A DNA stretch of 64,000 nt from NCBI RefSeq assembly GCF_009733795.1, contig NZ_WNXX01000006.1:1-64000 (forward strand), written 5' to 3'. This stretch comes from Actinotalea caeni (GTDB taxonomy: Bacteria; Actinomycetota; Actinomycetes; Actinomycetales; Beutenbergiaceae). The notes under the pieces are model-generated. The model had not been told where the DNA came from. It made no database searches and worked only from the letters and a program-made list of their open reading frames with translations. Both the position numbers and the translations under genes were made by a program. This document shows positions 1 through 64,000 of the stretch, piece after piece. Every line of letters starts with the position of its first letter. Position 1 is the first letter of the stretch.

Positions 1-56
1 GCCCGCGGCCACGGCGCCCGCTCGCGCGCGGTCCGCGGGGCCGGGGCGTCGGCCGC

Positions 57-1718
57 GTGCTCGGCTGGGGCGTCGCGGCCGCGGTGCCGCTGCTGTTCCT
101 CGGCGTCTTCTTCGCCTGGCCGACGGCGTCCCTCGTCGCCCGCGGGTTCGTCACCGACGGCGCGCTCGACCTCAGCGGCTTCGGCGAGGTGCTCGGCCGC
201 CCCCGCACCTGGCGGATCGTCGGGCTGACGCTGCTGCAGGCGACGCTCGGCACCGTGCTCTCGGTGCTGCTGGGGCTCCCGGCGGCCTACGTGCTCTACC
301 GCTGCACGTTCCGCGGCCGCACGGTGCTGCGTGCGCTGGTCACGGTCCCGTTCGTGCTGCCGACGGTCGTGGTCGGCGTGGCGTTCCGGGCGCTGCTCGC
401 ACCGTCCGGCCCGCTGGGGTTCCTCGGTCTCGACGGCAGCCTCGCGGCGATCGTCGCCGCGCTGGTGTTCTTCAACTACGCGGTCGTCGTGCGCACGGTC
501 GGCGGGCTGTGGGAACGGCTCGACCCGCGCGCCGAGGAGGCCGCGCGCGCCCTCGGCGCGAGCCCCTGGCAGGCGTTCACCCGCGTCACGCTGCCCATGC
601 TCGCGCCGGCGATCACCTCCGCCGCGTCGGTGGTGTTCCTGTTCTGCGCGACGGCGTTCGGCGTCGTCCTCATCCTCGGCGGCACCCGCTACGGCACGAT
701 CGAGACCGAGATCTGGACGCAGACGACCCAGTTCCTCGACCTGCGCGCTGCGGCGGTGCTCTCGGTGGCGCAGCTCGCCGTCGTCACCGTCGCGCTGGGC
801 ACCGCGGCACGGGCGCGCTCGCGGCGCGAGCGCGCGCTGCGGCTGGCCGGCCACCAGGGGCGGCCGCACCCGCTGCGGCTGCGCCCCACGCCCGCGACCG
901 GCCTCGGCGACCTCGTCCCGGCCGCGGTGACCGCCGTCGTCGGGCTGGTGCTGCTGGCGCTGCCGATCGGGCACCTGCTCCTGGCCAGCCTGCGCACGCC
1001 GTCGGGCTGGGGGCTCGGCAACTACGTCGCACTGGGCACCACCGGCGGCCGCAACGCGCTCAGCGTCACCGTCTGGGAGGCGCTGGCCACGTCGCTGCGC
1101 ACGGCGGTCGACGCCACGGTGATCGCCGTCGTGGTCGGGTCGCTGGTGGCGCTGGTGGTCTCGCGCCGACCGCGCTCGGGTGCCGCGCGCCGCGCCGTCG
1201 GGGTGCTCGACGCGCTGTTCATGCTGCCGCTCGGCGTCTCCGCGGTGACGGTCGGGTTCGGGTTCCTCGTCACTCTCAACCGGCCGCCGCTGGACCTGCG
1301 GTCCTCGCTCGTGCTGATCCCGATCGCCCAGGCGGTCGTCGCGATACCGCTCGTCGTGCGCACCGTGCTGCCGGTGCTGCGGGCGATCGACCCGCGGCTG
1401 CGCGAGGCGGCCTCGGTGCTCGGCGCGTCGGGCGCGCGCGTGCTCGCCCACGTCGACGGCCCCTACCTGCTGCGCTCCCTCGGGCTGGCGGTCGGCTTCG
1501 CGTTCGCGGTCTCGCTCGGCGAGTTCGGGGCGACGGCGTTCCTCGCCCGCCCGGACCGGCCGACGCTGCCGGTGGTCGTCGTCCGCCTGCTGGGGCGGCC
1601 GGGTGCCGAGAACTACGGGATGGCGCTCGCGGCCGCCGTCGTGCTGGCGCTGCTCACCGCCACGATCATGGGGGTCACCGAGCGGCTGCGCAGCGGCGTC
1701 GGGGCGGGAGAGCTGTGA
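57..1718 (+). CDS. ABC transporter permease, iron/thiamine type (two fused permease units)
   Basis: Membrane channel of a binding-protein-dependent importer. The 553-residue protein is a tandem of two permease units with about twelve hydrophobic segments. Each half carries the cytoplasmic EAA loop that docks the ATPase: EEAARALGASPWQAF near residue 160 and REAASVLGASGARVL near residue 449. One-chain permeases of this size are typical of the FbpB/ThiP family (ferric iron or thiamine). The ATPase gene follows 25 nt downstream, and a binding-protein gene would be expected before the window. The GTG used here is the first good start, but the frame stays open to the left edge, so the true start may lie further upstream. 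The substrate cannot be read from the permease. Confidence 0.85.
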   Translation: MLGWGVAAAVPLLFLGVFFAWPTASLVARGFVTDGALDLSGFGEVLGRPRTWRIVGLTLLQATLGTVLSVLLGLPAAYVLYRCTFRGRTVLRALVTVPFVLPTVVVGVAFRALLAPSGPLGFLGLDGSLAAIVAALVFFNYAVVVRTVGGLWERLDPRAEEAARALGASPWQAFTRVTLPMLAPAITSAASVVFLFCATAFGVVLILGGTRYGTIETEIWTQTTQFLDLRAAAVLSVAQLAVVTVALGTAARARSRRERALRLAGHQGRPHPLRLRPTPATGLGDLVPAAVTAVVGLVLLALPIGHLLLASLRTPSGWGLGNYVALGTTGGRNALSVTVWEALATSLRTAVDATVIAVVVGSLVALVVSRRPRSGAARRAVGVLDALFMLPLGVSAVTVGFGFLVTLNRPPLDLRSSLVLIPIAQAVVAIPLVVRTVLPVLRAIDPRLREAASVLGASGARVLAHVDGPYLLRSLGLAVGFAFAVSLGEFGATAFLARPDRPTLPVVVVRLLGRPGAENYGMALAAAVVLALLTATIMGVTERLRSGVGAGEL

Positions 1719-1743
1719 GGACCACGAGCGCGAGGAGTCACCG

Positions 1744-2742
1744 GTGCTGAGCATCGAGGGAGTGAGCGTCGGCTACGGCGGTCCGCGGCCCGCCGTCGAC
1801 GACGTCTCGCTCGAGGTCGCCACCGGCGAGGTCGTGGCGCTGCTCGGGCCGTCGGGGTGCGGCAAGTCGTCGCTGCTGCGCGCGGTCGCCGGGCTGGAGC
1901 CGCTGCTGGCCGGCGCGGTGCGGTGGGCCGGCGAGGACCTGGCCGACGTGCCGGTGCACCGCCGCGGCTTCGGGCTGATGTTCCAGGAGGGGCAGCTGTT
2001 CGAGCACCGCGACGTCGCCGGCAACGTCGCGTTCGGGCTGGAGATGATGGGCCGGCGCGACTGGTCGAGGGTCGCCGAGCTGCTGGACCTCGTGGGTCTC
2101 GCGGGCTACGAGCGTCGCCCGGTGCGCACCCTGTCCGGCGGGGAGCAGCAGCGGGTCGCGCTCGCGCGGGCGCTCGCGCCGCAGCCGCGGCTGCTGCTGC
2201 TCGACGAGCCGCTCTCGGCCCTGGACCGCCGGCTGCGCGAGCACCTCGCGGTCGAGGTCGCCGACATCCTCCGCGCGACCGGCACCACCGCGCTCTACGT
2301 CACCCACGACCACGACGAGGCGTTCACGGTCGCCGACCGGGTGGCGCTCATGCGCGCGGGCTCGCTGGTGCAGGTGGGCACGCCCGCGCAGCTGTGGGCC
2401 GCCCCGGTCGACGCCGAGGCGGCGGCGTTCCTCGGCTACCGGCTCGTCGAGGACGACGACGGCGTCCTCGCGCTCGGCCCGCGGGCGCTCCGGGTCGCGA
2501 CCGCCGACGAGGAGCCGGTGGCCCACGGCGTCGTCACCGGCCTGGCGTTCTCCCGGGGCGAGGCCGTCGCGCTGGTCGACGTGCCGGGCTGGGGCGAGGC
2601 CCGCGCGCTCGTGGGCGACAGCGGCAGCACGGGCGGCTCGGCCGCGGGCCACACGGCCGGAACGGGAGGTCCGGGCCCGGGCGACACGGTCGGGCTCGTG
2701 CTCGCCCGCTCCGAGACGACCCGCGTCCCGCCCACCCACTGA
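1744..2742 (+). CDS. ABC transporter ATP-binding protein, iron/thiamine type
   Basis: ATPase that powers the permease encoded just upstream. Over 332 residues it shows Walker A GPSGCGKSS (about 35-43), signature LSGGEQQRVALARAL (130-144), Walker B LLLLDEPLSALD (150-161) and the switch histidine in THDHDEA (near 187). A C-terminal extension after residue 235 resembles the regulatory tail of FbpC/PotA-type ATPases. The GTG at 1744 is preceded by GAGGAG at 1732-1737, which decides the start against the open frame continuing upstream. It forms an operon with the permease. The stop codon lies 1 nt before a repeat array that may be its 3' end. Iron or thiamine as substrate is a family-level inference. 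Confidence 0.88.
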   Translation: MLSIEGVSVGYGGPRPAVDDVSLEVATGEVVALLGPSGCGKSSLLRAVAGLEPLLAGAVRWAGEDLADVPVHRRGFGLMFQEGQLFEHRDVAGNVAFGLEMMGRRDWSRVAELLDLVGLAGYERRPVRTLSGGEQQRVALARALAPQPRLLLLDEPLSALDRRLREHLAVEVADILRATGTTALYVTHDHDEAFTVADRVALMRAGSLVQVGTPAQLWAAPVDAEAAAFLGYRLVEDDDGVLALGPRALRVATADEEPVAHGVVTGLAFSRGEAVALVDVPGWGEARALVGDSGSTGGSAAGHTAGTGGPGPGDTVGLVLARSETTRVPPTH

Positions 2743-2743
2743 T

Positions 2744-2876
2744 GGTTCCAACCCACTTCTGCCCCCTCTGACGGCTTCAACCCACTTCTGACCTCTCTCA
2801 GGGTTGCGACCCACTGCTGCTCCTCCCGGGGGAGGAGTGGGTTGAAACCTGTCTGGGGCAGGAGTGAGTGGAGACC
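2744..2876. repeat. 3'-end repeat array A: three direct and two inverted modules
   Basis: Module close to TTTCAACCCACTTCTGCC. Direct copies begin at 2744, 2773 and 2802, an exact 29-nt period. Two inverted copies run leftward from 2849 and 2876. The third direct and first inverted copies face each other and can pair as a hairpin centred on CTCCCGGGGGAG. The array begins 1 nt after the ABC ATPase stop. It holds no start codon with a plausible reading frame. It could be a terminator, an mRNA 3'-end stabiliser or a repeated protein-binding site. Confidence 0.8.
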
Positions 2877-2923
2877 GTGGGTGGCGGGGCACATCTGCCC
2901 GGGCGCCGGCACGGCACGGCTGC

Positions 2924-2929
2924 CAGACT
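2924..2929 (+). promoter_or_regulatory. -10 box of a leaderless promoter
   Basis: CAGACT ends exactly 6 nt before the ATG at 2936 and no ribosome binding site is present, so the transcript would start at or next to the start codon. Confidence 0.5.
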
Positions 2930-2935
2930 CGCCGC

Positions 2936-4537
2936 ATGGGCGACTACTTCGACTGGTGGTGGAAGGGCGGCAGCTGGTACGACCTGCAGCAGCGCGAGCA
3001 GATCGAGGCGCTGTCGCTGAGCCAGTCGCGCGCGGCGGCCCGGCTGCGGTCGGAGCTGCGCCAGGAGGCGAAGCGGTCCGAGGACCTCGCGACGCGGCTG
3101 TCCCGGCTGGAGGACGCGGTCGTCGCGATCGTCGAGCTCGAGGACCTGCGCGGCGTGCTCGACACCTTCTCCGACGCCGTCGCGACGCGGCGCTACGCGC
3201 GTGACGTGCTCGCGCAGATCCCCGCTCTCGGCCGGGTCCCCAGCAGCACCTCGCCGACACCGCCGCCGGACGTGCCCGGCTACTGGTTGCACCCGGCCGT
3301 CCGGTCGGTCGACGCCGCCCTGCACGGCGACGCGGCGACCCAGGCGGCCGCGAGCGCCGAGGCCCGGCGTCGCGACCCGGTGCGCACCGCGCAGTTCCTC
3401 GCCGCGGTCGCGATCCTCACCCGCTCCGACGTGGCCGACGACGACCTCGCCACGCTGTTCCCGACCAGCCGGAGGGTGAGCACCTACCAGCGTGCGCTGT
3501 GGCTCGCGGTCGCCGAGGGTGGGCTGGGCGAGGAGGCCCGGCGCGGGCTCGCGCAGGCGATCGCGTGGGTGCTCGCGCAGGAGACCACGCAGCCGGCGCA
3601 GCCGGAGGGCGACCTCGTGCAGGTCCGGATGCCCGGCCCGCGCGTCACCCCGGACGACCTCGACGAGGTCGTCACGAGTCACCTGCTCGGACGTCGGACG
3701 CCCCCGGCCGACACCGCCTCGGCCACCGAGGCGCTGGCCGACCTGCGCGCCCTGGTCGCAGCGGCCGCCGCGGCCGGCCGCACGCTGCCGGCGGCCGGCG
3801 AGGTGCCCGACGGCGTCGCGGACCTGCTGGCGCAGGTCGTCAGTGCGGGCGCGCCGGGGGAGGAGCCGGTGGTCGAGCGGATCATCGAGATCCGGCAGGC
3901 GCTCGCGGCCATCGGGGCGTCGACGACGATCGCGGCGCCGGCGCTGCTCGACGAGGACGAGCTCGACGTCGTCGACCTGCTGCGCGCGGACCTGTCGGCG
4001 GACGGGTCCCCGGGCGCCCGCGCGGTCGCCGTCGCGGCGCTGCAAGGGCCGATCGAGGCCGTCGCCGACCGGCTGGCCGCGCTCGCGCAGCAGCCGCTGC
4101 CCGACGGCGAGCGGGTCCGCGTCGCGGGCGGCATCTCGGTCGACATCACCTCGGCAGGGCCGGTCGACGGCGGCTGGCGCGCCCGGCTCACCGACCGGGT
4201 CGCGGCCATGCACCCGACAGAGCCGTACCTCGGCTCCAGGATGATCGGCGGTGGCGTCGTCGCGGTGCTCGCGCTCGTGCTCGGCGTCACGAGCGGGCCG
4301 GGCTGGCTGCTGCTTCTCGTCCCCGCGCTCGGGATGGCCGGTCACGCCGCCTGGCAGTGGCAGTCCTCACGGGAGCGCCGCGAGTCCGCGGTGCGTCACG
4401 CGCTCACGCAGGCCGAGGCAACCATCGCCGATCGCACGGCGCGGCTGGCCGGCGACCTGGTGTCGCTGCGGCAGCGGGTCGACCGAGTGCCGGCCGACCT
4501 GCACGAGGTCCGCACGACGCTGCCTGTCGTGGTCTGA
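2936..4537 (+). CDS. Membrane-anchored coiled-coil hypothetical protein
   Basis: I do not recognise this 533-residue protein. The N-terminus is rich in aromatic residues (DYFDWWWKGG). Residues about 20-75 are charged and heptad-like (RLRSELRQEAKRSEDLATRL), suggesting a coiled coil. A long Ala/Asp/Leu-rich helical middle follows. Near residues 437-475 there is a hydrophobic hairpin (VVAVLALVLGV, then WLLLLVPALGMAG), after which comes another helical stretch with LAGDLVSLRQRVDRV. It is likely held in the membrane by the two C-terminal segments with the coiled coil in the cytoplasm. The ATG at 2936 is chosen because a -10 box lies 6 nt upstream. It appears monocistronic; neighbours give no functional clue. 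Confidence 0.75.
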   Translation: MGDYFDWWWKGGSWYDLQQREQIEALSLSQSRAAARLRSELRQEAKRSEDLATRLSRLEDAVVAIVELEDLRGVLDTFSDAVATRRYARDVLAQIPALGRVPSSTSPTPPPDVPGYWLHPAVRSVDAALHGDAATQAAASAEARRRDPVRTAQFLAAVAILTRSDVADDDLATLFPTSRRVSTYQRALWLAVAEGGLGEEARRGLAQAIAWVLAQETTQPAQPEGDLVQVRMPGPRVTPDDLDEVVTSHLLGRRTPPADTASATEALADLRALVAAAAAAGRTLPAAGEVPDGVADLLAQVVSAGAPGEEPVVERIIEIRQALAAIGASTTIAAPALLDEDELDVVDLLRADLSADGSPGARAVAVAALQGPIEAVADRLAALAQQPLPDGERVRVAGGISVDITSAGPVDGGWRARLTDRVAAMHPTEPYLGSRMIGGGVVAVLALVLGVTSGPGWLLLLVPALGMAGHAAWQWQSSRERRESAVRHALTQAEATIADRTARLAGDLVSLRQRVDRVPADLHEVRTTLPVVV

Positions 4538-4584
4538 CGGTGCAGCGGGTGACCGACCTCACCCGAGCACCGACAGCGGCTCTG

Positions 4585-4608
4585 CTACGATAGTTGAAAT
4601 CTTGACTA
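4585..4608 (+). promoter_or_regulatory. -10 box with adjacent operator-like dyad before the VOC/pirin pair
   Basis: TACGAT at 4585-4590 fits a -10 box. It abuts TAGTTGAAATCTTGACTA at 4591-4608, an imperfect dyad with TAGT/ACTA ends and an internal repeated TTGA. An AT-rich dyad at the transcription start is exceptional in this GC-rich window and is placed where a MarR- or Rrf2-type repressor would act. GAGGAG at 4612-4617 is the ribosome binding site. Confidence 0.55.
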
Positions 4609-4622
4609 CATGAGGAGCAGCG

Positions 4623-5477
4623 ATGGACCGGCTGGCACAGAACACCGCGATGGGCGACGTCGAGCTCCTCGTGCGCGACCTCGACGCCGTCCTGGCCTTC
4701 TACGCCGAGGGCGTCGGCCTGGACGTGCTGCGGCACGACGGCCCCGAGGCCGTCCTGGGTCGCGGCGGCGCGCAGATCATGCGGCTCGTGCAGCGCAGCG
4801 ACCTGCCGGAGTTCCGCCGCGGCGACGCAGGGCTGTTCCACACCGCGATCCTGTTCGGCGACGAGGCCGGGCTCGCACGCGCCGTCGCGAGCGTCGCGCG
4901 GTTCGCGCCTCGCAGCTTCACCGGCAGCGCCGACCACCTGGTCTCGCAGGCGTTCTACTTCGACGACCCGGAGGGCAACGGCCTCGAGCTCTACGTCGAC
5001 CGGCCGCGCGACCAGTGGCGCCGCCACGCCGACGGCACCGTCGACATGGCGACGATCCACCTCGACCCCAACGCGTTCCTGCAGACCCACCTGCCGCAGG
5101 CGCCCGCGCCTGCCGAGGACGGTGCCGGCATCGGCCACGTCCACCTGCAGGTCGGCGACATCGCGCTCGCCGAGCAGTTCTACGCCGGCGTGCTCGGGTT
5201 CGACGTGATGAACCGGTACGGCTCGCAGGCGCTCTTCGTCGCGGCGGGCGGGTACCACCACCACATCGGCATGAACACCTGGAACAGCCAGGGCGCCGGC
5301 CCGCGGGCCGCGTCGCTCGGGCTCGGCCAGGTGAGCATCGAGCTGCCGACGACCGACGACGTCGACGCGCTGGTCTCCCGGCTGCGCACCGCGGGCGTCG
5401 AGATGCGGCACGACGGCGAGACGCTGCGCTTCGACGACCCGTGGAAGACGCTCATCGAGGTCCGCGCGGCCGCGTGA
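4623..5477 (+). CDS. VOC-family ring-cleavage dioxygenase-like protein (CatE type)
   Basis: Two vicinal-oxygen-chelate modules in 284 residues, the build of CatE-like catechol 2,3-dioxygenases and related glyoxalases, which act on a divalent metal in the cytoplasm. The C-terminal module holds the likely metal ligands: His in GHVHLQVGD (171-179), His in YHHHIGMNTW (211-220) and Glu in LIEVR near the end. The N-terminal module keeps FHTAILF and the DPEGNGLELY strand. CatE relatives commonly act in quinone or catechol detoxification. The pirin gene 39 nt downstream (pirins can act as quercetinases) supports a shared aromatic or quinone response. The start is fixed by GAGGAG 5 nt upstream. Substrate is inferred, not seen. 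Confidence 0.85.
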   Translation: MDRLAQNTAMGDVELLVRDLDAVLAFYAEGVGLDVLRHDGPEAVLGRGGAQIMRLVQRSDLPEFRRGDAGLFHTAILFGDEAGLARAVASVARFAPRSFTGSADHLVSQAFYFDDPEGNGLELYVDRPRDQWRRHADGTVDMATIHLDPNAFLQTHLPQAPAPAEDGAGIGHVHLQVGDIALAEQFYAGVLGFDVMNRYGSQALFVAAGGYHHHIGMNTWNSQGAGPRAASLGLGQVSIELPTTDDVDALVSRLRTAGVEMRHDGETLRFDDPWKTLIEVRAAA

Positions 5478-5516
5478 CCACGCGCACGCCGGCGCGACCG
5501 GTGGCAGGCTCGTGAC

Positions 5517-6503
5517 ATGACCAACCTGGACCCGCGACCGGCCGAGCTGGACCTGCCGCCGACCGCGGCGTGCGGGCCGACCGTGCAGCTGCTGGAGTCG
5601 CGCGAGGTGCCGCTGGGCGGTCTGCGCGCGATGACCGTGCGTCGCACCCTGCCGCAGCGCGCGCGGTCCACGGTGGGCGCCTGGTGCTTCCTCGACGCCT
5701 TCGGGCCGTCGTCGGAGGTCCCGATGACCGTGCTGCCGCACCCGCACACGGGGCTGCAGACGGTCACGTGGCCGATGGTCGGCGAGATCCGGCACCGCGA
5801 CTCGCTCGGCAACGACCTGCTCGTGCGTCCGGGCGAGCTCAACCTCATGACCGCCGGTGCGGGCGTCTCCCACTCCGAGGTCTCGGCCGAGGGCGTCGAG
5901 CTCGCGGGGCTGCAGCTGTGGACCGCGCTGCCCGACGGCGTCCGGGCGCCGTCGTTCCAGCACGTCGCCGACCTGCCCCGGCTGAGCGGGCCGGGCTGGA
6001 CCGGCATCGTGCTGGTCGGCTCGATCGGCGACGCCGTGTCGCCGGCGGTCGTGCACACGCCACTGGTCGGGGTCGACCTGCAGGCCGAGCCGGGCGCGAC
6101 CGTGCGGCTGCCCGCGGAGCCCGGCTTCGAGCACGCGCTGATCGTCGTCGAGGGTCAGGTCGCGGTCGACGGCGTGGCGATCCCAGCCGGTCCGCTCGCC
6201 TTCCTCGGTATGCAGCGCGAGCGGCTCGAGGTCGCCGCCGGCCCGACGGGCGCACGGCTGGTGCTGCTGGGTGGCGAGCCCTTCGAGGAGCCCCTCGTCA
6301 TGTTCTGGAACTTCATCGGGCGCGACCACGACCAGGTCGCGGCCGCGCGCGCCGACTGGGAGTCAGACGCCGCACTGCCGCTGGGGGACCCGCGGCGCCG
6401 GTTCGGGACCGTGCCGGGGCACGGCGTGGACCGGATCCCGGCGCCGCCGGTGCCGCCGGTGCGGCTGCGGCCGCGCACCCGGCCGGTGCCGCCCGGCGGC
6501 TGA
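5517..6503 (+). CDS. Pirin family protein
   Basis: Bicupin of 328 residues. The pirin metal site is intact: HPHTG (His75, His77) and HSE (His119, Glu121), normally binding iron. Characterised bacterial pirins act as redox-linked regulators or as quercetin 2,3-dioxygenases. An MFWNFIGRD segment typical of pirins follows the second cupin. The gene lies 39 nt after the VOC enzyme and shares its strand, so cotranscription from the promoter at 4585 is likely, although CAGGCT 6 nt before the ATG could also give a leaderless transcript. It converges on the GNAT gene, with only 5 nt between the stops. Confidence 0.88.
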   Translation: MTNLDPRPAELDLPPTAACGPTVQLLESREVPLGGLRAMTVRRTLPQRARSTVGAWCFLDAFGPSSEVPMTVLPHPHTGLQTVTWPMVGEIRHRDSLGNDLLVRPGELNLMTAGAGVSHSEVSAEGVELAGLQLWTALPDGVRAPSFQHVADLPRLSGPGWTGIVLVGSIGDAVSPAVVHTPLVGVDLQAEPGATVRLPAEPGFEHALIVVEGQVAVDGVAIPAGPLAFLGMQRERLEVAAGPTGARLVLLGGEPFEEPLVMFWNFIGRDHDQVAAARADWESDAALPLGDPRRRFGTVPGHGVDRIPAPPVPPVRLRPRTRPVPPGG

Positions 6504-6508
6504 GCCCC

Positions 6509-7618
6509 TCAGTCCTCCAGCCGCAGCTCCCACCCGGCGCCGCCGCCCGCGGGCCGGAACCCGAGCGCGACGTTGATCGAGAGCATGTGGTCGTTCTCCT
6601 CGGCGTTCCAGGTGTGCACACGACGCACCTGCGGGCGCTCCGTGGCGAGGCGGCGCAGGTTGGCGACCTTGAGCAGCATGCCCAGCCGGTGGCCGCGGTG
6701 CTCGGACCGGACGATCGTGTTCTCCTGGAAGCACGCCTGCGGCTTGTGGTCCACGAACGACAGCTCGGTGTAGCCCGCCAGCTGCCCGGAGGGCCGGTGC
6801 AGCGCCGCGACCGTCATCGTGCTCATGCCGTTGTCGGCGATCGCGCTCTCGACGCTGCGGACCCGCTCGGGCGTCCACACCTCCTCCTCGGTGGTGAGCC
6901 CTGCCGTGGGGGCGTCGGTGCTCATCGCGGTCTGCAGCACGCAGAACTCCTCGACCCACTCGTCGGGCACACGGTCCGACCACGCGACGAGCTCGTAGTC
7001 GGTGCCGGCGCGCTCGGCGGCCTCGTCGCCGAGCCGGGCGAGCAGGTCCGGGTCGACCGGGACCTCGAGCACCGAGTGCCGCTCGGCCTGCTCGAGCCGG
7101 CAGCCACGGGCGAGCGCGAACCGCGTGCCGGGGGCGGAGGCGGGCACCCGCCCGTAGCCCGTCGGCGGGGCGAGCGCGTCCGGGTCGTCCGCGGCGGGCT
7201 CGGTCGCGTAACCGGTCCAGCCGTGCACGATGGTCCGGCCGTGCGCGCGCGCCACGTCGAGGGCGTGCGCCCACAGCGCGGCGCCGACGCCTCGACCGCG
7301 CACGTCCGCGCGGGTGCCGAGGTCGACGTCCGCCGTCGCGACGTTGTCGTGCCGCGGCATCCAGACGACGCCGATCCCGAGCACGTCGGACGCCGTCGGG
7401 TCGTCGACGGCGGCGTCGACGGCGACGAACCGCCGCTTGACGGCGTTCTCCTGGTGCGCGAGGCCCGCGACGACCTGCTGCGCCGAGATCGCGAGGTCGT
7501 CGTTGCCCCAGGTCTCGATGTCGATCGCCTCCGACACCTCCGCGACGGCGGTCGCCTGCCAGCTGGGGGTGTCCGTGGCCGAGGTGGGCTCGGGCACCTC
7601 GATGATCCGGTAGCTCAT
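6509..7618 (-). CDS. Tandem GNAT-family N-acetyltransferase
   Basis: 369 residues from the ATG reading MSYRIIEVPEP. It has two acetyl-CoA-binding folds in series, like mycothiol-synthase-type tandem GNATs. Module one has RADVRGRGVGAALWAHALDV (motif A, pyrophosphate loop). Module two has RSEHRGHRLGMLLKVANLRR, followed by TWNAEENDHMLSINVALGF, the usual motif B ending where a bound substrate or CoA stacks. The acceptor substrate is unknown. A longer frame upstream lacks a credible start, and CACGCT 6 nt before this ATG (7625-7630) supports a leaderless start here. The gene is divergent from the 7722 gene. Confidence 0.85.
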   Translation of the reverse strand: MSYRIIEVPEPTSATDTPSWQATAVAEVSEAIDIETWGNDDLAISAQQVVAGLAHQENAVKRRFVAVDAAVDDPTASDVLGIGVVWMPRHDNVATADVDLGTRADVRGRGVGAALWAHALDVARAHGRTIVHGWTGYATEPAADDPDALAPPTGYGRVPASAPGTRFALARGCRLEQAERHSVLEVPVDPDLLARLGDEAAERAGTDYELVAWSDRVPDEWVEEFCVLQTAMSTDAPTAGLTTEEEVWTPERVRSVESAIADNGMSTMTVAALHRPSGQLAGYTELSFVDHKPQACFQENTIVRSEHRGHRLGMLLKVANLRRLATERPQVRRVHTWNAEENDHMLSINVALGFRPAGGGAGWELRLED

Positions 7619-7624
7619 CGTCAC

Positions 7625-7630
7625 AGCGTG
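7625..7630 (-). promoter_or_regulatory. -10 box of a leaderless promoter (GNAT gene)
   Basis: On the minus strand CACGCT ends 6 nt before the ATG at 7618, the same spacing seen at many other starts in this window. Confidence 0.4.
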
Positions 7631-7721
7631 AGGGGCAGACCTGCCCGGCGTCACCCCCATTTCGGCGTGGCGCGCGTTGTTACGCTCGCACGGGACCGAT
7701 CGCGGGAGGGGGTGGTACCGG

Positions 7722-8423
7722 ATGGGCAACGGCCCGGACGTCTTCATGATCGTCGTGCTGGTGTTCCTCGCGCTCGCCGGCGGGCTGATCTGGCTGAGCT
7801 ACCAGCAGCGCAAGAAGGCCCGCGAGGCGGCGCGAGCGTTCGCGCAGGCGCGCGGCTGGACCTTCACCCCCGACGCGCCGCAGCTCTCCCAGCGGTGGCG
7901 CTCCGAGCCGTTCGGCCGCGGTCACAGCCGCCGGTCGTCCAACGCGGTCGCCGGCACGTTCCACGGCCGGCACGTCGTGTCGTTCGAGTACCAGTACACG
8001 GTCGGCAGCGGCAAGAACCGGAGCACGTACTTCTACCACGTGGTCGCGCTGAGCCTGCCGGCCGCGCTGCCGTGGCTGCAGCTGACGCGCGACGGCGCGG
8101 GCGCGGCGGTCGCGAAGTTCTTCGGAGGCCAGGACATCCGGTTCGAGTCCAAGAGCTTCAACGACGCCTGGCGGGTGCGGGGTCCGGAGGGCCAGTACCC
8201 CTACGACTTCATCCACCCCCGGATGATGGACCGCCTGATGGCGCCGGACGCCCTCGGGAAGAGCATCACGGTCGAGGGCAGCGACATCTTCGTCTGGGTC
8301 AGCGGCCGCCAGGTGCTCGAGGCGATCGACGTCTACGCCAACCTGCTCTACGGCATCTACGACCTCGTCCCGCGCCACCTGTGGTTGCGCGTGGGGCACG
8401 ACCCGGCGACCGAGCGCCGATGA
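7722..8423 (+). CDS. Single-pass membrane protein, paralogue of the gene at 36284
   Basis: 233 residues: one N-terminal membrane segment (VFMIVVLVFLALAGGLIWL, about 8-26), a basic stretch (QQRKKAREAARAFAQARGW), then a cytoplasmic beta-rich domain. The start has GGGAGG upstream. The C-terminal part (FESKSFNDAWRV, YDFIHPRMMDRLMAP) aligns by eye with FELSAFNQAYDV and YDVLHPRQIEYLMAA in the protein at 36284-37567, so the two are paralogues. This layout resembles the DUF3137 group. Function unknown. It overlaps the following lipoprotein gene by 4 nt (ATGA), so the two are translationally coupled and may work together at the membrane. Confidence 0.8.
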   Translation: MGNGPDVFMIVVLVFLALAGGLIWLSYQQRKKAREAARAFAQARGWTFTPDAPQLSQRWRSEPFGRGHSRRSSNAVAGTFHGRHVVSFEYQYTVGSGKNRSTYFYHVVALSLPAALPWLQLTRDGAGAAVAKFFGGQDIRFESKSFNDAWRVRGPEGQYPYDFIHPRMMDRLMAPDALGKSITVEGSDIFVWVSGRQVLEAIDVYANLLYGIYDLVPRHLWLRVGHDPATERR

Positions 8424-8878
8424 GCCGACGCACGCCCGCGGCGCTGGTCGCTGCCGCCGCGCTCGGCGCCGTCGCCGGGTGCGCACCGGCCGACCCTGCG
8501 GCGGTCGCCGCGTTCGGGCTCGACGACACCGGCTACCTCGGCGTCGTCATGCTCTGCGACGAGGGCCGCAGCCTCACGCACGTCGAGGTCCTCGACGTCG
8601 AGCGCGACCAGCCGGCGATCGCGTGGATCGGGCGCACGGTCGAGCCGATCACGATCTTCCGGCTCTCCGAGGCACCGCCGGACAACTGGGTGGTCGACGT
8701 CGAGGGCGGGCTGCTCAGCGGCACCACCTACCGGTTCCGCGCCAGCGCCGACGACCTCGAGGTCCTCGGTCCCGAGCTCGACCTGGACGACCTGGCCACG
8801 GTCGGCGTCGGGGGAGTCGTCGACCCCGACGGCGTCGTGCTCCCGCTCGAGGAGTTCCTCGACACGGGCTGCGACTGA
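8420..8878 (+). CDS. Small lipoprotein of unknown function
   Basis: 152 residues. The signal peptide MSRRTPAALVAAAALGAVAG ends in a lipobox with Cys21, predicting a diacylglycerol-modified protein on the outer face of the membrane. The mature part is acidic with no domain I recognise; it has a second Cys in LCDEG and a third near the C-terminus (TGCD), so one disulfide is possible. The start overlaps the stop of the preceding membrane-protein gene (ATGA). A strong hairpin begins 2 nt after its stop and closes this two-gene unit. Confidence 0.82.
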   Translation: MSRRTPAALVAAAALGAVAGCAPADPAAVAAFGLDDTGYLGVVMLCDEGRSLTHVEVLDVERDQPAIAWIGRTVEPITIFRLSEAPPDNWVVDVEGGLLSGTTYRFRASADDLEVLGPELDLDDLATVGVGGVVDPDGVVLPLEEFLDTGCD

Positions 8879-8880
8879 CG

Positions 8881-8906
8881 GCGCCCGGCGGCGGCCCGCC
8901 GGGCGC
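8881..8906 (+). terminator. GC-rich terminator hairpin
   Basis: GCGCCCGGCGG, loop CGGC, then CCGCCGGGCGC: a perfect 11-bp stem starting 2 nt after the lipoprotein stop codon. There is no T-run, which is common for actinobacterial terminators. Confidence 0.7.
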
Positions 8907-8952
8907 GCGAGATCGCGGCCCTGCGCCGCCGCTCGCCGGCGCGGCGGTGTGC

Positions 8953-8958
8953 CACGAT
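8953..8958 (+). promoter_or_regulatory. -10 box of a leaderless promoter
   Basis: CACGAT ends 6 nt before the ATG at 8965. Confidence 0.45.
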
Positions 8959-8964
8959 GACGCC

Positions 8965-9480
8965 ATGGCTCTGCCGCGGAAGTTCCTGGGCGCCGACGAG
9001 GACGTCATCCTCCACATGCGCACGCACGGCAAGGACCTCGTGCTGCCGGCGCTCGGGCTGGTGGTGCTCGCGGCCGCCACCTGGGCGGCGATGGTCTTCA
9101 TGCCCGCCTCCTGGACCCCGGTCGGCACCTGGGTCGTCGGTGTCGTCGTCGCCGTGCTGTTCGTCGTCGTGGTGCTGGTGCCGTTCCTGCGCTGGCGCAC
9201 CACCACCTACACGCTGACCGACCGCCGGGTGATCACGCGCCGCGGCATCATCAACAAGTCCGGTCACGACATCCCGCTGTCCCGGATCAACAACGTCACC
9301 TACGACCGCAGCCTGCTCGACCGCATCCTCGGCTGCGGCACGCTCGAGCTGACCACCGCGGCCGAGGCGCCGGTGACCCTGCACGACGTGCCCGACGTCG
9401 AGCGCGTCCACGTCGTCATGACCGAGCTGCTGTTCGGCGACGAGCAGGGCGCGGTGCTCAAGGCGAACGAGGACGACTAG
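8965..9480 (+). CDS. PH-domain (bPH2) membrane protein
   Basis: 171 residues. Two adjacent membrane segments (VLPALGLVVLAAATWAAMVF and VVGVVVAVLFVVVVLVPF, about 28-74) are followed by the bacterial pleckstrin-homology fold: YTLTDRRVITRRGIINKSGH, DIPLSRINNVTYDRSLLDRI, GTLELTTA and a final VERVHVVMTELL helix. This is the YdbS/YdbT-like DUF304 layout, usually one membrane hairpin plus a cytoplasmic PH barrel. In many actinobacteria such single-copy genes are of unknown role. Placed alone between a terminator and the leaderless UGPase gene, so apparently monocistronic. Confidence 0.88.
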   Translation: MALPRKFLGADEDVILHMRTHGKDLVLPALGLVVLAAATWAAMVFMPASWTPVGTWVVGVVVAVLFVVVVLVPFLRWRTTTYTLTDRRVITRRGIINKSGHDIPLSRINNVTYDRSLLDRILGCGTLELTTAAEAPVTLHDVPDVERVHVVMTELLFGDEQGAVLKANEDD

Positions 9481-9520
9481 CCCCGCGAGGGCCGCTTCCG
9501 CGCCCGGTCCGGGTCCGCCC

Positions 9521-9526
9521 TACGAT
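9521..9526 (+). promoter_or_regulatory. -10 box of a leaderless promoter (UGPase)
   Basis: TACGAT, a good TANNNT box, ends 6 nt before the ATG at 9533; no Shine-Dalgarno is present. Confidence 0.6.
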
Positions 9527-9532
9527 CGGGGC

Positions 9533-10912
9533 ATGAGCGACGCGGGACTGGCGCAGGCGCAGGAGAAGATGCAGCGGGCCGGGGTGGACCCGGTGGCGAT
9601 CGAGGTCTTCAGCCACTACTACCGGCAGCTGGAGGAGGGGGCCACCGGCCTCATCCCGGAGAGCTCGATCGAGCCGCTGCTCGACGTGCCGCAGCTCGCC
9701 GACGTCGAGATCTCCGACGCCGACGCCGCGGCGGCGCTCGACAAGACCGTCGTGATCAAGCTCAACGGCGGCCTGGGCACCTCGATGGGCATGGACCGCG
9801 CCAAGTCGCTGCTGCCGGTGCGCGACGGCAAGACCTTCCTCGACCTCATCGTGCAGCAGGTGCGCAGCGCCCGCGAGGCCACCGGTGCTCGGCTGCCGCT
9901 GCTGTTCATGAACTCCTTCCGCACCCAGGCCGACACGCTGGCCGCGCTCGAGCCCTACCCGGACCTGCCGGTCGAGGGGTTGCCGCTGGACTTCCTGCAG
10001 AGCAAGGAGCCCAAGCTGCTCGCCAGCGACCTCACGCCGGCCGAGTGGCCGGCCGACCCGGAGCTCGAGTGGTGCCCGCCCGGGCACGGCGACCTGTACC
10101 CGTCGCTGCTGGCCTCCGGCGTGCTGGACGCGCTGCTCGAGCACGGCTTCCGCTACGCCTCGGTGTCGAACTCCGACAACCTCGGCGCGGGCCCGAACGG
10201 GACGATCGCGGGCTGGTTCGCCGCAAGCGGCGCGCCCTACGCGGCGGAGGTGTGCACCCGCACGGCCAACGACCGCAAGGGCGGCCACCTCGCGATCCGC
10301 CGCTCCGACGGCCAGCTGATCCTGCGCGACACCGCACAGACGCCGGCCGAGGACATGCATCACTTCACCGACGAGCACACCCACCCGTACTTCCACACCA
10401 ACAACCTGTGGTTCGACCTGCAGGTGCTCGCCGACGTGCTGCGCGAGCGAAACGGCGTGCTCGGGCTGCCGCTCATCAAGAACGTCAAGACCGTCGACCC
10501 CTCCGACTCCTCCTCGCCCGAGGTGATCCAGATCGAGACCGCCATGGGCACCGCCGTCGAGGTGTTCCCGGGGGCGACCGCGATCGCCGTGGGGCGGGAG
10601 CGGTTCCTGCCGGTCAAGACGACCAACGAGCTGCTGCTGCTGCGCTCCGACGTCTACGACCTCGGCGAGGACGGCCGGCTCGTGCAGGCCGCCGACATCC
10701 CCGCCGTCGACCTGGACAGCCGGTTCTTCAAGAGGATCGGCGACTTCGAGGCCCGGTTCGCCGACGGCGTCCCGAGCCTGCGCGAGGCGACCTCCTTCAG
10801 CGTCGCGGGCGACTGGACCTTCGGCACCGGCGTGCGCGCGGTCGGCGAGGTCACCCTCGACGAGACCGGCACGCCCGACCGCGTCGCCGACGGCACCGTG
10901 CTCGGCGGCTGA
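9533..10912 (+). CDS. UTP--glucose-1-phosphate uridylyltransferase (eukaryotic-type UGPase)
   Basis: Makes UDP-glucose from UTP and glucose 1-phosphate in the cytoplasm, feeding glycan, trehalose and cell-envelope synthesis. The 459-residue length and the nucleotide loop KLNGGLGTSMGMDRAKSLL (about 75-93) mark the UDPGP/UGP2 family, not the GalU family usual in bacteria. Downstream motifs EWCPPGHGDLYPSLL, NSDNLGAG and HTNNLWFDL fit the uridine and sugar sites. It has its own leaderless promoter. The 3' end runs into the repeat-containing gap before the convergent yaaA gene. Confidence 0.92.
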   Translation: MSDAGLAQAQEKMQRAGVDPVAIEVFSHYYRQLEEGATGLIPESSIEPLLDVPQLADVEISDADAAAALDKTVVIKLNGGLGTSMGMDRAKSLLPVRDGKTFLDLIVQQVRSAREATGARLPLLFMNSFRTQADTLAALEPYPDLPVEGLPLDFLQSKEPKLLASDLTPAEWPADPELEWCPPGHGDLYPSLLASGVLDALLEHGFRYASVSNSDNLGAGPNGTIAGWFAASGAPYAAEVCTRTANDRKGGHLAIRRSDGQLILRDTAQTPAEDMHHFTDEHTHPYFHTNNLWFDLQVLADVLRERNGVLGLPLIKNVKTVDPSDSSSPEVIQIETAMGTAVEVFPGATAIAVGRERFLPVKTTNELLLLRSDVYDLGEDGRLVQAADIPAVDLDSRFFKRIGDFEARFADGVPSLREATSFSVAGDWTFGTGVRAVGEVTLDETGTPDRVADGTVLGG

Positions 10913-10966
10913 CCCCGCCCGGCGGCCACCCACCCCACACCCGGCCCCCCGGCCGGGCCGTCCCGC

Positions 10967-11053
10967 ACGCAAGCCCGGGGGAGTGCGAACTCGTACGGTC
11001 CTGCCGATCTCGTACGGTGCACCGTACGAGCTGGGTCCGGCGCTACGAGTTCG
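10967..11053. repeat. 3'-end repeat element B, copy 1
   Basis: 87-nt unit, 2 mismatches from copy 2 at 11205. At its core is a perfect 22-bp palindrome (11009-11030; half-site CTCGTACGGTG). An outer pair CGAACTCGTA / TACGAGTTCG encloses it, so the whole unit can fold as a nested long hairpin made of four related CTCGTACGGT-like arms. It begins 54 nt after the UGPase stop. Confidence 0.85.
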
Positions 11054-11204
11054 TCGGGGGGGGGGGATCCGGCACCAGCCATCCGAGGCGCGGCCGCCGT
11101 CCCCTGCCGGCAGCCACCTCGCCCGGACTCCCACCTCGCCCGGGCCCCACCGCGCCGCCCCGCCAGCGCGCCGGCCGCCACCCGCCCCCGACCGGACCGT
11201 CCCC

Positions 11205-11291
11205 ACGCAAGCCCGGGGGTGTGCGAACTCGTACGGTGCTGCCGATCTCGTACGGTGCACCGTACGAGCTGGGTCCGGCGCTACGAGTTCG
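11205..11291. repeat. 3'-end repeat element B, copy 2
   Basis: Second 87-nt copy in the same orientation. Its 22-bp perfect palindrome lies at 11247-11268. Similarity to copy 1 extends roughly 30 nt further upstream (GGCCGCCACCC and a CGTCCC block). It lies 66 nt from the yaaA stop codon, so the pair of copies sits between two convergent 3' ends. Confidence 0.85.
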
Positions 11292-11357
11292 CCGAGGGTG
11301 TGGGGCGGGGGGCGTCGGGGCCGACGCCGGCCGTGTGGCCGGGGAGATGGGCGCGTC

Positions 11358-12101
11358 TCAGGGGCGCACGTCGAGGACCCAGGGCTTGCCCGGCCGGGCG
11401 GGCTCGTGGAGCGTCACGTCGAAGGCGGCGCCGATCTCCTCGGCGACGCCGGGCACGTCGCGCGCGGTCGAACCGGTCACGCACAGGTGCCGCGCCACGA
11501 GGCCGCGGGTGTGCTTGGCGTGGTGGCTGGCGCCGGGCACCCGCACGAGCACCCAGCGGTCGGCGAGCTCGCCGGTCGGGCGCCACACGGGCTGGTAGCT
11601 GCTCGACCGGCCGTCGACGACGACGCCGCGCCCGGCGGCCTCGGACAGCACCGGCTGCAGCACACCTCGCCAGTGCGCCTCGAGGCCCTCGACGCCGTCG
11701 AGGCGGCCGCAGATCGGGAGCCGGTAGGGCGGCAGCGGGTCGGTGAGCCGGACGGCGCCCATCAGCGCGGAGGTGATGACGACCCAGCGTCGTGCCCGGC
11801 GCAGCGCCGGACCCGACATCGACGCGAGGTCGAGCGCGTCGTAGAGCACGCCGGTGTACAGCCGCTCCGCCGGGACGGTCGGCAGGTCCCGCAGCTCGAT
11901 GTTGCGCCGCACCTCCTCGACCACGCCCGCGGGCACCCCGAGCCTGCTGACGGCGTCCGGCCGGGCGCTCGTGGCGACGAGGCCCTCGACCACGCGCTCG
12001 CGGGCCTCGGTGAGCGAGGGGAACGAGAGCCGGTCGAGGTCGAGCGGACGGCCGCGGCCCCGGCCCGCCTTCCCCTCCGACGGCGGCAGCAGGATGAGCA
12101 C
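11358..12101 (-). CDS. yaaA: YaaA family peroxide-stress protein
   Basis: 247 residues of the UPF0246/DUF328 family. The hallmark N-terminal PPSEGK lies at residues 6-11. SALMGAVRLTDPLPPYRL and the late SSYQPVW block are also typical. E. coli YaaA limits free iron during peroxide stress and binds DNA; that role is carried over here by homology only. Length matches the family. The GTG start follows TAGGCT by 6 nt, a leaderless arrangement, and the -10 overlaps that of the divergent GH43 gene. Confidence 0.9.
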   Translation of the reverse strand: MLILLPPSEGKAGRGRGRPLDLDRLSFPSLTEARERVVEGLVATSARPDAVSRLGVPAGVVEEVRRNIELRDLPTVPAERLYTGVLYDALDLASMSGPALRRARRWVVITSALMGAVRLTDPLPPYRLPICGRLDGVEGLEAHWRGVLQPVLSEAAGRGVVVDGRSSSYQPVWRPTGELADRWVLVRVPGASHHAKHTRGLVARHLCVTGSTARDVPGVAEEIGAAFDVTLHEPARPGKPWVLDVRP

Positions 12102-12107
12102 GCAGGC

Positions 12108-12117
12108 AGCCTAGGGT
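12108..12117. promoter_or_regulatory. Overlapping divergent -10 boxes
   Basis: AGCCTAGGGT contains TAGGCT on the minus strand (6 nt before the yaaA GTG) and TAGGGT on the plus strand (for the GH43 gene, start about 12124). Polymerase binding one way should exclude the other. Confidence 0.5.
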
Positions 12118-12163
12118 GTGTCGCAGCCTGCGCTCACCGGCCCAGCGAGGAGGAGCAGAGACG

Positions 12164-13063
12164 ATGGTCACGCCGCTCGGGCTGGAGGACATCCAGATCC
12201 GCGACCCCTTCCTGCTCACGGTGCCGGAGGAGGGCGTGCACTACCTGTTCGGCAGCACCGACGCCGACCCCTGGCGCCCGCCGGCGACCGGCTTCGACTG
12301 CTACCGCAGCGCCGACCTGCGGGTCTGGGAGGGGCCGCTGCCGGCCTTCCGCCCGCCCGTGGGGTTCTGGAGCGACCGCAACTTCTGGGCGCCCGAGGTG
12401 CACCGCCACCGCGACAGGTTCTACATGTTCGCCTCGTTCAAGGCCGACGGCGTCCCGCGCGGCACCCAGGTCCTCGTCGCCGACCGGGCCGAGGGCCCGT
12501 ACCAGCCGTGGAGCGACGGGCCCGTGACGCCGTCGGGGTGGGAGTGCCTCGACGGCACCCTGCACGTCGACGACGACGGCCACCCCTGGATCGTCTACTG
12601 CCACGAGTGGGTGCAGGTGGTCGACGGCGAGGTGGTCGCCCAGCGGCTGGCCGACGACCTCCGCGAGGCGCAGGGCGAGCCGGTCGTGCTCTTCCGGGCG
12701 TCCGAGGCGCCCTGGGTGCGGCCGGTGCAGCACCGCCAGCTGCCGCCGGGCGCGCAGGGGTACGTGACCGACGGGCCGTTCCTGCACCGGCTCGCCACGG
12801 GCACGTTGGTGATGCTGTGGTCGAGCATGGGCGAGAGCGGCTACGCGATGGGGCTGGCGCGCTCGGACGGCGGCGTGCTGGGGCCGTGGGAGCAGCTGCC
12901 GGACCCGGTGTGGGCTCGCGACGGCGGCCACGGCATGATCGCCCGCACGCTGCAGGGCGACCTGGTCATCACGCTGCACCAGCCCAACCGCACGCCCGAG
13001 GAGCGCGCGGTGATCCGGCGCCTGGCGGAGACGCCCGACGGGTTGCGGCTGCTGACGGACTGA
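12164..13063 (+). CDS. GH43-like five-bladed beta-propeller glycosidase
   Basis: Probably hydrolyses arabinose- or xylose-containing oligosaccharides. The 299-residue protein has no signal peptide, so it would act inside the cell. Family motifs: IRDPFLL near residue 10 (catalytic-base Asp), FWAPEVHRH and GTLHVDDDGHPWIVY (second acidic residue). The position where classic GH43 enzymes carry the general-acid Glu reads VTDGPFL, i.e. Asp at this site or an alternative acid; this variant looks like the unclassified GH43-like group. A strong AGCGAGGAGGAG ribosome site at 12144-12155 fixes the ATG. Monocistronic; no sugar genes adjoin it. Confidence 0.82.
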   Translation: MVTPLGLEDIQIRDPFLLTVPEEGVHYLFGSTDADPWRPPATGFDCYRSADLRVWEGPLPAFRPPVGFWSDRNFWAPEVHRHRDRFYMFASFKADGVPRGTQVLVADRAEGPYQPWSDGPVTPSGWECLDGTLHVDDDGHPWIVYCHEWVQVVDGEVVAQRLADDLREAQGEPVVLFRASEAPWVRPVQHRQLPPGAQGYVTDGPFLHRLATGTLVMLWSSMGESGYAMGLARSDGGVLGPWEQLPDPVWARDGGHGMIARTLQGDLVITLHQPNRTPEERAVIRRLAETPDGLRLLTD

Positions 13064-13178
13064 GCCCGCGCGACGCGTCGTCGGACGGCGCCCGTCGAGG
13101 CCGGCACACGACCGTGTTCCGCTCCAGGATGGTGCGGCACGAGACCAGCACACCCTGCGGCCCGATCGGCCGCCGCCC

Positions 13179-13207
13179 TTGTGCAGGGACGATCCCGAGC
13201 GTACGGT
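13179..13207 (+). promoter_or_regulatory. Promoter of the PPOX-tetR operon
   Basis: -35 TTGTGC at 13179-13184 and -10 TACGGT at 13202-13207 with an optimal 17-nt spacer, followed by the operator dyad and GAGGAG (13235-13240). Confidence 0.6.
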
Positions 13208-13211
13208 AGCA

Positions 13212-13225
13212 AGTAACTACTTACT
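13212..13225 (+). promoter_or_regulatory. TetR-type operator dyad
   Basis: AGTAA-CTAC-TTACT: perfect 5-nt arms around 4 nt, placed from 4 nt after the -10 box over the expected transcription start. The AT content is unusual here. The tetR gene in the same operon is the obvious candidate ligand, implying autoregulation. Confidence 0.6.
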
Positions 13226-13247
13226 GATGTGAACGAGGAGGGCGGTG

Positions 13248-13670
13248 ATGGGCAAGCTAACGACCGCGGGCACCGGCCCGGGAACGGCGACCGACCTGCG
13301 CTCCCTGGTGGCGAGCGGGACCGTGCTGCTGCGCACCCGCAAGCGCGACGGGACCTGGGTGGCCACCCCGGTCAGCCTGGTGGGCGACGGCCGCGGCACC
13401 GGCGCCTACTTCCGCACCTACGACGCCGCCGGGAAGGTCAAGCGGCTGCGGAACTTCCCGGAGGTGCGCGTCGCACCGAGCACGCTGCGCGGGAGGCCGA
13501 CCGGTCCGGAGGTCACCGGGCGCACGCGGCGGCTGCACGGCGCGGAGGACCTCGCCGCCCGGCGGGCGCTCGCCGCGAGGTTCCCCGTGCTGCACGGGCT
13601 ACTCGTGCCGTGGTATCACCGCATTCGTGGATGGACGACCCTGCACTACGAGCTGACCCTTGACCACTGA
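13248..13670 (+). CDS. PPOX-fold (flavin/F420-dependent oxidase-like) protein
   Basis: 140-residue split-barrel protein of the pyridoxamine-phosphate-oxidase superfamily. Visible motifs are GTVLLRTRKRDGTWVATPVSL (strand pair forming the cofactor site), YFRTYDAAGKVKRLRN and the ASTL-like VAPST, as in the Rv2061 group of PPOX-class F420-dependent enzymes. The cofactor (FMN, F420 or haem) is not decidable from sequence. The ATG at 13248 is favoured over the GTG 3 nt earlier because GAGGAG is 7 nt away. It overlaps the tetR start by 11 nt, and both follow one operator-bearing promoter. Confidence 0.8.
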   Translation: MGKLTTAGTGPGTATDLRSLVASGTVLLRTRKRDGTWVATPVSLVGDGRGTGAYFRTYDAAGKVKRLRNFPEVRVAPSTLRGRPTGPEVTGRTRRLHGAEDLAARRALAARFPVLHGLLVPWYHRIRGWTTLHYELTLDH

Positions 13671-14340
13671 CCAGGGCGAGCGGCGCCCCAGCGCGCAGGA
13701 GAACCCGAGCGAGCCGGCGGCGGCTCCCGGGGCCGACCCCGCGGGCGCGGGCACGGGCACCCGGGACCGCATCCTGCAGGTCGCGATGGACCTGTTCGGG
13801 CGCCAGGGGTTCCGGGCGACCACCGTCAACCAGATCGAGGCAGGAGCGGGCCTGTCCGTCGGGGCGGGCGGCCTGTACCGGCACTTCCGCTCGAAGAAGG
13901 ACGTGCTGGTCGAGGGTCTGCGTCGGCAGGCCGAGTCGGGGCAGGGGCTGCGCGACACCCTGGGCGACCCCGCGCGGCTGGCCGACCTCCCGCCCCGGGA
14001 ACGGCTGATGGCCGTGGCTCGGGCCGGCCTGGCCCGGCTGGAGCAGGAGCGCGACCTCAACCGCCTGCTCGTCCGCGACCTCGCCCAGTTCCCGGACCTG
14101 CTGGAGCAGGTCCGCACCCAGGAGCTGCAGGCGATGGTCCGTGGCCTGACGGCGTGGCTCGCCGCCCAGCCCGACGGCATCCCGGGCACGGACTGGGAGG
14201 CGGTGGCCGCGGTGCTGGCCGCTGCGGTCAGCCACTACTGGATCATGCGCGACGTGTTCTCCGGGGAGCACCCGCACGCCATCGACGAGGAGCGGTTCCT
14301 CGACGCCGCCTGCGACCTCGCGGCGTCCCGGTTCCGCTGA
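13660..14340 (+). CDS. TetR family transcriptional regulator
   Basis: 226 residues. After a disordered, Pro/Ala-rich head of about 28 residues comes the HTH: TRDRILQVAMDLFGRQGFRA, TTVNQIEAGAGLSVGAGGLY, RHFRSKKDVL. The C-terminal domain is variable and gives no ligand hint. The only start that covers the HTH is TTG at 13660, inside the end of the PPOX gene (11-nt overlap), so translation is coupled. Likely represses its own operon through the dyad at 13212-13225, responding to a ligand handled by the PPOX protein. Confidence 0.86.
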   Translation: MTTDQGERRPSAQENPSEPAAAPGADPAGAGTGTRDRILQVAMDLFGRQGFRATTVNQIEAGAGLSVGAGGLYRHFRSKKDVLVEGLRRQAESGQGLRDTLGDPARLADLPPRERLMAVARAGLARLEQERDLNRLLVRDLAQFPDLLEQVRTQELQAMVRGLTAWLAAQPDGIPGTDWEAVAAVLAAAVSHYWIMRDVFSGEHPHAIDEERFLDAACDLAASRFR

Positions 14341-14408
14341 CCGCGTCGGGCCTCGCCGTCACGAGCCGACGACGGCGCGGCCGACGGCGCGCTGCCGCCG
14401 ACGCCCGG

Positions 14409-14807
14409 TCAGCGGGCGAGCGCGGGCAGGACGTGGTCGGCGAGCAGCGGCGCGACGTCGTCGGGGTAGCGGTCACCGAGCTCCTGCCAGCGGATCTCCT
14501 CGATCTCCGCCGCGGGGCTGCCGACCGGGACGCCCGGGTGCTCGAACACCTCGGCGAGCACGTGCGTGCCGGGCTCGTTGGCGGCGTCGGCGCGGAAGGA
14601 GCCGACGTGCGCGAGCCGGTCCTCGTCCAGCTCGACGCCGAGCTCCTCACGCGTCTCGCGCACGGCGGTCTGGGCGGGGGTCTCGCCGGGCTCGGGCTTG
14701 CCGCCGGGGAACATGAACCGCGCGGTGCCGCGCTTGCGGACCGTGAGCACCCGGCCGGCGCCGTCGCGCAGCACGACGGCGCTCACGCGGATGACGGCGG
14801 TGCTCAC
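14409..14807 (-). CDS. NUDIX hydrolase
   Basis: 132 residues; hydrolyses a nucleoside-diphosphate-linked substrate using divalent metal. The NUDIX box is complete: G-x5-E-x7-RETREELGV with GGKPEPGET at about residues 35-43. RKRGTARFMFPGG precedes it as in MutT/ADP-ribose-type enzymes; the substrate is unresolved. The GTG at 14807 is chosen because TACCCT (14814-14819) stands 6 nt upstream, a leaderless start; the longer open frame beyond is low-complexity. The gene ends near the tetR stop (convergent). Confidence 0.88.
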   Translation of the reverse strand: MSTAVIRVSAVVLRDGAGRVLTVRKRGTARFMFPGGKPEPGETPAQTAVRETREELGVELDEDRLAHVGSFRADAANEPGTHVLAEVFEHPGVPVGSPAAEIEEIRWQELGDRYPDDVAPLLADHVLPALAR

Positions 14808-14813
14808 CGTGCC

Positions 14814-14819
14814 AGGGTA
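14814..14819 (-). promoter_or_regulatory. -10 box of a leaderless promoter (NUDIX gene)
   Basis: TACCCT on the minus strand, 6 nt before the GTG at 14807. Confidence 0.5.
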
Positions 14820-14832
14820 GAGCGGCGGTGCG

Positions 14833-16074
14833 TCAGTCGGCGCTCGGGTCGAGCGCGTGCCGCCCGCGACGGCGCGAGGGCTCGCCTGCCGGGCGGACCG
14901 GGTCGCGGTGCACGCGGGTGATGCCGCGCGGCGGGGTCGGGGTGGTGGTGAGCAGCCGGCTCGGCGCGGCGGCGCGGCGGCGCGCACGCGTCTCGCGCGC
15001 CCGGTCGGACAGCACACCCCGCGCGGCACCGGTCAGGTGCGGTACCACCGCGCGTGCGAACAGAGCGAGCGAGGCGTGCGCGTCCTCGGGGTCGGCCCAG
15101 CCCGCGTGCTCGATCAGGAAGGTGCCGACGCCACCGCTGCGGTCGAGCACGCGCGCGACGTGGTCGACCGCCATCGCCGGGGTGCCGACCATGCCGTGGC
15201 CGCCCGCGTGCAGGGCGTCGACCAGGGTGTCGGCGTCGGCGTCCGGCGTGAGACCCGCCGGCAGGGCGCTGCCCGCGTGCGCGGCCCACCGCCGGATGCC
15301 GTGGCGCACCTGGCGGCGTGCCTCGGCCTCGCTCGCCGCGACGTGCACGAGCCCGACGGCGGCCCACCGGTCGTGCGCCGCGGCGGTGCCGTGACGCGCC
15401 GCGGCCGCGACGGCGCGCTGCCAGGTGTCCGCGGCGTGCTCGTCGGCAGCGGTCGCCGCGGCCGACCCGGTGGCCAGCAGGCCGTGCCCGAACCGGCCGG
15501 CGAGCTCGGGCCCCGGGCCGGCGCCGAGCGCGACGACCCGCACGTCGAGGTCCTGACCGTAGGGACGCAGCTGCGGTCGTGCGGCGTGCAACCGCCAGGG
15601 TGCGTGCCGTGCCGCGATCGAGACCGGTGCGCGCTCGTGCAGCAGGGCGCTGACGGCCTCGATGCCCTCGCGCACCTGCAGCTGCACCTCGGGAACGGTC
15701 TGCCCCGCCGCAGCGGCGTCGGCCGGGACGGGGTCGGCGGAGAGGCCGAGCAGCAGCCGGCCGCGTGTCAGGTGGTCGAGCTGCAGCGCGGTGTCGGCGA
15801 GCACGGCCGGGTGGCGCCCGGCGATCGTCAGCACGGCGCCGAGCCGCACCCGGTGGGTGACGGCGGCGGCCCGCGCCACCATGAGCGCCGGGTCGGCGAC
15901 GAGCCGCCAGCTGGTGCGCCGGTGCTCGCCCCACCACACCTCGTGCAGCCCCAGCCGGTCGGCGTGCTCGGCCAGCGCGAGGCCGTCCTCGAGCTGCGCG
16001 GTCGGGTCGTGGTCGGGCCGGTGGACGGCGTGCTGGTAGAGGCCGAACCGCGGCCGCGCGGGCGTGCCCGTCAT
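14833..16074 (-). CDS. LLM-class flavin-dependent oxidoreductase
   Basis: 413-residue luciferase-like TIM barrel using FMN or F420. Typical segments: FGLYQHAV at the N-terminus, LADRLGLHEVWWGEHR, RVRLGAVLTIAGRHPAVLAD, LDHLTRGRLLLGLSADP and GTPAMAVDHVARV. The last 60 residues are a basic, probably disordered tail (RRRAAAPSRLL, PSRRRGRHALDPSAD) absent from most relatives. It starts 25 nt upstream of the NUDIX start, same strand, but the NUDIX gene has its own promoter box. A TTGACA promoter about 70-100 nt upstream may drive it. Substrate unknown. Confidence 0.86.
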   Translation of the reverse strand: MTGTPARPRFGLYQHAVHRPDHDPTAQLEDGLALAEHADRLGLHEVWWGEHRRTSWRLVADPALMVARAAAVTHRVRLGAVLTIAGRHPAVLADTALQLDHLTRGRLLLGLSADPVPADAAAAGQTVPEVQLQVREGIEAVSALLHERAPVSIAARHAPWRLHAARPQLRPYGQDLDVRVVALGAGPGPELAGRFGHGLLATGSAAATAADEHAADTWQRAVAAAARHGTAAAHDRWAAVGLVHVAASEAEARRQVRHGIRRWAAHAGSALPAGLTPDADADTLVDALHAGGHGMVGTPAMAVDHVARVLDRSGGVGTFLIEHAGWADPEDAHASLALFARAVVPHLTGAARGVLSDRARETRARRRAAAPSRLLTTTPTPPRGITRVHRDPVRPAGEPSRRRGRHALDPSAD

Positions 16075-16146
16075 GCCGTGACCGGTGCGGCGGCACGCAC
16101 GACCTGCATCGTGCGAGGGGCGGGAGAGGGGAGGGTGCGCGCAGGC

Positions 16147-16175
16147 ATTCGCTCAGCTTCTGATCGAGGTGTCAA
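16147..16175 (-). promoter_or_regulatory. Promoter of the LLM oxidoreductase gene
   Basis: Minus strand: -35 TTGACA (16170-16175), 17-nt spacer, -10 GCGAAT (16147-16152). The implied 5' leader is about 65 nt, in contrast to the many leaderless genes around it. Confidence 0.45.
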
Positions 16176-16361
16176 CGGCCCAGCACTCCCCATGATGCCC
16201 GAGCCGTCCCGAGCCTCCCAGGGGCGGTCGAGGTCGTCAAGAGCGGCCGCACCGGGTGCGGCCGATCGGCGCCGCGAGGTGCCCCGGCGTGGTCCGGTCT
16301 CGGGCGCACCCGACCGTGCCGACGGGGAGCACTGCCCACCCCCGTGCGGCGGCCCTGCCGC

Positions 16362-16367
16362 TACCGT
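16362..16367 (+). promoter_or_regulatory. -10 box of a leaderless promoter
   Basis: TACCGT ends 6 nt before the GTG at 16374. Confidence 0.55.
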
Positions 16368-16373
16368 CGATCC

Positions 16374-17117
16374 GTGAGCTTCTACCCGGACGGGCAGCCC
16401 GACATCCCGAACCAGACCCCGGTCCCGGGCACGACACCGCCCGAGCAGCCGGGCCGCCGTCTCGCGCGCGCGCTGACGCGGACCGCCGTCATCAACGGCG
16501 TCGTGCTCCTGGTCGCGATCCTGCTCGCCTACGTCGTGCCGATCACCGACGACCCCGACACGGCGCTGACGATCGTCGTCGTGGCCGCGGTCGCGACCGC
16601 GCTGCACACCACCAGCGTCGTCATGAAGGAGAACAAGCGGCGGCAGGCCGGGCTCGGCGCGATCCCGGCGCCCCCGCCGCCCGGCGCGAGCGGCCGCGTG
16701 ACCGCCGGCCCGACCACGGCGCCCACACCCCCGGGCGCCGTCCCGCCCGGCACGCCCGACGGCGCCACCGCGCCCGGCATCCCCTACGGAGCCGCTGCAC
16801 CCGGTGCGACGGGCGCGAGCCCGTACCTCACCTCCGCGGGCGCGGGCCCGCAGGGCTTCGCGATGACGATCGAGGACGTCTTCACGATCACCGGCCGCGG
16901 CACGGTCGTCACGGGACGGGTCGGCAGCGGCCAGGTGCGCACCGGCCAGGCGGTCGCGGTCGTGCGCAACGGCCAGGTGGTGGCGGAGTCCACGATCGGC
17001 GGCGTCGAGATGTTCCGGAAGCTCACCGATGTCGCGAGCGCCGGCGAGAACGTCGGGCTGCTGCTCAGCGGGCTCAGCCGTTCCGACCTCCAGCGCGGCG
17101 ACGTCGTCTCCGCCTGA
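16374..17117 (+). CDS. Membrane protein with an isolated EF-Tu domain-2 module
   Basis: 247 residues. Residues about 1-30 are hydrophilic. Two membrane segments follow (VINGVVLLVAILLAYVVPIT and ALTIVVVAAVATALHTTSVV). A Pro/Gly/Thr-rich linker (about 100-150) leads to a C-terminal domain closely resembling EF-Tu domain 2: EDVFTITGRGTVVTGRV, VEMFRKLTDVASAGENVGLLL and LSRSDLQRGDVVS. EF-Tu has nearly these words where the beta barrel meets the aminoacyl-tRNA end. There is no GTPase domain: no P-loop, no NKxD. So the translation-factor barrel has been reused on a membrane anchor. Function unknown. It converges on the RND gene with 17 nt between stops. Confidence 0.8.
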   Translation: MSFYPDGQPDIPNQTPVPGTTPPEQPGRRLARALTRTAVINGVVLLVAILLAYVVPITDDPDTALTIVVVAAVATALHTTSVVMKENKRRQAGLGAIPAPPPPGASGRVTAGPTTAPTPPGAVPPGTPDGATAPGIPYGAAAPGATGASPYLTSAGAGPQGFAMTIEDVFTITGRGTVVTGRVGSGQVRTGQAVAVVRNGQVVAESTIGGVEMFRKLTDVASAGENVGLLLSGLSRSDLQRGDVVSA

Positions 17118-17134
17118 GCGCTCGGCGTGACCGC

Positions 17135-20100
17135 TCAGGTCGCGTCGGGCTCGGCGTCGGCCGCGTGCCGCGCGTGGCGACGGCGCGGCCCGCGCCCGTC
17201 GGCACCCCGGTCCTCGGTCGGCCCCGTCGCCCCGGTCGAGCCGGCCGAGGTGGCCTCGGCCGTGCCGTCGGAGTCCTCCGTCGTCGCGCCCCGGCGCGCC
17301 TCCCGGCGCTCGCGGCGCCGCTGCGCGCGGCGCTGACCGATCGTGTAGATCACCGGCACCAGCACGAGCGTCAGCAGCGTCGAGGAGAGCAGACCGCCGA
17401 TGACGACGATCGCGAGCGGCTGCGAGATGAACGCGCCGCCGCCTGTCACGCCGAACGCCATCGGTAGCAGCGCGAAGATCGTCGCGGCCGCGGTCATGAC
17501 GATCGGGCGGAGCCGCTTGCGAGCACCCTCCTCGACCGCCTCCTCCAGCGGCCGGCCGCGCGACCGGTACTGGTTGATGAGGTCGATGAGCACGATCGCG
17601 TTGGTCACGACGACGCCGACCAGCATGAGCATGCCGATGAGCGCGGGCACGCCGAGCGGGGTGTCGGTGACGAGCAGCCCCAGCAGCGCGCCGGTCGCCG
17701 CGAACGGGATCGACACCAGCAGGATGAGCGGCTGCGCGAGCGAGTTGAAAGTCGCGACGAGCACGATGTAGACGATCGCGATCGCGAGCACGAGCGCGAG
17801 ACCCAGGTCGGCGAAGGCGTCGGCCTGGTCGGCGGCGACACCGCCCACCTCGACCTCGGCGCCGCCCGGCAGCTCGAGGTCCTCGACCCGCTCGGTCAGC
17901 TCGCCCGTGAGGGTGCCGAGGTCGTCGCCGTCGGGCGTGACCGAGACGGTGACCGTGCGGCGGCCGTCGGTGCGGGTGATCGCCGACGCCGTCTGCACGA
18001 CCTCCACCTCCGCGACCGAGGCGAGCGGCACCACGCCCTCGGAGCCGGTGAGCGGCAGCGACTCCAGCTCGTCGAGGTCGGCCGGCGGCTCGGCGAACGC
18101 GGCCACCACGGTGACCTCCTCGCCGTCCAGCTCGATCGTGCCGACCTCGGCGTCGTTCATCGCGCCCGCGACCGTGCCGGCCACCGCGGTCTCGGTGAGA
18201 CCGGCCGCCGCGGCCGCCTCACGGTCGACCGTCACCTGCACGACCGGCTGGTCGGCGGCCAGCGTGGTGCTGATCTCGGCGACCCCGGGCGTGCCCTCGA
18301 CGGCGTCGGCGACCATCTGGCCGGCCTCGGTGAGCGCGTCGAGGTCGTCGGCGGAGACCACGAGGTCCACGGTGCTGCCGGCGAGCCCGGTGTCACCGCC
18401 GGAGACGCTGATGCCGGTGACCCGGTCGCCGACGAGCGGCTCGACCGCCGCCCGGACGTCGGCCTGCGCCCGGGTGCCGTCGGCATCCTCGTCGAGCGTG
18501 ATCGCGAACGTGGCCTGGTTGGCGCCGCCGCCCAGGATCGACTCGATGCCGCCCCCGGAGCCGATCGAGGTCTGCACGATCTCGACCTCGGGCAGCGCCA
18601 GCAGCGCCTCCTCGACCTCCTGCGCTGCGTCGTCCTTCGCCTGCAGCGACGTGCCCGGCTCGAACCGCTGGGTGACGGTGAGGGTGTTCTGGCCGCTGTC
18701 GCCGAGCAGGTTCGTCTGCAGCTGCGGCACGAGCGCGACCGTGCCGCCGAGCACCGCGACCGCGATCGCGAGCGCGACCACCGGGCGGCGCAGCGAGGCG
18801 CGCAGCAGCGGCAGGTAGGCCCGCTGCCACAGGCCGCGGCGCTCCTTCGCCTCCGCCTCCTCGCGCAGCCGGGCGGCCTCCTCGGGGTCGGTGGCCGACA
18901 CGCGGGAGCGCACGAACCAGTACGCGAGCACCGGGATGATCGTCAGCGACACGAACAGCGACGCCAGCATGCCGATCGCGACCGTGAGCGCGAACGGCCG
19001 GAACAGCTCGCCGACGAACCCGCCGACGAAGCCGATCGGGGCGAACACCGCGACCGTCGCGAGCGTCGCGGACGTGATCGCGCCGGCGACCTCCTTGACG
19101 GCGGTCGTGATCGCCGTCTTGCGCGGCTCGCCGTAGGAGAGGTGTCTCGAGATGTTCTCGATGACGACGATCGCGTCGTCGACCACGCGGCCGATCGAGA
19201 TCGTCAGCGCCGCCAGCGTCAGCAGGTTGAGGCTGTACCCCACGGCCTCCATGACGATGAAGGCGGTGAGCAGCGACAGCGGGATCGAGACCGCGGAGAC
19301 CAGCGTCGAGCGCACCGACGCCAGGAACAGCAGGATGACGACGACCGCGAACGCCAGCCCGAGGAGGCCCTCGGTCGTCAGGCCCTCGATCGACTCGGTG
19401 ATGAACGGCGCCTGGTCGAAGGTCACCGCGACCTCGACGCCCTGGGCGTCGAGCCGGTCGGCGAGGTCGGCGATCACCTGCTGGACGGCGTCGGACACCT
19501 CGACGACGTTGCCGTCCGGGGTCTTGGTGATCGCGATGCCCAGCGAGTCCTCGCCGTTGAGCCGCGACAGCGAGGTGGCGACGGCGGTGCCGTCGACGAC
19601 GTCCGCGACGTCGGCGAGCGTGACGGTGCTGCCGTCGGGCGCCGTCCCGACCGGCAGCGCCTCGAGGTCCGCCACGCGGGTGATCGGGGTGCCGACCTGC
19701 AGCGCGAGGGAGTCCTCGCCCGAGGTGAGGGTGCCCGCCGGCAGCCGGACGCCGTAGTCGTCGAGGACCTCGAGCACCGCGTCGGGCGTCAGCCCGGCCG
19801 CCAGCAGCGCGGGCATGTCGACGTCGAGCCGCACCTCGCGCTCGGCCTGGCCGGTCACGGTGACCGACCGGACGCCGTCGAGGTCGCTGATCTCGGGCAC
19901 CACGATGTCCTCGATCACGCCGGCGAGGTCGTCGAGGCTCTCGCCGCCCGAGGCGGCGAGCTGCACGACCGGAAGGTCGTCGATCGAGCCCGCGAAGATC
20001 GAGGTCTCGACGTCGTCGGGCAGCTGCGAGGAGACCGTGTCGACGGCGGAGCGCAGGTCGGCCAGCGCCGTCGGCATGTCGGTGCCGTAACGGAACATGA

Positions 20101-20380
20101 CCGTGCTGGTGGAGACGTTGCTGCCGGCGCTGGAGGAGAGCTCCTCGATGCCGTCGACGCCCTCGATCGCGTCCTCGAGAACGGTGGTGACGCGGTCCTC
20201 GACCACCTCGGGCGACGCGCCCGGGTAGGTGCCGATGACGACCGCGGCCGGGAAGCTGATCGAGGGGATCAGCTCCTGCCGCAGCGACGTGAGGCTGACC
20301 GCGCCCAGCAGCGCGATCGCCGCGGTGATGAGGGCGGTGAGGGCGCGGCGGTTCAGCGAGAAGCGTGCGATGTGGTGCAC
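17135..20380 (-). CDS. AcrB/HAE1-type RND efflux permease
   Basis: 1081 residues with the RND plan: one N-terminal membrane segment (LTALITAAIALLGAVSL), a large exterior loop, six segments, a second loop, five segments. Proton-relay and family motifs include GRVVDDAIVVIENISRHL in segment 4 and GVVVTNAIVLIDLINQY near segment 10. The exterior loops begin with PSISFPAAVVIGTYPGASPE as in HAE1 pumps, not MmpL. No adaptor or outer-membrane partner is encoded nearby, as expected for a monoderm. A charged Glu/Arg/Thr-rich tail of about 50 residues ends the protein. It lies behind a marR gene on the same strand, with an operator-like dyad just before its start, so drug- or metabolite-inducible export is likely. 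Confidence 0.9.
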   Translation of the reverse strand: MHHIARFSLNRRALTALITAAIALLGAVSLTSLRQELIPSISFPAAVVIGTYPGASPEVVEDRVTTVLEDAIEGVDGIEELSSSAGSNVSTSTVMFRYGTDMPTALADLRSAVDTVSSQLPDDVETSIFAGSIDDLPVVQLAASGGESLDDLAGVIEDIVVPEISDLDGVRSVTVTGQAEREVRLDVDMPALLAAGLTPDAVLEVLDDYGVRLPAGTLTSGEDSLALQVGTPITRVADLEALPVGTAPDGSTVTLADVADVVDGTAVATSLSRLNGEDSLGIAITKTPDGNVVEVSDAVQQVIADLADRLDAQGVEVAVTFDQAPFITESIEGLTTEGLLGLAFAVVVILLFLASVRSTLVSAVSIPLSLLTAFIVMEAVGYSLNLLTLAALTISIGRVVDDAIVVIENISRHLSYGEPRKTAITTAVKEVAGAITSATLATVAVFAPIGFVGGFVGELFRPFALTVAIGMLASLFVSLTIIPVLAYWFVRSRVSATDPEEAARLREEAEAKERRGLWQRAYLPLLRASLRRPVVALAIAVAVLGGTVALVPQLQTNLLGDSGQNTLTVTQRFEPGTSLQAKDDAAQEVEEALLALPEVEIVQTSIGSGGGIESILGGGANQATFAITLDEDADGTRAQADVRAAVEPLVGDRVTGISVSGGDTGLAGSTVDLVVSADDLDALTEAGQMVADAVEGTPGVAEISTTLAADQPVVQVTVDREAAAAAGLTETAVAGTVAGAMNDAEVGTIELDGEEVTVVAAFAEPPADLDELESLPLTGSEGVVPLASVAEVEVVQTASAITRTDGRRTVTVSVTPDGDDLGTLTGELTERVEDLELPGGAEVEVGGVAADQADAFADLGLALVLAIAIVYIVLVATFNSLAQPLILLVSIPFAATGALLGLLVTDTPLGVPALIGMLMLVGVVVTNAIVLIDLINQYRSRGRPLEEAVEEGARKRLRPIVMTAAATIFALLPMAFGVTGGGAFISQPLAIVVIGGLLSSTLLTLVLVPVIYTIGQRRAQRRRERREARRGATTEDSDGTAEATSAGSTGATGPTEDRGADGRGPRRRHARHAADAEPDAT

Positions 20381-20414
20381 GGCGGGCTCCAGGGTGGCGG
20401 GTCCAGGGCGATGG

Positions 20415-20429
20415 TTAGGTTAACCCGAA
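20415..20429 (-). promoter_or_regulatory. MarR-type operator overlapping a -10 box
   Basis: TTAGGTTAACCCGAA, a dyad centred on GGTTAACC, 35 nt before the RND start. On the minus strand it contains TAACCT, a plausible -10 box. The adjacent MarR protein is the likely ligand. Confidence 0.5.
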
Positions 20430-20501
20430 GCAGTTGGTCGGCATTCCGCGCGTTCGAGGGGCGCGGGTGGTCGGGCCACGTCGAGACGGGAGTCCGGCTG
20501 G

Positions 20502-20954
20502 TCAGTCGTCGCCGGTCGACCCGGTCACCGCGCGGCGCATGACGTCGGAGGCTCGGCTGAGCAGCTCGAGGTCGTCGTCGGTGAGCCGCGCGAGGATCTC
20601 GTCGTCGATCGCCGTCGGGCCGATGACGGCGTCGCGCCACGCCTGCACGCCGGCGGGGGTGGCGTGCACGATCCGCGCCCGGCCGTCGTCGGGGTCGGGG
20701 CGCCGCTCGGCGAGCCCGGCCGCGACCAGCCCGTCGACGAGTCCGGTGACCGTGGCAGCCGAGACGTCGAGCGCGCGCGCCAGGTCGCCGGCGGCCTGCG
20801 GGCCGAGCGCGTCCAGCACCACCAGCGCGTGCAGCCGGGCCGCGGACAGCCGGCTCTCCAGCAGCTGCTCCAGCCGCTGCCGCACCATCGCCAGCGCCAT
20901 CGCCTGCTGGTTCTCGGCGATGCGCGCGAGCAGCGCCGCGCGGTCGGTGGTCAT
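20502..20954 (-). CDS. MarR family transcriptional regulator
   Basis: 150 residues with a winged helix: AAGDLARALDVSAATVTGLV (HTH, recognition helix VSAATVTGLVDGL) and wing ERRPDPDDGRARIVHATPAG. It lies 121 nt upstream of the RND pump on the same strand, the usual arrangement of a MarR repressor with its target. The gap carries a GGTTAACC dyad at 20415-20429. The gene itself seems to be expressed from TAGTCT (20963-20968), 8 nt before the ATG. Confidence 0.88.
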   Translation of the reverse strand: MTTDRAALLARIAENQQAMALAMVRQRLEQLLESRLSAARLHALVVLDALGPQAAGDLARALDVSAATVTGLVDGLVAAGLAERRPDPDDGRARIVHATPAGVQAWRDAVIGPTAIDDEILARLTDDDLELLSRASDVMRRAVTGSTGDD

Positions 20955-20962
20955 GGCTGGTG

Positions 20963-20968
20963 AGACTA
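20963..20968 (-). promoter_or_regulatory. -10 box of a leaderless or near-leaderless promoter (marR)
   Basis: TAGTCT on the minus strand, 8 nt before the ATG at 20954. Confidence 0.45.
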
Positions 20969-20990
20969 GCTCTCGGGTCGTCGCCGCCGG

Positions 20991-21749
20991 TCAGCGCCCG
21001 CGGGCGGCGGCGCGCGCCGCGAGCCCGTCCGGCACCAGCCGCAGCAGTGCGACGATCGCCTTGTACCGCGTCGACGGCACGCTCAGGGCCTTGCCGCGGT
21101 CGAGGTCGCGCAGCGACTCCGCGACGACGTCGCGCGCCTCGAGCCACAGCCACCGCGGGACGCCCTCCTGGCCGGGCGGCAGCCCGAGGCGCGCGTGGAA
21201 GTCGGTGTGCGTGTAGCCCGGGCAGACGGCGGTGATCGTGACGCCGTCGCGCCGGTAGGCGGTGCTCGCCCAGCGGCTCAGGCTGACCTGCCACATCTTC
21301 GCCGCCGCGTAGGTGGAGCGTGGCGTGAACGCCGCGACCGAGGCGACGTTGAGGATCGCGCCGCGCCGACGGGCCCGCATGCCCGGCAGCGCGGCGTGGA
21401 TGAGGCGCATCGGCACCTCGGTGTGGATGCGGTGGTGCCGGACCTCGTCCTCGATCGGGTTGTCGTGGAAGGCGAGGCTCATCCCGTAGCCGGCGTTGTT
21501 GACGAGCACGTCGACGGGCCGGTCGGTCTCCCGCAACCGCTCCTCGACGCGGGCGAGCTGGTCGGGCTCGAGCAGGTCCGCGGCCAGCACCTCGACGTCG
21601 ACGCCGCGCGGGCGCAGCTCGCCCGCCAGCGTCTCGAGCGCGTCGGTGCTGCGCGCCACCAGCACCAGGTCGTTGCCGCGCGCCGCCAGCTGTCGCGCGT
21701 ACTCGGCCCCCAGACCGGAGCTCGCCCCGGTGATCAACGCCCTCGTCAT
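20991..21749 (-). CDS. Short-chain dehydrogenase/reductase (SDR)
   Basis: 252-residue Rossmann-fold NAD(P)-dependent oxidoreductase of the classical SDR type. Cofactor loop TGASSGLG (7-14), NNAGYG after strand 4, and the catalytic set Ser (LNVASVAAF) plus Tyr-x3-Lys in STYAAAKMW. The region after it (CPGYTHTDFH) and the C-terminal helix resemble fatty-acyl/long-chain SDRs (DltE/YqjQ-like). Substrate not assignable. Leaderless start: TAGGGT at 21756-21761, 6 nt before the ATG. The marR gene follows on the same strand 36 nt downstream but has its own -10. Confidence 0.88.
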   Translation of the reverse strand: MTRALITGASSGLGAEYARQLAARGNDLVLVARSTDALETLAGELRPRGVDVEVLAADLLEPDQLARVEERLRETDRPVDVLVNNAGYGMSLAFHDNPIEDEVRHHRIHTEVPMRLIHAALPGMRARRRGAILNVASVAAFTPRSTYAAAKMWQVSLSRWASTAYRRDGVTITAVCPGYTHTDFHARLGLPPGQEGVPRWLWLEARDVVAESLRDLDRGKALSVPSTRYKAIVALLRLVPDGLAARAAARGR

Positions 21750-21755
21750 GGCGGC

Positions 21756-21761
21756 ACCCTA
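21756..21761 (-). promoter_or_regulatory. -10 box of a leaderless promoter (SDR gene)
   Basis: TAGGGT on the minus strand, 6 nt before the ATG at 21749. Confidence 0.6.
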
Positions 21762-21885
21762 CGGCCGCACGGGCCGGGACCGGTGCGGCCCCGGTCGTGA
21801 CGGAGCTGTGGAGGTCGCGCGCTGATGCGCGGGAGCCGGGCCGGTCGCAGCGGTCGGCGACCGACGGCGGTGCTTGGCTGCTCGC

Positions 21886-22266
21886 GTGAGTGCACCGAGC
21901 AGGGCGCGTGCCGCCGTCGTCCTCGTCGTCGCGGTCGTCGTCGGGCTCGGTGTGCAGCCGTGGCGCGAGCTCGCCTGGACCGACCCGGCCGGCACCCTCG
22001 CCTACGCCGCGGCCGCCGTCGGGGCGGTGGCGCTGCTGGTGCCGCGCCGCGGCGCGTTGCTGCCCGGGGTCGTCGGCACCGGACTGGCGTGCGCGGTCGA
22101 GGTCGCGCAGCTGAGCGGTGTGCCCGCGACGCTGGCCGAGCGGGTGCCGCCGCTCGCGCTGCTGCTCGGCAGCCGCTTCAGCGCGCTCGACCTCGCGCTG
22201 CTGGTGCTGGGCGGCGCGTTCGCGACCCTCGCGCTGTCGGTGCGTGCACCTAGCCTGCGAGGATGA
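21886..22266 (+). CDS. Small DUF2809-like membrane protein
   Basis: 126 residues, almost entirely hydrophobic, about four membrane segments (AAVVLVVAVVVGLGVQPWRE, GTLAYAAAAVGAVALLV, GVVGTGLACAVEVAQLSGV, LDLALLVLGGAFATLAL). The pattern with EVAQLSG and SRFSALDLALLVLGG resembles DUF2809 proteins. Function unknown. The GTG at 21886 gives a compact N-terminus ending in SRARAA before the first segment. The stop overlaps the next ATG (ATGA), coupling it to the VOC gene. Confidence 0.75.
   Translation: MSAPSRARAAVVLVVAVVVGLGVQPWRELAWTDPAGTLAYAAAAVGAVALLVPRRGALLPGVVGTGLACAVEVAQLSGVPATLAERVPPLALLLGSRFSALDLALLVLGGAFATLALSVRAPSLRG
22251..22256 (+). promoter_or_regulatory. Internal -10 box before the VOC gene
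   Basis: TAGCCT lies 6 nt before the ATG at 22263, inside the end of the preceding gene. It could give a second, leaderless transcript for the VOC gene. Confidence 0.4.
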
Positions 22267-22985
22267 CTGGTCTCGGGCTGCACCTGGAGTGTCTCGTCGT
22301 CGACGCCTACGACCCGGACCGGCTGTCGCGGTTCTGGTCGCACGTCCTGGAGCTGCCCGTCGTCGAGTCCTCGCCGGGCGGCACCCGGCTGGGCTACCCG
22401 GGGCTGCCGGACTTCTTCGTCGACGTCGTGCGCTCGCCCGACCGTGCGGCACGGCCGCACCGGATCCACCTCGACGTCTACGCCGGGAGTCGCCGGGACG
22501 AGGTGGTGGAGCGTGCCCTCGCGGCCGGCGCCACGCACCTCGACATCGGCCAGCGCGACGTGCCGTGGGTGGTGCTCGCGGACCCGGAGGACTACGCGTT
22601 CTGCGTGATGCCGGAGCGGGAGGTCTATCGCGACACCGGCCCGATCGGCGGGCTGCCGCTCGACGCCGACGACATCCCGGCCGCCACCGAGTTCTGGCTC
22701 GCGGCCTCCGACTGGGTCGCCGACGACCACCAGCCGCACACGCTGCGGCACCCCTCGCGCACCGGACCGATGCTCGCGTTCACCGAGCCGGTCGAGCCGA
22801 AGCGTGGCAAGAACCCGCTCCACCTCGACCTGCGGGTGCCCGCCGGCGTCGATCACGAGGACGCGCTCGCGGGCCTGCTCGACCTCGGCGCCCGCCGCCT
22901 CGACCACGACTGGGGCGAGCTGCCCTGGACCGTGCTCGTCGACCCCGGCAACAACGAGTTCTGCCTGCTGCCGCCGCTGGACTGA
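22263..22985 (+). CDS. Two-module VOC (glyoxalase-like) protein
   Basis: 240 residues made of two glyoxalase/bleomycin-resistance modules. Module one runs LECLVVDAYDPDRLSRFWSH to WVVLADPEDYAFCVMP; module two ends WTVLVDPGNNEFCLLPP. This matches the Glyoxalase_6-type pair common in actinobacteria. His at HRIHLDV and HLDLRV could be metal ligands, but the set is incomplete, so the activity is uncertain. ATGA overlap with the upstream membrane-protein gene. The acylphosphatase gene follows after 47 nt. Confidence 0.82.
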   Translation: MTGLGLHLECLVVDAYDPDRLSRFWSHVLELPVVESSPGGTRLGYPGLPDFFVDVVRSPDRAARPHRIHLDVYAGSRRDEVVERALAAGATHLDIGQRDVPWVVLADPEDYAFCVMPEREVYRDTGPIGGLPLDADDIPAATEFWLAASDWVADDHQPHTLRHPSRTGPMLAFTEPVEPKRGKNPLHLDLRVPAGVDHEDALAGLLDLGARRLDHDWGELPWTVLVDPGNNEFCLLPPLD

Positions 22986-23020
22986 CCACCCGGCGTCTCG
23001 CACCGGTGGGTGGGTCACGG

Positions 23021-23026
23021 CACGAT
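23021..23026 (+). promoter_or_regulatory. -10 box of a leaderless promoter (acylphosphatase)
   Basis: CACGAT ends 6 nt before the ATG at 23033. Confidence 0.45.
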
Positions 23027-23032
23027 GGAGCC

Positions 23033-23308
23033 ATGAGACGCGTGCGGGTCGTCGTCCGCGGCCGGGTCCAGGGAGTCGGGTACCGCTACGGCATGCTTCG
23101 TCGCGCGACCGCGCTCGGCGCGGTGGGCTGGGTGCGCAACCGCCGCGACGGCACGGTCGAGGCCGAGATGGAGGGCACGGCCGACCAGGTCGAGGCGCTG
23201 ATCGCCTGGGCGCACGAGGGCCCGCCGGCAGCACGCGTCGACGCCGTCGACGTCACCGACCTCGACCCCACGGGGGAGCAGGGTTTCGTCACCCGCGAGA
23301 CGCTCTGA
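23033..23308 (+). CDS. acyP: Acylphosphatase
   Basis: 91-residue enzyme hydrolysing acyl phosphates such as carbamoyl or 1,3-bisphosphoglycerate. The alpha/beta sandwich signature VRGRVQGVGYRYG (about 8-20) holds the phosphate-binding loop with the active Arg, and GWVRNRRDGTVE (about 31-42) holds the catalytic Asn. The length is standard. The ATG at 23033 is in frame and preceded by a -10-like box at 6 nt; an earlier ATG at 23025 is out of frame. Confidence 0.93.
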   Translation: MRRVRVVVRGRVQGVGYRYGMLRRATALGAVGWVRNRRDGTVEAEMEGTADQVEALIAWAHEGPPAARVDAVDVTDLDPTGEQGFVTRETL

Positions 23309-23482
23309 GGCCGACCTCCTCAGCGGAGAGAGACCCGGTCCGCCGGATACGGCACGACCTGCTGGCCCCGGCCGAGGACGGACCGGCAGCGCGTGACCTC
23401 CGACGGCGTGGCGCGTGCGGTCGGGACGTGCGCGCCACTGCGCCGTCCTAGCCTGTGCGAGAGAGACGCAGGGGGAGATGAC

Positions 23483-24109
23483 ATGGCCGCACGGTTCAAC
23501 CCACCACCGGGCTGGCCGGTGCCCCCGCCCGGGTGGACGCCTCCCGACGGCTGGCAGCCGGACCCCACCTGGCCTCCGGCGCCTCCGGGATGGCAGTTCT
23601 GGGTCGAGGACGCCTACGTGCAGCCCAGCGCGGCGAGCGGTGCGGCCGGCTGGGCACGCCGTCCCTGGCTGATCGCCGGGGCAGCCGTGGCCATCCTCCT
23701 GTTCGGCATCGCGATCGGCTCCGGGGGTCGCTCGGGCGGCGGTGACGTCGACGAGCCGCCGACGGCGTTCGCCGCGACGGAGACGACCGCCCAGGAGACG
23801 GCCGAGCCCGACGCGACGACGACGCCGGCCGCCGACCCGGACGACCCAGACGACGAGCCGACCGAGGACGAGCCCGACACCTTCGAGATGCCGGACCTCG
23901 TGGGCCTGAACCTGCAGTACGCCCAGGACACGCTCCAGGCCCTCGGGTCCTACTCGCTCGACCAGGAGGACGCCTCGGGCCTCGACCGGTTCCAGGTGAA
24001 CGACTCGAACTGGAAGGTCTGTCGCCAGGACCCGGAGGCAGGCACCGAGATCCCCACCGACACGCTGGTGACCCTCTGGTCGGTCAAGCTCGACGAGACC
24101 TGCCCTTAG
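23483..24109 (+). CDS. Membrane-anchored PASTA-domain protein
   Basis: 208 residues in four parts: a Pro/Trp-rich cytoplasmic head with repeated PPGW and DGWQPDP words (about 1-45), one membrane segment (WLIAGAAVAILLFGIAIGSG, about 64-83), an acidic Thr/Glu/Asp linker (about 90-135), and one extracellular PASTA-like domain (MPDLVGLNLQYAQDTLQALG onward) with two Cys that may pair. PASTA domains bind peptidoglycan fragments in PknB-type kinases; here no kinase domain is attached. The head resembles DUF2510-type WW-like modules. GGGGGAG stands before the ATG. Confidence 0.82.
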   Translation: MAARFNPPPGWPVPPPGWTPPDGWQPDPTWPPAPPGWQFWVEDAYVQPSAASGAAGWARRPWLIAGAAVAILLFGIAIGSGGRSGGGDVDEPPTAFAATETTAQETAEPDATTTPAADPDDPDDEPTEDEPDTFEMPDLVGLNLQYAQDTLQALGSYSLDQEDASGLDRFQVNDSNWKVCRQDPEAGTEIPTDTLVTLWSVKLDETCP

Positions 24110-24129
24110 GCGGATCGGGGCCGTCCCGC

Positions 24130-24795
24130 TCAGCCGGGCGTCGCGAGACCGGTCTGATAGGCGACGACGACCGCCTGCACGCGGTCGCGGGCGCCGAGCT
24201 TGGCGAGCACGTTGCCGACGTGCGTCTTCACGGTGGTGGCCGACAGCACCAGGCGCTCGGCGATCTCGGTGTTCGACAGGCCCTCCGCCATCAGCTGCAG
24301 CACCTCGCGCTCGCGGGGCGTCAGCCCGGCCAGACGGTCGTCCGCGCGTGGCTCGGCCGGGTCGCCGGCGGGCAGCTTGTCGGCCATGAGGTCGAGCATG
24401 CGGCGCGTCGCCCGCGGTGCGACGACCGCGTCGCCGCGGGCGACCGTGCGGATCGCCGCGACCAGCTCGGCGGGCTCGGCGTTCTTGAGCAGGAAGCCGC
24501 TCGCCCCGGCGCGCAGCGCGCCGAACGCGTACTCGTCGAGGTCGAACGTCGTCAGCACCAGCACGCGCGTGCTTGGGTGGGCCGCGACGATCTGCTCGGT
24601 CGCGGTGATGCCGTCGCCACCCGGCATCCGCACGTCCATGAGCACGACGTCGGGTCGGAGGGCGCGGACCTGCTCGACGGCGACCCGGCCGTCGGCCGCC
24701 TCGCCCACCACCTCGAGGTCCGGCTCGGCCTGCAGCACCATCCGGAAGCCCTTGCGCAGCAGCGCGTGGTCGTCGACCAGCAGCACGGTCGTCAT
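24130..24795 (-). CDS. NarL/LuxR-family response regulator
   Basis: 221 residues: receiver domain with acidic pair DD (8-9), phospho-acceptor Asp54 in VLMDVRMPGGDG and Lys in FLLKNAEP, then a LuxR-type HTH (LTPREREVLQLMAEGLSNTE, ATTVKTHVGNVLAKLGARDR). Partner of the histidine kinase directly upstream (ATGA overlap). The last gene of the five-gene ABC/two-component operon, so it probably regulates that exporter or envelope-stress genes. Confidence 0.93.
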   Translation of the reverse strand: MTTVLLVDDHALLRKGFRMVLQAEPDLEVVGEAADGRVAVEQVRALRPDVVLMDVRMPGGDGITATEQIVAAHPSTRVLVLTTFDLDEYAFGALRAGASGFLLKNAEPAELVAAIRTVARGDAVVAPRATRRMLDLMADKLPAGDPAEPRADDRLAGLTPREREVLQLMAEGLSNTEIAERLVLSATTVKTHVGNVLAKLGARDRVQAVVVAYQTGLATPG

Positions 24796-26156
24796 CGTTC
24801 GTCCCCCTCGCGTCCCGCCCCCACGGCCACCGGCAGCCGCGTGACCACCTGCCAGCCGCCGTCGGCCGTCGGGCCGGCCGCCAGGTCACCGCCCAGCCAC
24901 TGCGCCCGCTCGTGCATCCCTCGCACGCCGCGGCCCGCGCCGTCGTAGCCGCCGCCGTCGCCGGTGCCCGGTCCGTTGACGACCTCGACGACGACGTCGC
25001 CACCGTCCCGCACGACGGCGACCCGCACGCCCTGCGTCCCGGGCGCGTGCCGCAGCACGTTCGTCAGCGACTCCGCCACGATGCGCCGGCACGCCAGCGC
25101 GACCGTGGCCTCGGTCGGCACCGCGTCGAGCCCGGAGGCGACCACCGGCAGCCCGGCCAGCCGGAACCGGGCCACCATGGTGGCGAGATCGTCGCCGTCG
25201 TCGGCCGCGGGCGCGTCCGCGAGCGCCGTGAGCACGCGCTTCATGTCGGCGAGCGCGGCGCGCCCGGTCTCCGCGACCTCGCGCATCGCCGACTGCGCCT
25301 CGGCGGGCGACGTCGCCGCGATCGCGCCCGCGCCGTCGGCCAGCGCGACCATGACCGACACGCTGTGCGCGACGACGTCGTGCACCTCGCGCGCGATGTG
25401 GGTGCGCTCGGTGGCGCGGGCGAGCGCGGCGCTGTGCTGCTCCTCGCGCCGCAGCGTGCGCTCGCGCTCGTCCTGCGACGCCAGGTGCTCGCGGCGCAGC
25501 CGGGCGTAGCTGCCGAGCGCGACGGCCAGCAGCAGCAGCGCCGCGATCGTGATGACGGCGGTCAGCCGCACCGAGTCCGACGTGACCGGCGCGAGCTCGG
25601 TGCCCGTCCAGGTCTCCGGCGTCATGCCGCCCGGCGGCTGCTCCAGGTGGCCCGGCGGGGTGTCCAGCCACCCCAGCCCCATGAGGTCGACGTAGCTGAC
25701 GCTGAGCAGGTTCACGTGGGTGACCGCGAGCAGCAGCCACGACGCGACCACGACGACCCAGGTGAGCACGCTGCCGCGGGTGGCGGCGACGGCGTAGGTC
25801 GCCAGCGCCAGCCCGATCGTGGTGGCGCCGCTGCCGCCGGTCAGCAGCAGCGAGACCAGCGCCAGCACCACGAAGCCCGCCGCGACCGTCACCGGGAACC
25901 GCCGTCGCCACCACAGCGCGGCGGTGCCCAGCACGGCCACGACGATCCCCACGATCGCGACGCGACTCGCCATCGGCGACCCGGGCGGGTAGGAGTACCA
26001 GATCACCGACGGCAGCGCGAACAGCGCGACCGTGAGCAGCGCGACCGCCGCGAAGCACGCGCACACCACGGCGTCGGCCCGGCGCGGGCGCGCCAGCCAG
26101 GAGCGCAGCGCGCGCACCCGGCCCGGTGCGGCGGCGGGCGCGCCGCTAGACGTCAC
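24792..26156 (-). CDS. Sensor histidine kinase (HisKA_3 type)
   Basis: 454 residues. Five or six membrane segments between residues about 22 and 190 (VCACFAAVALLTVALFALPS, VAIVGIVVAVLGTAALWW and following) with short loops, so the signal is probably sensed in or near the membrane. DHp motif THIAREVHDVVAHSVSVMV carries the phospho-His. The HATPase region has an N-box at RRIVAESLTNVLRHAP and a GRGVRGMHERAQWLGG G-box. The GTG at 26156 lies inside the end of the upstream permease gene (11-nt overlap). This pairing of an exporter with kinase and regulator resembles BceAB/DesK-type modules. Confidence 0.9.
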   Translation of the reverse strand: MTSSGAPAAAPGRVRALRSWLARPRRADAVVCACFAAVALLTVALFALPSVIWYSYPPGSPMASRVAIVGIVVAVLGTAALWWRRRFPVTVAAGFVVLALVSLLLTGGSGATTIGLALATYAVAATRGSVLTWVVVVASWLLLAVTHVNLLSVSYVDLMGLGWLDTPPGHLEQPPGGMTPETWTGTELAPVTSDSVRLTAVITIAALLLLAVALGSYARLRREHLASQDERERTLRREEQHSAALARATERTHIAREVHDVVAHSVSVMVALADGAGAIAATSPAEAQSAMREVAETGRAALADMKRVLTALADAPAADDGDDLATMVARFRLAGLPVVASGLDAVPTEATVALACRRIVAESLTNVLRHAPGTQGVRVAVVRDGGDVVVEVVNGPGTGDGGGYDGAGRGVRGMHERAQWLGGDLAAGPTADGGWQVVTRLPVAVGAGREGDER

Positions 26157-26967
26157 TGCGACGCACCACCGGCGCGGCGACGAGCAGGGCGGCCACGGTC
26201 CACGCCACCAGGATGCCGTAGCCCTGCCACGGGTCGGCCGGCAGACCCGCGCGGACGAGGTCGGCGAGACCCTCGTCGGGGGTCGCGACCCGCCGCCCGG
26301 CCCACCCGGGCATCGCCGCACGGATCGCGAGCGCCACCTCCGAGCCCAGCATCGTCAGCAGCTGATCGAGCAGCAGCAGCCACACGAGCGCGACCACCCC
26401 CGCCGCAGCCGGCCGGCGCACGATCGCGCCGAGCGCGAGCCCCAGCAGCGACACCGCGAGCAGGTGCAGCACGGTGCCGGCGACCACCCGCACCAGGTCG
26501 CCGTCGGGCGCCTCGAGCGTGACGCCCACCCGGTCCGCGAACGGCAGCAGAGACGCCCAGGCGGCGGCCACCGCCAGGCCGCCCGCCAGCGCCGCCACCG
26601 CCGTGACCGTCGCCGCCCGGCCCACGAGCACCGGCAGCCGCCGCGGCACCGCCAGGTAGGTCGAGCGCGCGCTGCCGTCGTGGTGCTCGCCCGCGCTGAC
26701 GACGACGCCGAGCAGCGCGAGCGGCAGCTGCGACACGACCAGGCCGAGTGACAGCAGCCCGCTCAGCCCGCCCGCGGCCGGTGCCGCGGCGTTGTAGCCG
26801 GACACCAGCGCCACCGCCGCGTGCAGCAGCACGGTCGCGGCGACGCACCACGCCGTCGCCGACGCCGTCCATGTCTTCACCCACTCGGCCCGCAGCACCC
26901 GGGTGGCGGTGACGCCGGGCCGCGCGGGCAGCGCGACGGCGCCGGGCCCCGCCACGCCGTCAGACAT
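26146..26967 (-). CDS. ABC-2 type transporter permease, second subunit
   Basis: 273 residues with about six membrane segments (TAWCVAATVLLHAAVALVSG, LSLGLVVSQLPLALLGVVVSA and others) and the ABC-2 C-terminal plan. EHHDGSARSTYLAVPRR after segment two is the conserved coupling region. It starts inside the end of the sister permease gene (8-nt overlap). The two permeases are similar to each other (WVKTW/WGKTW, GEHHDGSARST/GEFSAGGAPST), so they arose by duplication and probably form a heterodimer with the ATPase at 27748. Confidence 0.86.
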   Translation of the reverse strand: MSDGVAGPGAVALPARPGVTATRVLRAEWVKTWTASATAWCVAATVLLHAAVALVSGYNAAAPAAGGLSGLLSLGLVVSQLPLALLGVVVSAGEHHDGSARSTYLAVPRRLPVLVGRAATVTAVAALAGGLAVAAAWASLLPFADRVGVTLEAPDGDLVRVVAGTVLHLLAVSLLGLALGAIVRRPAAAGVVALVWLLLLDQLLTMLGSEVALAIRAAMPGWAGRRVATPDEGLADLVRAGLPADPWQGYGILVAWTVAALLVAAPVVRRSDV

Positions 26968-27751
26968 CGGTCCGCCGCAGCCGGGCACCCGCGAGCACGA
27001 GCGCCACCAGCGCCCACGCGCCGAGGACGGCGAGGCCGCCCCACGTGCCGACCGGGGACCCCGCCGTCGCGAGCGCGACGAAGTCGTTTAGGGACGTGAG
27101 CACGACCAGGGCGTGCCCGGGCAGCCACTGCGCGAGCCCGTCCGCACCCAGGAGCGCGAGCTCGGAGAGGCCGAGCGCGACCATGACGGCGATGCCCACC
27201 AGCGGACGGCGCAGCAGTGCACCGACGGCCAGCGCGAGCACCGTGATCAGCACCAGCGACGCCACGGCGCCGAGCAGGATCCGCACCGACTGCTCGTCGC
27301 CCCCGAGCCGCAGCGCGGCACCGAACGGGCTGGCGAGCAGCACCAGCGAGGACGTCACGAGCGTGACGACACCGGTGACCGCGGCGACACCAGCGGTGGT
27401 GACCGCCTTCGCCGTCAGCACCCCCAGGCGGCGCGGCGCGACGGCGAACGTGGACGGCGCGCCACCGGCGCTGAACTCACCGGCACCGGCGAGGACGCCG
27501 TGCACCAGCAGCGGCACCTGCGTGAAGAGCAGGTAGCCCGCGGCCAGGTAGGCGAGGCTGTACCCGTAGCCCTCCGGGCCGACCAGGCTGTCGAACGCCG
27601 TGAGCACGCACATCGCGGCGTTGAGCACGACCGTGGCCGCCACCGCCCAGCGTGTCGACCGCAGGCCCCAGGTCTTGCCCCACTCCGACGCGAGCGTGCG
27701 GGGCCACGTGACGCCGGGCGTGCTCGGCAGGGTCGCGACCGCCGCGCTCAC
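26960..27751 (-). CDS. ABC-2 type transporter permease, first subunit
   Basis: 263 residues, about six membrane segments, beginning at a GTG that overlaps the ATPase stop (GTGA). N-terminal PGVTWPRTLASEWGKTWGLR is an amphipathic elbow; GEFSAGGAPSTFAVAPRRLG is the coupling loop between segments two and three. It pairs with the next gene as the membrane part of an exporter of unknown substrate. The frame remains open far upstream on this strand, but that stretch is the ATPase gene in another frame. Confidence 0.86.
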   Translation of the reverse strand: MSAAVATLPSTPGVTWPRTLASEWGKTWGLRSTRWAVAATVVLNAAMCVLTAFDSLVGPEGYGYSLAYLAAGYLLFTQVPLLVHGVLAGAGEFSAGGAPSTFAVAPRRLGVLTAKAVTTAGVAAVTGVVTLVTSSLVLLASPFGAALRLGGDEQSVRILLGAVASLVLITVLALAVGALLRRPLVGIAVMVALGLSELALLGADGLAQWLPGHALVVLTSLNDFVALATAGSPVGTWGGLAVLGAWALVALVLAGARLRRTDV

Positions 27752-28683
27752 GACCGGTCTCCCGCCGCCGCGCGAGCGCCGGTGCCGCCGTACTCGACGG
27801 CGTCCGCCGTCAGGTCGAGGTACGCCTCCTCCAGCGTCCCGGCCACCGTGCCCAGCTCGAGCACCGGGACGCCCAGCTCGGCGGCGAGCGCACCCACCGT
27901 GCCCGCGTCGGTGCCGGTGACCTCGAGCAGGTCGCCGTCGACGGGCCGGACCGTCGCGCCCGCCGCCGCGAGCGCGCGCCCCAGCCGCTCCGGCTCGGCC
28001 GACCGCACGCGGACGACGCCGTCGCGCGCGCTGCGCGTCACCAGCGCGTCGATGTCGTCGTCGGCCAGCAGCACGCCGCGGCCGATGACCACGACCCGGT
28101 TCGCGACCGCCGCGAGCTCGCTCATGAGGTGCGAGGAGAGGAACACGGTGCGGCCGTCGTCGGCGAGGCTGCGGAGCAGGCCCCGGATCCACAGCACGCC
28201 GTCGGGGTCCAGCCCGTTGACCGGCTCGTCGAGGACGACGGTCGGCGGGTCGCCGAGCAGCGCTGCGGCGATCCCGAGCCGCTGCGTCATGCCGAGCGAG
28301 AAGCCGCCCACGCGGCGCCGCGCCACCGAGGTCAGCCCGGCGAGCTCGATGACCTGCTGCACCCGAGCGCGTCCGATGCCGTGCGTGCGGGCGAGGCCCA
28401 TGAGGTGCCCCCAGGCGGTGCGCCCGGGGTGCACGGTGCGGCCGTCGAGCATGACGCCGACCTCCTGCAGCGGCGCGCGCAGGTCGGCGTAGGCGTGGCC
28501 GTTGACCCGTGCACTCCCCGACGTCGGGCGCGCCAGCCCGACGATCATCCTCATCGTCGTCGACTTCCCGGCGCCGTTCGGCCCCAGGAACCCCGTGACG
28601 GCGCCCGGCCGCACCGTGAACGTCAACCCGTCCACCGCCGTCGTCGACCCGTACCGCTTGGTCAGGTCTGCCACCTCGATCAT
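27748..28683 (-). CDS. ABC transporter ATP-binding protein (DrrA/BcrA-like)
   Basis: 311 residues. Walker A GPNGAGKST (34-42), signature FSLGMTQRLG (128-137) with the SLGM variant usual in BcrA/DrrA exporters, Walker B VVLDEPVNGLD (149-159), and H-loop SSHLMSEL. A C-terminal tail follows with EEAYLDLTAD, the end typical of DrrA-type ATPases. First gene of the five-gene operon; GAGGGAGAG precedes the ATG. Such exporters with adjoining kinase/regulator genes often deal with peptide antibiotics or lipids; the substrate is not determinable here. Confidence 0.92.
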   Translation of the reverse strand: MIEVADLTKRYGSTTAVDGLTFTVRPGAVTGFLGPNGAGKSTTMRMIVGLARPTSGSARVNGHAYADLRAPLQEVGVMLDGRTVHPGRTAWGHLMGLARTHGIGRARVQQVIELAGLTSVARRRVGGFSLGMTQRLGIAAALLGDPPTVVLDEPVNGLDPDGVLWIRGLLRSLADDGRTVFLSSHLMSELAAVANRVVVIGRGVLLADDDIDALVTRSARDGVVRVRSAEPERLGRALAAAGATVRPVDGDLLEVTGTDAGTVGALAAELGVPVLELGTVAGTLEEAYLDLTADAVEYGGTGARAAAGDRS

Positions 28684-28729
28684 GCCGCTCTCCCTCTGCG
28701 TGGCCGCCGGGTCTCCGGCGGTACCAGCG

Positions 28730-28735
28730 ACGCTA
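28730..28735 (-). promoter_or_regulatory. Probable -10 box of the ABC/two-component operon
   Basis: TAGCGT on the minus strand, about 46 nt before the ATG at 28683; no good -35 is visible, so an activator may be needed. A palindrome lies upstream at 28792-28808. Confidence 0.4.
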
Positions 28736-28791
28736 GGGAGCGCCTCGCGCGCCGCCCACGTGCTGCGCGACGAGATCGGCCCGGCGGCACT

Positions 28792-28808
28792 CCTCCTCCA
28801 GGAGGAGG
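28792..28808. promoter_or_regulatory. Palindrome upstream of the ABC/two-component operon
   Basis: CCTCCTCC-A-GGAGGAGG, a perfect 8-nt dyad about 57 nt upstream of the probable -10 box. It could be the binding site of the operon's own response regulator, or an RNA hairpin if transcription starts further up. Confidence 0.4.
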
Positions 28809-28852
28809 CCGGCACTCACCGCTCTCGTCCTCCACGACGGCCCCGGACGCGA

Positions 28853-28886
28853 CAGACCCGCACGGACGTCGGTCCGTGCGGGTCTG
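28853..28886 (-). terminator. Terminator of the symporter operon
   Basis: CAGACCCGCACGGAC, loop GTCG, then the perfect 15-nt complement; it begins 25 nt after the stop of the small transporter subunit. The strongest simple hairpin in the window. Confidence 0.8.
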
Positions 28887-28910
28887 CTCGGTGCCCAGCC
28901 GTGGCGAGCG

Positions 28911-29042
28911 TCAGATGATGCGGCGCCCCTCGGCGCGGGCGCGTCGCAGCTCGCGCACGAACGCGCGCACGATGACGAGCAGGACGCCCGCGACGATCGC
29001 GGGCCACACCAGCACGTAGGCGGTCAGCAGGGCGGTGGTCAT
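28911..29042 (-). CDS. Small (43-residue) single-pass transporter subunit
   Basis: One membrane helix (LLTAYVLVWPAIVAGVLLVIVRAFV) followed by a basic tail (RELRRARAEGRRII). The ATG overlaps the stop of the symporter gene (ATGA), which ties its translation to that of the large subunit. Short membrane peptides of this kind are often annotated as transporter small subunits in actinobacteria, comparable to the MetS partner of MetP. Its role (assembly or stability of the symporter) is inferred from position. A terminator follows after 25 nt. Confidence 0.8.
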   Translation of the reverse strand: MTTALLTAYVLVWPAIVAGVLLVIVRAFVRELRRARAEGRRII

Positions 29043-30748
29043 CGGGTGCTCCCTTCGGCGGTGCCGGCGAGGACCGCGTCCTGCGGCCCGGCGGCGGTCG
29101 GCGGGTCGGTCTCCTCGTGCGCGTCGAAGTCGCCCGTGCGCTCCTTGATGAGGGCGAAGTCGAAGCGACGGTCCTGGTTGAGGAATGTCAGGGCGACGCA
29201 GACGATCGTGCTGACGGCGTACGCCACCAGCGAGCCGGAGAGGACCGGGTGCTGGTGGAGGAAGCCGATCGCGAACGGTGCCGCCGCGAGCGTCGCGACG
29301 ATGCCGGTGCCCAGGGCGGCACGGAACCCGAAGAACCCGAACGCCATCAGCCCGAGCACGACCCCGATGCCGATGGTCGCGAGCACGTCGCTGACCACGC
29401 CGACGCCGCCGCCGAGGTCGACCCAGGAGAACCGCACCGGCAGGAAGGCCCCGAGCGCGGCGAGCACGGCGACGCTGAACGCCACGTTGGTGACGCGGTC
29501 CCAGTAGAAGCTCGCGATGACGGGGAACACCAGGGCGCCCCACATCGCACCGACGAACACCAGCAGGTCGAGGATGTTGAACCGCATCGTCGCGAAGCAC
29601 AGCGCCGCGGTCGTGGCGCCGAGCATCGTCAGGCGACCCACCAGCAGCATGGTGCGCGGGTTGGCCCGCTTGCGGCCGGCGATGTTCTGCCCGTAGATGT
29701 CGGCCATCGTGATCGAGGCCAGCGCGGTCATGTCGGCGTCGGCGGTCGAGGAGAGCGAGCCGATGATCATGACGAAGAAGACGCAGATGAGCGCGGGAGC
29801 CAGGTAGGTCGCGGCCATCTGGGGCACGAGGTTGTTGACGTCGCCGCCCATGGGCTGCAGGCCCGCGTAGAGGGCGATGACGCCGAGCATCCCGACGCCG
29901 ATGACGGTCGCCCCGTAGCCGACGGTCGCCGTCACGAAGGTCTTCTTGATGAGGTCCTCCCGCACGGCGAACAGCCGCTGCGCGATCGTCTGGTTGCCGA
30001 TCGCGTAGGCGAGCACCGCGGCGATGTACGGCGCGCCCTGGTTGAAGAAGGCGTCGGAGGAGAAGAACGAGCCCTGCTCCGGGGTGAGGTTGGCCGCACC
30101 CGTCGTGAAGAGCTCGGGCCCGCCCGCCGCGAAGAAGACGGTCGGGACGATGACGACGACCGCGCCGAGCATCGCCAGCACCTGCGCGAAGTCGGTCAGC
30201 ACCGAGGCGCGGAAGCCGGACCACAGCGTGTAGAGCAGCACGCCGGCGGCGATCGTCACGATGCCCTGCGTGAAGCTGAACGGCGACAGCATCGCGACCA
30301 GCGCGCCGCCCGCGATGAGGTTGGAGGTCAGGCTGATGAGGCTGCCCAGCACGTTGGACCCCGCCAGCAGCAGCTGGCTGGAGCGGCCGTGGCGGGCGAA
30401 CATCACCTCGGCGATCGTGTGCGCGCGGGGCGCCACCTGCCGGATCCTGCGCCCGAACGGGTAGATCAGCAGGATCATGAGCGCGCCCCACAGCCCGTAG
30501 TGGATCGGGCCGGACAGGCCGTAGGTGTAGCCGGACGTCGCGGAGGCGTACATCGACGACGCCCAGATCCACGTCGCCGTCATGGAGGCTGCGGAGATGC
30601 CGAAGCCGATCTTGCCGCCGCCGGTCATGTAGCCGTCGGCGTTCTCCCGCTTCCGGGAGATGCGGATCGACATGTAGAGGCTGCCGCCGAAGAACAGGAG
30701 AAGGAGCAGGACCGCGACCGGTCCTGCGAGCTGCTGGATGTCACCCAC
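29039..30748 (-). CDS. Sodium:solute symporter (SSS family)
   Basis: 569 residues, about 13 membrane segments, importing a solute with sodium. Family features: KRENADGYMTGGGKIGFGIS after segment 1, GPIHYGLWGALMILLIYPFG, SSTADADMTALASITMADIY (the SSS sodium-site region) and GRKRANPRTML. The tail after residue 535 is hydrophilic. GTG start at 30748 with AGAGAG upstream. Solute not clear (monocarboxylate/acetate or amino-acid types are possible). Forms an operon with the 43-residue peptide. The 452-nt gap upstream suggests a long leader or a distant promoter. Confidence 0.88.
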   Translation of the reverse strand: MGDIQQLAGPVAVLLLLLFFGGSLYMSIRISRKRENADGYMTGGGKIGFGISAASMTATWIWASSMYASATSGYTYGLSGPIHYGLWGALMILLIYPFGRRIRQVAPRAHTIAEVMFARHGRSSQLLLAGSNVLGSLISLTSNLIAGGALVAMLSPFSFTQGIVTIAAGVLLYTLWSGFRASVLTDFAQVLAMLGAVVVIVPTVFFAAGGPELFTTGAANLTPEQGSFFSSDAFFNQGAPYIAAVLAYAIGNQTIAQRLFAVREDLIKKTFVTATVGYGATVIGVGMLGVIALYAGLQPMGGDVNNLVPQMAATYLAPALICVFFVMIIGSLSSTADADMTALASITMADIYGQNIAGRKRANPRTMLLVGRLTMLGATTAALCFATMRFNILDLLVFVGAMWGALVFPVIASFYWDRVTNVAFSVAVLAALGAFLPVRFSWVDLGGGVGVVSDVLATIGIGVVLGLMAFGFFGFRAALGTGIVATLAAAPFAIGFLHQHPVLSGSLVAYAVSTIVCVALTFLNQDRRFDFALIKERTGDFDAHEETDPPTAAGPQDAVLAGTAEGSTR

Positions 30749-31200
30749 CGAGGGTTCTCACTCTCTCGTCGTGTCGGTCTGTGCGTGGCGAGGACGGACG
30801 ACGAGCTAGGTGGGTGCGAGGGGGCCGGGTCGCCAGCAGGGGGCGACGGCTGTCGGGGCGGGCAGGGGAGCGACGGTGTGCGCACTGGGCGTGCACGTGG
30901 CTTCTCTGGTGGGCGGCATGGCGACGAACCTGGGCCACTGCGGTGCGGACGCACGCGAGAGGCCCGGAGGTGCGGCTCCTCTCGGGTGGTGCGGGCAGGG
31001 CGCAGCGAGGTCGCGGCGCCCGACGGGCATGACGGCGCCCGGTCGCCTCGGGCGACTGGGCGCGGTGAGCCGCGCGGCTCGGCCCCGGCTGCCGCGTCAG
31101 CCGGCCGGGGCGCGGCCGACACCATAGCAACGCTCGTCGCCGGCTCGCCGAGGTGTCCGCGCCGGGCCGGCCGGGACGCTCGCGCACCCGCCGGCGGTGC
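30749..31200. other. Long non-coding gap upstream of the symporter
   Basis: 452 nt between the symporter start and the end of the CGNR gene (both minus). TATGGT at 31121-31126 (minus) could be a -10 box, leaving a leader of about 365 nt. I could not fit it to a riboswitch class I know. GC-rich dyads are present (for example GGTCGCCTCGGGCGACT near 31041) but no clear terminator. Open frames here have no credible start. Confidence 0.5.
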
Positions 31201-31731
31201 TCAGACCGCGGCGTCCTGGCGCTCGCGGTGGCGCCGCACCGCGGCCCGGTTGGCGCAGCGCACCGAGCAGTAGCGCTGCCGTCCGTTGCGCGTGACGTCG
31301 ACGACGACGGCGGTGCACGGCGCGGACTCGCAGCGGTGCAGCCGGTGCATCCCGCGGGTCGTCAGGTGCAGCGCGGTGCCGACGCTGATGACCGCGCGCA
31401 GCACCGCGGGCAGGGAGCGGTCGGTCATGTCGCGGTAGTGGAGGTGCCAGCCCTCGCCGTCGTGGTCGGTCAGCTGCGGGTAGGCGGTGGCGGCCGCCAT
31501 CTCGGCGTTGAGGAGCGTGGCCCGCTCCGTGGGGTCGGTCGCGTCGACGACACGCAGCCAGTCGTCGACGACGGCGCGCACCCGGGCGTGATCGTCCGGG
31601 GCGCTCGCGAAGGCCATCGTCATGCCGTGCTCGCGCGTGCGCCGCTCGATCCCGTCGCGGTCGGCGGGCCAGGCGTCGGCGAGCGACGCCGCCAGCAGGA
31701 CCGCGTACTCACCGTAAGGGTTGAGATGCAC
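31201..31731 (-). CDS. CGNR zinc-finger regulator (ABATE domain)
   Basis: 176 residues: N-terminal ABATE-type helical domain (LNPYGEYAVLLAASLADAWP and following) and a C-terminal CGNR zinc finger, seen as HRCESAPCTAVVVDVTRNGR and RYCSVRCANRAAVRRHRER, with four Cys for zinc and the CxNR motif. These proteins are presumed stress-responsive transcription factors. Start is GTG at 31731, 6 nt from TGTAAT (minus, 31738-31743), so leaderless. Divergent from the small zinc-ribbon gene, whose start is 27 nt away; the shared promoter zone is a natural autoregulatory site. Confidence 0.88.
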   Translation of the reverse strand: MHLNPYGEYAVLLAASLADAWPADRDGIERRTREHGMTMAFASAPDDHARVRAVVDDWLRVVDATDPTERATLLNAEMAAATAYPQLTDHDGEGWHLHYRDMTDRSLPAVLRAVISVGTALHLTTRGMHRLHRCESAPCTAVVVDVTRNGRQRYCSVRCANRAAVRRHRERQDAAV

Positions 31732-31737
31732 AAGACC

Positions 31738-31743
31738 ATTACA
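31738..31743 (-). promoter_or_regulatory. -10 box in the 26-nt divergent promoter region
   Basis: TGTAAT on the minus strand, 6 nt before the CGNR-gene GTG. On the plus strand CAGCCT (31745-31750) stands 7 nt before the ATG at 31758, so both divergent genes may be leaderless with overlapping promoters. Confidence 0.45.
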
Positions 31744-31757
31744 TCAGCCTGGTGACC

Positions 31758-31979
31758 ATGAGCACCAGCCCCCATCTCCTCGCCCCGGGCGTGCCGGCCC
31801 CCGGGGCTCCGCACGAGCACGCCTGGGTCGCGGAGTCGCGCCACGTCACCACCGACGGCGTGGTGCTGTACGTGCGCTGCACGGCCTGCGCGCTCCGCCG
31901 CATCGACCTCCAGGCCGTCACCGAGATGCCGCCGGAGGTGCTGACGAGATCGATCGGAGGTCGCGGGAACAAATCGTGA
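31758..31979 (+). CDS. Small zinc-ribbon-like protein
   Basis: 73 residues. Pro/Ala-rich head, HEHAW, then VVLYVRCTACALRRIDLQAV and a polar tail. His-x-His plus Cys-x2-Cys could hold one zinc ion. No family recognised. Divergently placed from the CGNR regulator and 101 nt before dnaK, with both HspR operators lying in that downstream gap. The ATG at 31758 is preferred to a GTG 6 nt earlier because of the -10-like CAGCCT at 7 nt. Confidence 0.65.
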   Translation: MSTSPHLLAPGVPAPGAPHEHAWVAESRHVTTDGVVLYVRCTACALRRIDLQAVTEMPPEVLTRSIGGRGNKS

Positions 31980-31988
31980 CGCTCGGGA

Positions 31989-32009
31989 GTTGAGCGAGTC
32001 AGACTCAAG
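31989..32009 (+). promoter_or_regulatory. HspR operator HAIR 1
   Basis: GTTGAGC-N7-ACTCAAG against the HAIR consensus CTTGAGT-N7-ACTCAAG: left arm 5/7, right arm 7/7. Ends 4 nt before the dnaK -35 box. Confidence 0.85.
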
Positions 32010-32013
32010 TTTC

Positions 32014-32042
32014 TTGACAGGATCGCTGCGGCGACCAGACTT
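32014..32042 (+). promoter_or_regulatory. dnaK operon promoter
   Basis: -35 TTGACA at 32014-32019, 17-nt spacer, -10 AGACTT at 32037-32042. It is flanked by HAIR 1 and overlapped at its -10 by HAIR 2, so HspR binding would block polymerase. Ribosome site GAGGAG at 32066-32071. Confidence 0.75.
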
Positions 32043-32060
32043 GAGCCGTCAAGACTCAAT
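32040..32060 (+). promoter_or_regulatory. HspR operator HAIR 2
   Basis: CTTGAGC-N7-ACTCAAT, 6/7 in each arm to the HAIR consensus, lying over the -10 box and transcription start. Confidence 0.88.
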
Positions 32061-32080
32061 CTACCGAGGAGACAACACTC

Positions 32081-33949
32081 ATGGCACGAGCGGTCGGTAT
32101 CGACCTGGGGACCACGAACTCCGTGGTCTCCGTTCTCGAGGGCGGCGAGCCCACCGTCATCGCGAACGCCGAGGGGGCGCGCACCACGCCGTCCGTCGTG
32201 GCGTTCAGCAAGACCGGAGAGGTGCTGGTCGGTGAGATCGCCAAGCGCCAGGCGGTCACCAACGTGGACCGCACGATCACCTCGGTCAAGCGCCACATGG
32301 GCACCGACTGGACCGTCCAGATCGACGACAAGTCCTACACCGCGCCCGAGATCTCGGCGCGCGTGCTCAGCAAGCTGAAGAAGGACGCCGAGTCCTACCT
32401 GGGCGAGCCCGTCACCGACGCCGTCATCACGGTGCCCGCGTACTTCAACGACGCCGAGCGTCAGGCGACGAAGGACGCCGGTCAGATCGCGGGCCTCAAC
32501 GTGCTCCGCATCATCAACGAGCCCACCGCGGCCGCGCTCGCCTACGGCCTGGAGAAGGGCAAGGAGGACGAGCTCATCCTGGTCTTCGACCTCGGTGGCG
32601 GCACGTTCGACGTCTCCCTGCTCGAGGTCGGCAAGGACGAGGACGACTTCTCCACGATCCAGGTCAAGGCCACCAGCGGCGACAACCGCCTCGGTGGAGA
32701 CGACTGGGACCAGCGCATCGTCGACTGGCTGGTCACGCAGGTGAAGAACAAGTCCGGCGTCGACCTGTCCAAGGACAAGATCGCGCTGCAGCGGCTTCGT
32801 GAGGCCGCCGAGACCGCCAAGAAGGAGCTGTCCTCGGCGACGACCACCAACATCTCGCTGCAGTACCTCTCGATGAGCGAGAACGGCCCGATCCACCTGG
32901 ACGAGCGGCTCTCCCGCGCCCAGTTCCAGGACATGACCAAGGACCTGCTGGAGCGGACCAAGACCCCGTTCCACAACGTCATCCGCGACGCCGGCATCTC
33001 GGTGAGCGACATCGACCACGTCGTGCTCGTCGGTGGCTCGACCCGCATGCCCGCGGTCAGCGAGGTCGTCAAGGAGCTCACGGGCGGCAAGGAGCCCAAC
33101 AAGGGCGTCAACCCGGACGAGGTCGTCGCCGTCGGTGCCGCGCTGCAGGCCGGTGTCATCAAGGGCGACCGCAAGGACGTCCTGCTCATCGACGTCACCC
33201 CGCTGTCGCTCGGCATCGAGACCAAGGGCGGCGTCATGACCAAGCTGATCGAGCGCAACACCGCGATCCCCACCAAGCGGTCGGAGATCTTCTCGACGGC
33301 GGAGGACAACCAGCCCTCGGTGCTCATCCAGGTCTTCCAGGGCGAGCGTGAGTTCGCGCGCGACAACAAGCCGCTGGGCACCTTCGAGCTGACCGGCATC
33401 GCCCCGGCCCGCCGCGGCGTGCCGCAGATCGAGGTCACCTTCGACATCGACACCAACGGCATCGTGCACGTGTCGGCGCGCGACAAGGGCACCGGCAAGG
33501 AGCAGTCGATGACGATCACCGGCGGCTCCGGCATCTCCAAGGAGGAGATCGACCGGATGATCAAGGAGGCCGAGGCCCACGCGGCCGAGGACGCCAAGCG
33601 CCGTCAGGAGCAGGAGACGCGCAACAGCGCCGAGCAGTTCGTCTACTCGACCGAGCAGCTGCTGACCGACAACGCCGACAAGCTGCCCGAGGACGTCGCC
33701 TCCGACGTCCGCGAGAAGGTCGACGCGCTCAAGAAGGCTCTCGAGGGCGACGACATCGAGGCGGTCACGGCCGCGCAGACGGCGCTCGTGGAGGCCTCGC
33801 AGAAGATCGGTGACGCGCTGTACCAGCAGTCGGCCACCGAGTCGGCCGCCGGGGCCGAGGCCCCTGCGGGTGACGCCGCCGAGGGCGGTGCTGCCGACGA
33901 CGACGTGGTCGACGCCGAGATCGTCGACGAGGAGGACGACACCAAGTGA
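32081..33949 (+). CDS. dnaK: Molecular chaperone DnaK (Hsp70)
   Basis: 622 residues. ATPase domain with [11 protein letters not shown] at the N-terminus, [32 protein letters not shown]-like [16 protein letters not shown] and [10 protein letters not shown]; then the substrate-binding domain ([20 protein letters not shown], a typical DnaK block) and a helical lid ending in an acidic tail (EEDDTK). Folds proteins with GrpE and DnaJ, encoded next. In actinobacteria DnaK is also the co-repressor that helps HspR bind HAIR sites, giving feedback control. Overlaps grpE by 4 nt (GTGA). Confidence 0.98.
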
Positions 33950-34581
33950 CTGCCGGCTCCGAGGGAAGCCCGACGTTCGAGGGCGAGCCGATCATCCGTG
34001 ACAAGCGGCGGCTCGACCCGGAGACGGGCGAGCTCCGCGAGCAGGCGGCTGACCCCGCCGTCGGTGACACCACCGACGGCGGGGCCACGCCCCAGCAGCC
34101 CGAGGCCGCCGGGCCGGAGGGTGAGGACGAGGTCGCCAGGGCGAAGGCCGAGGCGGCCGATCTCGCCGACCAGCTCGCACGTGCGAAGGCCGACGTCTAC
34201 AACCTCGACCAGCGCTTCAACGCCTACGTCCGCCGCTCGCGGACCGAGGTCGCGGAGGCCCGCAGCCAGGGCCACGCCGACGTCGTCGAGGCGCTGATCG
34301 GTGTGCTCGACGACATCGAGCTCGCCCGCCAGCACGACGAGCTGACCGGGCCCTTCGCGTCGATCGCGGAGAAGCTCGAGGGCGTGCTGGTGAGCAGCTT
34401 CGCGATGCAGCGCTACGGCGCGGCCGGGGAGGAGTTCGACCCCGAGGTCCACGAGGCGCTCATGCACTCGCAGAGCGACGAGGTCACCACCGAGACCGTG
34501 CAGCAGGTCCTGCAGCCCGGGTACAAGGTGGGTGACAAGGTGGTCCGACCGGCACGGGTGTCGGTGGTCGGACCTCAGTGA
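33946..34581 (+). CDS. grpE: Nucleotide exchange factor GrpE
   Basis: 211 residues. A disordered acidic head (about 1-60) leads to the long dimerising helix ([40 protein letters not shown]) and a C-terminal beta domain with [33 protein letters not shown] and [20 protein letters not shown], a standard GrpE ending. Exchanges ADP for ATP on DnaK. Starts at a GTG within the dnaK stop, so it is translationally coupled. Confidence 0.96.
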
Positions 34582-34613
34582 CACGGCACCACGACGACAG
34601 GAGGGGGTGACGC

Positions 34614-35606
34614 ATGACCGGGCAGGACTGGCTGGAGAAGGACTTCTACGCCGCGCTCGGTGTCTCCAAGGACGCCGACGCCGCCGAGATCAAGAAGGCC
34701 TACCGCAAGCTCGCGCGCACGCATCACCCCGACCAGAACCAGGGCGACCCGAAGGCCGAGGCCAGGTTCAAGGAGATCGGCGAGGCCTACGCGGTGCTCT
34801 CCGACCCCGAGCAGCGTCAGCAGTACGACGCGCTGCGCGCCATGGCCGGCGGCGGACCGCGGTTCGCCTCCGGTCCCGGCGGTGCCGGAGCCAACGGTTT
34901 CGAGGACCTGTTCGGCGGGATGTTCGGCGGCGGGTCCGGCTCCGGTGGGCGCACCCGCGTGCGCTACAGCACCGCCGGCGGTGCCCCGGACATCGAGGAC
35001 CTCCTGGGCGGGCTGTTCGGTGGCGGTGCGGGCTACGGACGCACCGCCCCGGACCCCGTCAAGGGCCGCGACCTCACCAGCTCCGCCCGGTTGCCGTTCC
35101 GGCAGGCGGTCGCGGGCGACACGGTCAACCTCGTCGTGGGCGGACGCAGCACGAAGGTGCGGATCCCGCCGGGCGTCAAGGACGGTCAGCGGATCCGCAT
35201 CCCCGGCAAGGGCGAGCCCGGGATGGCCGGTGGCCCCCCGGGCGACCTGGTGGTGACCGTGCACGTGGACCCGCACCCGGTGTTCGGCATCAGCGGCGAC
35301 AACCTCACGATCACCGTGCCGATCACGTTCCAGGAGGCCGTCGACGGCGCCGTGATCGCGGTGCCGACGCTCGACGGCGGGCACGTGCGGCTCAGGGTGC
35401 CGCCGGGCACCCAGTCGGGCGCCCGGCTGCGAGCCAAGGGCAAGGGTGTGAAGACCCGCAAGGGCACGGGTGACCTCATCGTCACCGTGCAGGTCGCGGT
35501 GCCGCGCAACCTCTCGCCCGAGGCGAGGGCAGCACTGGACGAGTTCGCCAAGGCGACCGCGGGCGAGGACCCGCGGGCCGGGCTGGCAGAGGCGGCGCGG
35601 AGCTGA
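34614..35606 (+). CDS. dnaJ: DnaJ-type chaperone lacking the zinc-finger domain
   Basis: 330 residues. J domain ([20 protein letters not shown]) with the HPD motif in THHPDQN, a Gly/Phe-rich stretch (about 78-140: [24 protein letters not shown]), then both C-terminal beta domains ([40 protein letters not shown]). No CxxCxGxG repeats, indeed no cysteine at all, so this is a type II (CbpA/DnaJB-like) protein in the position where many actinobacteria have zinc-finger DnaJ. AGGAGGGGG stands before the ATG. Delivers substrates to DnaK. Confidence 0.93.
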
Positions 35607-35609
35607 GCC

Positions 35610-36023
35610 ATGACGTCCCGGTACTCGACCCCCGTCTACCTCATCTCGGAGGCCGCGCGCCGGGCCGGCATGCACGCCCAGACCCTGCGCACGTACGACC
35701 GGCTGGGCCTGGTCGTGCCTCAGCGCGCGCCGGGCCGCGGGCGCCGCTACTCCGAGCGCGACATCGACAAGCTCCGCGAGATCCAGCGGCTCTCCCAGGA
35801 GGAGGGTGTCAACCTCGCCGGGATCGCCCGGATCTTCGAGCTCGTCGAGGAGAACGAGAGGCTCCGCGACCGGCTGGAGCAGCTGCTCGGCCTCACCGGG
35901 CAGCGGCCGCGGGTCTTCACCGCGACACCCAGCGGTGACATCGTCGCCACCAAGCCCGGCGCCCGGCTGCGCCGGACGACGACGGCCGGTGCGCTGGTCG
36001 TCTGGCGGCCCGACCACCGCTGA
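35610..36023 (+). CDS. hspR: Heat-shock repressor HspR (MerR family)
   Basis: 137 residues. MerR-type HTH: VYLISEAARRAGMHAQTLRT, YDRLGLVVPQRAPGRGRRYS, wing and helix ERDIDKLREIQRLSQEEGVN, then LAGIARIFELVEENERLRDR coiled coil. The end is a basic tail. HspR with DnaK binds HAIR elements and represses this operon until heat shock titrates DnaK. The two HAIR sites at 31989 and 32040 complete the loop. It follows dnaJ by 3 nt. Confidence 0.96.
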   Translation: MTSRYSTPVYLISEAARRAGMHAQTLRTYDRLGLVVPQRAPGRGRRYSERDIDKLREIQRLSQEEGVNLAGIARIFELVEENERLRDRLEQLLGLTGQRPRVFTATPSGDIVATKPGARLRRTTTAGALVVWRPDHR

Positions 36024-36030
36024 GCAGCGC

Positions 36031-36095
36031 TACGACGCCGCCCCGACCCGACCGTGCCACGGCGCGGCTGGACCGGGGGGGGCGGCGTCGTCGTA
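36031..36095 (+). terminator. Possible long hairpin at the end of the dnaK operon
   Basis: TACGACGCCGCC (36031-36042) and GGCGGCGTCGTCGTA (36081-36095) share a 9-nt perfect complement, GACGCCGCC/GGCGGCGTC, with a 38-nt loop containing an 8-G run. It begins 7 nt after the hspR stop. The large loop and missing T-run make termination only a possibility. Confidence 0.35.
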
Positions 36096-36163
36096 CCGGC
36101 GGGCGCGCGTCGGATGGGCAGATGTGCTCGTGGGCGGACCGCGCCCGCGCGGCCCGGCTCGCG

Positions 36164-36169
36164 TAGCCT
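36164..36169 (+). promoter_or_regulatory. -10 box before the leader ORF
   Basis: TAGCCT, giving a transcript start near 36176. GGAGGAGGAGCG at 36186-36197 then directs translation at 36198. Confidence 0.45.
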
Positions 36170-36197
36170 GCCGGCGACCGACCTCGGAGGAGGAGCG

Positions 36198-36287
36198 ATG
36201 CGTCAGCAGGACCGCACGACCCGGTGCTCCCGGGCGACGAGCCGCGCGACGGCCGCCGGTGGCGCCGTCACGGCGGGCCGGCGATGA
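36198..36287 (+). CDS. 29-codon arginine-rich leader ORF
   Basis: Reads MRQQDRTTRCSRATSRATAA and ends in TAGRR. It has the best ribosome binding site in the neighbourhood (GGAGGAGGAG ending 2 nt before the ATG), whereas the large gene starting at 36284 has none. Its stop overlaps that ATG (ATGA). The simplest reading is a translated leader that delivers ribosomes to the membrane-protein gene. An alternative GTG start for the large gene at 36224 lies within this leader and cannot be excluded. Confidence 0.5.
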   Translation: MRQQDRTTRCSRATSRATAAGGAVTAGRR

Positions 36288-37567
36288 GCGAGGGCAGCGG
36301 CTGGGTCGTCGCCCTCGTCGTGGTGCTGGCGCTGGCCGCCGTGGTCGGCATCGTCATCGGCGTGCGCCGGCACCGCTACGTCTCGGCGCTGCGGGCGCGC
36401 GGCTGGGTGTTCGACTCCCGCCCTTCGCCGCAGATCGCCCGTGGTCTCGTGGTGCCGCCGTTCGGGCTGGGGTTCCGGCGTGGCACCGACGAGCACGTCA
36501 GCGGTCGCACGCGCGCCGGCACGGCCTTCCAGGTCTTCGAGTACGAGGCAGCCGGTGACGCGCGCGTCGTGTGCATGCCGCTCGGCATCGCGTTGCCGGA
36601 GCTGGTCGCGACGTCGCCCGGCCAGGTGCGGATGGGCGTCGTGCTCCCCGTCCGCCGGATGCTGCCCGGCGGCGGCATGCTGCTGAGCACCGACGAGACC
36701 TACGCCGAGGACGTGCTCGCGGTCGCGGGCGGTGCGATCGCCGCCTTCGCGGCCCGCCACCCGCTGAGCCTCGCGATCGACGGCCACCAGCTGACCCAGG
36801 TGGGCGCGCCCAAGGACCCCGACGAGCTCGAGGCCTACCTGGAGGCGCTGGAGCCGGTCGCCGCCGCGATCCGGGGCGCGCACCAGCGGCTGGAGCGGTA
36901 CCGGCAGCCGGAGCCGCCGCAGCGGCTGGGCTTCTACCACCGGCCCTCCTGGTACTACCTGCCGGAGGACGACGGCGTGCTCGCCGCCGTCGCGCACACC
37001 ACGGGTGGGAGGAACCACCGCACGCGCCACGTCGTGCACGGCGAGTTCTTCCCCGGGGCGTGGTTCGTGGCGCTCGAGCACCACTGGCAGACGCAGCGCA
37101 CCGAGACCTACACCGACGCCAACGGCAACACGCAGACCCGCACGGTCACCGACAACCACATGGAGGTGATCCACGAGATCACGCTCCCGTTCTCGGTGCC
37201 CGACCTGGAGATCGTCGACGACAGCCGGCTGCGGCGGCTCGTCAAGGGACGCTCGCTCGACTTCGAGCTGTCGGCGTTCAACCAGGCGTACGACGTGTAC
37301 TGCTCGGTGCCGAAGTTTGCCTACGACGTGCTCCACCCGCGCCAGATCGAGTACCTCATGGCGGCGCGCGTGATGCCGTTCTCGATGTCGGGCCGCACGG
37401 TGCGACCGCGCCCGCTCGCCCACGACGCCGAGTCGATCGCGTTCGAGCTCGACCTGCTCGCCGGGTTCTTCGCCCGGTTCCCGGAGTTCGTGTGGCAGGA
37501 CCTGGGGGTGTCGTCGCCGCCGCTGCGGCTCACCCCGGAGGGGCGCATCGCGGTCCTGGACCGCTGA
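36284..37567 (+). CDS. Single-pass membrane protein, long paralogue of the gene at 7722
   Basis: 427 residues. N-terminal membrane segment WVVALVVVLALAAVVGIVIG (about 6-25), then RRHRYVSALRARGWVFDSRP, the same basic head seen in the 7722 protein (AREAARAFAQARGW). Two beta-rich regions follow. The C-terminal block (FELSAFNQAYDVYCSVPKFA, YDVLHPRQIEYLMAARVM) matches the short paralogue. The central insert (about 190-300) includes a polar TETYTDANGNTQTRTVTDNH stretch. DUF3137-like; function unknown. Translation probably coupled to the leader ORF. The stop is 2 nt before repeat array C. Confidence 0.78.
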   Translation: MSEGSGWVVALVVVLALAAVVGIVIGVRRHRYVSALRARGWVFDSRPSPQIARGLVVPPFGLGFRRGTDEHVSGRTRAGTAFQVFEYEAAGDARVVCMPLGIALPELVATSPGQVRMGVVLPVRRMLPGGGMLLSTDETYAEDVLAVAGGAIAAFAARHPLSLAIDGHQLTQVGAPKDPDELEAYLEALEPVAAAIRGAHQRLERYRQPEPPQRLGFYHRPSWYYLPEDDGVLAAVAHTTGGRNHRTRHVVHGEFFPGAWFVALEHHWQTQRTETYTDANGNTQTRTVTDNHMEVIHEITLPFSVPDLEIVDDSRLRRLVKGRSLDFELSAFNQAYDVYCSVPKFAYDVLHPRQIEYLMAARVMPFSMSGRTVRPRPLAHDAESIAFELDLLAGFFARFPEFVWQDLGVSSPPLRLTPEGRIAVLDR

Positions 37568-37569
37568 CC

Positions 37570-37682
37570 GGTGTCACCGCACTGTGGAACAAGGCCCGGT
37601 TTCACCGCTCTTGGCAACACACGCTGGTTTCACCGCTCTTTGCAACAGCCTCCGGGTTCATCGCACTGTGCAACAGCCTCCG
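37570..37682. repeat. 3'-end repeat array C: four direct modules of about 28 nt
   Basis: Module TTTCACCGCNCTNTGCAACA. Copies begin at 37570, 37598, 37626 and about 37655, a 28-29-nt period, all in the same orientation and 60-85% identical to one another. The array begins 2 nt after the stop of the 36284 gene. The same module forms the outer arms of element D at 43254. No hairpin between copies is possible here, so the module itself, not a fold, seems to be what is repeated. Confidence 0.82.
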
Positions 37683-37782
37683 CGGCTGCGCCCGGGGCGG
37701 GGCTGTGGCGGGGATCACACCCGACGCCGCGTCATGGCCGGCCCGCCCGTGCGTCTCCTCGTGCGTGACGGACTCGCTGCTG

Positions 37783-37926
37783 ATGACACGCCACCAGCCC
37801 ATCGACTCCTGGGGGGAGCGGCTCCGGTGCGACCGGTGCGGTCGCCCGGTGACCGACGCCGACTCGCACCTACGGGAGTGCGCGGAGCACGAGGTGACGC
37901 TGTTCGTCATCGGCCGCGCGAGCTGA
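37783..37926 (+). CDS. 47-residue Cys/His small protein
   Basis: Short protein with LRCDRCGRPVTDADSHLREC, then AEHEVTLFVIGRAS: Cys-x2-Cys, His and a further Cys and His could bind zinc. No family recognised. A GTG at 37765 could extend it by six residues; neither start has a clear ribosome site. A strong hairpin 22 nt after the stop supports a real 3' end here. It sits between repeat array C and the convergent esterase gene. Could still be a chance frame. Confidence 0.5.
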   Translation: MTRHQPIDSWGERLRCDRCGRPVTDADSHLRECAEHEVTLFVIGRAS

Positions 37927-37948
37927 ACCAGCCGGGGGGCTGTCCGCG

Positions 37949-37978
37949 GCGGCGGGGGTGCGCAGGCACCCCCGCCGC
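37949..37978. terminator. Bidirectional terminator hairpin
   Basis: GCGGCGGGGGTGC, loop GCAG, and a perfect 13-nt complement, placed between the stop of the 37783 gene (+) and that of the esterase (-). It can serve both strands. Confidence 0.75.
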
Positions 37979-37999
37979 TGTCGTCCCCGGGCGGTGCCG

Positions 38000-38641
38000 T
38001 CAGGCGAAGCGCGCCAGCCAGCGGGCGCAGAGGTCGGGCCACGGCTCCGCCTGCTCGCCGTGCGCCAGGCCGAGCCCGTGCACGCCGTCGGCGAAGACGT
38101 GCAGCTCGTGCGGGACGCCCGAGGAGGCGAGCGCCGCGGCCAGCGGGTAGGCGTGCTCGCCCAGCAGCACGGCCTCGTCGGCGACCGTGTGCCACACGAA
38201 CATCGGCGGTGCGTGCGGCGTCACGAGCCGCTCCAGCGACACCGCCTCCCGGGCCGCCTGGTCGGCGTCCGGCCCGAGCAGGTTCTCGCGCGACCCGACG
38301 TGGGTGCTGCGCAGCATCGACACCACGGGGTAGCAGAGGATCGCCAGGTCGGGACGCTGCTCGGGCGAGCTGTCGGGCGCGAGCGCCACGTGACCTGCGA
38401 GGTGGCCGCCCGCCGAGAAGCCGAGCACACCGACCAGCCGGGCGCCCGCCGCGCGCTCCGCCGCCACCTCGGCCCGGACGGCGTCGAGCGGACCGGGGTG
38501 CCGGGTGAGCACCGGGTAGCGCACCACGCGCGCGGACCAGCCGAGCGAGCGCAGCCACTCCGCGACGGGCTCCCCCTCGTGGTCGGCCAGCATCCCGTAG
38601 CCGCCTCCGGGCAGCACCAGGATCGAGCGGTCGGTGGTCAT
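38000..38641 (-). CDS. Alpha/beta-hydrolase, esterase of the BD-FAE/acetylxylan type
   Basis: 213 residues. Oxyanion region LVLPGGGYGML near the N-terminus, nucleophile elbow GFSAGGHLAGHVA (Ser about 88), catalytic Asp in VWHTVADEAV and His in DGVHGLGLAHG. No signal peptide, so intracellular. The fold fits small carbohydrate-acyl esterases. The ATG at 38641 is chosen because the frame upstream runs through a GGTGCC repeat and is not coding-like. Ends 21 nt from a bidirectional terminator. No sugar genes adjoin. Confidence 0.84.
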   Translation of the reverse strand: MTTDRSILVLPGGGYGMLADHEGEPVAEWLRSLGWSARVVRYPVLTRHPGPLDAVRAEVAAERAAGARLVGVLGFSAGGHLAGHVALAPDSSPEQRPDLAILCYPVVSMLRSTHVGSRENLLGPDADQAAREAVSLERLVTPHAPPMFVWHTVADEAVLLGEHAYPLAAALASSGVPHELHVFADGVHGLGLAHGEQAEPWPDLCARWLARFA

Positions 38642-38660
38642 GCGCGTTGCTCCCGTCGTC

Positions 38661-38690
38661 GGTGCCGGTGCCGGTGCCGGTGCCGGTGTC
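38661..38690. repeat. GGTGCC hexanucleotide tandem repeat
   Basis: Four perfect GGTGCC units and a fifth reading GGTGTC, 20 nt upstream of the esterase start. The unit length keeps frame, and such tracts can change copy number. Confidence 0.8.
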
Positions 38691-38730
38691 GTGGCAGGAC
38701 GGTACCGCTGCCGCGAGCGGCCCGCGCGGC

Positions 38731-39774
38731 TCAGCCCACGCGGGTCAGCGGCATGCCCAGCAGCGTCTTGGCCTCCTGGCGCGCTCCGTCGTCGGCCGCC
38801 TCCGCGAGGTGCTGCAGCCCCTCCGGGAGCGGCCTGCCCAGCCGGGCCATCGCCTGCGCGTACAGGCGGCCGGCGCGGTAGGAGGAGCGCACCAGCGGGC
38901 CCGACATGACGCCGAGGAACCCGATCTCCTCGGCGCGCTCCGACCACGCGACGAACTCCGCAGGCTTCACCCACCGGGCGACCGGATGGTGCAGCTTCGA
39001 GGGCCGCAGGTACTGCGTGATCGTGATGATGTCGCAGCCCGCCTCGTGCAGGTCGACCAGCGCCTGGTCGATCTCGGCGTCCTCCTCGCCCATGCCGAGG
39101 ATGAGGTTCGACTTGGTGACGAGCCCCGCCTCCTTGGCCATCGTCAGCACGCGCAGGGACTTGTCGTAGCTGAACGCCGGCCGGATCTGCTTGAAGATCC
39201 GGGGCACGGTCTCGAGGTTGTGCGCGAACACCTCGGGGCGGGCCTCGAAGACCTTCTCGACGAACTCGGGGACGGCGTTGAAGTCCGGCGGCAGGATCTC
39301 GACCCCGGTGCCGGGGTTGCGGGCGTGGATCTGGCGGACGACCTCGCCGAAGAGCCAGGCGGCGCCGTCGGGCTGGTCGTCACGGGCGACGCCGGTGACG
39401 GTGGCGTACCGCAGCCCCATCTCCGCGACCGACTCGGCCACGCGGCGCGGCTCGTCACGGTCGAGCGGCCGCGGCCGGCCGGTGGCGATGTCGCAGAAGT
39501 CGCACCGTCGGGTGCAGATGTCGCCCCCGATGAGGAAGGTCGCCTCGCGGTCCTCCCAGCACTCGTAGATGTTGGGGCAGCCGGCCTCCTGGCAGACCGT
39601 GTGCAGGCCGGCGCCCTTCACCCGGCTCTGCATCTCGGTGTACTCCGGGCCCATGGTCGCCCGCGTCCGGATCCACTCGGGTTTGCGCTCGATCGGGGTC
39701 TGGGCGTTGCGCGCCTCGATGCGCAGCACACGCCGTCCGTCGATCGTGGTCACCGGCCCGCTCGCGTCAGCCAC
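38731..39774 (-). CDS. lipA: Lipoyl synthase LipA
   Basis: Radical-SAM enzyme of 347 residues that inserts two sulfurs into octanoyl chains on lipoyl domains. Radical cluster CTRRCDFC; auxiliary cluster from [14 protein letters not shown] (C-x4-C-x5-C), both complete, with [18 protein letters not shown] between. [13 protein letters not shown] near the C-terminus supplies the conserved RSSY serine. GTG start follows TAGGGT by 6 nt, leaderless. Its substrate comes from LipB, encoded on the same strand 0.7 kb upstream beyond an opposite-strand kinase gene. Confidence 0.97.
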
Positions 39775-39780
39775 GGGCCC

Positions 39781-39786
39781 ACCCTA
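39781..39786 (-). promoter_or_regulatory. -10 box of a leaderless promoter (lipA)
   Basis: TAGGGT on the minus strand, 6 nt before the GTG at 39774. Confidence 0.6.
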
Positions 39787-39849
39787 TGCCGCGGGCGGGC
39801 GGGAACCCGCGTCGACGGCGGCGGCGTCCGCGAGCCGGGCGCCCTCGGC

Positions 39850-39855
39850 TATCGT
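39850..39855 (+). promoter_or_regulatory. -10 box for the P-loop kinase gene
   Basis: TATCGT, with a transcript start near 39862 and a CGGAGGGGG ribosome site at 39871-39879 before the GTG at 39884. Confidence 0.45.
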
Positions 39856-39883
39856 GGCGGGCCTGTCGGTCGGAGGGGGTGCG

Positions 39884-40438
39884 GTGCCCGGTTCGCGCGT
39901 GCCGCTGCGGCGTGTCCTCGTCCACGGCGTCACCGGGTCGGGCAAGACGACGCTCGCCCGCCGGATCGCCGACGTCACCGGGCTGCCCTGGCACAGCGTC
40001 GACGACGAGATCGGCTGGCTCCCTGGCTGGGTGTCGCGCCCGGAGGTGGAGCAGCGGGCGATCGCCGCGCGGATCGCCGCGGGTGACGCCTGGGTGCTCG
40101 ACACCACCTACTCCGCCTGGCGCGACGTCGTGCTGCCGCGCGTCGAGCTCGTGGTCGCCCTCGACTACCCGCGCTGGCTGTCGTTCGGGCGGCTGCTGCG
40201 ACGCACGGTGCGGCGGATGGTGCGTCGCGAGGAGATCTGCAACGGCAACGTCGAGAGCCTGCGGGTGGCGCTGTCGTCCGACTCGATCCTGTGGTGGCAC
40301 TGGCGCAGCTTCGGCCGCAAGCGGGAGCAGCTCCGCGCGTGGCTGGCCGACCCGGACGGGCCGCGCGTCGTGCGGCTGCGCCACTCCCGGCAGGTCGAGC
40401 CGTTCCTCGCCGGCCTGGCGCGGCGCGTCGGGGCCTGA
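39884..40438 (+). CDS. P-loop nucleoside/shikimate-kinase-like protein
   Basis: 184 residues. Walker A GVTGSGKTTLARRIA (about 15-29), then LPWHSVDDEIGWLPGW (substrate-side loop), a second half with VLDTTYSAWRDVVLPRVELV (Walker-B-like strand), and a basic lid RLLRRTVRRMVRREEICNGN. This is the FlaR/topology-modulation or adenylate-kinase-related group of small kinases; phosphoryl acceptor unknown. The GTG start is set by CGGAGGGGG. It lies antiparallel between lipA and lipB, with its stop 31 nt from that of lipB. Confidence 0.82.
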   Translation: MPGSRVPLRRVLVHGVTGSGKTTLARRIADVTGLPWHSVDDEIGWLPGWVSRPEVEQRAIAARIAAGDAWVLDTTYSAWRDVVLPRVELVVALDYPRWLSFGRLLRRTVRRMVRREEICNGNVESLRVALSSDSILWWHWRSFGRKREQLRAWLADPDGPRVVRLRHSRQVEPFLAGLARRVGA

Positions 40439-40469
40439 CGGCGTCCCGCCGGGTGGCTCTCAGCGGCTC

Positions 40470-41120
40470 TCAGCTCGCCACGAGCGCGTCGAGCCGCGCC
40501 TCGACGAGCGGGAGCACCTCCTGCACGGTCACCCGCCGCCCGAGCTCGGCGGTGAGCGAGGTCGCGGTGGCGTCCTCGAGTCCGCACGGCACGATCACCT
40601 GCGCCCAGGACAGGTCGCAGTCGGCGTTGAGGGCGAACCCGTGCATCGTCACGCCGTTGGCGACCCGCACCCCGATCGCGCCGACCTTGCGGTCGGGACG
40701 CACGCCGTCGCCTGGCCGCCAGACGCCCGAACGGCCCTCGACGCGGACGACGTCGAGCCCGACCTCGGCGCACACGTCGATCATCAGCTGCTCGATCCGG
40801 CGCACGTGCGCGACGACGTCGACCGGGTCGGGCAGCCGCAGGATCGGGTACCCGACCAGCTGGCCCGGCCCGTGCCAGGTGATCTTGCCGCCGCGGTCGA
40901 CCTTGATCACCTCGGACCCGTCGACCGGCCGCTCGCTCGGGCGGGTGCGGGCACCCGCGGTGAACACCGAGGCGTGCTCGCACAGCAGCACCGTGCCGGA
41001 CCGCTCGCCGGCAGCGACCGCCGCGTGCACCTGTCGCTGCCGCTCCCACGCCCAGCGGTAGTCGACCAGGTCCGGGGCGAAGCCCAGCCGCTCGACCTCC
41101 AGCACCGCGACGTCGGTCAC
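40470..41120 (-). CDS. lipB: Lipoyl(octanoyl) transferase LipB
   Basis: 216 residues; moves octanoate from ACP to lipoyl domains, the step before LipA. Family blocks are intact: [19 protein letters not shown], then [20 protein letters not shown] with the catalytic Lys at its start, and VPCGLED with the acyl-accepting Cys near residue 175. GTG at 41120 with GAGAAT 6 nt before it. lipA is the next gene on the same strand, but a divergent kinase gene lies between, so they are not one simple operon. Confidence 0.95.
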
Positions 41121-41126
41121 CCGGCC

Positions 41127-41132
41127 ATTCTC
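41127..41132 (-). promoter_or_regulatory. -10 box of a leaderless promoter (lipB)
   Basis: GAGAAT on the minus strand, 6 nt before the GTG at 41120. Confidence 0.4.
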
Positions 41133-41173
41133 ACCCGGTGCGGCGGTCACGGTCGCTGCGCGGTCTCGTCGTC

Positions 41174-43228
41174 TCAGCCGGCCAGCCGCGACCGCAGGAA
41201 CTCGTACGCCAGCGCGCTCATGTGCGCGGCCTGGTCGTTCGTGGCCGCGCCGCCGTGGCCGCCCTCGATGTTCTCGTAGTACGTCACGTCCTTGCCGGCC
41301 GCGAGCATCGCCGCCGCCATCTTGCGCGCGTGCCCGGGGTGCACCCGGTCGTCGCGCGTGGAGGTCGTGAACAGCACCGGCGGGTAGTCGCGGTCGGCGT
41401 CGAGCAGGTGGTAGGGCGAGAAGGTCCGGATGAACTCCCACTGCTCCGGGTCGTCCGGGTCGCCGTACTCGTCCATCCAGGAGGCGCCCGCCAGCAGGTG
41501 GCTGTAACGCTTCATGTCGAGCAGCGGCACCTGGATGACGACCGCGCCGAACAGCTCCGGGTAGCGGGTGAGCATGTTGCCGGTGAGCAGGCCGCCGTTG
41601 GAGCCGCCCTGCACGCCGAGGTGCTGCGGGCTGGTGACGCCGCGCGCCACCAGGTCCCGCGCGACCGCGGCCATGTCCTCGTAGGCGCGGTGCCGGTGCT
41701 GCTTGAGCGCGGCCTGGTGCCAGCGCGGCCCGTACTCGCCGCCGCCGCGGATGTTCGCCAGCGCGTACACGCCGCCCTGCTCGAGCCACGCCGAGCCGAG
41801 CGCGCCCGAGTAGCTCGGGGTCAGCGAGATCTCGAAGCCGCCGTAGCCGTAGAGCAGCGTCGGAGCCGTGCCGTCGTAGGCGAGGTCCTCACGCCGCACG
41901 AGGAAGTACGGCACCCGGGTGCCGTCGTCGGAGGTGACGAAGTGCTGCTCGGCGACCAGCCCGCTGGCGTCGAAGAACGCCGGCATCGACTTGAGCGGCT
42001 CGGGCTCGCCCATGACGCCGTCGTCACCGATCGTCGCGAGCGACAGCGTGGTCGGGGTGAGGAAGTCGGTGACGTAGAGCCAGACGTCGTTGCTCGTCAC
42101 CGGGTCGACGGAGGCCACCGCCACCGTCCCGACGGTCGGGACGCCGTCGACCGCCGAGCGGACGAAGGTGCCGTCCTCGCGCGGGGTGAGCACCTCGAGC
42201 CTGTTCGTGACGTCCTCGAGCACGTTGAGCACGAGGTGATCGCGGGTCCAGGTGGCGCCGGCGAGCGAGGTCGTCTCCGTGGGCGCGAACAGCACCTGGT
42301 AGTCGGTCGAGCCGGCGAGCACGTCGTCGAGCCGGGCGGCGAGCAGCGAGCCCGCGGGGTAGGTGACGTCACCCGGGGTCCAGTCGTCGCGCAGCTCGAC
42401 GGTCAGCCACTCGCGGTGGATGTCCTCCTCGGCGGACAGCGGCGTCGGCACCTGCACGAGCTCCTCGCCCTGCACGAGGTAGAGCTCGGCGGTGCGGAAG
42501 GTGATGCGGCGCGAGACGAAGGTGCGCTCGAAGCCGGGCGTCTGGTCGTGCCCGCCGCCGATGTACATGTCGTCGGGCTCGCCCTCGAAGAGGGTCTCGG
42601 CCTCGCTGAGCGGGGTGCCGCGGCGCCACCGCTTGACGATGCGCGGGTACCCGGACGGCGTCATCGACCCCTCGCCGAAGTCGGTGAACACGATCGTGGT
42701 GTCCAGCGACTCCCAGACCAGCCCGCCCTTCGCCTCCGGGCGGTAGAAGCCGCCGTCGACGAACGTCTTGGTGTGCAGGTCGAACTCGCGCGTGACGTCG
42801 GCGTCGGAGCCGCCGCGCGAGAGGTCGATGAGGACGTAGCGGTAGGCGTCGGGCGAGCCGGGGGTGCCCCGCCACGCGCTCGCGCCGTGCCACACCCAGT
42901 TCTCGCCCTCGGCCTCGTTGAGGGCGTCGAGGTCGAGGACCGTCTCCCAGTCGGGGTCGTCGGTGCGGTAGCTGTCGAGCGTGGTGCGGCGCCAGATGCC
43001 GCGCTCGTGCTCGGCGTCCTTCCAGAAGTTGTAGAGGTGGTCGCCGCGGCGGGTGACGTCCGGGATCTTCTCGTCGGAGTCGAGGATCGCGCGGATCCGC
43101 TGCTTCGTCGCAGCGAACGACGGCGTCGCGGCGAGCTCCGCCGCCTTCTCGCCGTTGCGCTCGCGCACCCAGGCCAGCGCCTCGGTGCCCTCGACGTCTT
43201 CCAACCAGGCGTAGGGGTCGTCGGTCAC
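41174..43228 (-). CDS. Prolyl oligopeptidase family serine peptidase (S9A)
   Basis: 684 residues. N-terminal [20 protein letters not shown] leads into a seven-bladed propeller, followed by an alpha/beta-hydrolase domain. Nucleophile Ser in [16 protein letters not shown] (about 543), Asp in [19 protein letters not shown] and His late in [11 protein letters not shown]. Cleaves short proline-containing peptides. No signal peptide, so cytoplasmic. GTG start, TAGGGT 6 nt upstream (leaderless). Repeat element D stands between it and the YesL-like gene. Confidence 0.94.
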
Positions 43229-43234
43229 GCCGCC

Positions 43235-43240
43235 ACCCTA
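43235..43240 (-). promoter_or_regulatory. -10 box of a leaderless promoter (prolyl oligopeptidase)
   Basis: TAGGGT on the minus strand, 6 nt before the GTG at 43228 and 13 nt from the outer arm of repeat element D. Confidence 0.6.
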
Positions 43241-43253
43241 CGTGCCCGCCCCA

Positions 43254-43407
43254 CCCCACTTTCACCGCACTGTGCAACACCCCCTTTCGCCGCTGTTCTT
43301 GCCGACGCCGTGTCGCGGGCTGAGCGTCGCCCGCGGTTGCCGTGGTGCCGGCCCGGGAAGAACGGCGGTGAGAACGGGCTGTGTTGCACAGTGCGGTGAA
43401 AGTGGGG
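43254..43407. repeat. 3'-end repeat element D: palindromic arrangement of the array-C module
   Basis: The outer arms 43254-43280 and 43381-43407 are perfect 27-nt inverted copies containing TTTCACCGCACTGTGCAAC. An inner, imperfect pair (43285-43303 with TTTCGCCGCTGTTCTTGCC; 43355-43375 inverted) nests within, leaving a loop of about 50 nt. It lies 13 nt beyond the stop of the YesL-like gene, i.e. at the end of the sugar operon. The module is the same as in array C, 5.6 kb away. Confidence 0.88.
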
Positions 43408-43420
43408 AGGGGCGGTCGGG

Positions 43421-44035
43421 TCAGGCGGGGTGCGGGCCGACCTGGATGGCCGGGCGGGAGGCGCCGGGCTGGAGGCGCCACACCTGGTCGACCACCCACG
43501 CGGGGGCGGCGATGCCGCAGGCCACGGTCAGCGGGGCGAGCACGTAGGTGGGGGCGGCCAGCAGCACCGCGGGCACGGTGAGCAGGGCGCGCAGCGGGTG
43601 GGTCAGGCCGAGGTCGATCGCGGCGTCGAGCACCTCGCCACGGGGCGCGTCGAGCGGCAGCGTCGCGGCCGCCCGCACGTAGCAGGCGGTCATCGCCGCG
43701 GCCGCCCAGTGCACCGGCACCAGCAGCCCGACGAGGAACACCCGCGCCGCCCCCTCGGTCCCCTGTACCAGCAGCGCGACCGTCGCGGCCACCGCCGCCA
43801 GGTGTGCGAGCGCGCCGAGCGAGACCGGCAGGTCGCGCCACCACGTGCGGCGCAGCTGGCGCAGCACCACGGACCCTGCCTCGTCGGCGTGGTCGTCCAG
43901 CCGCGCCATCACGCGCTGGGCGCCCGCCGTCGCCGGCACGAGGCCGAGCACGACGACGGCGAGCAGCCCCGCCCAGGTGGTCGCCACGAACGCCGCGGGC
44001 ACCCGCAGCCACCGCATCAGCCGCATCTCGCGCAT
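43421..44035 (-). CDS. YesL-like (DUF624) membrane protein
   Basis: 204 residues with about five membrane segments (VPAAFVATTWAGLLAVVVLG, LPVSLGALAHLAAVAATVAL and others) and a cytoplasmic QRVMARLDDHADEAGSVVLR loop. The YesL family (DUF624) recurs beside sugar ABC-importer genes of plant-polysaccharide users, including the rhamnogalacturonan cluster of Bacillus; its function is unknown. Last gene of the operon, starting 10 nt after the permease. A GTG 3 nt earlier is an alternative start. Confidence 0.75.
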   Translation of the reverse strand: MREMRLMRWLRVPAAFVATTWAGLLAVVVLGLVPATAGAQRVMARLDDHADEAGSVVLRQLRRTWWRDLPVSLGALAHLAAVAATVALLVQGTEGAARVFLVGLLVPVHWAAAAMTACYVRAAATLPLDAPRGEVLDAAIDLGLTHPLRALLTVPAVLLAAPTYVLAPLTVACGIAAPAWVVDQVWRLQPGASRPAIQVGPHPA

Positions 44036-44045
44036 CACCGCACCG

Positions 44046-44990
44046 CTACTTGATGCCCGTCGCGACCATGCCGTTGACGAACTGCCGCTGGAAGATCGCG
44101 AACAGCACGATCATCGGCACCGCCGCCATCGCGGTCCCCGCCATCAGCAGGTTGAAGTCCGTCCCCGCCTCCTGCCGGAACACCGACAGCCCCAGCTGGA
44201 TCACCCGCATCTCCGAGCGGGACGTCACCAGCAGCGGCCACAGGAAGTTGTTCCACCCGGACTCGAAGGCGAGCAGCGCCACCGTCAGCATGCCCGGCTT
44301 GATCAGCGGGCTGATGATGCGCGAGTAGATGCGGATCTCGCCCGCGCCGTCGAGCCGCGACGCCTCCATCAGCTCGGTCGGGGTGCCGAGGTAGAACTGC
44401 CGGAACAGGAAGATGTAGAACGGCGACACCAGCCCCGGCACCAGCAGCGCCGGCCAGGAGTCGATCCACCCGATGCCGTCCTGCCCGAACAGGTTGTTGC
44501 CGCCCGCGAGCGGCACGTGCCGGACCATGAGGAACTCCGGGATGACGATCGCGTAGAACGGGATCATCATCGAGGCCAGCACGAACGCGAACACCACGGT
44601 CGAGCCGCGGAACCGGATCTTCGCCAGCGCGTAGCCGGCCATCGACGCCAGCACGAGGTTCGACAGCGTGTGCGTGAGCGCGATCACGAAGCTGTTCCGC
44701 GCGTAGGTGAGGAACGGCGCCGTCGCCAGCGCGGTCGAGAAGTTCTCCCAGTGCCACTCGCGCGGCAGCAGCGGCATGTCGACCGCGAACAGCTCCTGCG
44801 GCGTGCGCACCGCCGTGAGCAGCATCCACAGGAACGGTGCGGCCATCACGACCGCCACCACGGTCAGCAGCACGAACAGCAGCAGCCGGCGGGTGCGGCG
44901 CCGCTGCGACGCGGTGCGTCGCGGCGTCCGCGCGACCTCGTCGACCGCGACGGCTGCCCGCTCCTCGGCCTGCTCGAGCACGTCAGTCAT
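44046..44990 (-). CDS. Carbohydrate ABC transporter permease, MalG/AraQ-like
   Basis: 314 residues, six membrane segments after a 45-residue cytoplasmic head (RTPRRTASQRRRTRRLLLFV). EAA loop EASRLDGAGEIRIYSRIISP followed by LIKPGM, as in CUT1-family importers of oligosaccharides. Typical C-terminal ending VNGMVATGIK. It overlaps the sister permease by 8 nt. No ATPase is in the operon; CUT1 importers of actinobacteria commonly share a multipurpose MsiK-type ATPase encoded elsewhere. Confidence 0.93.
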   Translation of the reverse strand: MTDVLEQAEERAAVAVDEVARTPRRTASQRRRTRRLLLFVLLTVVAVVMAAPFLWMLLTAVRTPQELFAVDMPLLPREWHWENFSTALATAPFLTYARNSFVIALTHTLSNLVLASMAGYALAKIRFRGSTVVFAFVLASMMIPFYAIVIPEFLMVRHVPLAGGNNLFGQDGIGWIDSWPALLVPGLVSPFYIFLFRQFYLGTPTELMEASRLDGAGEIRIYSRIISPLIKPGMLTVALLAFESGWNNFLWPLLVTSRSEMRVIQLGLSVFRQEAGTDFNLLMAGTAMAAVPMIVLFAIFQRQFVNGMVATGIK

Positions 44991-45909
44991 CGCGGCCTCC
45001 CGTCAGCCTGCGGGCGAGCACGGTCAGCACCACCAGCACCACGAGCAGGACCACGGACTGTGCCGAGGCCAGGCCCATGCGGAACTGCTGGAACGCCGTC
45101 TCATAGATCTCGTAGGTGACGACCGTCGTCGAGTTGGCGGGCCCGCCCGAGGTCAGCACGTAGATGAGGTCGAACGTCTGGAAGTTGCCGATGATCGAGG
45201 TGACGAGGATGAAGAACGTCGTCGGCGCGAGGATCGGGACGGTGATGTGCCGGAACCGCTGCACGGCCGACGCGCCGTCGATCTCGGCCGCCTCGTAGAG
45301 CTGCTGGTCGATCGTCTGCAGCGAGGCGAGGTAGATCATCGTCTTGAGCCCCAGGCCCTGCCAGATCGTCACGAGGATGACGGCGGGCAGCGCCTGCGAG
45401 GGCGAGTTGAGGAACGGCTGGTTCGGGATCCCGAGGAAGCCGCCCACGTAGTTGAGCAACCCGTTCTGGCCGGGGGAGTAGATCCAGAGCCAGATCATCG
45501 CGATCGCCACGGTCGCGGTGACGTGCGGCAGGAACACCGCGGTGCGGAACGCCCCGGTGCCGCGCACGCCCTGGTTGAGCAGCACCGCCAGCACCAGCGC
45601 CAGCAGCATCGACACCGGGATGCCGACCGCCGCGATGATGAGGTTGTGCCACATCGCCCGCCAGAACAGCGGGTCGTTCGCGATCGCGGTGTAGTTGCTG
45701 ATCCCCGCCCAGGACGGCGGGTTGAGCATGTCGTAGTGGGTCAGGCTCAGCAGCATCGCCACGAGGATCGGGAACCCGGTCCAGAGCGCGATGTGGAGCG
45801 TGGCAGGCAGTGCGAAGACCCAGCCCCACACCGCCTGCCGGCGCGCCAGCGTCTGGCGCCGCGGTGCCCGCCGACCCGTGGCGGCCGGAGCCGCGGTGGT
45901 CGTCGTCAT
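44983..45909 (-). CDS. Carbohydrate ABC transporter permease, MalF/UgpA-like
   Basis: 308 residues, six membrane segments, N-terminal RRQTLARRQAVWGWVFALPA. EAA loop EAAEIDGASAVQRFRHITVP, then ILAPTTFFILVTSIIGNFQT, the usual CUT1 pattern. Partner of the following permease (8-nt overlap) and of the binding protein encoded just upstream (13 nt). Confidence 0.93.
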   Translation of the reverse strand: MTTTTAAPAATGRRAPRRQTLARRQAVWGWVFALPATLHIALWTGFPILVAMLLSLTHYDMLNPPSWAGISNYTAIANDPLFWRAMWHNLIIAAVGIPVSMLLALVLAVLLNQGVRGTGAFRTAVFLPHVTATVAIAMIWLWIYSPGQNGLLNYVGGFLGIPNQPFLNSPSQALPAVILVTIWQGLGLKTMIYLASLQTIDQQLYEAAEIDGASAVQRFRHITVPILAPTTFFILVTSIIGNFQTFDLIYVLTSGGPANSTTVVTYEIYETAFQQFRMGLASAQSVVLLVVLVVLTVLARRLTGGRDD

Positions 45910-45922
45910 CGTCGGCGGCCTC

Positions 45923-47188
45923 TCAGACCCTCGTGAGGGCGTCGTTGGCGAGCGACGCCAGCGCGTCGATCGCCTCCGCCGCCGTCTTCTGCCCGACCAC
46001 GGCGGCCTCGATCTCGCCCTCGACGGCGCCGCGCACCTCCATCCAGGCGGGGCTGCCGCCCTCGTACGCGGTCGCGTACTCGAAGTTGTCGATGATGTAG
46101 GTCGCCATGAGGTTGTCGGTGACGATCGGGTCGTCCAGGTCGTCGCGCGAGGGCACCTTGCCGACCATCTCGACGGCGGGGAGCATGTTCTCCGGCTCCA
46201 GCAGGAACGACACCAGCTCCTGCACGAGCTCGGGGTCCTTGCTGCGCGAGGACACCGCCAGCAGGGTGCCGCCCTGGAACATCACCGGGTCGCCGCCGTC
46301 GGCCGACGGCAGCAGCATCATCCCCATGCTCTCGGGGGTGACGAGCTCCGGCGTCTGCTCGGTCAGGCTCGGCCACGCGGAGGAGTTCTGCAGGTCGATC
46401 GCCGCGACCTTCTGCTGCCACGGCCGCGGCTGCCCCTCGGCGCCCTGGACGCTGAAGTCGATCGTGCCGTCGTCGACGAGGTCGAGCAGGTACTGCAGGG
46501 CGTCGACGCCGGAGCCGTCGGTGAAGGCGACCGACATGCCGTCCTCGCTGAACATCGAGCCGCCGAAGGCGCCGAGGAGGTGCGCCCACACCTGGCGCAG
46601 GTTCTGCGTGAACAGGTCGATGGCGACGCCGCCGTCGGGCTTGACCTCCTTGAGCATCTCGCGGAAGTCCTCGAGGTTCGTCGGGAGCGCGTCCTCGCTG
46701 ATGCCGGCCTTGTCGAACATCTCGCGGTGGTACATGAGGATGCGGCCGTCGACGAAGTACGGCATCGCGTAGGTGGTGCCCTCGTAACCGGCGACCGTGA
46801 ACAGGTTCTCGTTGATCGCCTTGCCGTCGGCGAGGGAGTCGGGCAGCTCGGCGAGGACGCCCTTGTGCGCGAACGGCTCCACCCAGCCCGCGCCGAGCAT
46901 GATGAGGTCGGCGACGACGCCGCCGGCCACGGCGGCCGAGAGCTTCTCGTTGAGGCGGTTCCAGTCGGTGTAGTCGACGGCGAAGCTCGTGTCGGGGAAG
47001 CCGGAGAGGATGGTCCCCTCGAACGTCTCCTTGCCCTCGGTGCCGGCGAACTCCGGCGTCAGGATGCTCACGCGTCCGGTGCCGCCGCCTCCGCCGCCGG
47101 TGCCGCCGCCAGACCCGCAGGCTCCGAGCAGCAGGCCGCCGACGCCGAGACCGGCCGCGGTCAGGAAGTTCCGACGGTTCAGCTCCAT
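45923..47188 (-). CDS. Extracellular sugar-binding lipoprotein
   Basis: 421 residues. The signal has a twin-arginine-like NRRNFL and a lipobox LLLGAC (Cys24), so it is likely Tat-exported and lipid-anchored outside the membrane. A Gly/Ser linker (GSGGGTGGGGGGTG) follows. The mature part is a type-1 extracellular solute-binding protein: GFPDTSFAVDYTDWNRLNEK, YAMPYFVDGRILMYHREMFD, FVSFLLEPENMLPA-like C-terminal helices. Captures a sugar or oligosaccharide for the two permeases. GGAGG lies 7 nt before the ATG. Confidence 0.93.
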   Translation of the reverse strand: MELNRRNFLTAAGLGVGGLLLGACGSGGGTGGGGGGTGRVSILTPEFAGTEGKETFEGTILSGFPDTSFAVDYTDWNRLNEKLSAAVAGGVVADLIMLGAGWVEPFAHKGVLAELPDSLADGKAINENLFTVAGYEGTTYAMPYFVDGRILMYHREMFDKAGISEDALPTNLEDFREMLKEVKPDGGVAIDLFTQNLRQVWAHLLGAFGGSMFSEDGMSVAFTDGSGVDALQYLLDLVDDGTIDFSVQGAEGQPRPWQQKVAAIDLQNSSAWPSLTEQTPELVTPESMGMMLLPSADGGDPVMFQGGTLLAVSSRSKDPELVQELVSFLLEPENMLPAVEMVGKVPSRDDLDDPIVTDNLMATYIIDNFEYATAYEGGSPAWMEVRGAVEGEIEAAVVGQKTAAEAIDALASLANDALTRV

Positions 47189-47239
47189 TGCTTGTCCTCC
47201 TTGTCGCCGCCGTGGCGGCCCTGGGTGCCGTGACGCTCG

Positions 47240-48109
47240 TCAGCGGCGGGTGGTGGGTGCTTCGTGCGGTGGTGGGGCGGCCGCGACCGCGGTGACGGCC
47301 GCGGAGACGGCGTCGGCCAGCGGGGCGGCGTCGCGACGCCAGTGCCGCTCCCACTCGAGCGAGAGCGGGCCGCGGTAGCCGCGCCCGGCGAGCAGCGCGA
47401 GCGCGGGGTCGAGCGGCAGCGCGCCGGCGCCCTGCAGGACGGGGGTGGTGTCCTGCCTGCTGGGGACGTCCTTGATCTGCACGTACCCGCGGTCGTCGAG
47501 CAGGTAGGGCAGCAGGTGGTCGGCGCTCTCCTCGAGCGCCTCACCGACCCGCCAGGGGTGCAGCAGGTCCCAGATCGCGCCGACGCTCGGGTGGTCGGCG
47601 ACGCGGTCGAGCACGCGGGCGACGTCGCGCCCGCGGGGGTGGGAGTCGTGGGTCTCGACGAGGACGCCGACGCCGAGGTCGGCGGCCTGCGCGGCGGTGG
47701 CGGCGAGCACCTCGGCGGCGCGGGTGTCGGCCGCCTCGACGTCGGCGACCGGGGGCAGCTCGTCGGGGGCCACCGGCGCCGCGGGGGCGCCGGGGAAGAC
47801 CCGCACGTAACGGCCGCCGAGGTCGGCGGTGAGCTCCAGGTGGCGGCGCAGCGACGCCGTCGTGCCGGGGTCGGGGGAGGCGACCTTGACCCGGCTGGCG
47901 ACCGTGAGCACGCCGACGCCGGCGTCGGCGAAGGTCGCGCGCACCTCGGCCCGCTCGCGCGCGGTCAGGCCGACGTGGACGGGCGCGTCGTCGGCGGTAC
48001 GGAGCTCGACGGCGTCGATCCCGTGCCGTGCGAGCAGCGCCGCGACGTCGGCGAGCGACTCCTCGACGGCGCCGAGCGTGGAGACGGCGAGCCGCCAGCG
48101 GGCGCTCAT
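47240..48109 (-). CDS. Sugar phosphate isomerase/epimerase-like TIM barrel
   Basis: 289 residues of the xylose-isomerase-like barrel (IolE/IolI group): LAVSTLGAVEESLADVAALL, GIDAVELRTADDAPVH, GVLVETHDSHPRGRDVARVL (metal-binding Glu), VGAIWDLLHPWRVGEALEES (Asp/His) and YRGPLSLEWERHWR (second Glu) preserve the metal ligands. Likely isomerises or dehydrates the imported sugar acid or inositol-like compound; exact reaction unknown. ATGA overlap with the dehydrogenase gene upstream. Confidence 0.88.
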   Translation of the reverse strand: MSARWRLAVSTLGAVEESLADVAALLARHGIDAVELRTADDAPVHVGLTARERAEVRATFADAGVGVLTVASRVKVASPDPGTTASLRRHLELTADLGGRYVRVFPGAPAAPVAPDELPPVADVEAADTRAAEVLAATAAQAADLGVGVLVETHDSHPRGRDVARVLDRVADHPSVGAIWDLLHPWRVGEALEESADHLLPYLLDDRGYVQIKDVPSRQDTTPVLQGAGALPLDPALALLAGRGYRGPLSLEWERHWRRDAAPLADAVSAAVTAVAAAPPPHEAPTTRR

Positions 48110-49116
48110 GCGATCACCGCCAGCTGCTCGCGACGCACCTGGCTGACCAGCGGCTCGCCGCGCACCAGCCGCTCCAGCTCGTCGAGCGTGTGCGCGCTCA
48201 TGCGCCGGGTCTCGGGCCCCTGCGACCCTGCGATGTGCGGCGTCAGCATGACGTTGGGGAGCCGGTAGAGCGGGGAGGTGCGCGGCAGCGGCTCGGGGTC
48301 GGTGACGTCGAGCATCGCGTTGAGGCGACCGCTCACGCACTCGCGGGTGAGCGCCTCGGTGTCGATGATCGCGCCGCGTGCGGTGTTGATCAGCGTCGTG
48401 TGGTCGCGCATCAGGCCGAGCTCGCGTGCGCCGATCATGCCGCGCGTGCTCGGCAGGTCGGGCGCGTGGACCGTGACGACGTCGCTGCGGCGGAGCAGGT
48501 CGTCGAGGGAGGTCGGCTCGGCGCCGGCCGCGCGGATCGCGTCGGCGTCGACGACCGGGTCGTGCACGAGCACACGCCAGCCGAGCGGCTGCAGCAGCCC
48601 CACGGTGAGGCGGCCGATGCGCGAGAACCCGACGACGCCGACCGTGACGTCGTGGTTGCTGGCGACCCCGAAGCGGTCGCGGTGGCGGAACCAGTCCGGC
48701 GCGCCCTCGCCCGCCGCGGCGGCGAGGTAGGGGGCGCGCTTGCCCGCCAGGATGATCGCCCCGAGCGTGAACTCGGCGACCGGGACGGCGTTGGCTCCCG
48801 CGCTGGTCGTGACGACGACGCCGCGCTCCCACAGCGCGTCGGTGCACAGCTGGCGCACGGTGCCGGCCGCGTGCAGCACGGCGCGCAGCCGGGGTGCTGC
48901 CGCGAGCACGTCGGCGTCGATCGGCGGGCACCCCCACGAGGTGATCAGCACCTCGACGTCGGCCAGCAGCGCGTGGGCCTGCGGGGTGTCGAGACGCTCG
49001 ACGTGAAGGGTCGCCGGCAGGTCGGCCAGCGCGTGCAGCCGGGCGAGCTCGGCGGGGCCGAACTGCGTGGTGAAGGCGTAGTCGCTCATGGCGAGCAGCG
49101 CGCGGGGCCGCCTCAT
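48106..49116 (-). CDS. D-isomer-specific 2-hydroxyacid dehydrogenase (SerA/GhrB-like)
   Basis: 336 residues. NAD-binding segment VGVVGFSRIGRLTVGLL (GxxxxG form), catalytic Arg in INTARGAIID, Glu in DVTDPEPLP and His in LTPHIAGSQG. Probably oxidises or reduces a 2-hydroxy/2-keto acid made from the imported sugar; it is placed between the isomerase and DUF2264 genes with 4-nt overlaps at both ends. Not the serine-biosynthesis enzyme, which would carry an ACT domain. Confidence 0.9.
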   Translation of the reverse strand: MRRPRALLAMSDYAFTTQFGPAELARLHALADLPATLHVERLDTPQAHALLADVEVLITSWGCPPIDADVLAAAPRLRAVLHAAGTVRQLCTDALWERGVVVTTSAGANAVPVAEFTLGAIILAGKRAPYLAAAAGEGAPDWFRHRDRFGVASNHDVTVGVVGFSRIGRLTVGLLQPLGWRVLVHDPVVDADAIRAAGAEPTSLDDLLRRSDVVTVHAPDLPSTRGMIGARELGLMRDHTTLINTARGAIIDTEALTRECVSGRLNAMLDVTDPEPLPRTSPLYRLPNVMLTPHIAGSQGPETRRMSAHTLDELERLVRGEPLVSQVRREQLAVIA

Positions 49117-50933
49117 GCGAGCACCTCCCGCGGCGGGGCGGGGACGGTGCGGCTCGCCGGGGCCACCGCCGTCACGGGCTCCTGCCACGCGGCGGGGTCG
49201 GGTCGGCGGCTGCCGAGCACGGCGCAGGCGAGCACGTGGGTGCCGGGCTCGAGCGTGCCGCGCAGCATCGGGACGACGGTGCGCGGCACCAGCAGGTTGG
49301 TGTTCGGCGCGGCGCGCACCACCTCGCCGGCCCGGCCGCCGGCGAGGTCGCGCAGGCCGCTGAACCCCGCCGGGTAGGAGGCGCTCGCCTCGCCCGCGGT
49401 CGCCGTCCGGGCCCCGACCGTGGTGGCGACGGTGTCGCCCGTGCGGTCGAGCGCCCAGCCGCCCTCGGCGGTGTGCAGCGCGCGGTCGGTGCGGATCCGG
49501 TGCACGCGCACGTGCCACGGCAGCTGCGGCCACAGCCACGTCTCGATCTCGACGTCGGGCCACGGCTGCCAGCGGGTCCACACCATGCCGTCGCCGACGC
49601 GGGACTCCAGCGGTGCGCGGCGGCCGCGCCAGTGCAGCCCGTCCTCGCTCAGCACCAGCGTGGAGTCGGCCGCCTGCTCCGCCAGCCCGTTCCCGCTGGA
49701 GGGGACGCTGACGCCGAACACCGTCGAGTACGCGAGCTTGTCGTACTTCTCGGGACCGTGGCGGAACTGGTCGCCGTCCTGCCCACCGGCGAGCGCGAAC
49801 ACGTGCTCGCCGTCGCGGTCGTCGCAGAGCACGAGCAGCGGCCGCTGCTGCGTCCGGACCGGCTCGCGGGGGGCTGGGGCCGGCGTCGACGCCCAGAAGG
49901 GGTGCTCGTCGCCGACGGCGAGCGGCAGGAAGGCCTTCGCCGCCCAGTACGGGGAGCCAGGGGAGTTGTAGGTCTCGGCCATGAGCTGGTTGGGGTAGCC
50001 GTAGCCGATCGGGAGCACGCCGCGGTCGTCGACGTCGCGGCCGCGCCACCACTCGAGCTGGCGCGTGTAGAGCCCGCGGACCTGCGGCCACGGCAGCGCC
50101 TCGACGTCGGCGAAGGCCAGGGCGCCCCAGAACGCGGCGGCGGCGAACCGGTAGGTGAGGCTGCGCCCGTAGGGCAGCGTCGCGCCGTCGTCGTCGTACC
50201 AGTGCGCGAGGTCGGTCGCCGCGACGGCGGCGCGCTCGCGGAACCGCTGGGCGCGGCCCGGGTCCGTCTCGCCCGCGAGCCGGGCGTAGATCAGGCCGTA
50301 GAAGTGGAAGGCCCACGGCACGTAGTGGTCGCAGCGGCCGCTCGGGCCGTCGGCGTACCAGCCGTCGCCGAGGTAGAACGACTCGAGCCGGTCGAGCGCC
50401 GCCGCTGTCGCGCCGGCGTCCTGCAGCGGGGAGCCCACGCGGCCCAGCCCGAGGTTGACGAGCACCCGGAAGAACAGCCAGTTGTTGTCGTTGCAGTCGA
50501 CGGCGTTGATGCGCGCCAGCCAGTCGGCGAGGTGGTCGCGCGCCTGCGGCGGGAGCGGGTCCCACAGCCGTTCCGGCACCATCGCCAGCCCGAGCCCGAG
50601 GGCGGCCATCTCGACGAGGCGCTGGTCGCGGTCGCCCGCGAGGCCCCAGTAGCCGGGCGAGGCCGGGTCGCTGCCGCTCGCCAGCCCGGCGAGCACCGGG
50701 TCGAGATCGATGTCCGCGCCGCCGGCGACGAGCGGCATCAGGCCCCACAGGGGGCGGGCGAAGCCCTCGAGACCGGCCGCGACGTCGTCGAAGTGCGCGC
50801 CGGTCCCACCCAGGTGCGCCTGGCCGCCGTCGAGCCGCTGCCGCACGGGCTCCCAGAGCGCCGTCGCGAACGAGGCGACCTCGTCGCGCGTCGTGCGCGG
50901 GCCGGTGAGCTCGGGTGCGACCAACGGGACCAT
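49113..50933 (-). CDS. DUF2264 family protein (probable glycan-processing enzyme)
   Basis: 606 residues. The N-terminal two thirds is an alpha-helical toroid-like domain (GLEGFARPLWGLMPLVAGGA, NAVDCNDNNWLFFRVLVNLG, YADGPSGRCDHYVPWAFHFY), and the rest is beta-rich (WTRWQPWPDVEIETWLWPQL). This matches DUF2264, which I believe is related to the GH154 glycoside hydrolases acting on uronic-acid glycans; treat that as recollection. Lacks a signal peptide, so works on imported oligosaccharide. First gene of the seven-gene operon. GGAGAGGAAC precedes the ATG. Controlled by the LacI-family protein encoded upstream. Confidence 0.85.
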   Translation of the reverse strand: MVPLVAPELTGPRTTRDEVASFATALWEPVRQRLDGGQAHLGGTGAHFDDVAAGLEGFARPLWGLMPLVAGGADIDLDPVLAGLASGSDPASPGYWGLAGDRDQRLVEMAALGLGLAMVPERLWDPLPPQARDHLADWLARINAVDCNDNNWLFFRVLVNLGLGRVGSPLQDAGATAAALDRLESFYLGDGWYADGPSGRCDHYVPWAFHFYGLIYARLAGETDPGRAQRFRERAAVAATDLAHWYDDDGATLPYGRSLTYRFAAAAFWGALAFADVEALPWPQVRGLYTRQLEWWRGRDVDDRGVLPIGYGYPNQLMAETYNSPGSPYWAAKAFLPLAVGDEHPFWASTPAPAPREPVRTQQRPLLVLCDDRDGEHVFALAGGQDGDQFRHGPEKYDKLAYSTVFGVSVPSSGNGLAEQAADSTLVLSEDGLHWRGRRAPLESRVGDGMVWTRWQPWPDVEIETWLWPQLPWHVRVHRIRTDRALHTAEGGWALDRTGDTVATTVGARTATAGEASASYPAGFSGLRDLAGGRAGEVVRAAPNTNLLVPRTVVPMLRGTLEPGTHVLACAVLGSRRPDPAAWQEPVTAVAPASRTVPAPPREVLA

Positions 50934-51006
50934 CGGTTCCTCTCCGGTGAGGACGCGGGCGGGTGCTGCGCGCGAAGCACGGCGATGAAAGCTGTTACAT
51001 CTGCGG

Positions 51007-51020
51007 TGCAACACGCTACG
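51007..51020 (-). promoter_or_regulatory. LacI-family operator at the sugar operon
   Basis: TGCAACACGCTACG matches the perfect operator TGTAACACGTTACA (52262-area) at 11 of 14 positions and overlaps the operon's -10 box. Confidence 0.65.
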
Positions 51021-51041
51021 TCAGGGTTCGAGGAGGGTCAA
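51013..51041 (-). promoter_or_regulatory. Promoter of the seven-gene sugar operon
   Basis: Minus strand: -35 TTGACC (51036-51041), 17-nt spacer, -10 TAGCGT (51013-51018). The operator covers the -10, so the LacI protein should act as a repressor. The leader is about 75 nt. Confidence 0.65.
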
Positions 51042-51174
51042 GGTCGTTGCCGTGCGTTCCACGGAGCGCAGGTGCGCCCGCCGCCCGCGTGACGACGTGG
51101 CCGTCGTACGAGGTCGCGTCAGGTCGGCAGGGTCGCGCGGGAGGTCGCGCGCCGGTCACGCGCGGCGACCGGCG

Positions 51175-52239
51175 TCAGGACGCGGTCGGCTCGCTCGCGC
51201 CGCCGGGCCGCACGGCCAGGCGCTTGGTCGACTCCCGCACGACGACGTGGGTGCCGATCCGTACGTGCTTCTCGCCGCCGCCGTACAGCGCCATGCGCGC
51301 GGCGGTGCGGCCCATCTCCAGCCGTGGCACGTGCAGCGTCGTGAGCGGCGGCCACAGGTCGCGCGCCATCGGGACGTCGTCGAAGCCCACGACCGACAGG
51401 TCGTCGGGCACGCGCCGCCCCATCTCCCGGGCGGCGGCGAGGATGCCGGCCGCGAGCTCGTCGTTGGCGGCGACGATCGCGGTGACGTCGCGCTCGAGGA
51501 GGGCCCGGCCGTGCCGGTAGCCGGCGTCGCGCTGCATCGTCACGGGCACGATCAGCGACTCGTCGACCGGGATGCCGAAGTCGGTGAGCGCGTCGCGGAA
51601 GCCGTCGGCACGCATGCGCCCCGTCGCGTAGGACGACGGCCCGGCGAGGTGGGCGATGGCGGTGTGCCCGAGCGAGAGCAGGTAGGTCGTGATCGCGTGG
51701 GCCGACGCCCGCGCGTCGTAGGAGACGACGTGCACCGGTGCGTCGGGCGAGCCGGTCCAGGGCCGGCCGCACAGCACGAGCCGGGCGCCCGCGCGCTGCA
51801 TCGCCGCGGCGCGCTCGGCGATGCGGTCCTGGTGGTCGGTGTCGCCGACGCTCGCGCCGATGATGATCGTGGCGTCGACGTCGCGCGTGCGCATCGTGTC
51901 GATGAACTCCAGCTCGCGCTCCGCCGAGCTGGCGGTGGTGCCGATGAGGGTCGCGATGCCGGCCGCGCGCGCCTGCTCCTCGATGCCCGCGGCGATACCG
52001 GTGTAGTAGGCGCTGCTGAGGTGGGGCAGCGCGATCGCCAGCGTGCCCGACAGGCTGGAGAGCGTCCGGGTGGTCGAGGCCCGGTAGTCGAGCTCGTCGA
52101 CGGCGGCCATCACCCGGTCCCGCGTCTCGCGGGGTGCGGTGTAGGTGTTGTTGAGGATGCGCGAGACCGTCGCGACGGACACGCCCGCGCGGGCGGCGAC
52201 GTCGCGCACCGTCGTGCGGCGACCGGTTCCTGCTCGCAT
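51175..52239 (-). CDS. LacI family transcriptional regulator
   Basis: 354 residues. HTH TTVRDVAARAGVSVATVSRI and hinge helix (STTRTLSSLSG) precede a periplasmic-binding-protein-like sensor (ALPHLSSAYYTGIAAGIEEQ, VAANDELAAGILAAAREMGR, SVVGFDDVPMARDLWPPLTT). Probably represses the sugar operon downstream and its own gene in the absence of the sugar. GAGGTGAGG stands immediately before the ATG; a GTG 6 nt earlier is an alternative. Operators at 51007 and 52256 fit the GTAAC half-sites typical of this family. Confidence 0.92.
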   Translation of the reverse strand: MRAGTGRRTTVRDVAARAGVSVATVSRILNNTYTAPRETRDRVMAAVDELDYRASTTRTLSSLSGTLAIALPHLSSAYYTGIAAGIEEQARAAGIATLIGTTASSAERELEFIDTMRTRDVDATIIIGASVGDTDHQDRIAERAAAMQRAGARLVLCGRPWTGSPDAPVHVVSYDARASAHAITTYLLSLGHTAIAHLAGPSSYATGRMRADGFRDALTDFGIPVDESLIVPVTMQRDAGYRHGRALLERDVTAIVAANDELAAGILAAAREMGRRVPDDLSVVGFDDVPMARDLWPPLTTLHVPRLEMGRTAARMALYGGGEKHVRIGTHVVVRESTKRLAVRPGGASEPTAS

Positions 52240-52255
52240 CCTCACCTCATCGGGT

Positions 52256-52281
52256 CGCGGGTGTAACACGTTACACCCGCG
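52256..52281. promoter_or_regulatory. LacI-family operator, perfect 12-nt arms (autoregulatory)
   Basis: CGCGGGTGTAAC, centre AC, and the exact reverse complement. It lies 17 nt before the lacI-type gene and encloses TAACGT, a possible -10 on the minus strand. The best palindrome in the promoter set. Confidence 0.85.
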
Positions 52282-52318
52282 CGGCAGCGTGGACGCCTTC
52301 CGACCCCGTCGCGCGTCG

Positions 52319-52347
52319 TTGCGGGCGTGCTCGACGACCGACACGAT
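52319..52347 (+). promoter_or_regulatory. Dodecin promoter
   Basis: -35 TTGCGG (52319-52324), 17-nt spacer, -10 CACGAT (52342-52347); GAGGGAG at 52382-52388 is the ribosome site. Confidence 0.5.
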
Positions 52348-52393
52348 GGAGGCCAGGCCGTCAGCGACGGCGGCCCCAACCGAGGGAGTCATC

Positions 52394-52603
52394 ATGGCCA
52401 GCTCGATCGCCCGTGTCACCACGATCACGGCACGCTCCGACGTCAGCTTCGAGGACGCGATCCAGGCCGGTGTCGGGCGTGCGGCGCAGACGCTGCGCAA
52501 CGTCTCGGGCGCCTGGGTGAAGGAGCAGAAGGTCGAGGTGTCCGACGGCGCGATCACCGCCTACCAGGTGGTGCTCGAGGTGACCTTCGTCCTCGACGAC
52601 TGA
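52394..52603 (+). CDS. Dodecin (flavin-storage protein)
   Basis: 69 residues, the standard dodecin length. Pattern: RVTTITARSDVSFEDAIQAG, VGRAAQTLRNVSGAWVKEQK (Trp that stacks on flavin), then the strand YQVVLEVTFVLDD. Twelve copies form a hollow sphere binding riboflavin or FMN pairs and buffering free flavin. GAGGGAG before the ATG. The CPBP protease gene follows directly. Confidence 0.93.
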   Translation: MASSIARVTTITARSDVSFEDAIQAGVGRAAQTLRNVSGAWVKEQKVEVSDGAITAYQVVLEVTFVLDD

Positions 52604-52685
52604 GCTGAGCACCTCGGCTGCGCCCGGTCCGGGGACCGCGGCGCCGGACGGGCTGCGCCGCCGCCGGCTGGTCTGCCTGGCGACG

Positions 52686-53267
52686 GTGCTGGTCGGCGCC
52701 GTCGTGCTCGCGGTCTCGCTGCGCATCCCGCCCGGCGACCCGGCGTTCTACGGCGCCACGCTCGCGCTGGCGGCGGTGTGGGTGGTCGGTGCGCTCGCAT
52801 CCGGGCCGCTGCGACTGGGCCGGGTCGGCCGCGACGACGGCCCGCGTCCGGTCCTCGCCCCGCTGCTCGTCGGGCTGGCGCTCGCGGGCGTCTTCGTCGT
52901 CGGTGCGCTGCTGGTGCGCGAGCTGCCGGTCCTCGGTGACCAGGTCCGCCACGTGCTGGGCTTCGCCGCCGAGGGGCCGCTCGCGCTCGTGCTCGCCGTC
53001 ACCGTCGTCAACGGCGTGGCCGAGGAGCTGTTCTTCCGCGGTGCGGTCTACGCCGCCGCGCCGCGTGCGCCGATCGTCGTCGCGACGGTCGCGAACGTCG
53101 CGGCCGTCGTCGCCTCGGGCAACCTCATGCTCGGGTTCGCCGCCGCCGTGCTCGCCGTCGTCGTCGGGCTGCAGCGGCGCGCCACGGGCGGCGTGCTCGC
53201 GCCCGCGATCACGCACGTGACCTGGTCGAGCGTGATGCTGCTCGCCCTGCCGCAGGTGTTCGGCTAG
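52686..53267 (+). CDS. CPBP family intramembrane metalloprotease
   Basis: At least 193 residues, about six membrane segments, with the CPBP/Abi motifs EELFFRG (Glu pair, Arg) and a late AITHVTW (His). Family members process membrane proteins or prenylated substrates. The start is uncertain: the GTG at 52686 cuts into membrane segment one, while the frame is open back to 52584 and the residues before it (LRRRRLVCLAT) look like a real cytoplasmic head. No ATG, GTG or TTG occurs there; CTG at 52605, 1 nt after the dodecin stop, is a candidate. Confidence 0.8.
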   Translation: MLVGAVVLAVSLRIPPGDPAFYGATLALAAVWVVGALASGPLRLGRVGRDDGPRPVLAPLLVGLALAGVFVVGALLVRELPVLGDQVRHVLGFAAEGPLALVLAVTVVNGVAEELFFRGAVYAAAPRAPIVVATVANVAAVVASGNLMLGFAAAVLAVVVGLQRRATGGVLAPAITHVTWSSVMLLALPQVFG

Positions 53268-54173
53268 TCAGCCGCCGTCGGCCTCGCGCTCGGCGAGCGC
53301 GAGCCGGACCGCCTCGGCGTAGGGCGTCGGCTCGAACGGGACCAGGTCGCGGATGCTGGTGTCGCGCTGCAGCACCGCCACCCCCATCGAGTCGATGAGG
53401 TTGCGCCCCGTGGTGACGTCGACGTCGGTCACCAAAGCGAGCCAGTACGAGGACAGCCGCGGCGTGAGCACCGGCACCGGCACGATCGGCAGCGAGCGGC
53501 CGAGCACCTGCTCCGCCGCGACCTGCAGCATCTGCAGGTAGGTCAGCCGGTCGGGACCGCCGATCTCGAACGTGCGGCCGTAGGCCTCCGGGCGCCCGAC
53601 GACGCCAGACAGGTAGCGCACGACGTCGCCGACGGCGATCGGTTGCGTGGGCGTCGTCGCCCAGCGGGGCACGATCATCGCAGGCAGGTTGCGGACCAGC
53701 TGCCGGGTCAGCTCCCACGACACCCCGCCGTGGCCCACGACGACCGCCGCACGCAGGGTCGTGACCGGCACGCCCGCGGCACCGAGGTGGCGCTCGTTGC
53801 GACGGCGGCTGCGCAGGTGCACCGACAGCTCGCCGTCGTCGTCGGGCCCGAGGCCGCCCAGGTAGACGATCTGCTGCACGCCGGCACGCGCGGCCGCGGT
53901 GCCGAACGCGAGCGCGGCGGCCTGGTCGAGCGCCTCGAAGTCGGGGTGGTCGAGCGAGTGCACGAGGTAGACGGCGACGTCGACCCGGTCGAGCGCGGCA
54001 GCCAGGCTGTCCGGGTCGCCGACGTCGCCGCGCACCGCGCGCCCGGGGCCGTCGTAGCCCTCGGGCCGGCGCGTCATCGCGCGCACGTCGTGCCCGGCGT
54101 CGAGCAGCGCCGGCACCAGCCGGCGCCCGACGAAACCGGTCGCGCCCGTGACGAGGACCCTCAGGGGTGACAT
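53268..54173 (-). CDS. NAD(P)-binding NmrA/SDR-a5-like protein
   Basis: 301 residues. Atypical SDR cofactor loop TGATGFVGRRLVPALLDAGH, then YLVHSLDHPDFEALDQAAAL, YLGGLGPDDDGELSVHLRSR and FEIGGPDRLTYLQMLQVAAE, which fit the NmrA/complex-I-39-kDa group (YbjT-like). The active-site Tyr/Lys is absent, so it may be a sensor or chaperone-type protein rather than an enzyme. ATG at 54173 follows CAGACT by 6 nt. The stop abuts that of the CPBP gene. Confidence 0.86.
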   Translation of the reverse strand: MSPLRVLVTGATGFVGRRLVPALLDAGHDVRAMTRRPEGYDGPGRAVRGDVGDPDSLAAALDRVDVAVYLVHSLDHPDFEALDQAAALAFGTAAARAGVQQIVYLGGLGPDDDGELSVHLRSRRRNERHLGAAGVPVTTLRAAVVVGHGGVSWELTRQLVRNLPAMIVPRWATTPTQPIAVGDVVRYLSGVVGRPEAYGRTFEIGGPDRLTYLQMLQVAAEQVLGRSLPIVPVPVLTPRLSSYWLALVTDVDVTTGRNLIDSMGVAVLQRDTSIRDLVPFEPTPYAEAVRLALAEREADGG

Positions 54174-54179
54174 CGCCTC

Positions 54180-54185
54180 AGTCTG
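54180..54185 (-). promoter_or_regulatory. -10 box of a leaderless promoter
   Basis: CAGACT on the minus strand, 6 nt before the ATG at 54173. Confidence 0.45.
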
Positions 54186-54200
54186 GCAGGCGCACCGTCG

Positions 54201-54752
54201 TCAGGCGCAGGACCGGGCGAGCTCGAAGACGATGATCCCCTCCGCGGCGTACCGTGCACCGCCGGACCGGTACTCCACGCGGAGGACGCCGGTCGTGCCG
54301 ACGCCGCGGAGCAGCACGACGACGTCGTAGCGGGTGCCCGCCTGCAGCCGCGCCCCCTGGGCCGGGACCCGCTCGTCCCAGGGGATCCCTTCGCCGTCGG
54401 GCCCGTCGCCCTCGATGCCGGCGAGCCGCATCGCACCGATGGCGACGGCGTCCCCGCGCAACGGCATCACGACGACGTCCACCAGCTCGACACCCTGGGT
54501 GTCGAGGAGCTCGGCGCGCTCGACCTCGAGGTCCGCCGTCGGCTGCACCTGCTGCCCGAACGCGACGACCTCGTCGCCGACGACCGAGATGCACGCCTCC
54601 GCCCGGCCCTCCCCGCCCAGCCCGAGCGGACCGCCGGGCCACCGGACGCCGCTCACGACCACCTCGACCACGATCGCGACCACGGCGAGCGCCGCCACGA
54701 GCCAGACCGCCTGCCACCGCGACGTCGCGCGCCGTCGGCCGAGCACGTCCAT
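54201..54752 (-). CDS. Membrane-anchored extracytoplasmic hypothetical protein
   Basis: 183 residues. A short basic head (DVLGRRRATSRWQ), one membrane segment (AVWLVAALAVVAIVVEVVVS, about 16-35) and an exterior beta-rich domain with two Cys (ACISVV and SCA at the end), probably joined as a disulfide. No family recognised. GGAGAGGAAC before the ATG matches the ribosome site of the DUF2264 gene. It precedes the NmrA-like gene (27 nt) on the same strand. Confidence 0.72.
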   Translation of the reverse strand: MDVLGRRRATSRWQAVWLVAALAVVAIVVEVVVSGVRWPGGPLGLGGEGRAEACISVVGDEVVAFGQQVQPTADLEVERAELLDTQGVELVDVVVMPLRGDAVAIGAMRLAGIEGDGPDGEGIPWDERVPAQGARLQAGTRYDVVVLLRGVGTTGVLRVEYRSGGARYAAEGIIVFELARSCA

Positions 54753-54865
54753 GCGGTTCCTCTCCGCCGGCTCCACCCCGAACCGTCTGCCGCGAGGCTA
54801 CCGCCGAGCGCACGCCTGCACAGTCGTCCTCGACGCCCGGCCCGCTCGGCTCTTGCGCGGCGCGA

Positions 54866-54871
54866 TAGCGT
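54866..54871 (+). promoter_or_regulatory. -10 box of a leaderless promoter (tldD)
   Basis: TAGCGT, 8 nt before the GTG at 54880; divergent from the 54201 gene. Confidence 0.45.
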
Positions 54872-54879
54872 CGGCGATC

Positions 54880-56316
54880 GTGACCCACTTCGACACCGCC
54901 ACCGCCGCGGTCGAGGCGGCGCTGGCTGCGGGGGCGTCCTACGCGGACGCGCGTCTGATGTCCCGCAGCGCCGAGCGCATGCTCGCCCGCAACGGCGAGA
55001 TCGCCGACACCACCCGCACGAGCGACGTCGGGATCGGCGTGCGCGCCCTGGTCGGCTCCAGCTGGGGCTTCTTCGCCACCTCCGACCTCGACGGCGGCGC
55101 CCGCCGCGCCGGCGAGCAGGCCGCCGAGATCGCGGCCGCGAGCGCGCGGGTGCCGATGCGGGCGGCCCGCATGGTGCCCGCCGAGCCGGTCGTGGCGAGC
55201 TGGAGCAACCCGGTCGTCACCGACCCCGCCGACGTCAGCGAGTCCGACAAGGCCGACCTGCTCGTCGCCGCCACGAGCGCGATGCGCGAGCACGGCGCCG
55301 ACGTCGCGACCGGCACCCTCACGTTCTGGGACACCAGCAAGTGGTTCGTCTCCAGCGAGGGCCACCGCATCGACCAGCGGATCCGCGAGGCCGGCGGCGG
55401 CATCGAGGCGACCGCGGTCGGCAACGGCGAGACGCAGCGACGCTCCTACCCCAACAGCATGGGCGGCCAGCTCGGCACCCGCGGCTGGGAGCTCGTCGAG
55501 GAGCTGGACCTCGTCGGGAACGCGCCGCGCGTCGCCGAGGAGGCTCGTGCGCTGCTGACGGCGCCCGAGTGCCCGGCCGGCGTCACCGACGTCATCCTCG
55601 ACGGCAGCCAGGTGGCGCTGCAGATCCACGAGTCGGTCGGGCACGCGATCGAGCTCGACCGCATCCTCGGCTGGGAGGCCGCCTACGCCGGCCGCTCCTG
55701 GCTCGACCTCGACAGGCTCGGCAGCCTGCGCTACGGGTCGGACCTCATGTCGATCGCGATCGACCCGACCTTCCCGGGTGCGCTCGGCTCGTTCGGGTAC
55801 GACGACGAGGGCACCCCCGCCGCGAAGCGGATGGCGGTCGACGCCGGCACCTGGGTGGGCGTGCTCGCCGGGCGCGACTCGGCCGCCCTCGCGGGCCTCG
55901 ACTACGCCGGCAGCGTCCGCTCCGACGGCTGGCGACGGCTGCCGATGGTCCGCATGACCAACGTGGGCCTCGAGCCCGGGCCGCACACCCTGGAGGAGAT
56001 CGTCGCGGCGACCGACGACGGCATCTACATGGAGACCAACCGCTCCTGGTCGATCGACGACCGCCGGCTCAACTTCCAGTTCGGCTGCGAGATCGCCTAC
56101 GAGATCAAGAACGGGAAGCGGGGCCGCATGCTCAAGAACCCCACCTACACCGGCATCGGGCCGCGGTTCTGGCAGTCGATGGACATGCTCTCCTCGGAGA
56201 TCGTGCCGTGGGGCCTCGGCAACTGCGGCAAGGGGCAGCCGGGCCAGGTCGGGCACACCGCTCACCCCGCGGCGCCCGCCCGGTTCCGCGACGTGCGGGT
56301 GGGGGTGCGGGCATGA
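54880..56316 (+). CDS. tldD: Metalloprotease TldD
   Basis: 478 residues. The zinc site is intact: HESVGHAIELDRILGWE (HExxxH, about 250-255) and the late Cys in GNCGKGQPGQVGH (about 449). TldD works with TldE/PmbA, encoded next, as a heterodimeric peptidase that trims unfolded peptides, for example antitoxin CcdA or precursor peptides of microcins and other RiPPs in E. coli. Start GTG at 54880, TAGCGT at 8 nt. Overlaps tldE by 4 nt. Confidence 0.95.
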   Translation: MTHFDTATAAVEAALAAGASYADARLMSRSAERMLARNGEIADTTRTSDVGIGVRALVGSSWGFFATSDLDGGARRAGEQAAEIAAASARVPMRAARMVPAEPVVASWSNPVVTDPADVSESDKADLLVAATSAMREHGADVATGTLTFWDTSKWFVSSEGHRIDQRIREAGGGIEATAVGNGETQRRSYPNSMGGQLGTRGWELVEELDLVGNAPRVAEEARALLTAPECPAGVTDVILDGSQVALQIHESVGHAIELDRILGWEAAYAGRSWLDLDRLGSLRYGSDLMSIAIDPTFPGALGSFGYDDEGTPAAKRMAVDAGTWVGVLAGRDSAALAGLDYAGSVRSDGWRRLPMVRMTNVGLEPGPHTLEEIVAATDDGIYMETNRSWSIDDRRLNFQFGCEIAYEIKNGKRGRMLKNPTYTGIGPRFWQSMDMLSSEIVPWGLGNCGKGQPGQVGHTAHPAAPARFRDVRVGVRA

Positions 56317-57680
56317 GCGCGATCGCCGACGCCGCGGCACGCGCCGTCGAGGCGGTGACCGACCGGCTCCCCGGGGCCGAGGTCGTCGTCGAGGTCGAGC
56401 GCGCCGAGGACCATCTCACGCGGTTCGCGGACTCCGCGATCCACCAGAACGTCGCCGACGACACCTGGTCGGTCGGCGTGACGGCGCACCACGAGGGCCG
56501 CACCCTCACGGTCACCTCCGACCTCGCCGGCGCCGGCGACGGGGAGTCGCTCACGGCGCTCGCCGAGCGGCTGGTGTCGTCGCTGCCGCTCGCCCCGCGC
56601 GACCCGCGCTGGCCCGGCGTCGCGGAGCGCGCCGAGGTCCCGGCACCCGCCGAGCAGCCCGGCACCTCGCCGGTCGAGCGGGCCGACGCCGTCGCGGCGT
56701 TCGTCGACGGCGCGGGCGGGCTGCCCGCGTTCGGGTACGTCCGCACCGAGCGCGCACACGTCGCGGTCGCCACGAGCGGCGGCCAGCTCGCGACGATGCT
56801 CACGTGCGCCACCGCGATCGACGGCATCGCGAGCCTCGACGGGGTCGACGGCGTCTTCCGCCGCCGCGCGCACACGCTCGCCGAGCTCGACCCCCACGCC
56901 GCCGGTGCGCTCGCCGCCGCCAAGGCGCGGGCGGCCCAGGACGCCGTCGAGCTGGAGCCGGGGCGCTACGAGGTGGTGCTGGAGCCGACCGCGGCCGCCA
57001 ACATCGTCTCGACGCTCGCGCTGTACGGGTTCAACGGGCGCATGGCGCTCGACGGCGCGTCGTTCGTCGAGGTGGGCGCCGAGCAGCTCGACCCGGCGAT
57101 CACCGTGGTCGACGACGCTCCCGGATGGGGCGTCACGATCGACGGCGAGGGCACACCGACGCAGCGTCACGTGCTCGTCGACGCCGGCCGCAGCACGATG
57201 CTCGCGCACGACCGACGTACCGCTGCCGAGGCGGGCGCCCGGTCCACCGGGCACGGCTTCGGCATCGGCATGCCGGTGCCGGCGCACACCCGCATCGAGG
57301 CCGGTCCGCAGGCGCCCGCCCCCGCGGCGGCGCCGGCGCACGTCAACCCCGCCGCGGCGCCGCTGCTGCCGGGGGCCGGTGCGTCCTCGCGCGCGCTGCT
57401 GGTCTCCGACTTCTGGTACACCCGCGTGCTCGACCCCCGCCAGGTGACGGTGACCGGGCTGACGCGCAACGGCGTCTGGCTGGTCGAGGGCGGTGAGATC
57501 GTGGGCGCGGTCGCCAACGTCCGGTTCACGCAGTCCTACCCCGGCGCGCTCGCGCCGGGTCAGGTGCTGGGTGTCGGGCCCGTCGCGGTGACCGACCCGA
57601 GCTCGTGGTCGGCGACCGCCTACGGCGCGCCCGCGCTGCACCTCGCGTCGTGGAACGTCACGGGCAACGCCTCCGGCTGA
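56313..57680 (+). CDS. TldE/PmbA family subunit
   Basis: 455 residues, the non-metal partner of TldD, sharing the fold but lacking HExxxH, as expected. Recognisable parts: FADSAIHQNVADDTWSVGVT, GALAAAKARAAQDAVELEPG, RYEVVLEPTAAANIVSTLAL, and the C-terminal SDFWYTRVLDPRQVTVTGLT with RNGVWLVEGGEIVGAVANVR. Coupled through ATGA. The pair forms a closed cavity protease; no RiPP precursor was seen close by. Confidence 0.92.
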   Translation: MSAIADAAARAVEAVTDRLPGAEVVVEVERAEDHLTRFADSAIHQNVADDTWSVGVTAHHEGRTLTVTSDLAGAGDGESLTALAERLVSSLPLAPRDPRWPGVAERAEVPAPAEQPGTSPVERADAVAAFVDGAGGLPAFGYVRTERAHVAVATSGGQLATMLTCATAIDGIASLDGVDGVFRRRAHTLAELDPHAAGALAAAKARAAQDAVELEPGRYEVVLEPTAAANIVSTLALYGFNGRMALDGASFVEVGAEQLDPAITVVDDAPGWGVTIDGEGTPTQRHVLVDAGRSTMLAHDRRTAAEAGARSTGHGFGIGMPVPAHTRIEAGPQAPAPAAAPAHVNPAAAPLLPGAGASSRALLVSDFWYTRVLDPRQVTVTGLTRNGVWLVEGGEIVGAVANVRFTQSYPGALAPGQVLGVGPVAVTDPSSWSATAYGAPALHLASWNVTGNASG

Positions 57681-57691
57681 GGGCGCGCGCC

Positions 57692-58471
57692 GTGACGTCG
57701 CTGATGTTCTGGAACCTCTGGACCGTCTCGCACGAGCTCCGGGCCGGGGACGAGACCCGTTGGCGGCAGCAGGTCGCCGTCGTGCGGCGGCACGCGCCCG
57801 ACGTCCTGTGCGTCACCGAGGGGTGGGGCTGGGACCTCGACGACCGCGCGCTCTTCGAGCGCGCGAAGGCCGACCTGGGCTACCCGCACGGCGTCCTCCA
57901 CGAGGCCAAGACGGGCTGCCACATGGCGGTCCTCTGGCGCGCCGGGATCACGCTGCTCGCCGAGCACCACCAGCCGCACGCCGAGTCCTGGTGGCACGGC
58001 TACTACCGGGTGGTCCTCGAGGTGCCGGACCAGCCGCGACCGCTCGCCGTGGTCGGCACCCACCTCAACCCGTTCGACCCGACGCTGCGCCGCATCGAGT
58101 CGTCGTGGCTGCGGGTCGCGCTGCCCGCGTCCGACCACGGGGTGCTGGTCATGGACGCCAACACCGTCGCACCGGGCGACCCCGAGCCCGAGCCGGGGCC
58201 CTCGACGCACCAGCTCGGCAGCGAGACCGCCGACCGCACCCCGCTGGCCGCGCTGGCGGCCGCGGGGCTGGTCGACGTCGGCGCCGCGCTCGGCGACCGC
58301 AGCCCGACCACCGGTCACCTCGTCAGCGACGAGCGCGGCGTCGTCGACCGCGCGATGCGGCTCGACCAGGCGTGGGTGACACCGTCGGTGCAGGTGCGCG
58401 GGTACGCCGTCGTGCGCGACCCGGAGACCGAGACCGCCTCCGACCACCGGCCGATCCTGCTGGAGCTCTAG
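57692..58471 (+). CDS. Endonuclease/exonuclease/phosphatase (EEP) family protein
   Basis: 259 residues. EEP landmarks: LMFWNLWTVSHE (Asn, strand 1), PDVLCVTEGWGWD (catalytic Glu), VVGTHLNPFDP, VLVMDANTVAPGD (Asp-x-Asn) and ASDHRPILLEL (Asp-His) are all present, so the metal-dependent phosphoesterase is probably active. Substrate (nucleic acid, lipid or inositol phosphate) is not clear. GTG at 57692 includes strand one fully; an ATG at 57704 would cut it. Its stop shares CTAG with the convergent rlmC stop. Confidence 0.86.
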   Translation: MTSLMFWNLWTVSHELRAGDETRWRQQVAVVRRHAPDVLCVTEGWGWDLDDRALFERAKADLGYPHGVLHEAKTGCHMAVLWRAGITLLAEHHQPHAESWWHGYYRVVLEVPDQPRPLAVVGTHLNPFDPTLRRIESSWLRVALPASDHGVLVMDANTVAPGDPEPEPGPSTHQLGSETADRTPLAALAAAGLVDVGAALGDRSPTTGHLVSDERGVVDRAMRLDQAWVTPSVQVRGYAVVRDPETETASDHRPILLEL

Positions 58472-59574
58472 ACGCCGGACCGTTCCAGCAGCACCAGCAC
58501 CTCGGCGTGGTGGTTCTGCGGGAACATGTCGAACAGCTGCGCGCGCACGGGCCGCAGGCTCGGCATCGCCGCGAGGTCGCGCGCGAGCGTGCTCGGGTTG
58601 CAGCTGGAGTACAGCACCAGCCGGGCCGCCGAGGCCTCCAACCGCGGTGCGAGCGCGCCGATGCCCCGCCGCGGCGGGTTGACGACGACGAGGTCGGCGC
58701 CGAGGTCGCCGGCCGCCGTCGCGTCGCCCACCTCGAACCGCGCGGTGCTGCCGCGCCGCCGCGCGGCGAGCCGCGCGCCGTCGACCGCCTCGGCGCTGGT
58801 CTCGACGCCGACGACCTCGCGCCCCGGGCGGGCGAGGTGCAGCGCGAACCCGCCGACGCCGCAGTAGAGGTCGGTCACCGAGCCCGGTGCGGCGTCGTCC
58901 ACCCACGCGGCGGCGGTGCGGTACAGCCCGGCGGCGACGGCGCTGTTGGTCTGGAAGAAGCCGCCCGGCCGCAGCAGCAGGTCGACGTCGTTCATCCGCA
59001 TCGTGAGCAGCTGGTTCTCGGTGAGCGGGACCTCCTCGCGGCCCTCGGTCAGCGCCGCGTGCTGGGGCAGCAGGTTCGCCGAGACCACGACGGCGTGCGG
59101 CAGCCGCTCCCGCAGCCACGGCAGGTGCTTGCGCAGCCGCGGCAGCGCCTCGGTCGAGCGCAGCACGAACCGCACCATCAGCTCCCCGGCGGGCGAGGCC
59201 GTCACCAGCACGTGCTTGAGCTCGCCGCGGCGCTCGGGCACCGAGTACGGCGTCAGCCGTGCGCGCGTGACCAGCTCGCGCAGCACCGGCAGCGCCGCCG
59301 CCACCGGGGCCTCGTGCAGCGGGCAGCCGACGAGGTCGACGCCCAGCCCCGCGCCGTCGAGGATCCCCAGCGAGGGGGCCTCGACCGTGCCCGCGACGAC
59401 CATCTTCGCCTTGTTGCGGAACCCCGCCTCCGCGCTGCGGAACGGCTCCTCCCACGCGGTCGGCCCGACGGCGTCCCGCGCCACCGCCTGCTTGCTCACC
59501 AGCTGCTGGGGGTAGCCGATCTCCAGCAGCGTGCACGAGCGGCACCTGCCGGCCGCGTAGTAGGAGCAGTCCAT
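58468..59574 (-). CDS. rlmC: 23S rRNA (uracil-C5)-methyltransferase RlmC
   Basis: 368 residues, methylating one uracil of 23S rRNA (U747 in E. coli). N-terminal 4Fe-4S cysteines: MDCSYYAAGRCRSCTLLE with a fourth in VGCPLHEA. SAM fold: FQTNSAVAAGLY, TDLYCGVGGFALHLA, VVVNPPRRGIG and the catalytic Cys in YSSCNPSTLARDLA. The absence of a TRAM domain and the length match RlmC rather than RlmD. ATG at 59574 gives the canonical MDC start. Confidence 0.93.
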   Translation of the reverse strand: MDCSYYAAGRCRSCTLLEIGYPQQLVSKQAVARDAVGPTAWEEPFRSAEAGFRNKAKMVVAGTVEAPSLGILDGAGLGVDLVGCPLHEAPVAAALPVLRELVTRARLTPYSVPERRGELKHVLVTASPAGELMVRFVLRSTEALPRLRKHLPWLRERLPHAVVVSANLLPQHAALTEGREEVPLTENQLLTMRMNDVDLLLRPGGFFQTNSAVAAGLYRTAAAWVDDAAPGSVTDLYCGVGGFALHLARPGREVVGVETSAEAVDGARLAARRRGSTARFEVGDATAAGDLGADLVVVNPPRRGIGALAPRLEASAARLVLYSSCNPSTLARDLAAMPSLRPVRAQLFDMFPQNHHAEVLVLLERSGV

Positions 59575-59630
59575 CGGCCCCCAGCCTCGCACGCCCGGGG
59601 GCCGACGGACGGCACCGCCGGCGCCCGGGC

Positions 59631-60827
<1,197 letters not shown>

Positions 60828-60861
60828 GGGGCCTCCTCGGGCGTGGGCGGTGGTGCGGCGG

Positions 60862-61923
60862 CTACAGGCGGGTCCAGTCGAGCACGACCTTGCCGCTGCT
60901 GGCGCTGCCGGTGAGCTCGAAGGCGCGCCGCCAGTCCCGGGCCGGCAGCACGTCGGTGATGACGCCGGTGATCGCCTCCCGCAGCCGGGGGCTGCTGGAG
61001 ATCATCGCGGTCATGGCGTTCCAGGTCTCGAACATCTCGCGGCCGTAGATGCCCTGCAGCGTGAGCATGTGCGTGACGACGACGGCCCAGTCGATGTCGA
61101 TCGGGGCGCTCGGCAGCCCCAGCAGCGCGATCCGGCCGCCGTGGTTCATGTTGCGGATCACCTCGGGCAGCGCGCTCGGGTGACCCGACATCTCCAGCGC
61201 GACGTCGAAGCCCTCCTTGAGCCCGAGCTCGCGCTGGGCGTCGGCGATCGTCTGGGCGCTGACGTCGAGCGCGAGGTCGACGGCGCCCATCCTCTCGGCC
61301 AGGTCGAGCCGAGGGCGCGACACGTCGGTGATCGCGACGTAGCGCGCGCCCGCGTGGCGAACCACCGCCGCGGCCATGAGGCCGATCGGGCCCGCGCCGG
61401 TGATGAGCACGTCCTCGCCGATCACCGGGAACTTCAGCGCGGTGTGCACCGCGTTGCCGAACGGGTCGAAGATCGCGCCGAGCTCGGGGGAGACCAAGGA
61501 GGTGTCGCCGTCGTGCCCGTGCACCCACACGTTCTCCTGCGGGATGACCACCCGCTCGGCGAACGCGCCGTCGCGGTTGACGCCGACCCCGCTGGTGTGG
61601 ATGCACATGTGACGCCGCCCGGCGCGGCAGTTGCGGCAGATGCCGCACACGACGTGACCCTCGCCGGAGACCCGGTCGCCGACGCGGACGTCGCGCACGT
61701 CGCTCCCGACGGCGACGACCTCGCCGTAGAACTCGTGGCCGGGCACGACCGGCGGGCTCAGCGTCGCCGCCGCCCACGCGTCCCAGCGCTCGATGTGCAG
61801 GTCTGTGCCGCAGATGCCGGTCGTGAGGACCTGCACGGTGACGTCGGTCGGCCCCGCGGCGGGCTCGGGGACCTCGGTGAGCTCGAGGCCCGGGTGCGGC
61901 CCGGTCTTGAGGAGCGCCTTCAC
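60862..61923 (-). CDS. tdh: L-threonine 3-dehydrogenase
   Basis: 353-residue medium-chain dehydrogenase oxidising L-threonine to 2-amino-3-oxobutyrate with NAD. Catalytic zinc Cys in [15 protein letters not shown] and GHEFYGEVV; structural zinc Cys at [15 protein letters not shown]; cofactor loop [14 protein letters not shown]. Start GTG at 61923 has TAGCGT 7 nt upstream (leaderless) and fits the normal N-terminus ([15 protein letters not shown]); an earlier GTG at 61962 would add 13 polar residues. First gene of tdh-kbl. Confidence 0.95.
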
Positions 61924-61930
61924 GGGGTCG

Positions 61931-61936
61931 ACGCTA
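61931..61936 (-). promoter_or_regulatory. -10 box of a leaderless promoter (tdh-kbl)
   Basis: TAGCGT on the minus strand, 7 nt before the GTG at 61923. Confidence 0.55.
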
Positions 61937-62013
61937 CCCGGTCCGTCCGAGTGGTGAGACACGCGGGCGGCGCCGGTCCACGCGCGACGCGGGTCTCGCC
62001 GTCGACCGGGTGC

Positions 62014-62949
62014 TCAGAAGCCGAGGTCGCGTGCGACGCGCCGGATCTCCTCGGCGCTCGCGCGCAGGCCCGCGACCTCCGCCTCGGTCATCGGCACGTC
62101 GAGGCGGCGCTCGATGCCGCTGCGGCCGACCACCGACGGTACCGACAGGCAGACGTCGTCGATGCCGTGGTAGCCCTCGAGCATCGAGGAGACCGGCAGC
62201 ACGCTGTGCTCGTCGCGCAGCACCGCCTCGATGATCCGGCTCCCGGAGACGCCGATCGCGTAGTTGGTGGCGCCCTTGCCGCTGATGATCTCGTAGGCGG
62301 CGTGCACGACGTCGTGCGCCATCCGGTCGCGCTCCTCGGCCGGCACGAGGTCGGTCACCGGGACGGCGCCGACGGTCGCGGTGCTCCAGAGCGGGATCTC
62401 GCTGTCGCCGTGCTCGCCGACGATGTAGGCGTGCACGTTCTGCACCGCCACACCGCAGCGGGAGGCGAGCAGGCCGCGCAGCCGCGCGGTGTCGAGCACG
62501 GTCCCGGAGCCGAACAGCCGCTCCGGCGCCGCGCCGGTGAGCTTCTGGGCGACGTAGGTGATGACGTCGACCGGGTTCGTCACCATGACGATGATCGCCT
62601 CGGGCGCGACCTCGACCAGCTGCGGCATCAGGGTCCGCATGAGGTTCGTCGTCGAGGCGGCGAGGTCCAGCCGGGTCTGGCCGGGCTGCTGCTTGGCCCC
62701 GGCGGTCACGGCGATGATGTCGGCGTCCGCGCAGGCCTGGATGTCGTCGGAGCCCTCGACGTGCGCGGCCGGCACGAACTGCAGCCCCTGCCGCAGGTCG
62801 AGCGCCTCGGCACGCACCTTCGCCGCGTCGATGTCGTAGAGCACCACCGAGCGCGCGAGGCCCTGCATGAGGCTCGCGTAGGCGAGCGTGGACCCGACCG
62901 ACCCGGCGCCGACGACGGCCAGCTTCGTTCCCGTGCTGCTCTCGATCAC
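62014..62949 (-). CDS. ldh: L-lactate dehydrogenase
   Basis: 311 residues, reducing pyruvate to L-lactate with NADH. Rossmann loop LAVVGAGSVGSTLAYASLM, YDIDAAKVRAEALDLRQGLQ (Asp for NAD), substrate-specificity loop KQQPGQTRLDLA with Gln-x2-Arg typical of lactate rather than malate dehydrogenase, TNPVDVITYVAQKLTG, catalytic His in VGEHGDSEIPLW. Allosteric NAD-LDH length. GTG start, CAGCAT 6 nt before it. Suggests mixed-acid or facultative metabolism. Confidence 0.94.
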   Translation of the reverse strand: MIESSTGTKLAVVGAGSVGSTLAYASLMQGLARSVVLYDIDAAKVRAEALDLRQGLQFVPAAHVEGSDDIQACADADIIAVTAGAKQQPGQTRLDLAASTTNLMRTLMPQLVEVAPEAIIVMVTNPVDVITYVAQKLTGAAPERLFGSGTVLDTARLRGLLASRCGVAVQNVHAYIVGEHGDSEIPLWSTATVGAVPVTDLVPAEERDRMAHDVVHAAYEIISGKGATNYAIGVSGSRIIEAVLRDEHSVLPVSSMLEGYHGIDDVCLSVPSVVGRSGIERRLDVPMTEAEVAGLRASAEEIRRVARDLGF

Positions 62950-62955
62950 CGGTCC

Positions 62956-62961
62956 ATGCTG
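62956..62961 (-). promoter_or_regulatory. -10 box of a leaderless promoter (ldh)
   Basis: CAGCAT on the minus strand, 6 nt before the GTG at 62949. Confidence 0.4.
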
Positions 62962-63019
62962 TCAGCCGCGCGCCGTCCGTGTCGCGTGCTCGGCGCGACG
63001 ACCTGCGGTCGTCGTGCCG

Positions 63020-63409
63020 TCAGGGCCAGGTGGTCGCGTGACGGTCGAAGTCCTCGCCGGTCTGCACCGGCACCACGCAGAACACGTGACCGCCCGGGTC
63101 CTGGAGGATCGCGTAGGACTCGTGGCGTTCCACGACCTCCGCGCCCAGGCCGACGACGCGCGCGATCTCGGCGTCGACGTCGTCGGTCTCGATGTCCAGG
63201 TGCACGCGCGGTGCGGTGCCGGACCCGGTGCGCTGCAGCGCGAGCTGGACACCGCCCTCGAAGGGGCGCAGCTCCTCGTAGGGGTGCTCCGCCGTCGCGC
63301 GCTTCTCCTGCCGTGGGGTGCCCTGCGCCGCGGCCCAGAAGTCCGCGGCTGCGTCGAACCGCTCGGCCGGGTGGTCGATGAGGACGACGCCGATCCTGCT
63401 CCGATGCAT
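63020..63409 (-). CDS. VOC family protein
   Basis: 129 residues, one Glyoxalase_6-like fold built from two beta-alpha-beta units: RIGVVLIDHPAERFDAAADF, VHLDIETDDVDAEIARVVGL and YAILQDPGGHVFCVVPVQTG. Possible ligands are Glu and His but no complete metal set is clear. Leaderless: TAGCGT at 63417-63422, 7 nt before the ATG. Divergent from another VOC gene; the two starts are 77 nt apart. Confidence 0.82.
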   Translation of the reverse strand: MHRSRIGVVLIDHPAERFDAAADFWAAAQGTPRQEKRATAEHPYEELRPFEGGVQLALQRTGSGTAPRVHLDIETDDVDAEIARVVGLGAEVVERHESYAILQDPGGHVFCVVPVQTGEDFDRHATTWP

Positions 63410-63416
63410 GCCCGCC

Positions 63417-63422
63417 ACGCTA
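63417..63422 (-). promoter_or_regulatory. -10 box of a leaderless promoter
   Basis: TAGCGT on the minus strand, 7 nt before the ATG at 63409. Confidence 0.5.
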
Positions 63423-63474
63423 GGCGGGCGGGCGGCCGTCGGCAATCCCGTTGCGTCGCGGGTGCGGGTCCGCG

Positions 63475-63480
63475 AAGACT
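63475..63480 (+). promoter_or_regulatory. -10 box of a leaderless promoter
   Basis: AAGACT ends 6 nt before the ATG at 63487. Confidence 0.4.
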
Positions 63481-63486
63481 GCCGTG

Positions 63487-63888
63487 ATGACCTCGCGCAT
63501 CTCGCACACGAGCATCGACTGCCGCAACGCCTACGAGCTGTCGGAGTGGTGGCGGCAGCTGCTGGACTACGTCGACGTGGCGGACGACCCGAACGAGCCG
63601 GGCCACGAGGAGTGCATGATCCTCGCTCGCGACGGCAGCCACCACGTGCTGTTCATCGAGGTGCCCGAGGCCAAGACGGTCAAGAACCGCCTGCACTTCG
63701 ACCTGCGCCCCACGGACCGCACCCAGCAGGAGGAGGTCGACCGGCTGGTCGGCGTCGGCGCCACCGTGCTCGCCGACTGCCGCGGCCAGTACGGCCCGGG
63801 CACCGGCTGGGTGACGATGGCCGACCCGGAGGGCAACGAGTTCTGCGTGCTCCGGGGCGACGGCGAGCTCGCGGCGACACCGGGCTGA
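63487..63888 (+). CDS. VOC family protein
   Basis: 133 residues, one Glyoxalase_6-like fold: ISHTSIDCRNAYELSEWWRQ, NRLHFDLRPTDRTQQEEVDR and WVTMADPEGNEFCVLRG. Closest in style to the two-module VOC protein at 22263. Function unknown; such proteins often confer resistance to, or modify, small molecules. Divergent from the VOC gene at 63409, and followed 52 nt later by the amidase start. Confidence 0.82.
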   Translation: MTSRISHTSIDCRNAYELSEWWRQLLDYVDVADDPNEPGHEECMILARDGSHHVLFIEVPEAKTVKNRLHFDLRPTDRTQQEEVDRLVGVGATVLADCRGQYGPGTGWVTMADPEGNEFCVLRGDGELAATPG

Positions 63889-63927
63889 CCGCCGCCGCCG
63901 GGACGGCGGCCGCGCCGGCTCGCCGCC

Positions 63928-63933
63928 TAGGGT
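63928..63933 (+). promoter_or_regulatory. -10 box of a leaderless promoter
   Basis: TAGGGT, 7 nt before the GTG at 63941. Confidence 0.5.
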
Positions 63934-63940
63934 GGTCGGC

Positions 63941-64000
63941 GTGACCGAGATCCACGAGCTCAGCGCACGCGCCCTCGCCGGCGCGATCCGGTCCGGCGAG
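63941..64000 (+). CDS. Amidase, 5' end only (cut by the window edge)
   Basis: Only 20 codons are present, reading VTEIHELSARALAGAIRSGE. This resembles the opening of amidase-signature enzymes (GatA/amidase family), whose first helix typically reads like LSA-x-x-L-x-x-x-IRSGE. The catalytic Lys-Ser-Ser region lies beyond the window, so the call rests on the N-terminus alone. Confidence 0.5.
   Translation, partial: MTEIHELSARALAGAIRSGE

Follow-up and report, generated by a model that had tools for sequence, protein, structure and literature searches.

In the elongation factor EF-Tu, domain 2 usually makes up a third of a machine that is switched by GTP. Pbp11 (NCBIfam NF041207, 104 model positions), an archaeal protein without a membrane anchor, is named as a tRNA-binding protein. 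A further family that bears on the present locus is the Rv2743c family (PF25587), which we take to be PspM. The window analyzed here, a stretch of 64,000 nucleotides from Actinotalea caeni, encodes a protein that shows likenesses to each of them. Its C-terminal domain is 58% identical to domain 2 (D2) of the EF-Tu of the same genome, is predicted to form the same barrel and keeps the ten D2 residues that face the tRNA end. In contrast to EF-Tu, however, the protein possesses neither a GTPase domain nor domain 3 and has two membrane helices with a linker in their place, and its gene has a leaderless-type start that was found in none of the 89 tuf genes scored. The EF-Tu model TIGR00485 yielded 91.3 bits, compared with the 522.4 bits set for the whole protein, and covered residues 160-246 only. 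The Pbp11 model aligned to the same D2 stretch, with an E-value of 0.0025 (17.7 bits) for the 90-residue stretch and of 0.025 (14.5 bits) when the full-length sequence was used, both below its cut-off of 100. The Rv2743c-family model gave a weak match in four of the seven membrane-type proteins described below (best E 0.0036); in the window protein this match extends over residues 28-101 (16455-16676) with 16.4 bits, below the cut-off of 27.7, and may reflect hydrophobicity alone.

The open reading frame has precisely the position given by the first-pass annotation, and the gene shows a coding signature, with GC fractions of 0.72, 0.59 and 0.96 at the three codon positions over 16374-17117. 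From the N-terminus onward, the product has a tail and two membrane helices, which a low-complexity linker connects to D2. The features are the following:

16362..16367, plus strand: −10-like hexamer TACCGT, 6 nt 5' of the GTG (leaderless-type start)
16374..17117, plus strand: whole gene, 247 aa, GTG start and TGA stop (open reading frame and codon-position GC)
16380..16430, plus strand: N-terminal tail motif FYPDG...IPNQTPVPG, residues 3-19 (alignment and motif scan)
16482..16544, plus strand: membrane segment 1, about residues 37-57 (hydropathy peak of 2.67 at 39-57; AlphaFold2 helix 26-57)
16557..16625, plus strand: membrane segment 2, about residues 62-84 (hydropathy peak of 1.98 at 65-83; AlphaFold2 helix 61-93)
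16653..16850, plus strand: Pro/Ala/Gly-rich linker, residues 94-159 (low model confidence)
16851..17114, plus strand: EF-Tu domain 2, residues 160-247 (profile matches, fold, pocket residues)

The two membrane segments that the first-pass annotation had placed in the N-terminal half were recovered by hydropathy and AlphaFold2 alike. Its statement that a GTPase domain is lacking also held, as neither the Pfam nor the NCBIfam search gave a match to such a domain at E-values up to 1. Basic residues flank both helices and the loop between them is acidic, an arrangement that, by the positive-inside rule, would make both the tail and D2 cytoplasmic, and D2 is probably displayed on the cytoplasmic side of the membrane. 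The AlphaFold2 model has block pLDDT values of 38-61 over residues 91-160. The tail motif is present in six of the seven membrane-type proteins, and the tail had the lowest dN of four protein parts in all three same-genus pairs. Among the same-genus proteins the tail is thus the best conserved part, exceeding D2, and may be a docking peptide.

The words that the first-pass annotation called nearly identical to EF-Tu domain 2 (GRGTVVTGRV, VEMFRKL, AGENVGLLL and RGDVVS) are all found in the translation; from the MFRK word it had suggested derivation from tuf and not just a shared barrel fold. The Pfam model for EF-Tu domain 2 (PF03144, GTP_EFTU_D2) matched residues 176-245 with an E-value of 4.3e-15 and 56.3 bits, above its cut-off of 30.3, and it matched all seven membrane-type members (E up to 1). 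When residues 160-247 were considered against translation-factor barrels, the NCBIfam EF-Tu models, which matched residues 160-246 only (E of about 5e-26), were far ahead of EF-1alpha (3.5e-15), SelB (1.1e-9) and CysN and IF-2 (0.003-0.004). Bacterial EF-Tu chains came first among the PDB sequence matches of the D2 stretch. AlphaFold2 was run on an alignment of the window protein, L004 as one relative, and 26 stretches of EF-Tu D2 taken from contigs of the viral collection. The model displayed a beta barrel at residues 163-246 (block pLDDT 91-97), and its best fold matches in the PDB were to EF-Tu D2. The first Foldseek match, 7vmc, had an rmsd of 1.4 over 86 columns, and the 50 matches listed were all EF-Tu or EF-Tu-holding complexes (rmsd 1.0-2.3 over 86-92 columns). 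Profile, identity and Foldseek evidence, together with the barrel control described below, support a specific relationship with EF-Tu over one with translation barrels at large. Given the significant matches, the EF-Tu Foldseek matches and the barrel control, a spurious resemblance or a generic barrel is extremely improbable. An artefact, such as a pseudogene or an assembly error, was rejected because of six membrane-type homologues with open frames, the coding signature and the confident model.

A GTPase-less EF-Tu D2 was found in 18 of the 24 genomes searched of the window's family. Seven of these cases, the window counted, are of the membrane type (genera g1, g5 and g9), and 11 are of a short type (g7 and g8) which begins with (M/V)FW(R/K) and has no long hydrophobic stretch by eye. 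No clear case outside the family was found in an order-wide search of 79 genomes, 6 of them from the window's family. In 148 genomes of the class and among the matches listed for 149 genomes of the phylum (the phylum-wide result leaves out the short frames G166, G173, G131 and G231 near contig ends), the other clear cases were in the mycobacterium-like genus g54, inferred to be Mycobacterium, where a D2-only protein, some 85 residues long, occurred in 19 of the 60 genomes sampled. The D2-only type is also present in L004 (Mycobacterium sp. AZCC_0083), whose D2 groups with the g54 proteins (support 100/99). With the 18 family genomes and the 19 genomes of g54, the standalone domain recurs among relatives and is no isolated case. 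The N-terminal part varies among the types, being a membrane part, an FW(R/K) start or absent.

Other D2-like proteins were observed next to tuf. In a genome from another family of the order, a divergent frame of 133 residues lies directly after tuf (L116:4716-5114), and in genus g7 a second small D2-like protein, starting with MGWFTQGND, is encoded directly downstream of tuf (L021:2200-2586, L019, L020 and L028). The one protein of this kind that was scanned gave a weak PF03144 match (E 1.6e-4, below the cut-off).

A D2 tree was calculated from 143 rows and 91 columns; the alignment and the tree do not include five D2-like proteins encoded next to tuf, and the frames L082 and L191 at contig edges, being cut-off EF-Tu, were dropped from the standalone set. 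A branch with support 100/91 separated the 105 EF-Tu rows from the rest, the membrane and short types grouped together (99/87), and the D2-only type stood apart (100/99), while the deep branching order is unsure because of the 91 columns and the long branches. Derivation of the gene by recent copying of tuf within the same genome is not supported by this tree, within the same bounds of 91 columns and long branches. Since EF-Tu and the standalone D2s of the family lie in separate tree groups, either an old split or fast-evolving standalone forms would be indicated. D2 evolves fast, with dN of 0.28-0.39 and dS of 0.39-0.62 in three same-genus pairs.

A phage origin was rejected, as none of 38 viral-contig loci was of the membrane or short type. 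A frame with a GTPase motif was present in 32 of these loci, and five of the other six are EF-Tu, either cut at a contig end (L120, L129, L143 and L153) or split in two frames (L154). In the last one, L123 (match 3527-3781), a short contig of the viral collection, a non-EF-Tu N-terminal stretch is joined to EF-Tu from before domain 2, and misassembly is possible. Searches against phage families returned weak matches only, the best of them (E 0.006) to a family of translation elongation factors. A role as a defence system was rejected as well, no PADLOC family being matched at E up to 0.1 by the three proteins scanned, namely that of the window, a short-type one and a D2-only one. Nothing on a standalone or membrane-bound bacterial EF-Tu D2 was recognised among the best-ranked literature matches, which is weak evidence of absence as human EFTUD2 crowds the results.

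PMC4329189 assigns D2 residues of EF-Tu to three sites of the tRNA end, with Ile231, Val237, Leu289 and Glu271 at adenine 76, Glu226, Asp227, Phe229, Thr239 and Asn285 at the aminoacyl group (plus His67 outside D2), and Arg300 at the 5' phosphate (plus Lys90 outside D2). Judged from the alignment span and the residue letters, window residue numbers plus 59 give the EF-Tu numbering of that paper, and the pocket residues of the window protein are E167, D168, F170, I172, V178, T180, E212, N226, L230 and R241. The window protein is identical at all ten of the D2 residues named there. The comparison set consisted of 36 other positions that are conserved in at least 95% of the 105 EF-Tu rows. In the membrane type (n = 7) mean retention was 0.96 at the ten pocket positions and 0.57 elsewhere (permutation p 0.0007), in the short type (n = 11) 0.75 and 0.49 (p 0.03), and in the D2-only type (n = 20) 0.79 and 0.54 (p 0.05), where the significance is overstated since the pocket positions cluster in the sequence (EDVFTITGRGTVVTG) yet were treated as independent. 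The p values of the short and D2-only types are borderline. The short type often lacks Asn285 (kept in 0.18) and Arg300 (0.36), and the D2-only type often lacks Glu226 (kept in 0.05) and Arg300 (0.15).

As a barrel control, the other D2 matches in the genome, nine in all, were aligned except for L242. The genome's own EF-Tu was identical at 10 of 10 pocket positions, whereas seven non-EF-Tu stretches, presumably EF-G, CysN, IF-2 twice, a TypA-like protein and two more, were identical at 0-4 of 10 each. Over aligned cells, the pocket identity of these seven barrels amounted to 8/62, 11/61 and 9/68 in three alignment modes, the control barrels being distant from EF-Tu and their alignment uncertain. 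Since they mostly differ there, the pocket residues do not seem to be required by the barrel as such. A new finding is that, in proteins lacking a GTPase domain, the D2 residues of all three sites (A76, aminoacyl group, 5' phosphate) have been selectively retained.

A further feature concerns the start of the gene. A TANNNT hexamer lies 6-8 nt before the start in all seven membrane-type and in 10 of the 11 short-type genes, in the form of TACCGT, TAGCGT, TAGCCT, TACGGT or TAACGT; as related genes, these 18 are not independent. The hexamer also precedes 11 of the 20 D2-only genes. In addition to the 89 tuf genes scored, 13 more were without a recognised start. Among other genes of the same loci, for which gene calls are crude, 39 of 298 have the hexamer at the called start; when any start in the first 40 codons was allowed, the numbers were 56 of 298 for all and 46 of 236 for those seeming to begin a transcription unit. 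From the position of the hexamer, transcription would seem to begin at the start codon itself, giving an mRNA of the leaderless type. Leaderless mRNAs are reported for many actinobacterial genes (PMC3160421 and PMC3898074). The leaderless-type start in 17 of the 18 family genes, as opposed to none of the tuf genes scored, is a new observation.

In the window, the gene is located between a divergent gene for a luciferase-like monooxygenase and a convergent AcrB/RND-type efflux gene, which is followed by a MarR regulator gene. The luciferase-like and RND efflux genes are present in all three loci of the window's genus. Of the ten short-type loci compared, seven have a gene for an APH-family kinase upstream and seven a phosphoribosyltransferase gene, with an epimerase-like gene in convergent orientation. 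The D2-only type occurs in several genomic settings; in g54 the gene was found just upstream of a same-strand gene that is amino-acid permease-like by its sequence (L209, L211, L212, L213, L216 and L225). A conserved operon partner was rejected, as none is common to the three types. This absence of a shared partner hints at a target present in every cell, which might be tRNA, the ribosome or a drug that reaches EF-Tu. Partnership with transferases that use aminoacyl-tRNA for lipid or cell-wall modification is not supported either. LPG synthase (PF09924) was detected in none of the three genomes of the window's genus and in nine of the 24 of the family, and FemAB (PF02388) in none of the 24 family genomes (E up to 1e-5 for both). 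As neither enzyme was found in the window's genus, delivery to these most evident consumers of aminoacyl-tRNA at the membrane is not supported.

We tentatively propose that the protein, anchored by its two helices, presents its GTPase-less D2 as a membrane-tethered, GTP-independent receptor for charged-tRNA ends, a reading that we regard as quite possible though short of probable. D2 would bind the charged CCA end of an aminoacyl-tRNA, or a like-shaped molecule, and, through the anchor, such binding would be focused at the membrane, making the protein a local tether or a sensor of charged tRNA. Because domains 1 and 3 are missing, binding would be weak and independent of GTP. While tRNA-end binding at the membrane would fit the retained pocket, the affinity may be too low to matter, since domain 1 with its His67 and Lys90 is missing along with domain 3. 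Other observations also stand against a receptor, namely that no aminoacyl-tRNA-using membrane enzyme explains the protein, that the neighbourhoods differ between the types and that D2 evolves fast.

The fast protein evolution would suit a barrel that has been kept as a small interaction module unrelated to tRNA, with pocket residues persisting by slow loss. The variable N-terminal parts point in the same direction, as does the fact that the short and D2-only types have lost part of the pocket; we nevertheless consider such reuse or relic status unlikely, as the pocket is kept above other EF-Tu-invariant positions in all three types and most pocket residues are not shared by the other D2 barrels of this genome. 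D2 might instead dock on the 30S shoulder in the way that EF-Tu domain II contacts 16S helix 5 (PMC10901736), and thereby keep ribosomes near the membrane. The GRG loop (G233, R234 and G235) is kept at 0.91-1.0 in both family types, and the varied neighbourhoods agree with a ribosome tether, which could work without any partner gene. However, the retention figures cover the tRNA pocket only and D2 alone would offer little area for 30S binding, so that tethering of ribosomes also seems improbable to us.

The remaining alternative concerns antibiotics. A D2 that soaks up domain-2-binding thiopeptides of the GE2270A/thiomuracin type, or toxins that hijack EF-Tu, would shield EF-Tu as a decoy. GE2270A sits on EF-Tu domain II without touching domains I and III (PMC9529903), so that its binding to a D2 on its own is conceivable. 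Among the structural matches are complexes of EF-Tu with a thiomuracin analogue and GE2270A (5jbq and 1d8t). The RND-type efflux and MarR genes that adjoin the window gene and the APH-family gene that precedes the short type would also agree with a decoy. Nevertheless, we consider a decoy very unlikely, as a membrane protein would be a poor sponge compared with the very abundant EF-Tu, and the efflux neighbour is convergent, lies on the opposite strand and is common only within the genus.

The charged-tRNA receptor can be extended to a scenario for the whole group, which we regard as rather doubtful. Actinobacteria would once or twice have cut the domain that binds the aminoacyl end out of EF-Tu, as a GTP-independent receptor for charged tRNA, and in the lineage of the window this receptor would have been attached to the membrane on its cytoplasmic side, enabling the membrane to sense or hold aminoacyl-tRNA. 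If this is true, a lineage-wide family that has kept just D2 with its aminoacyl-adenosine pocket, anchored or alone, would represent a minimal reader of charged tRNA; if thiopeptides are bound instead, the proteins would be an unusual decoy against antibiotics that target EF-Tu.
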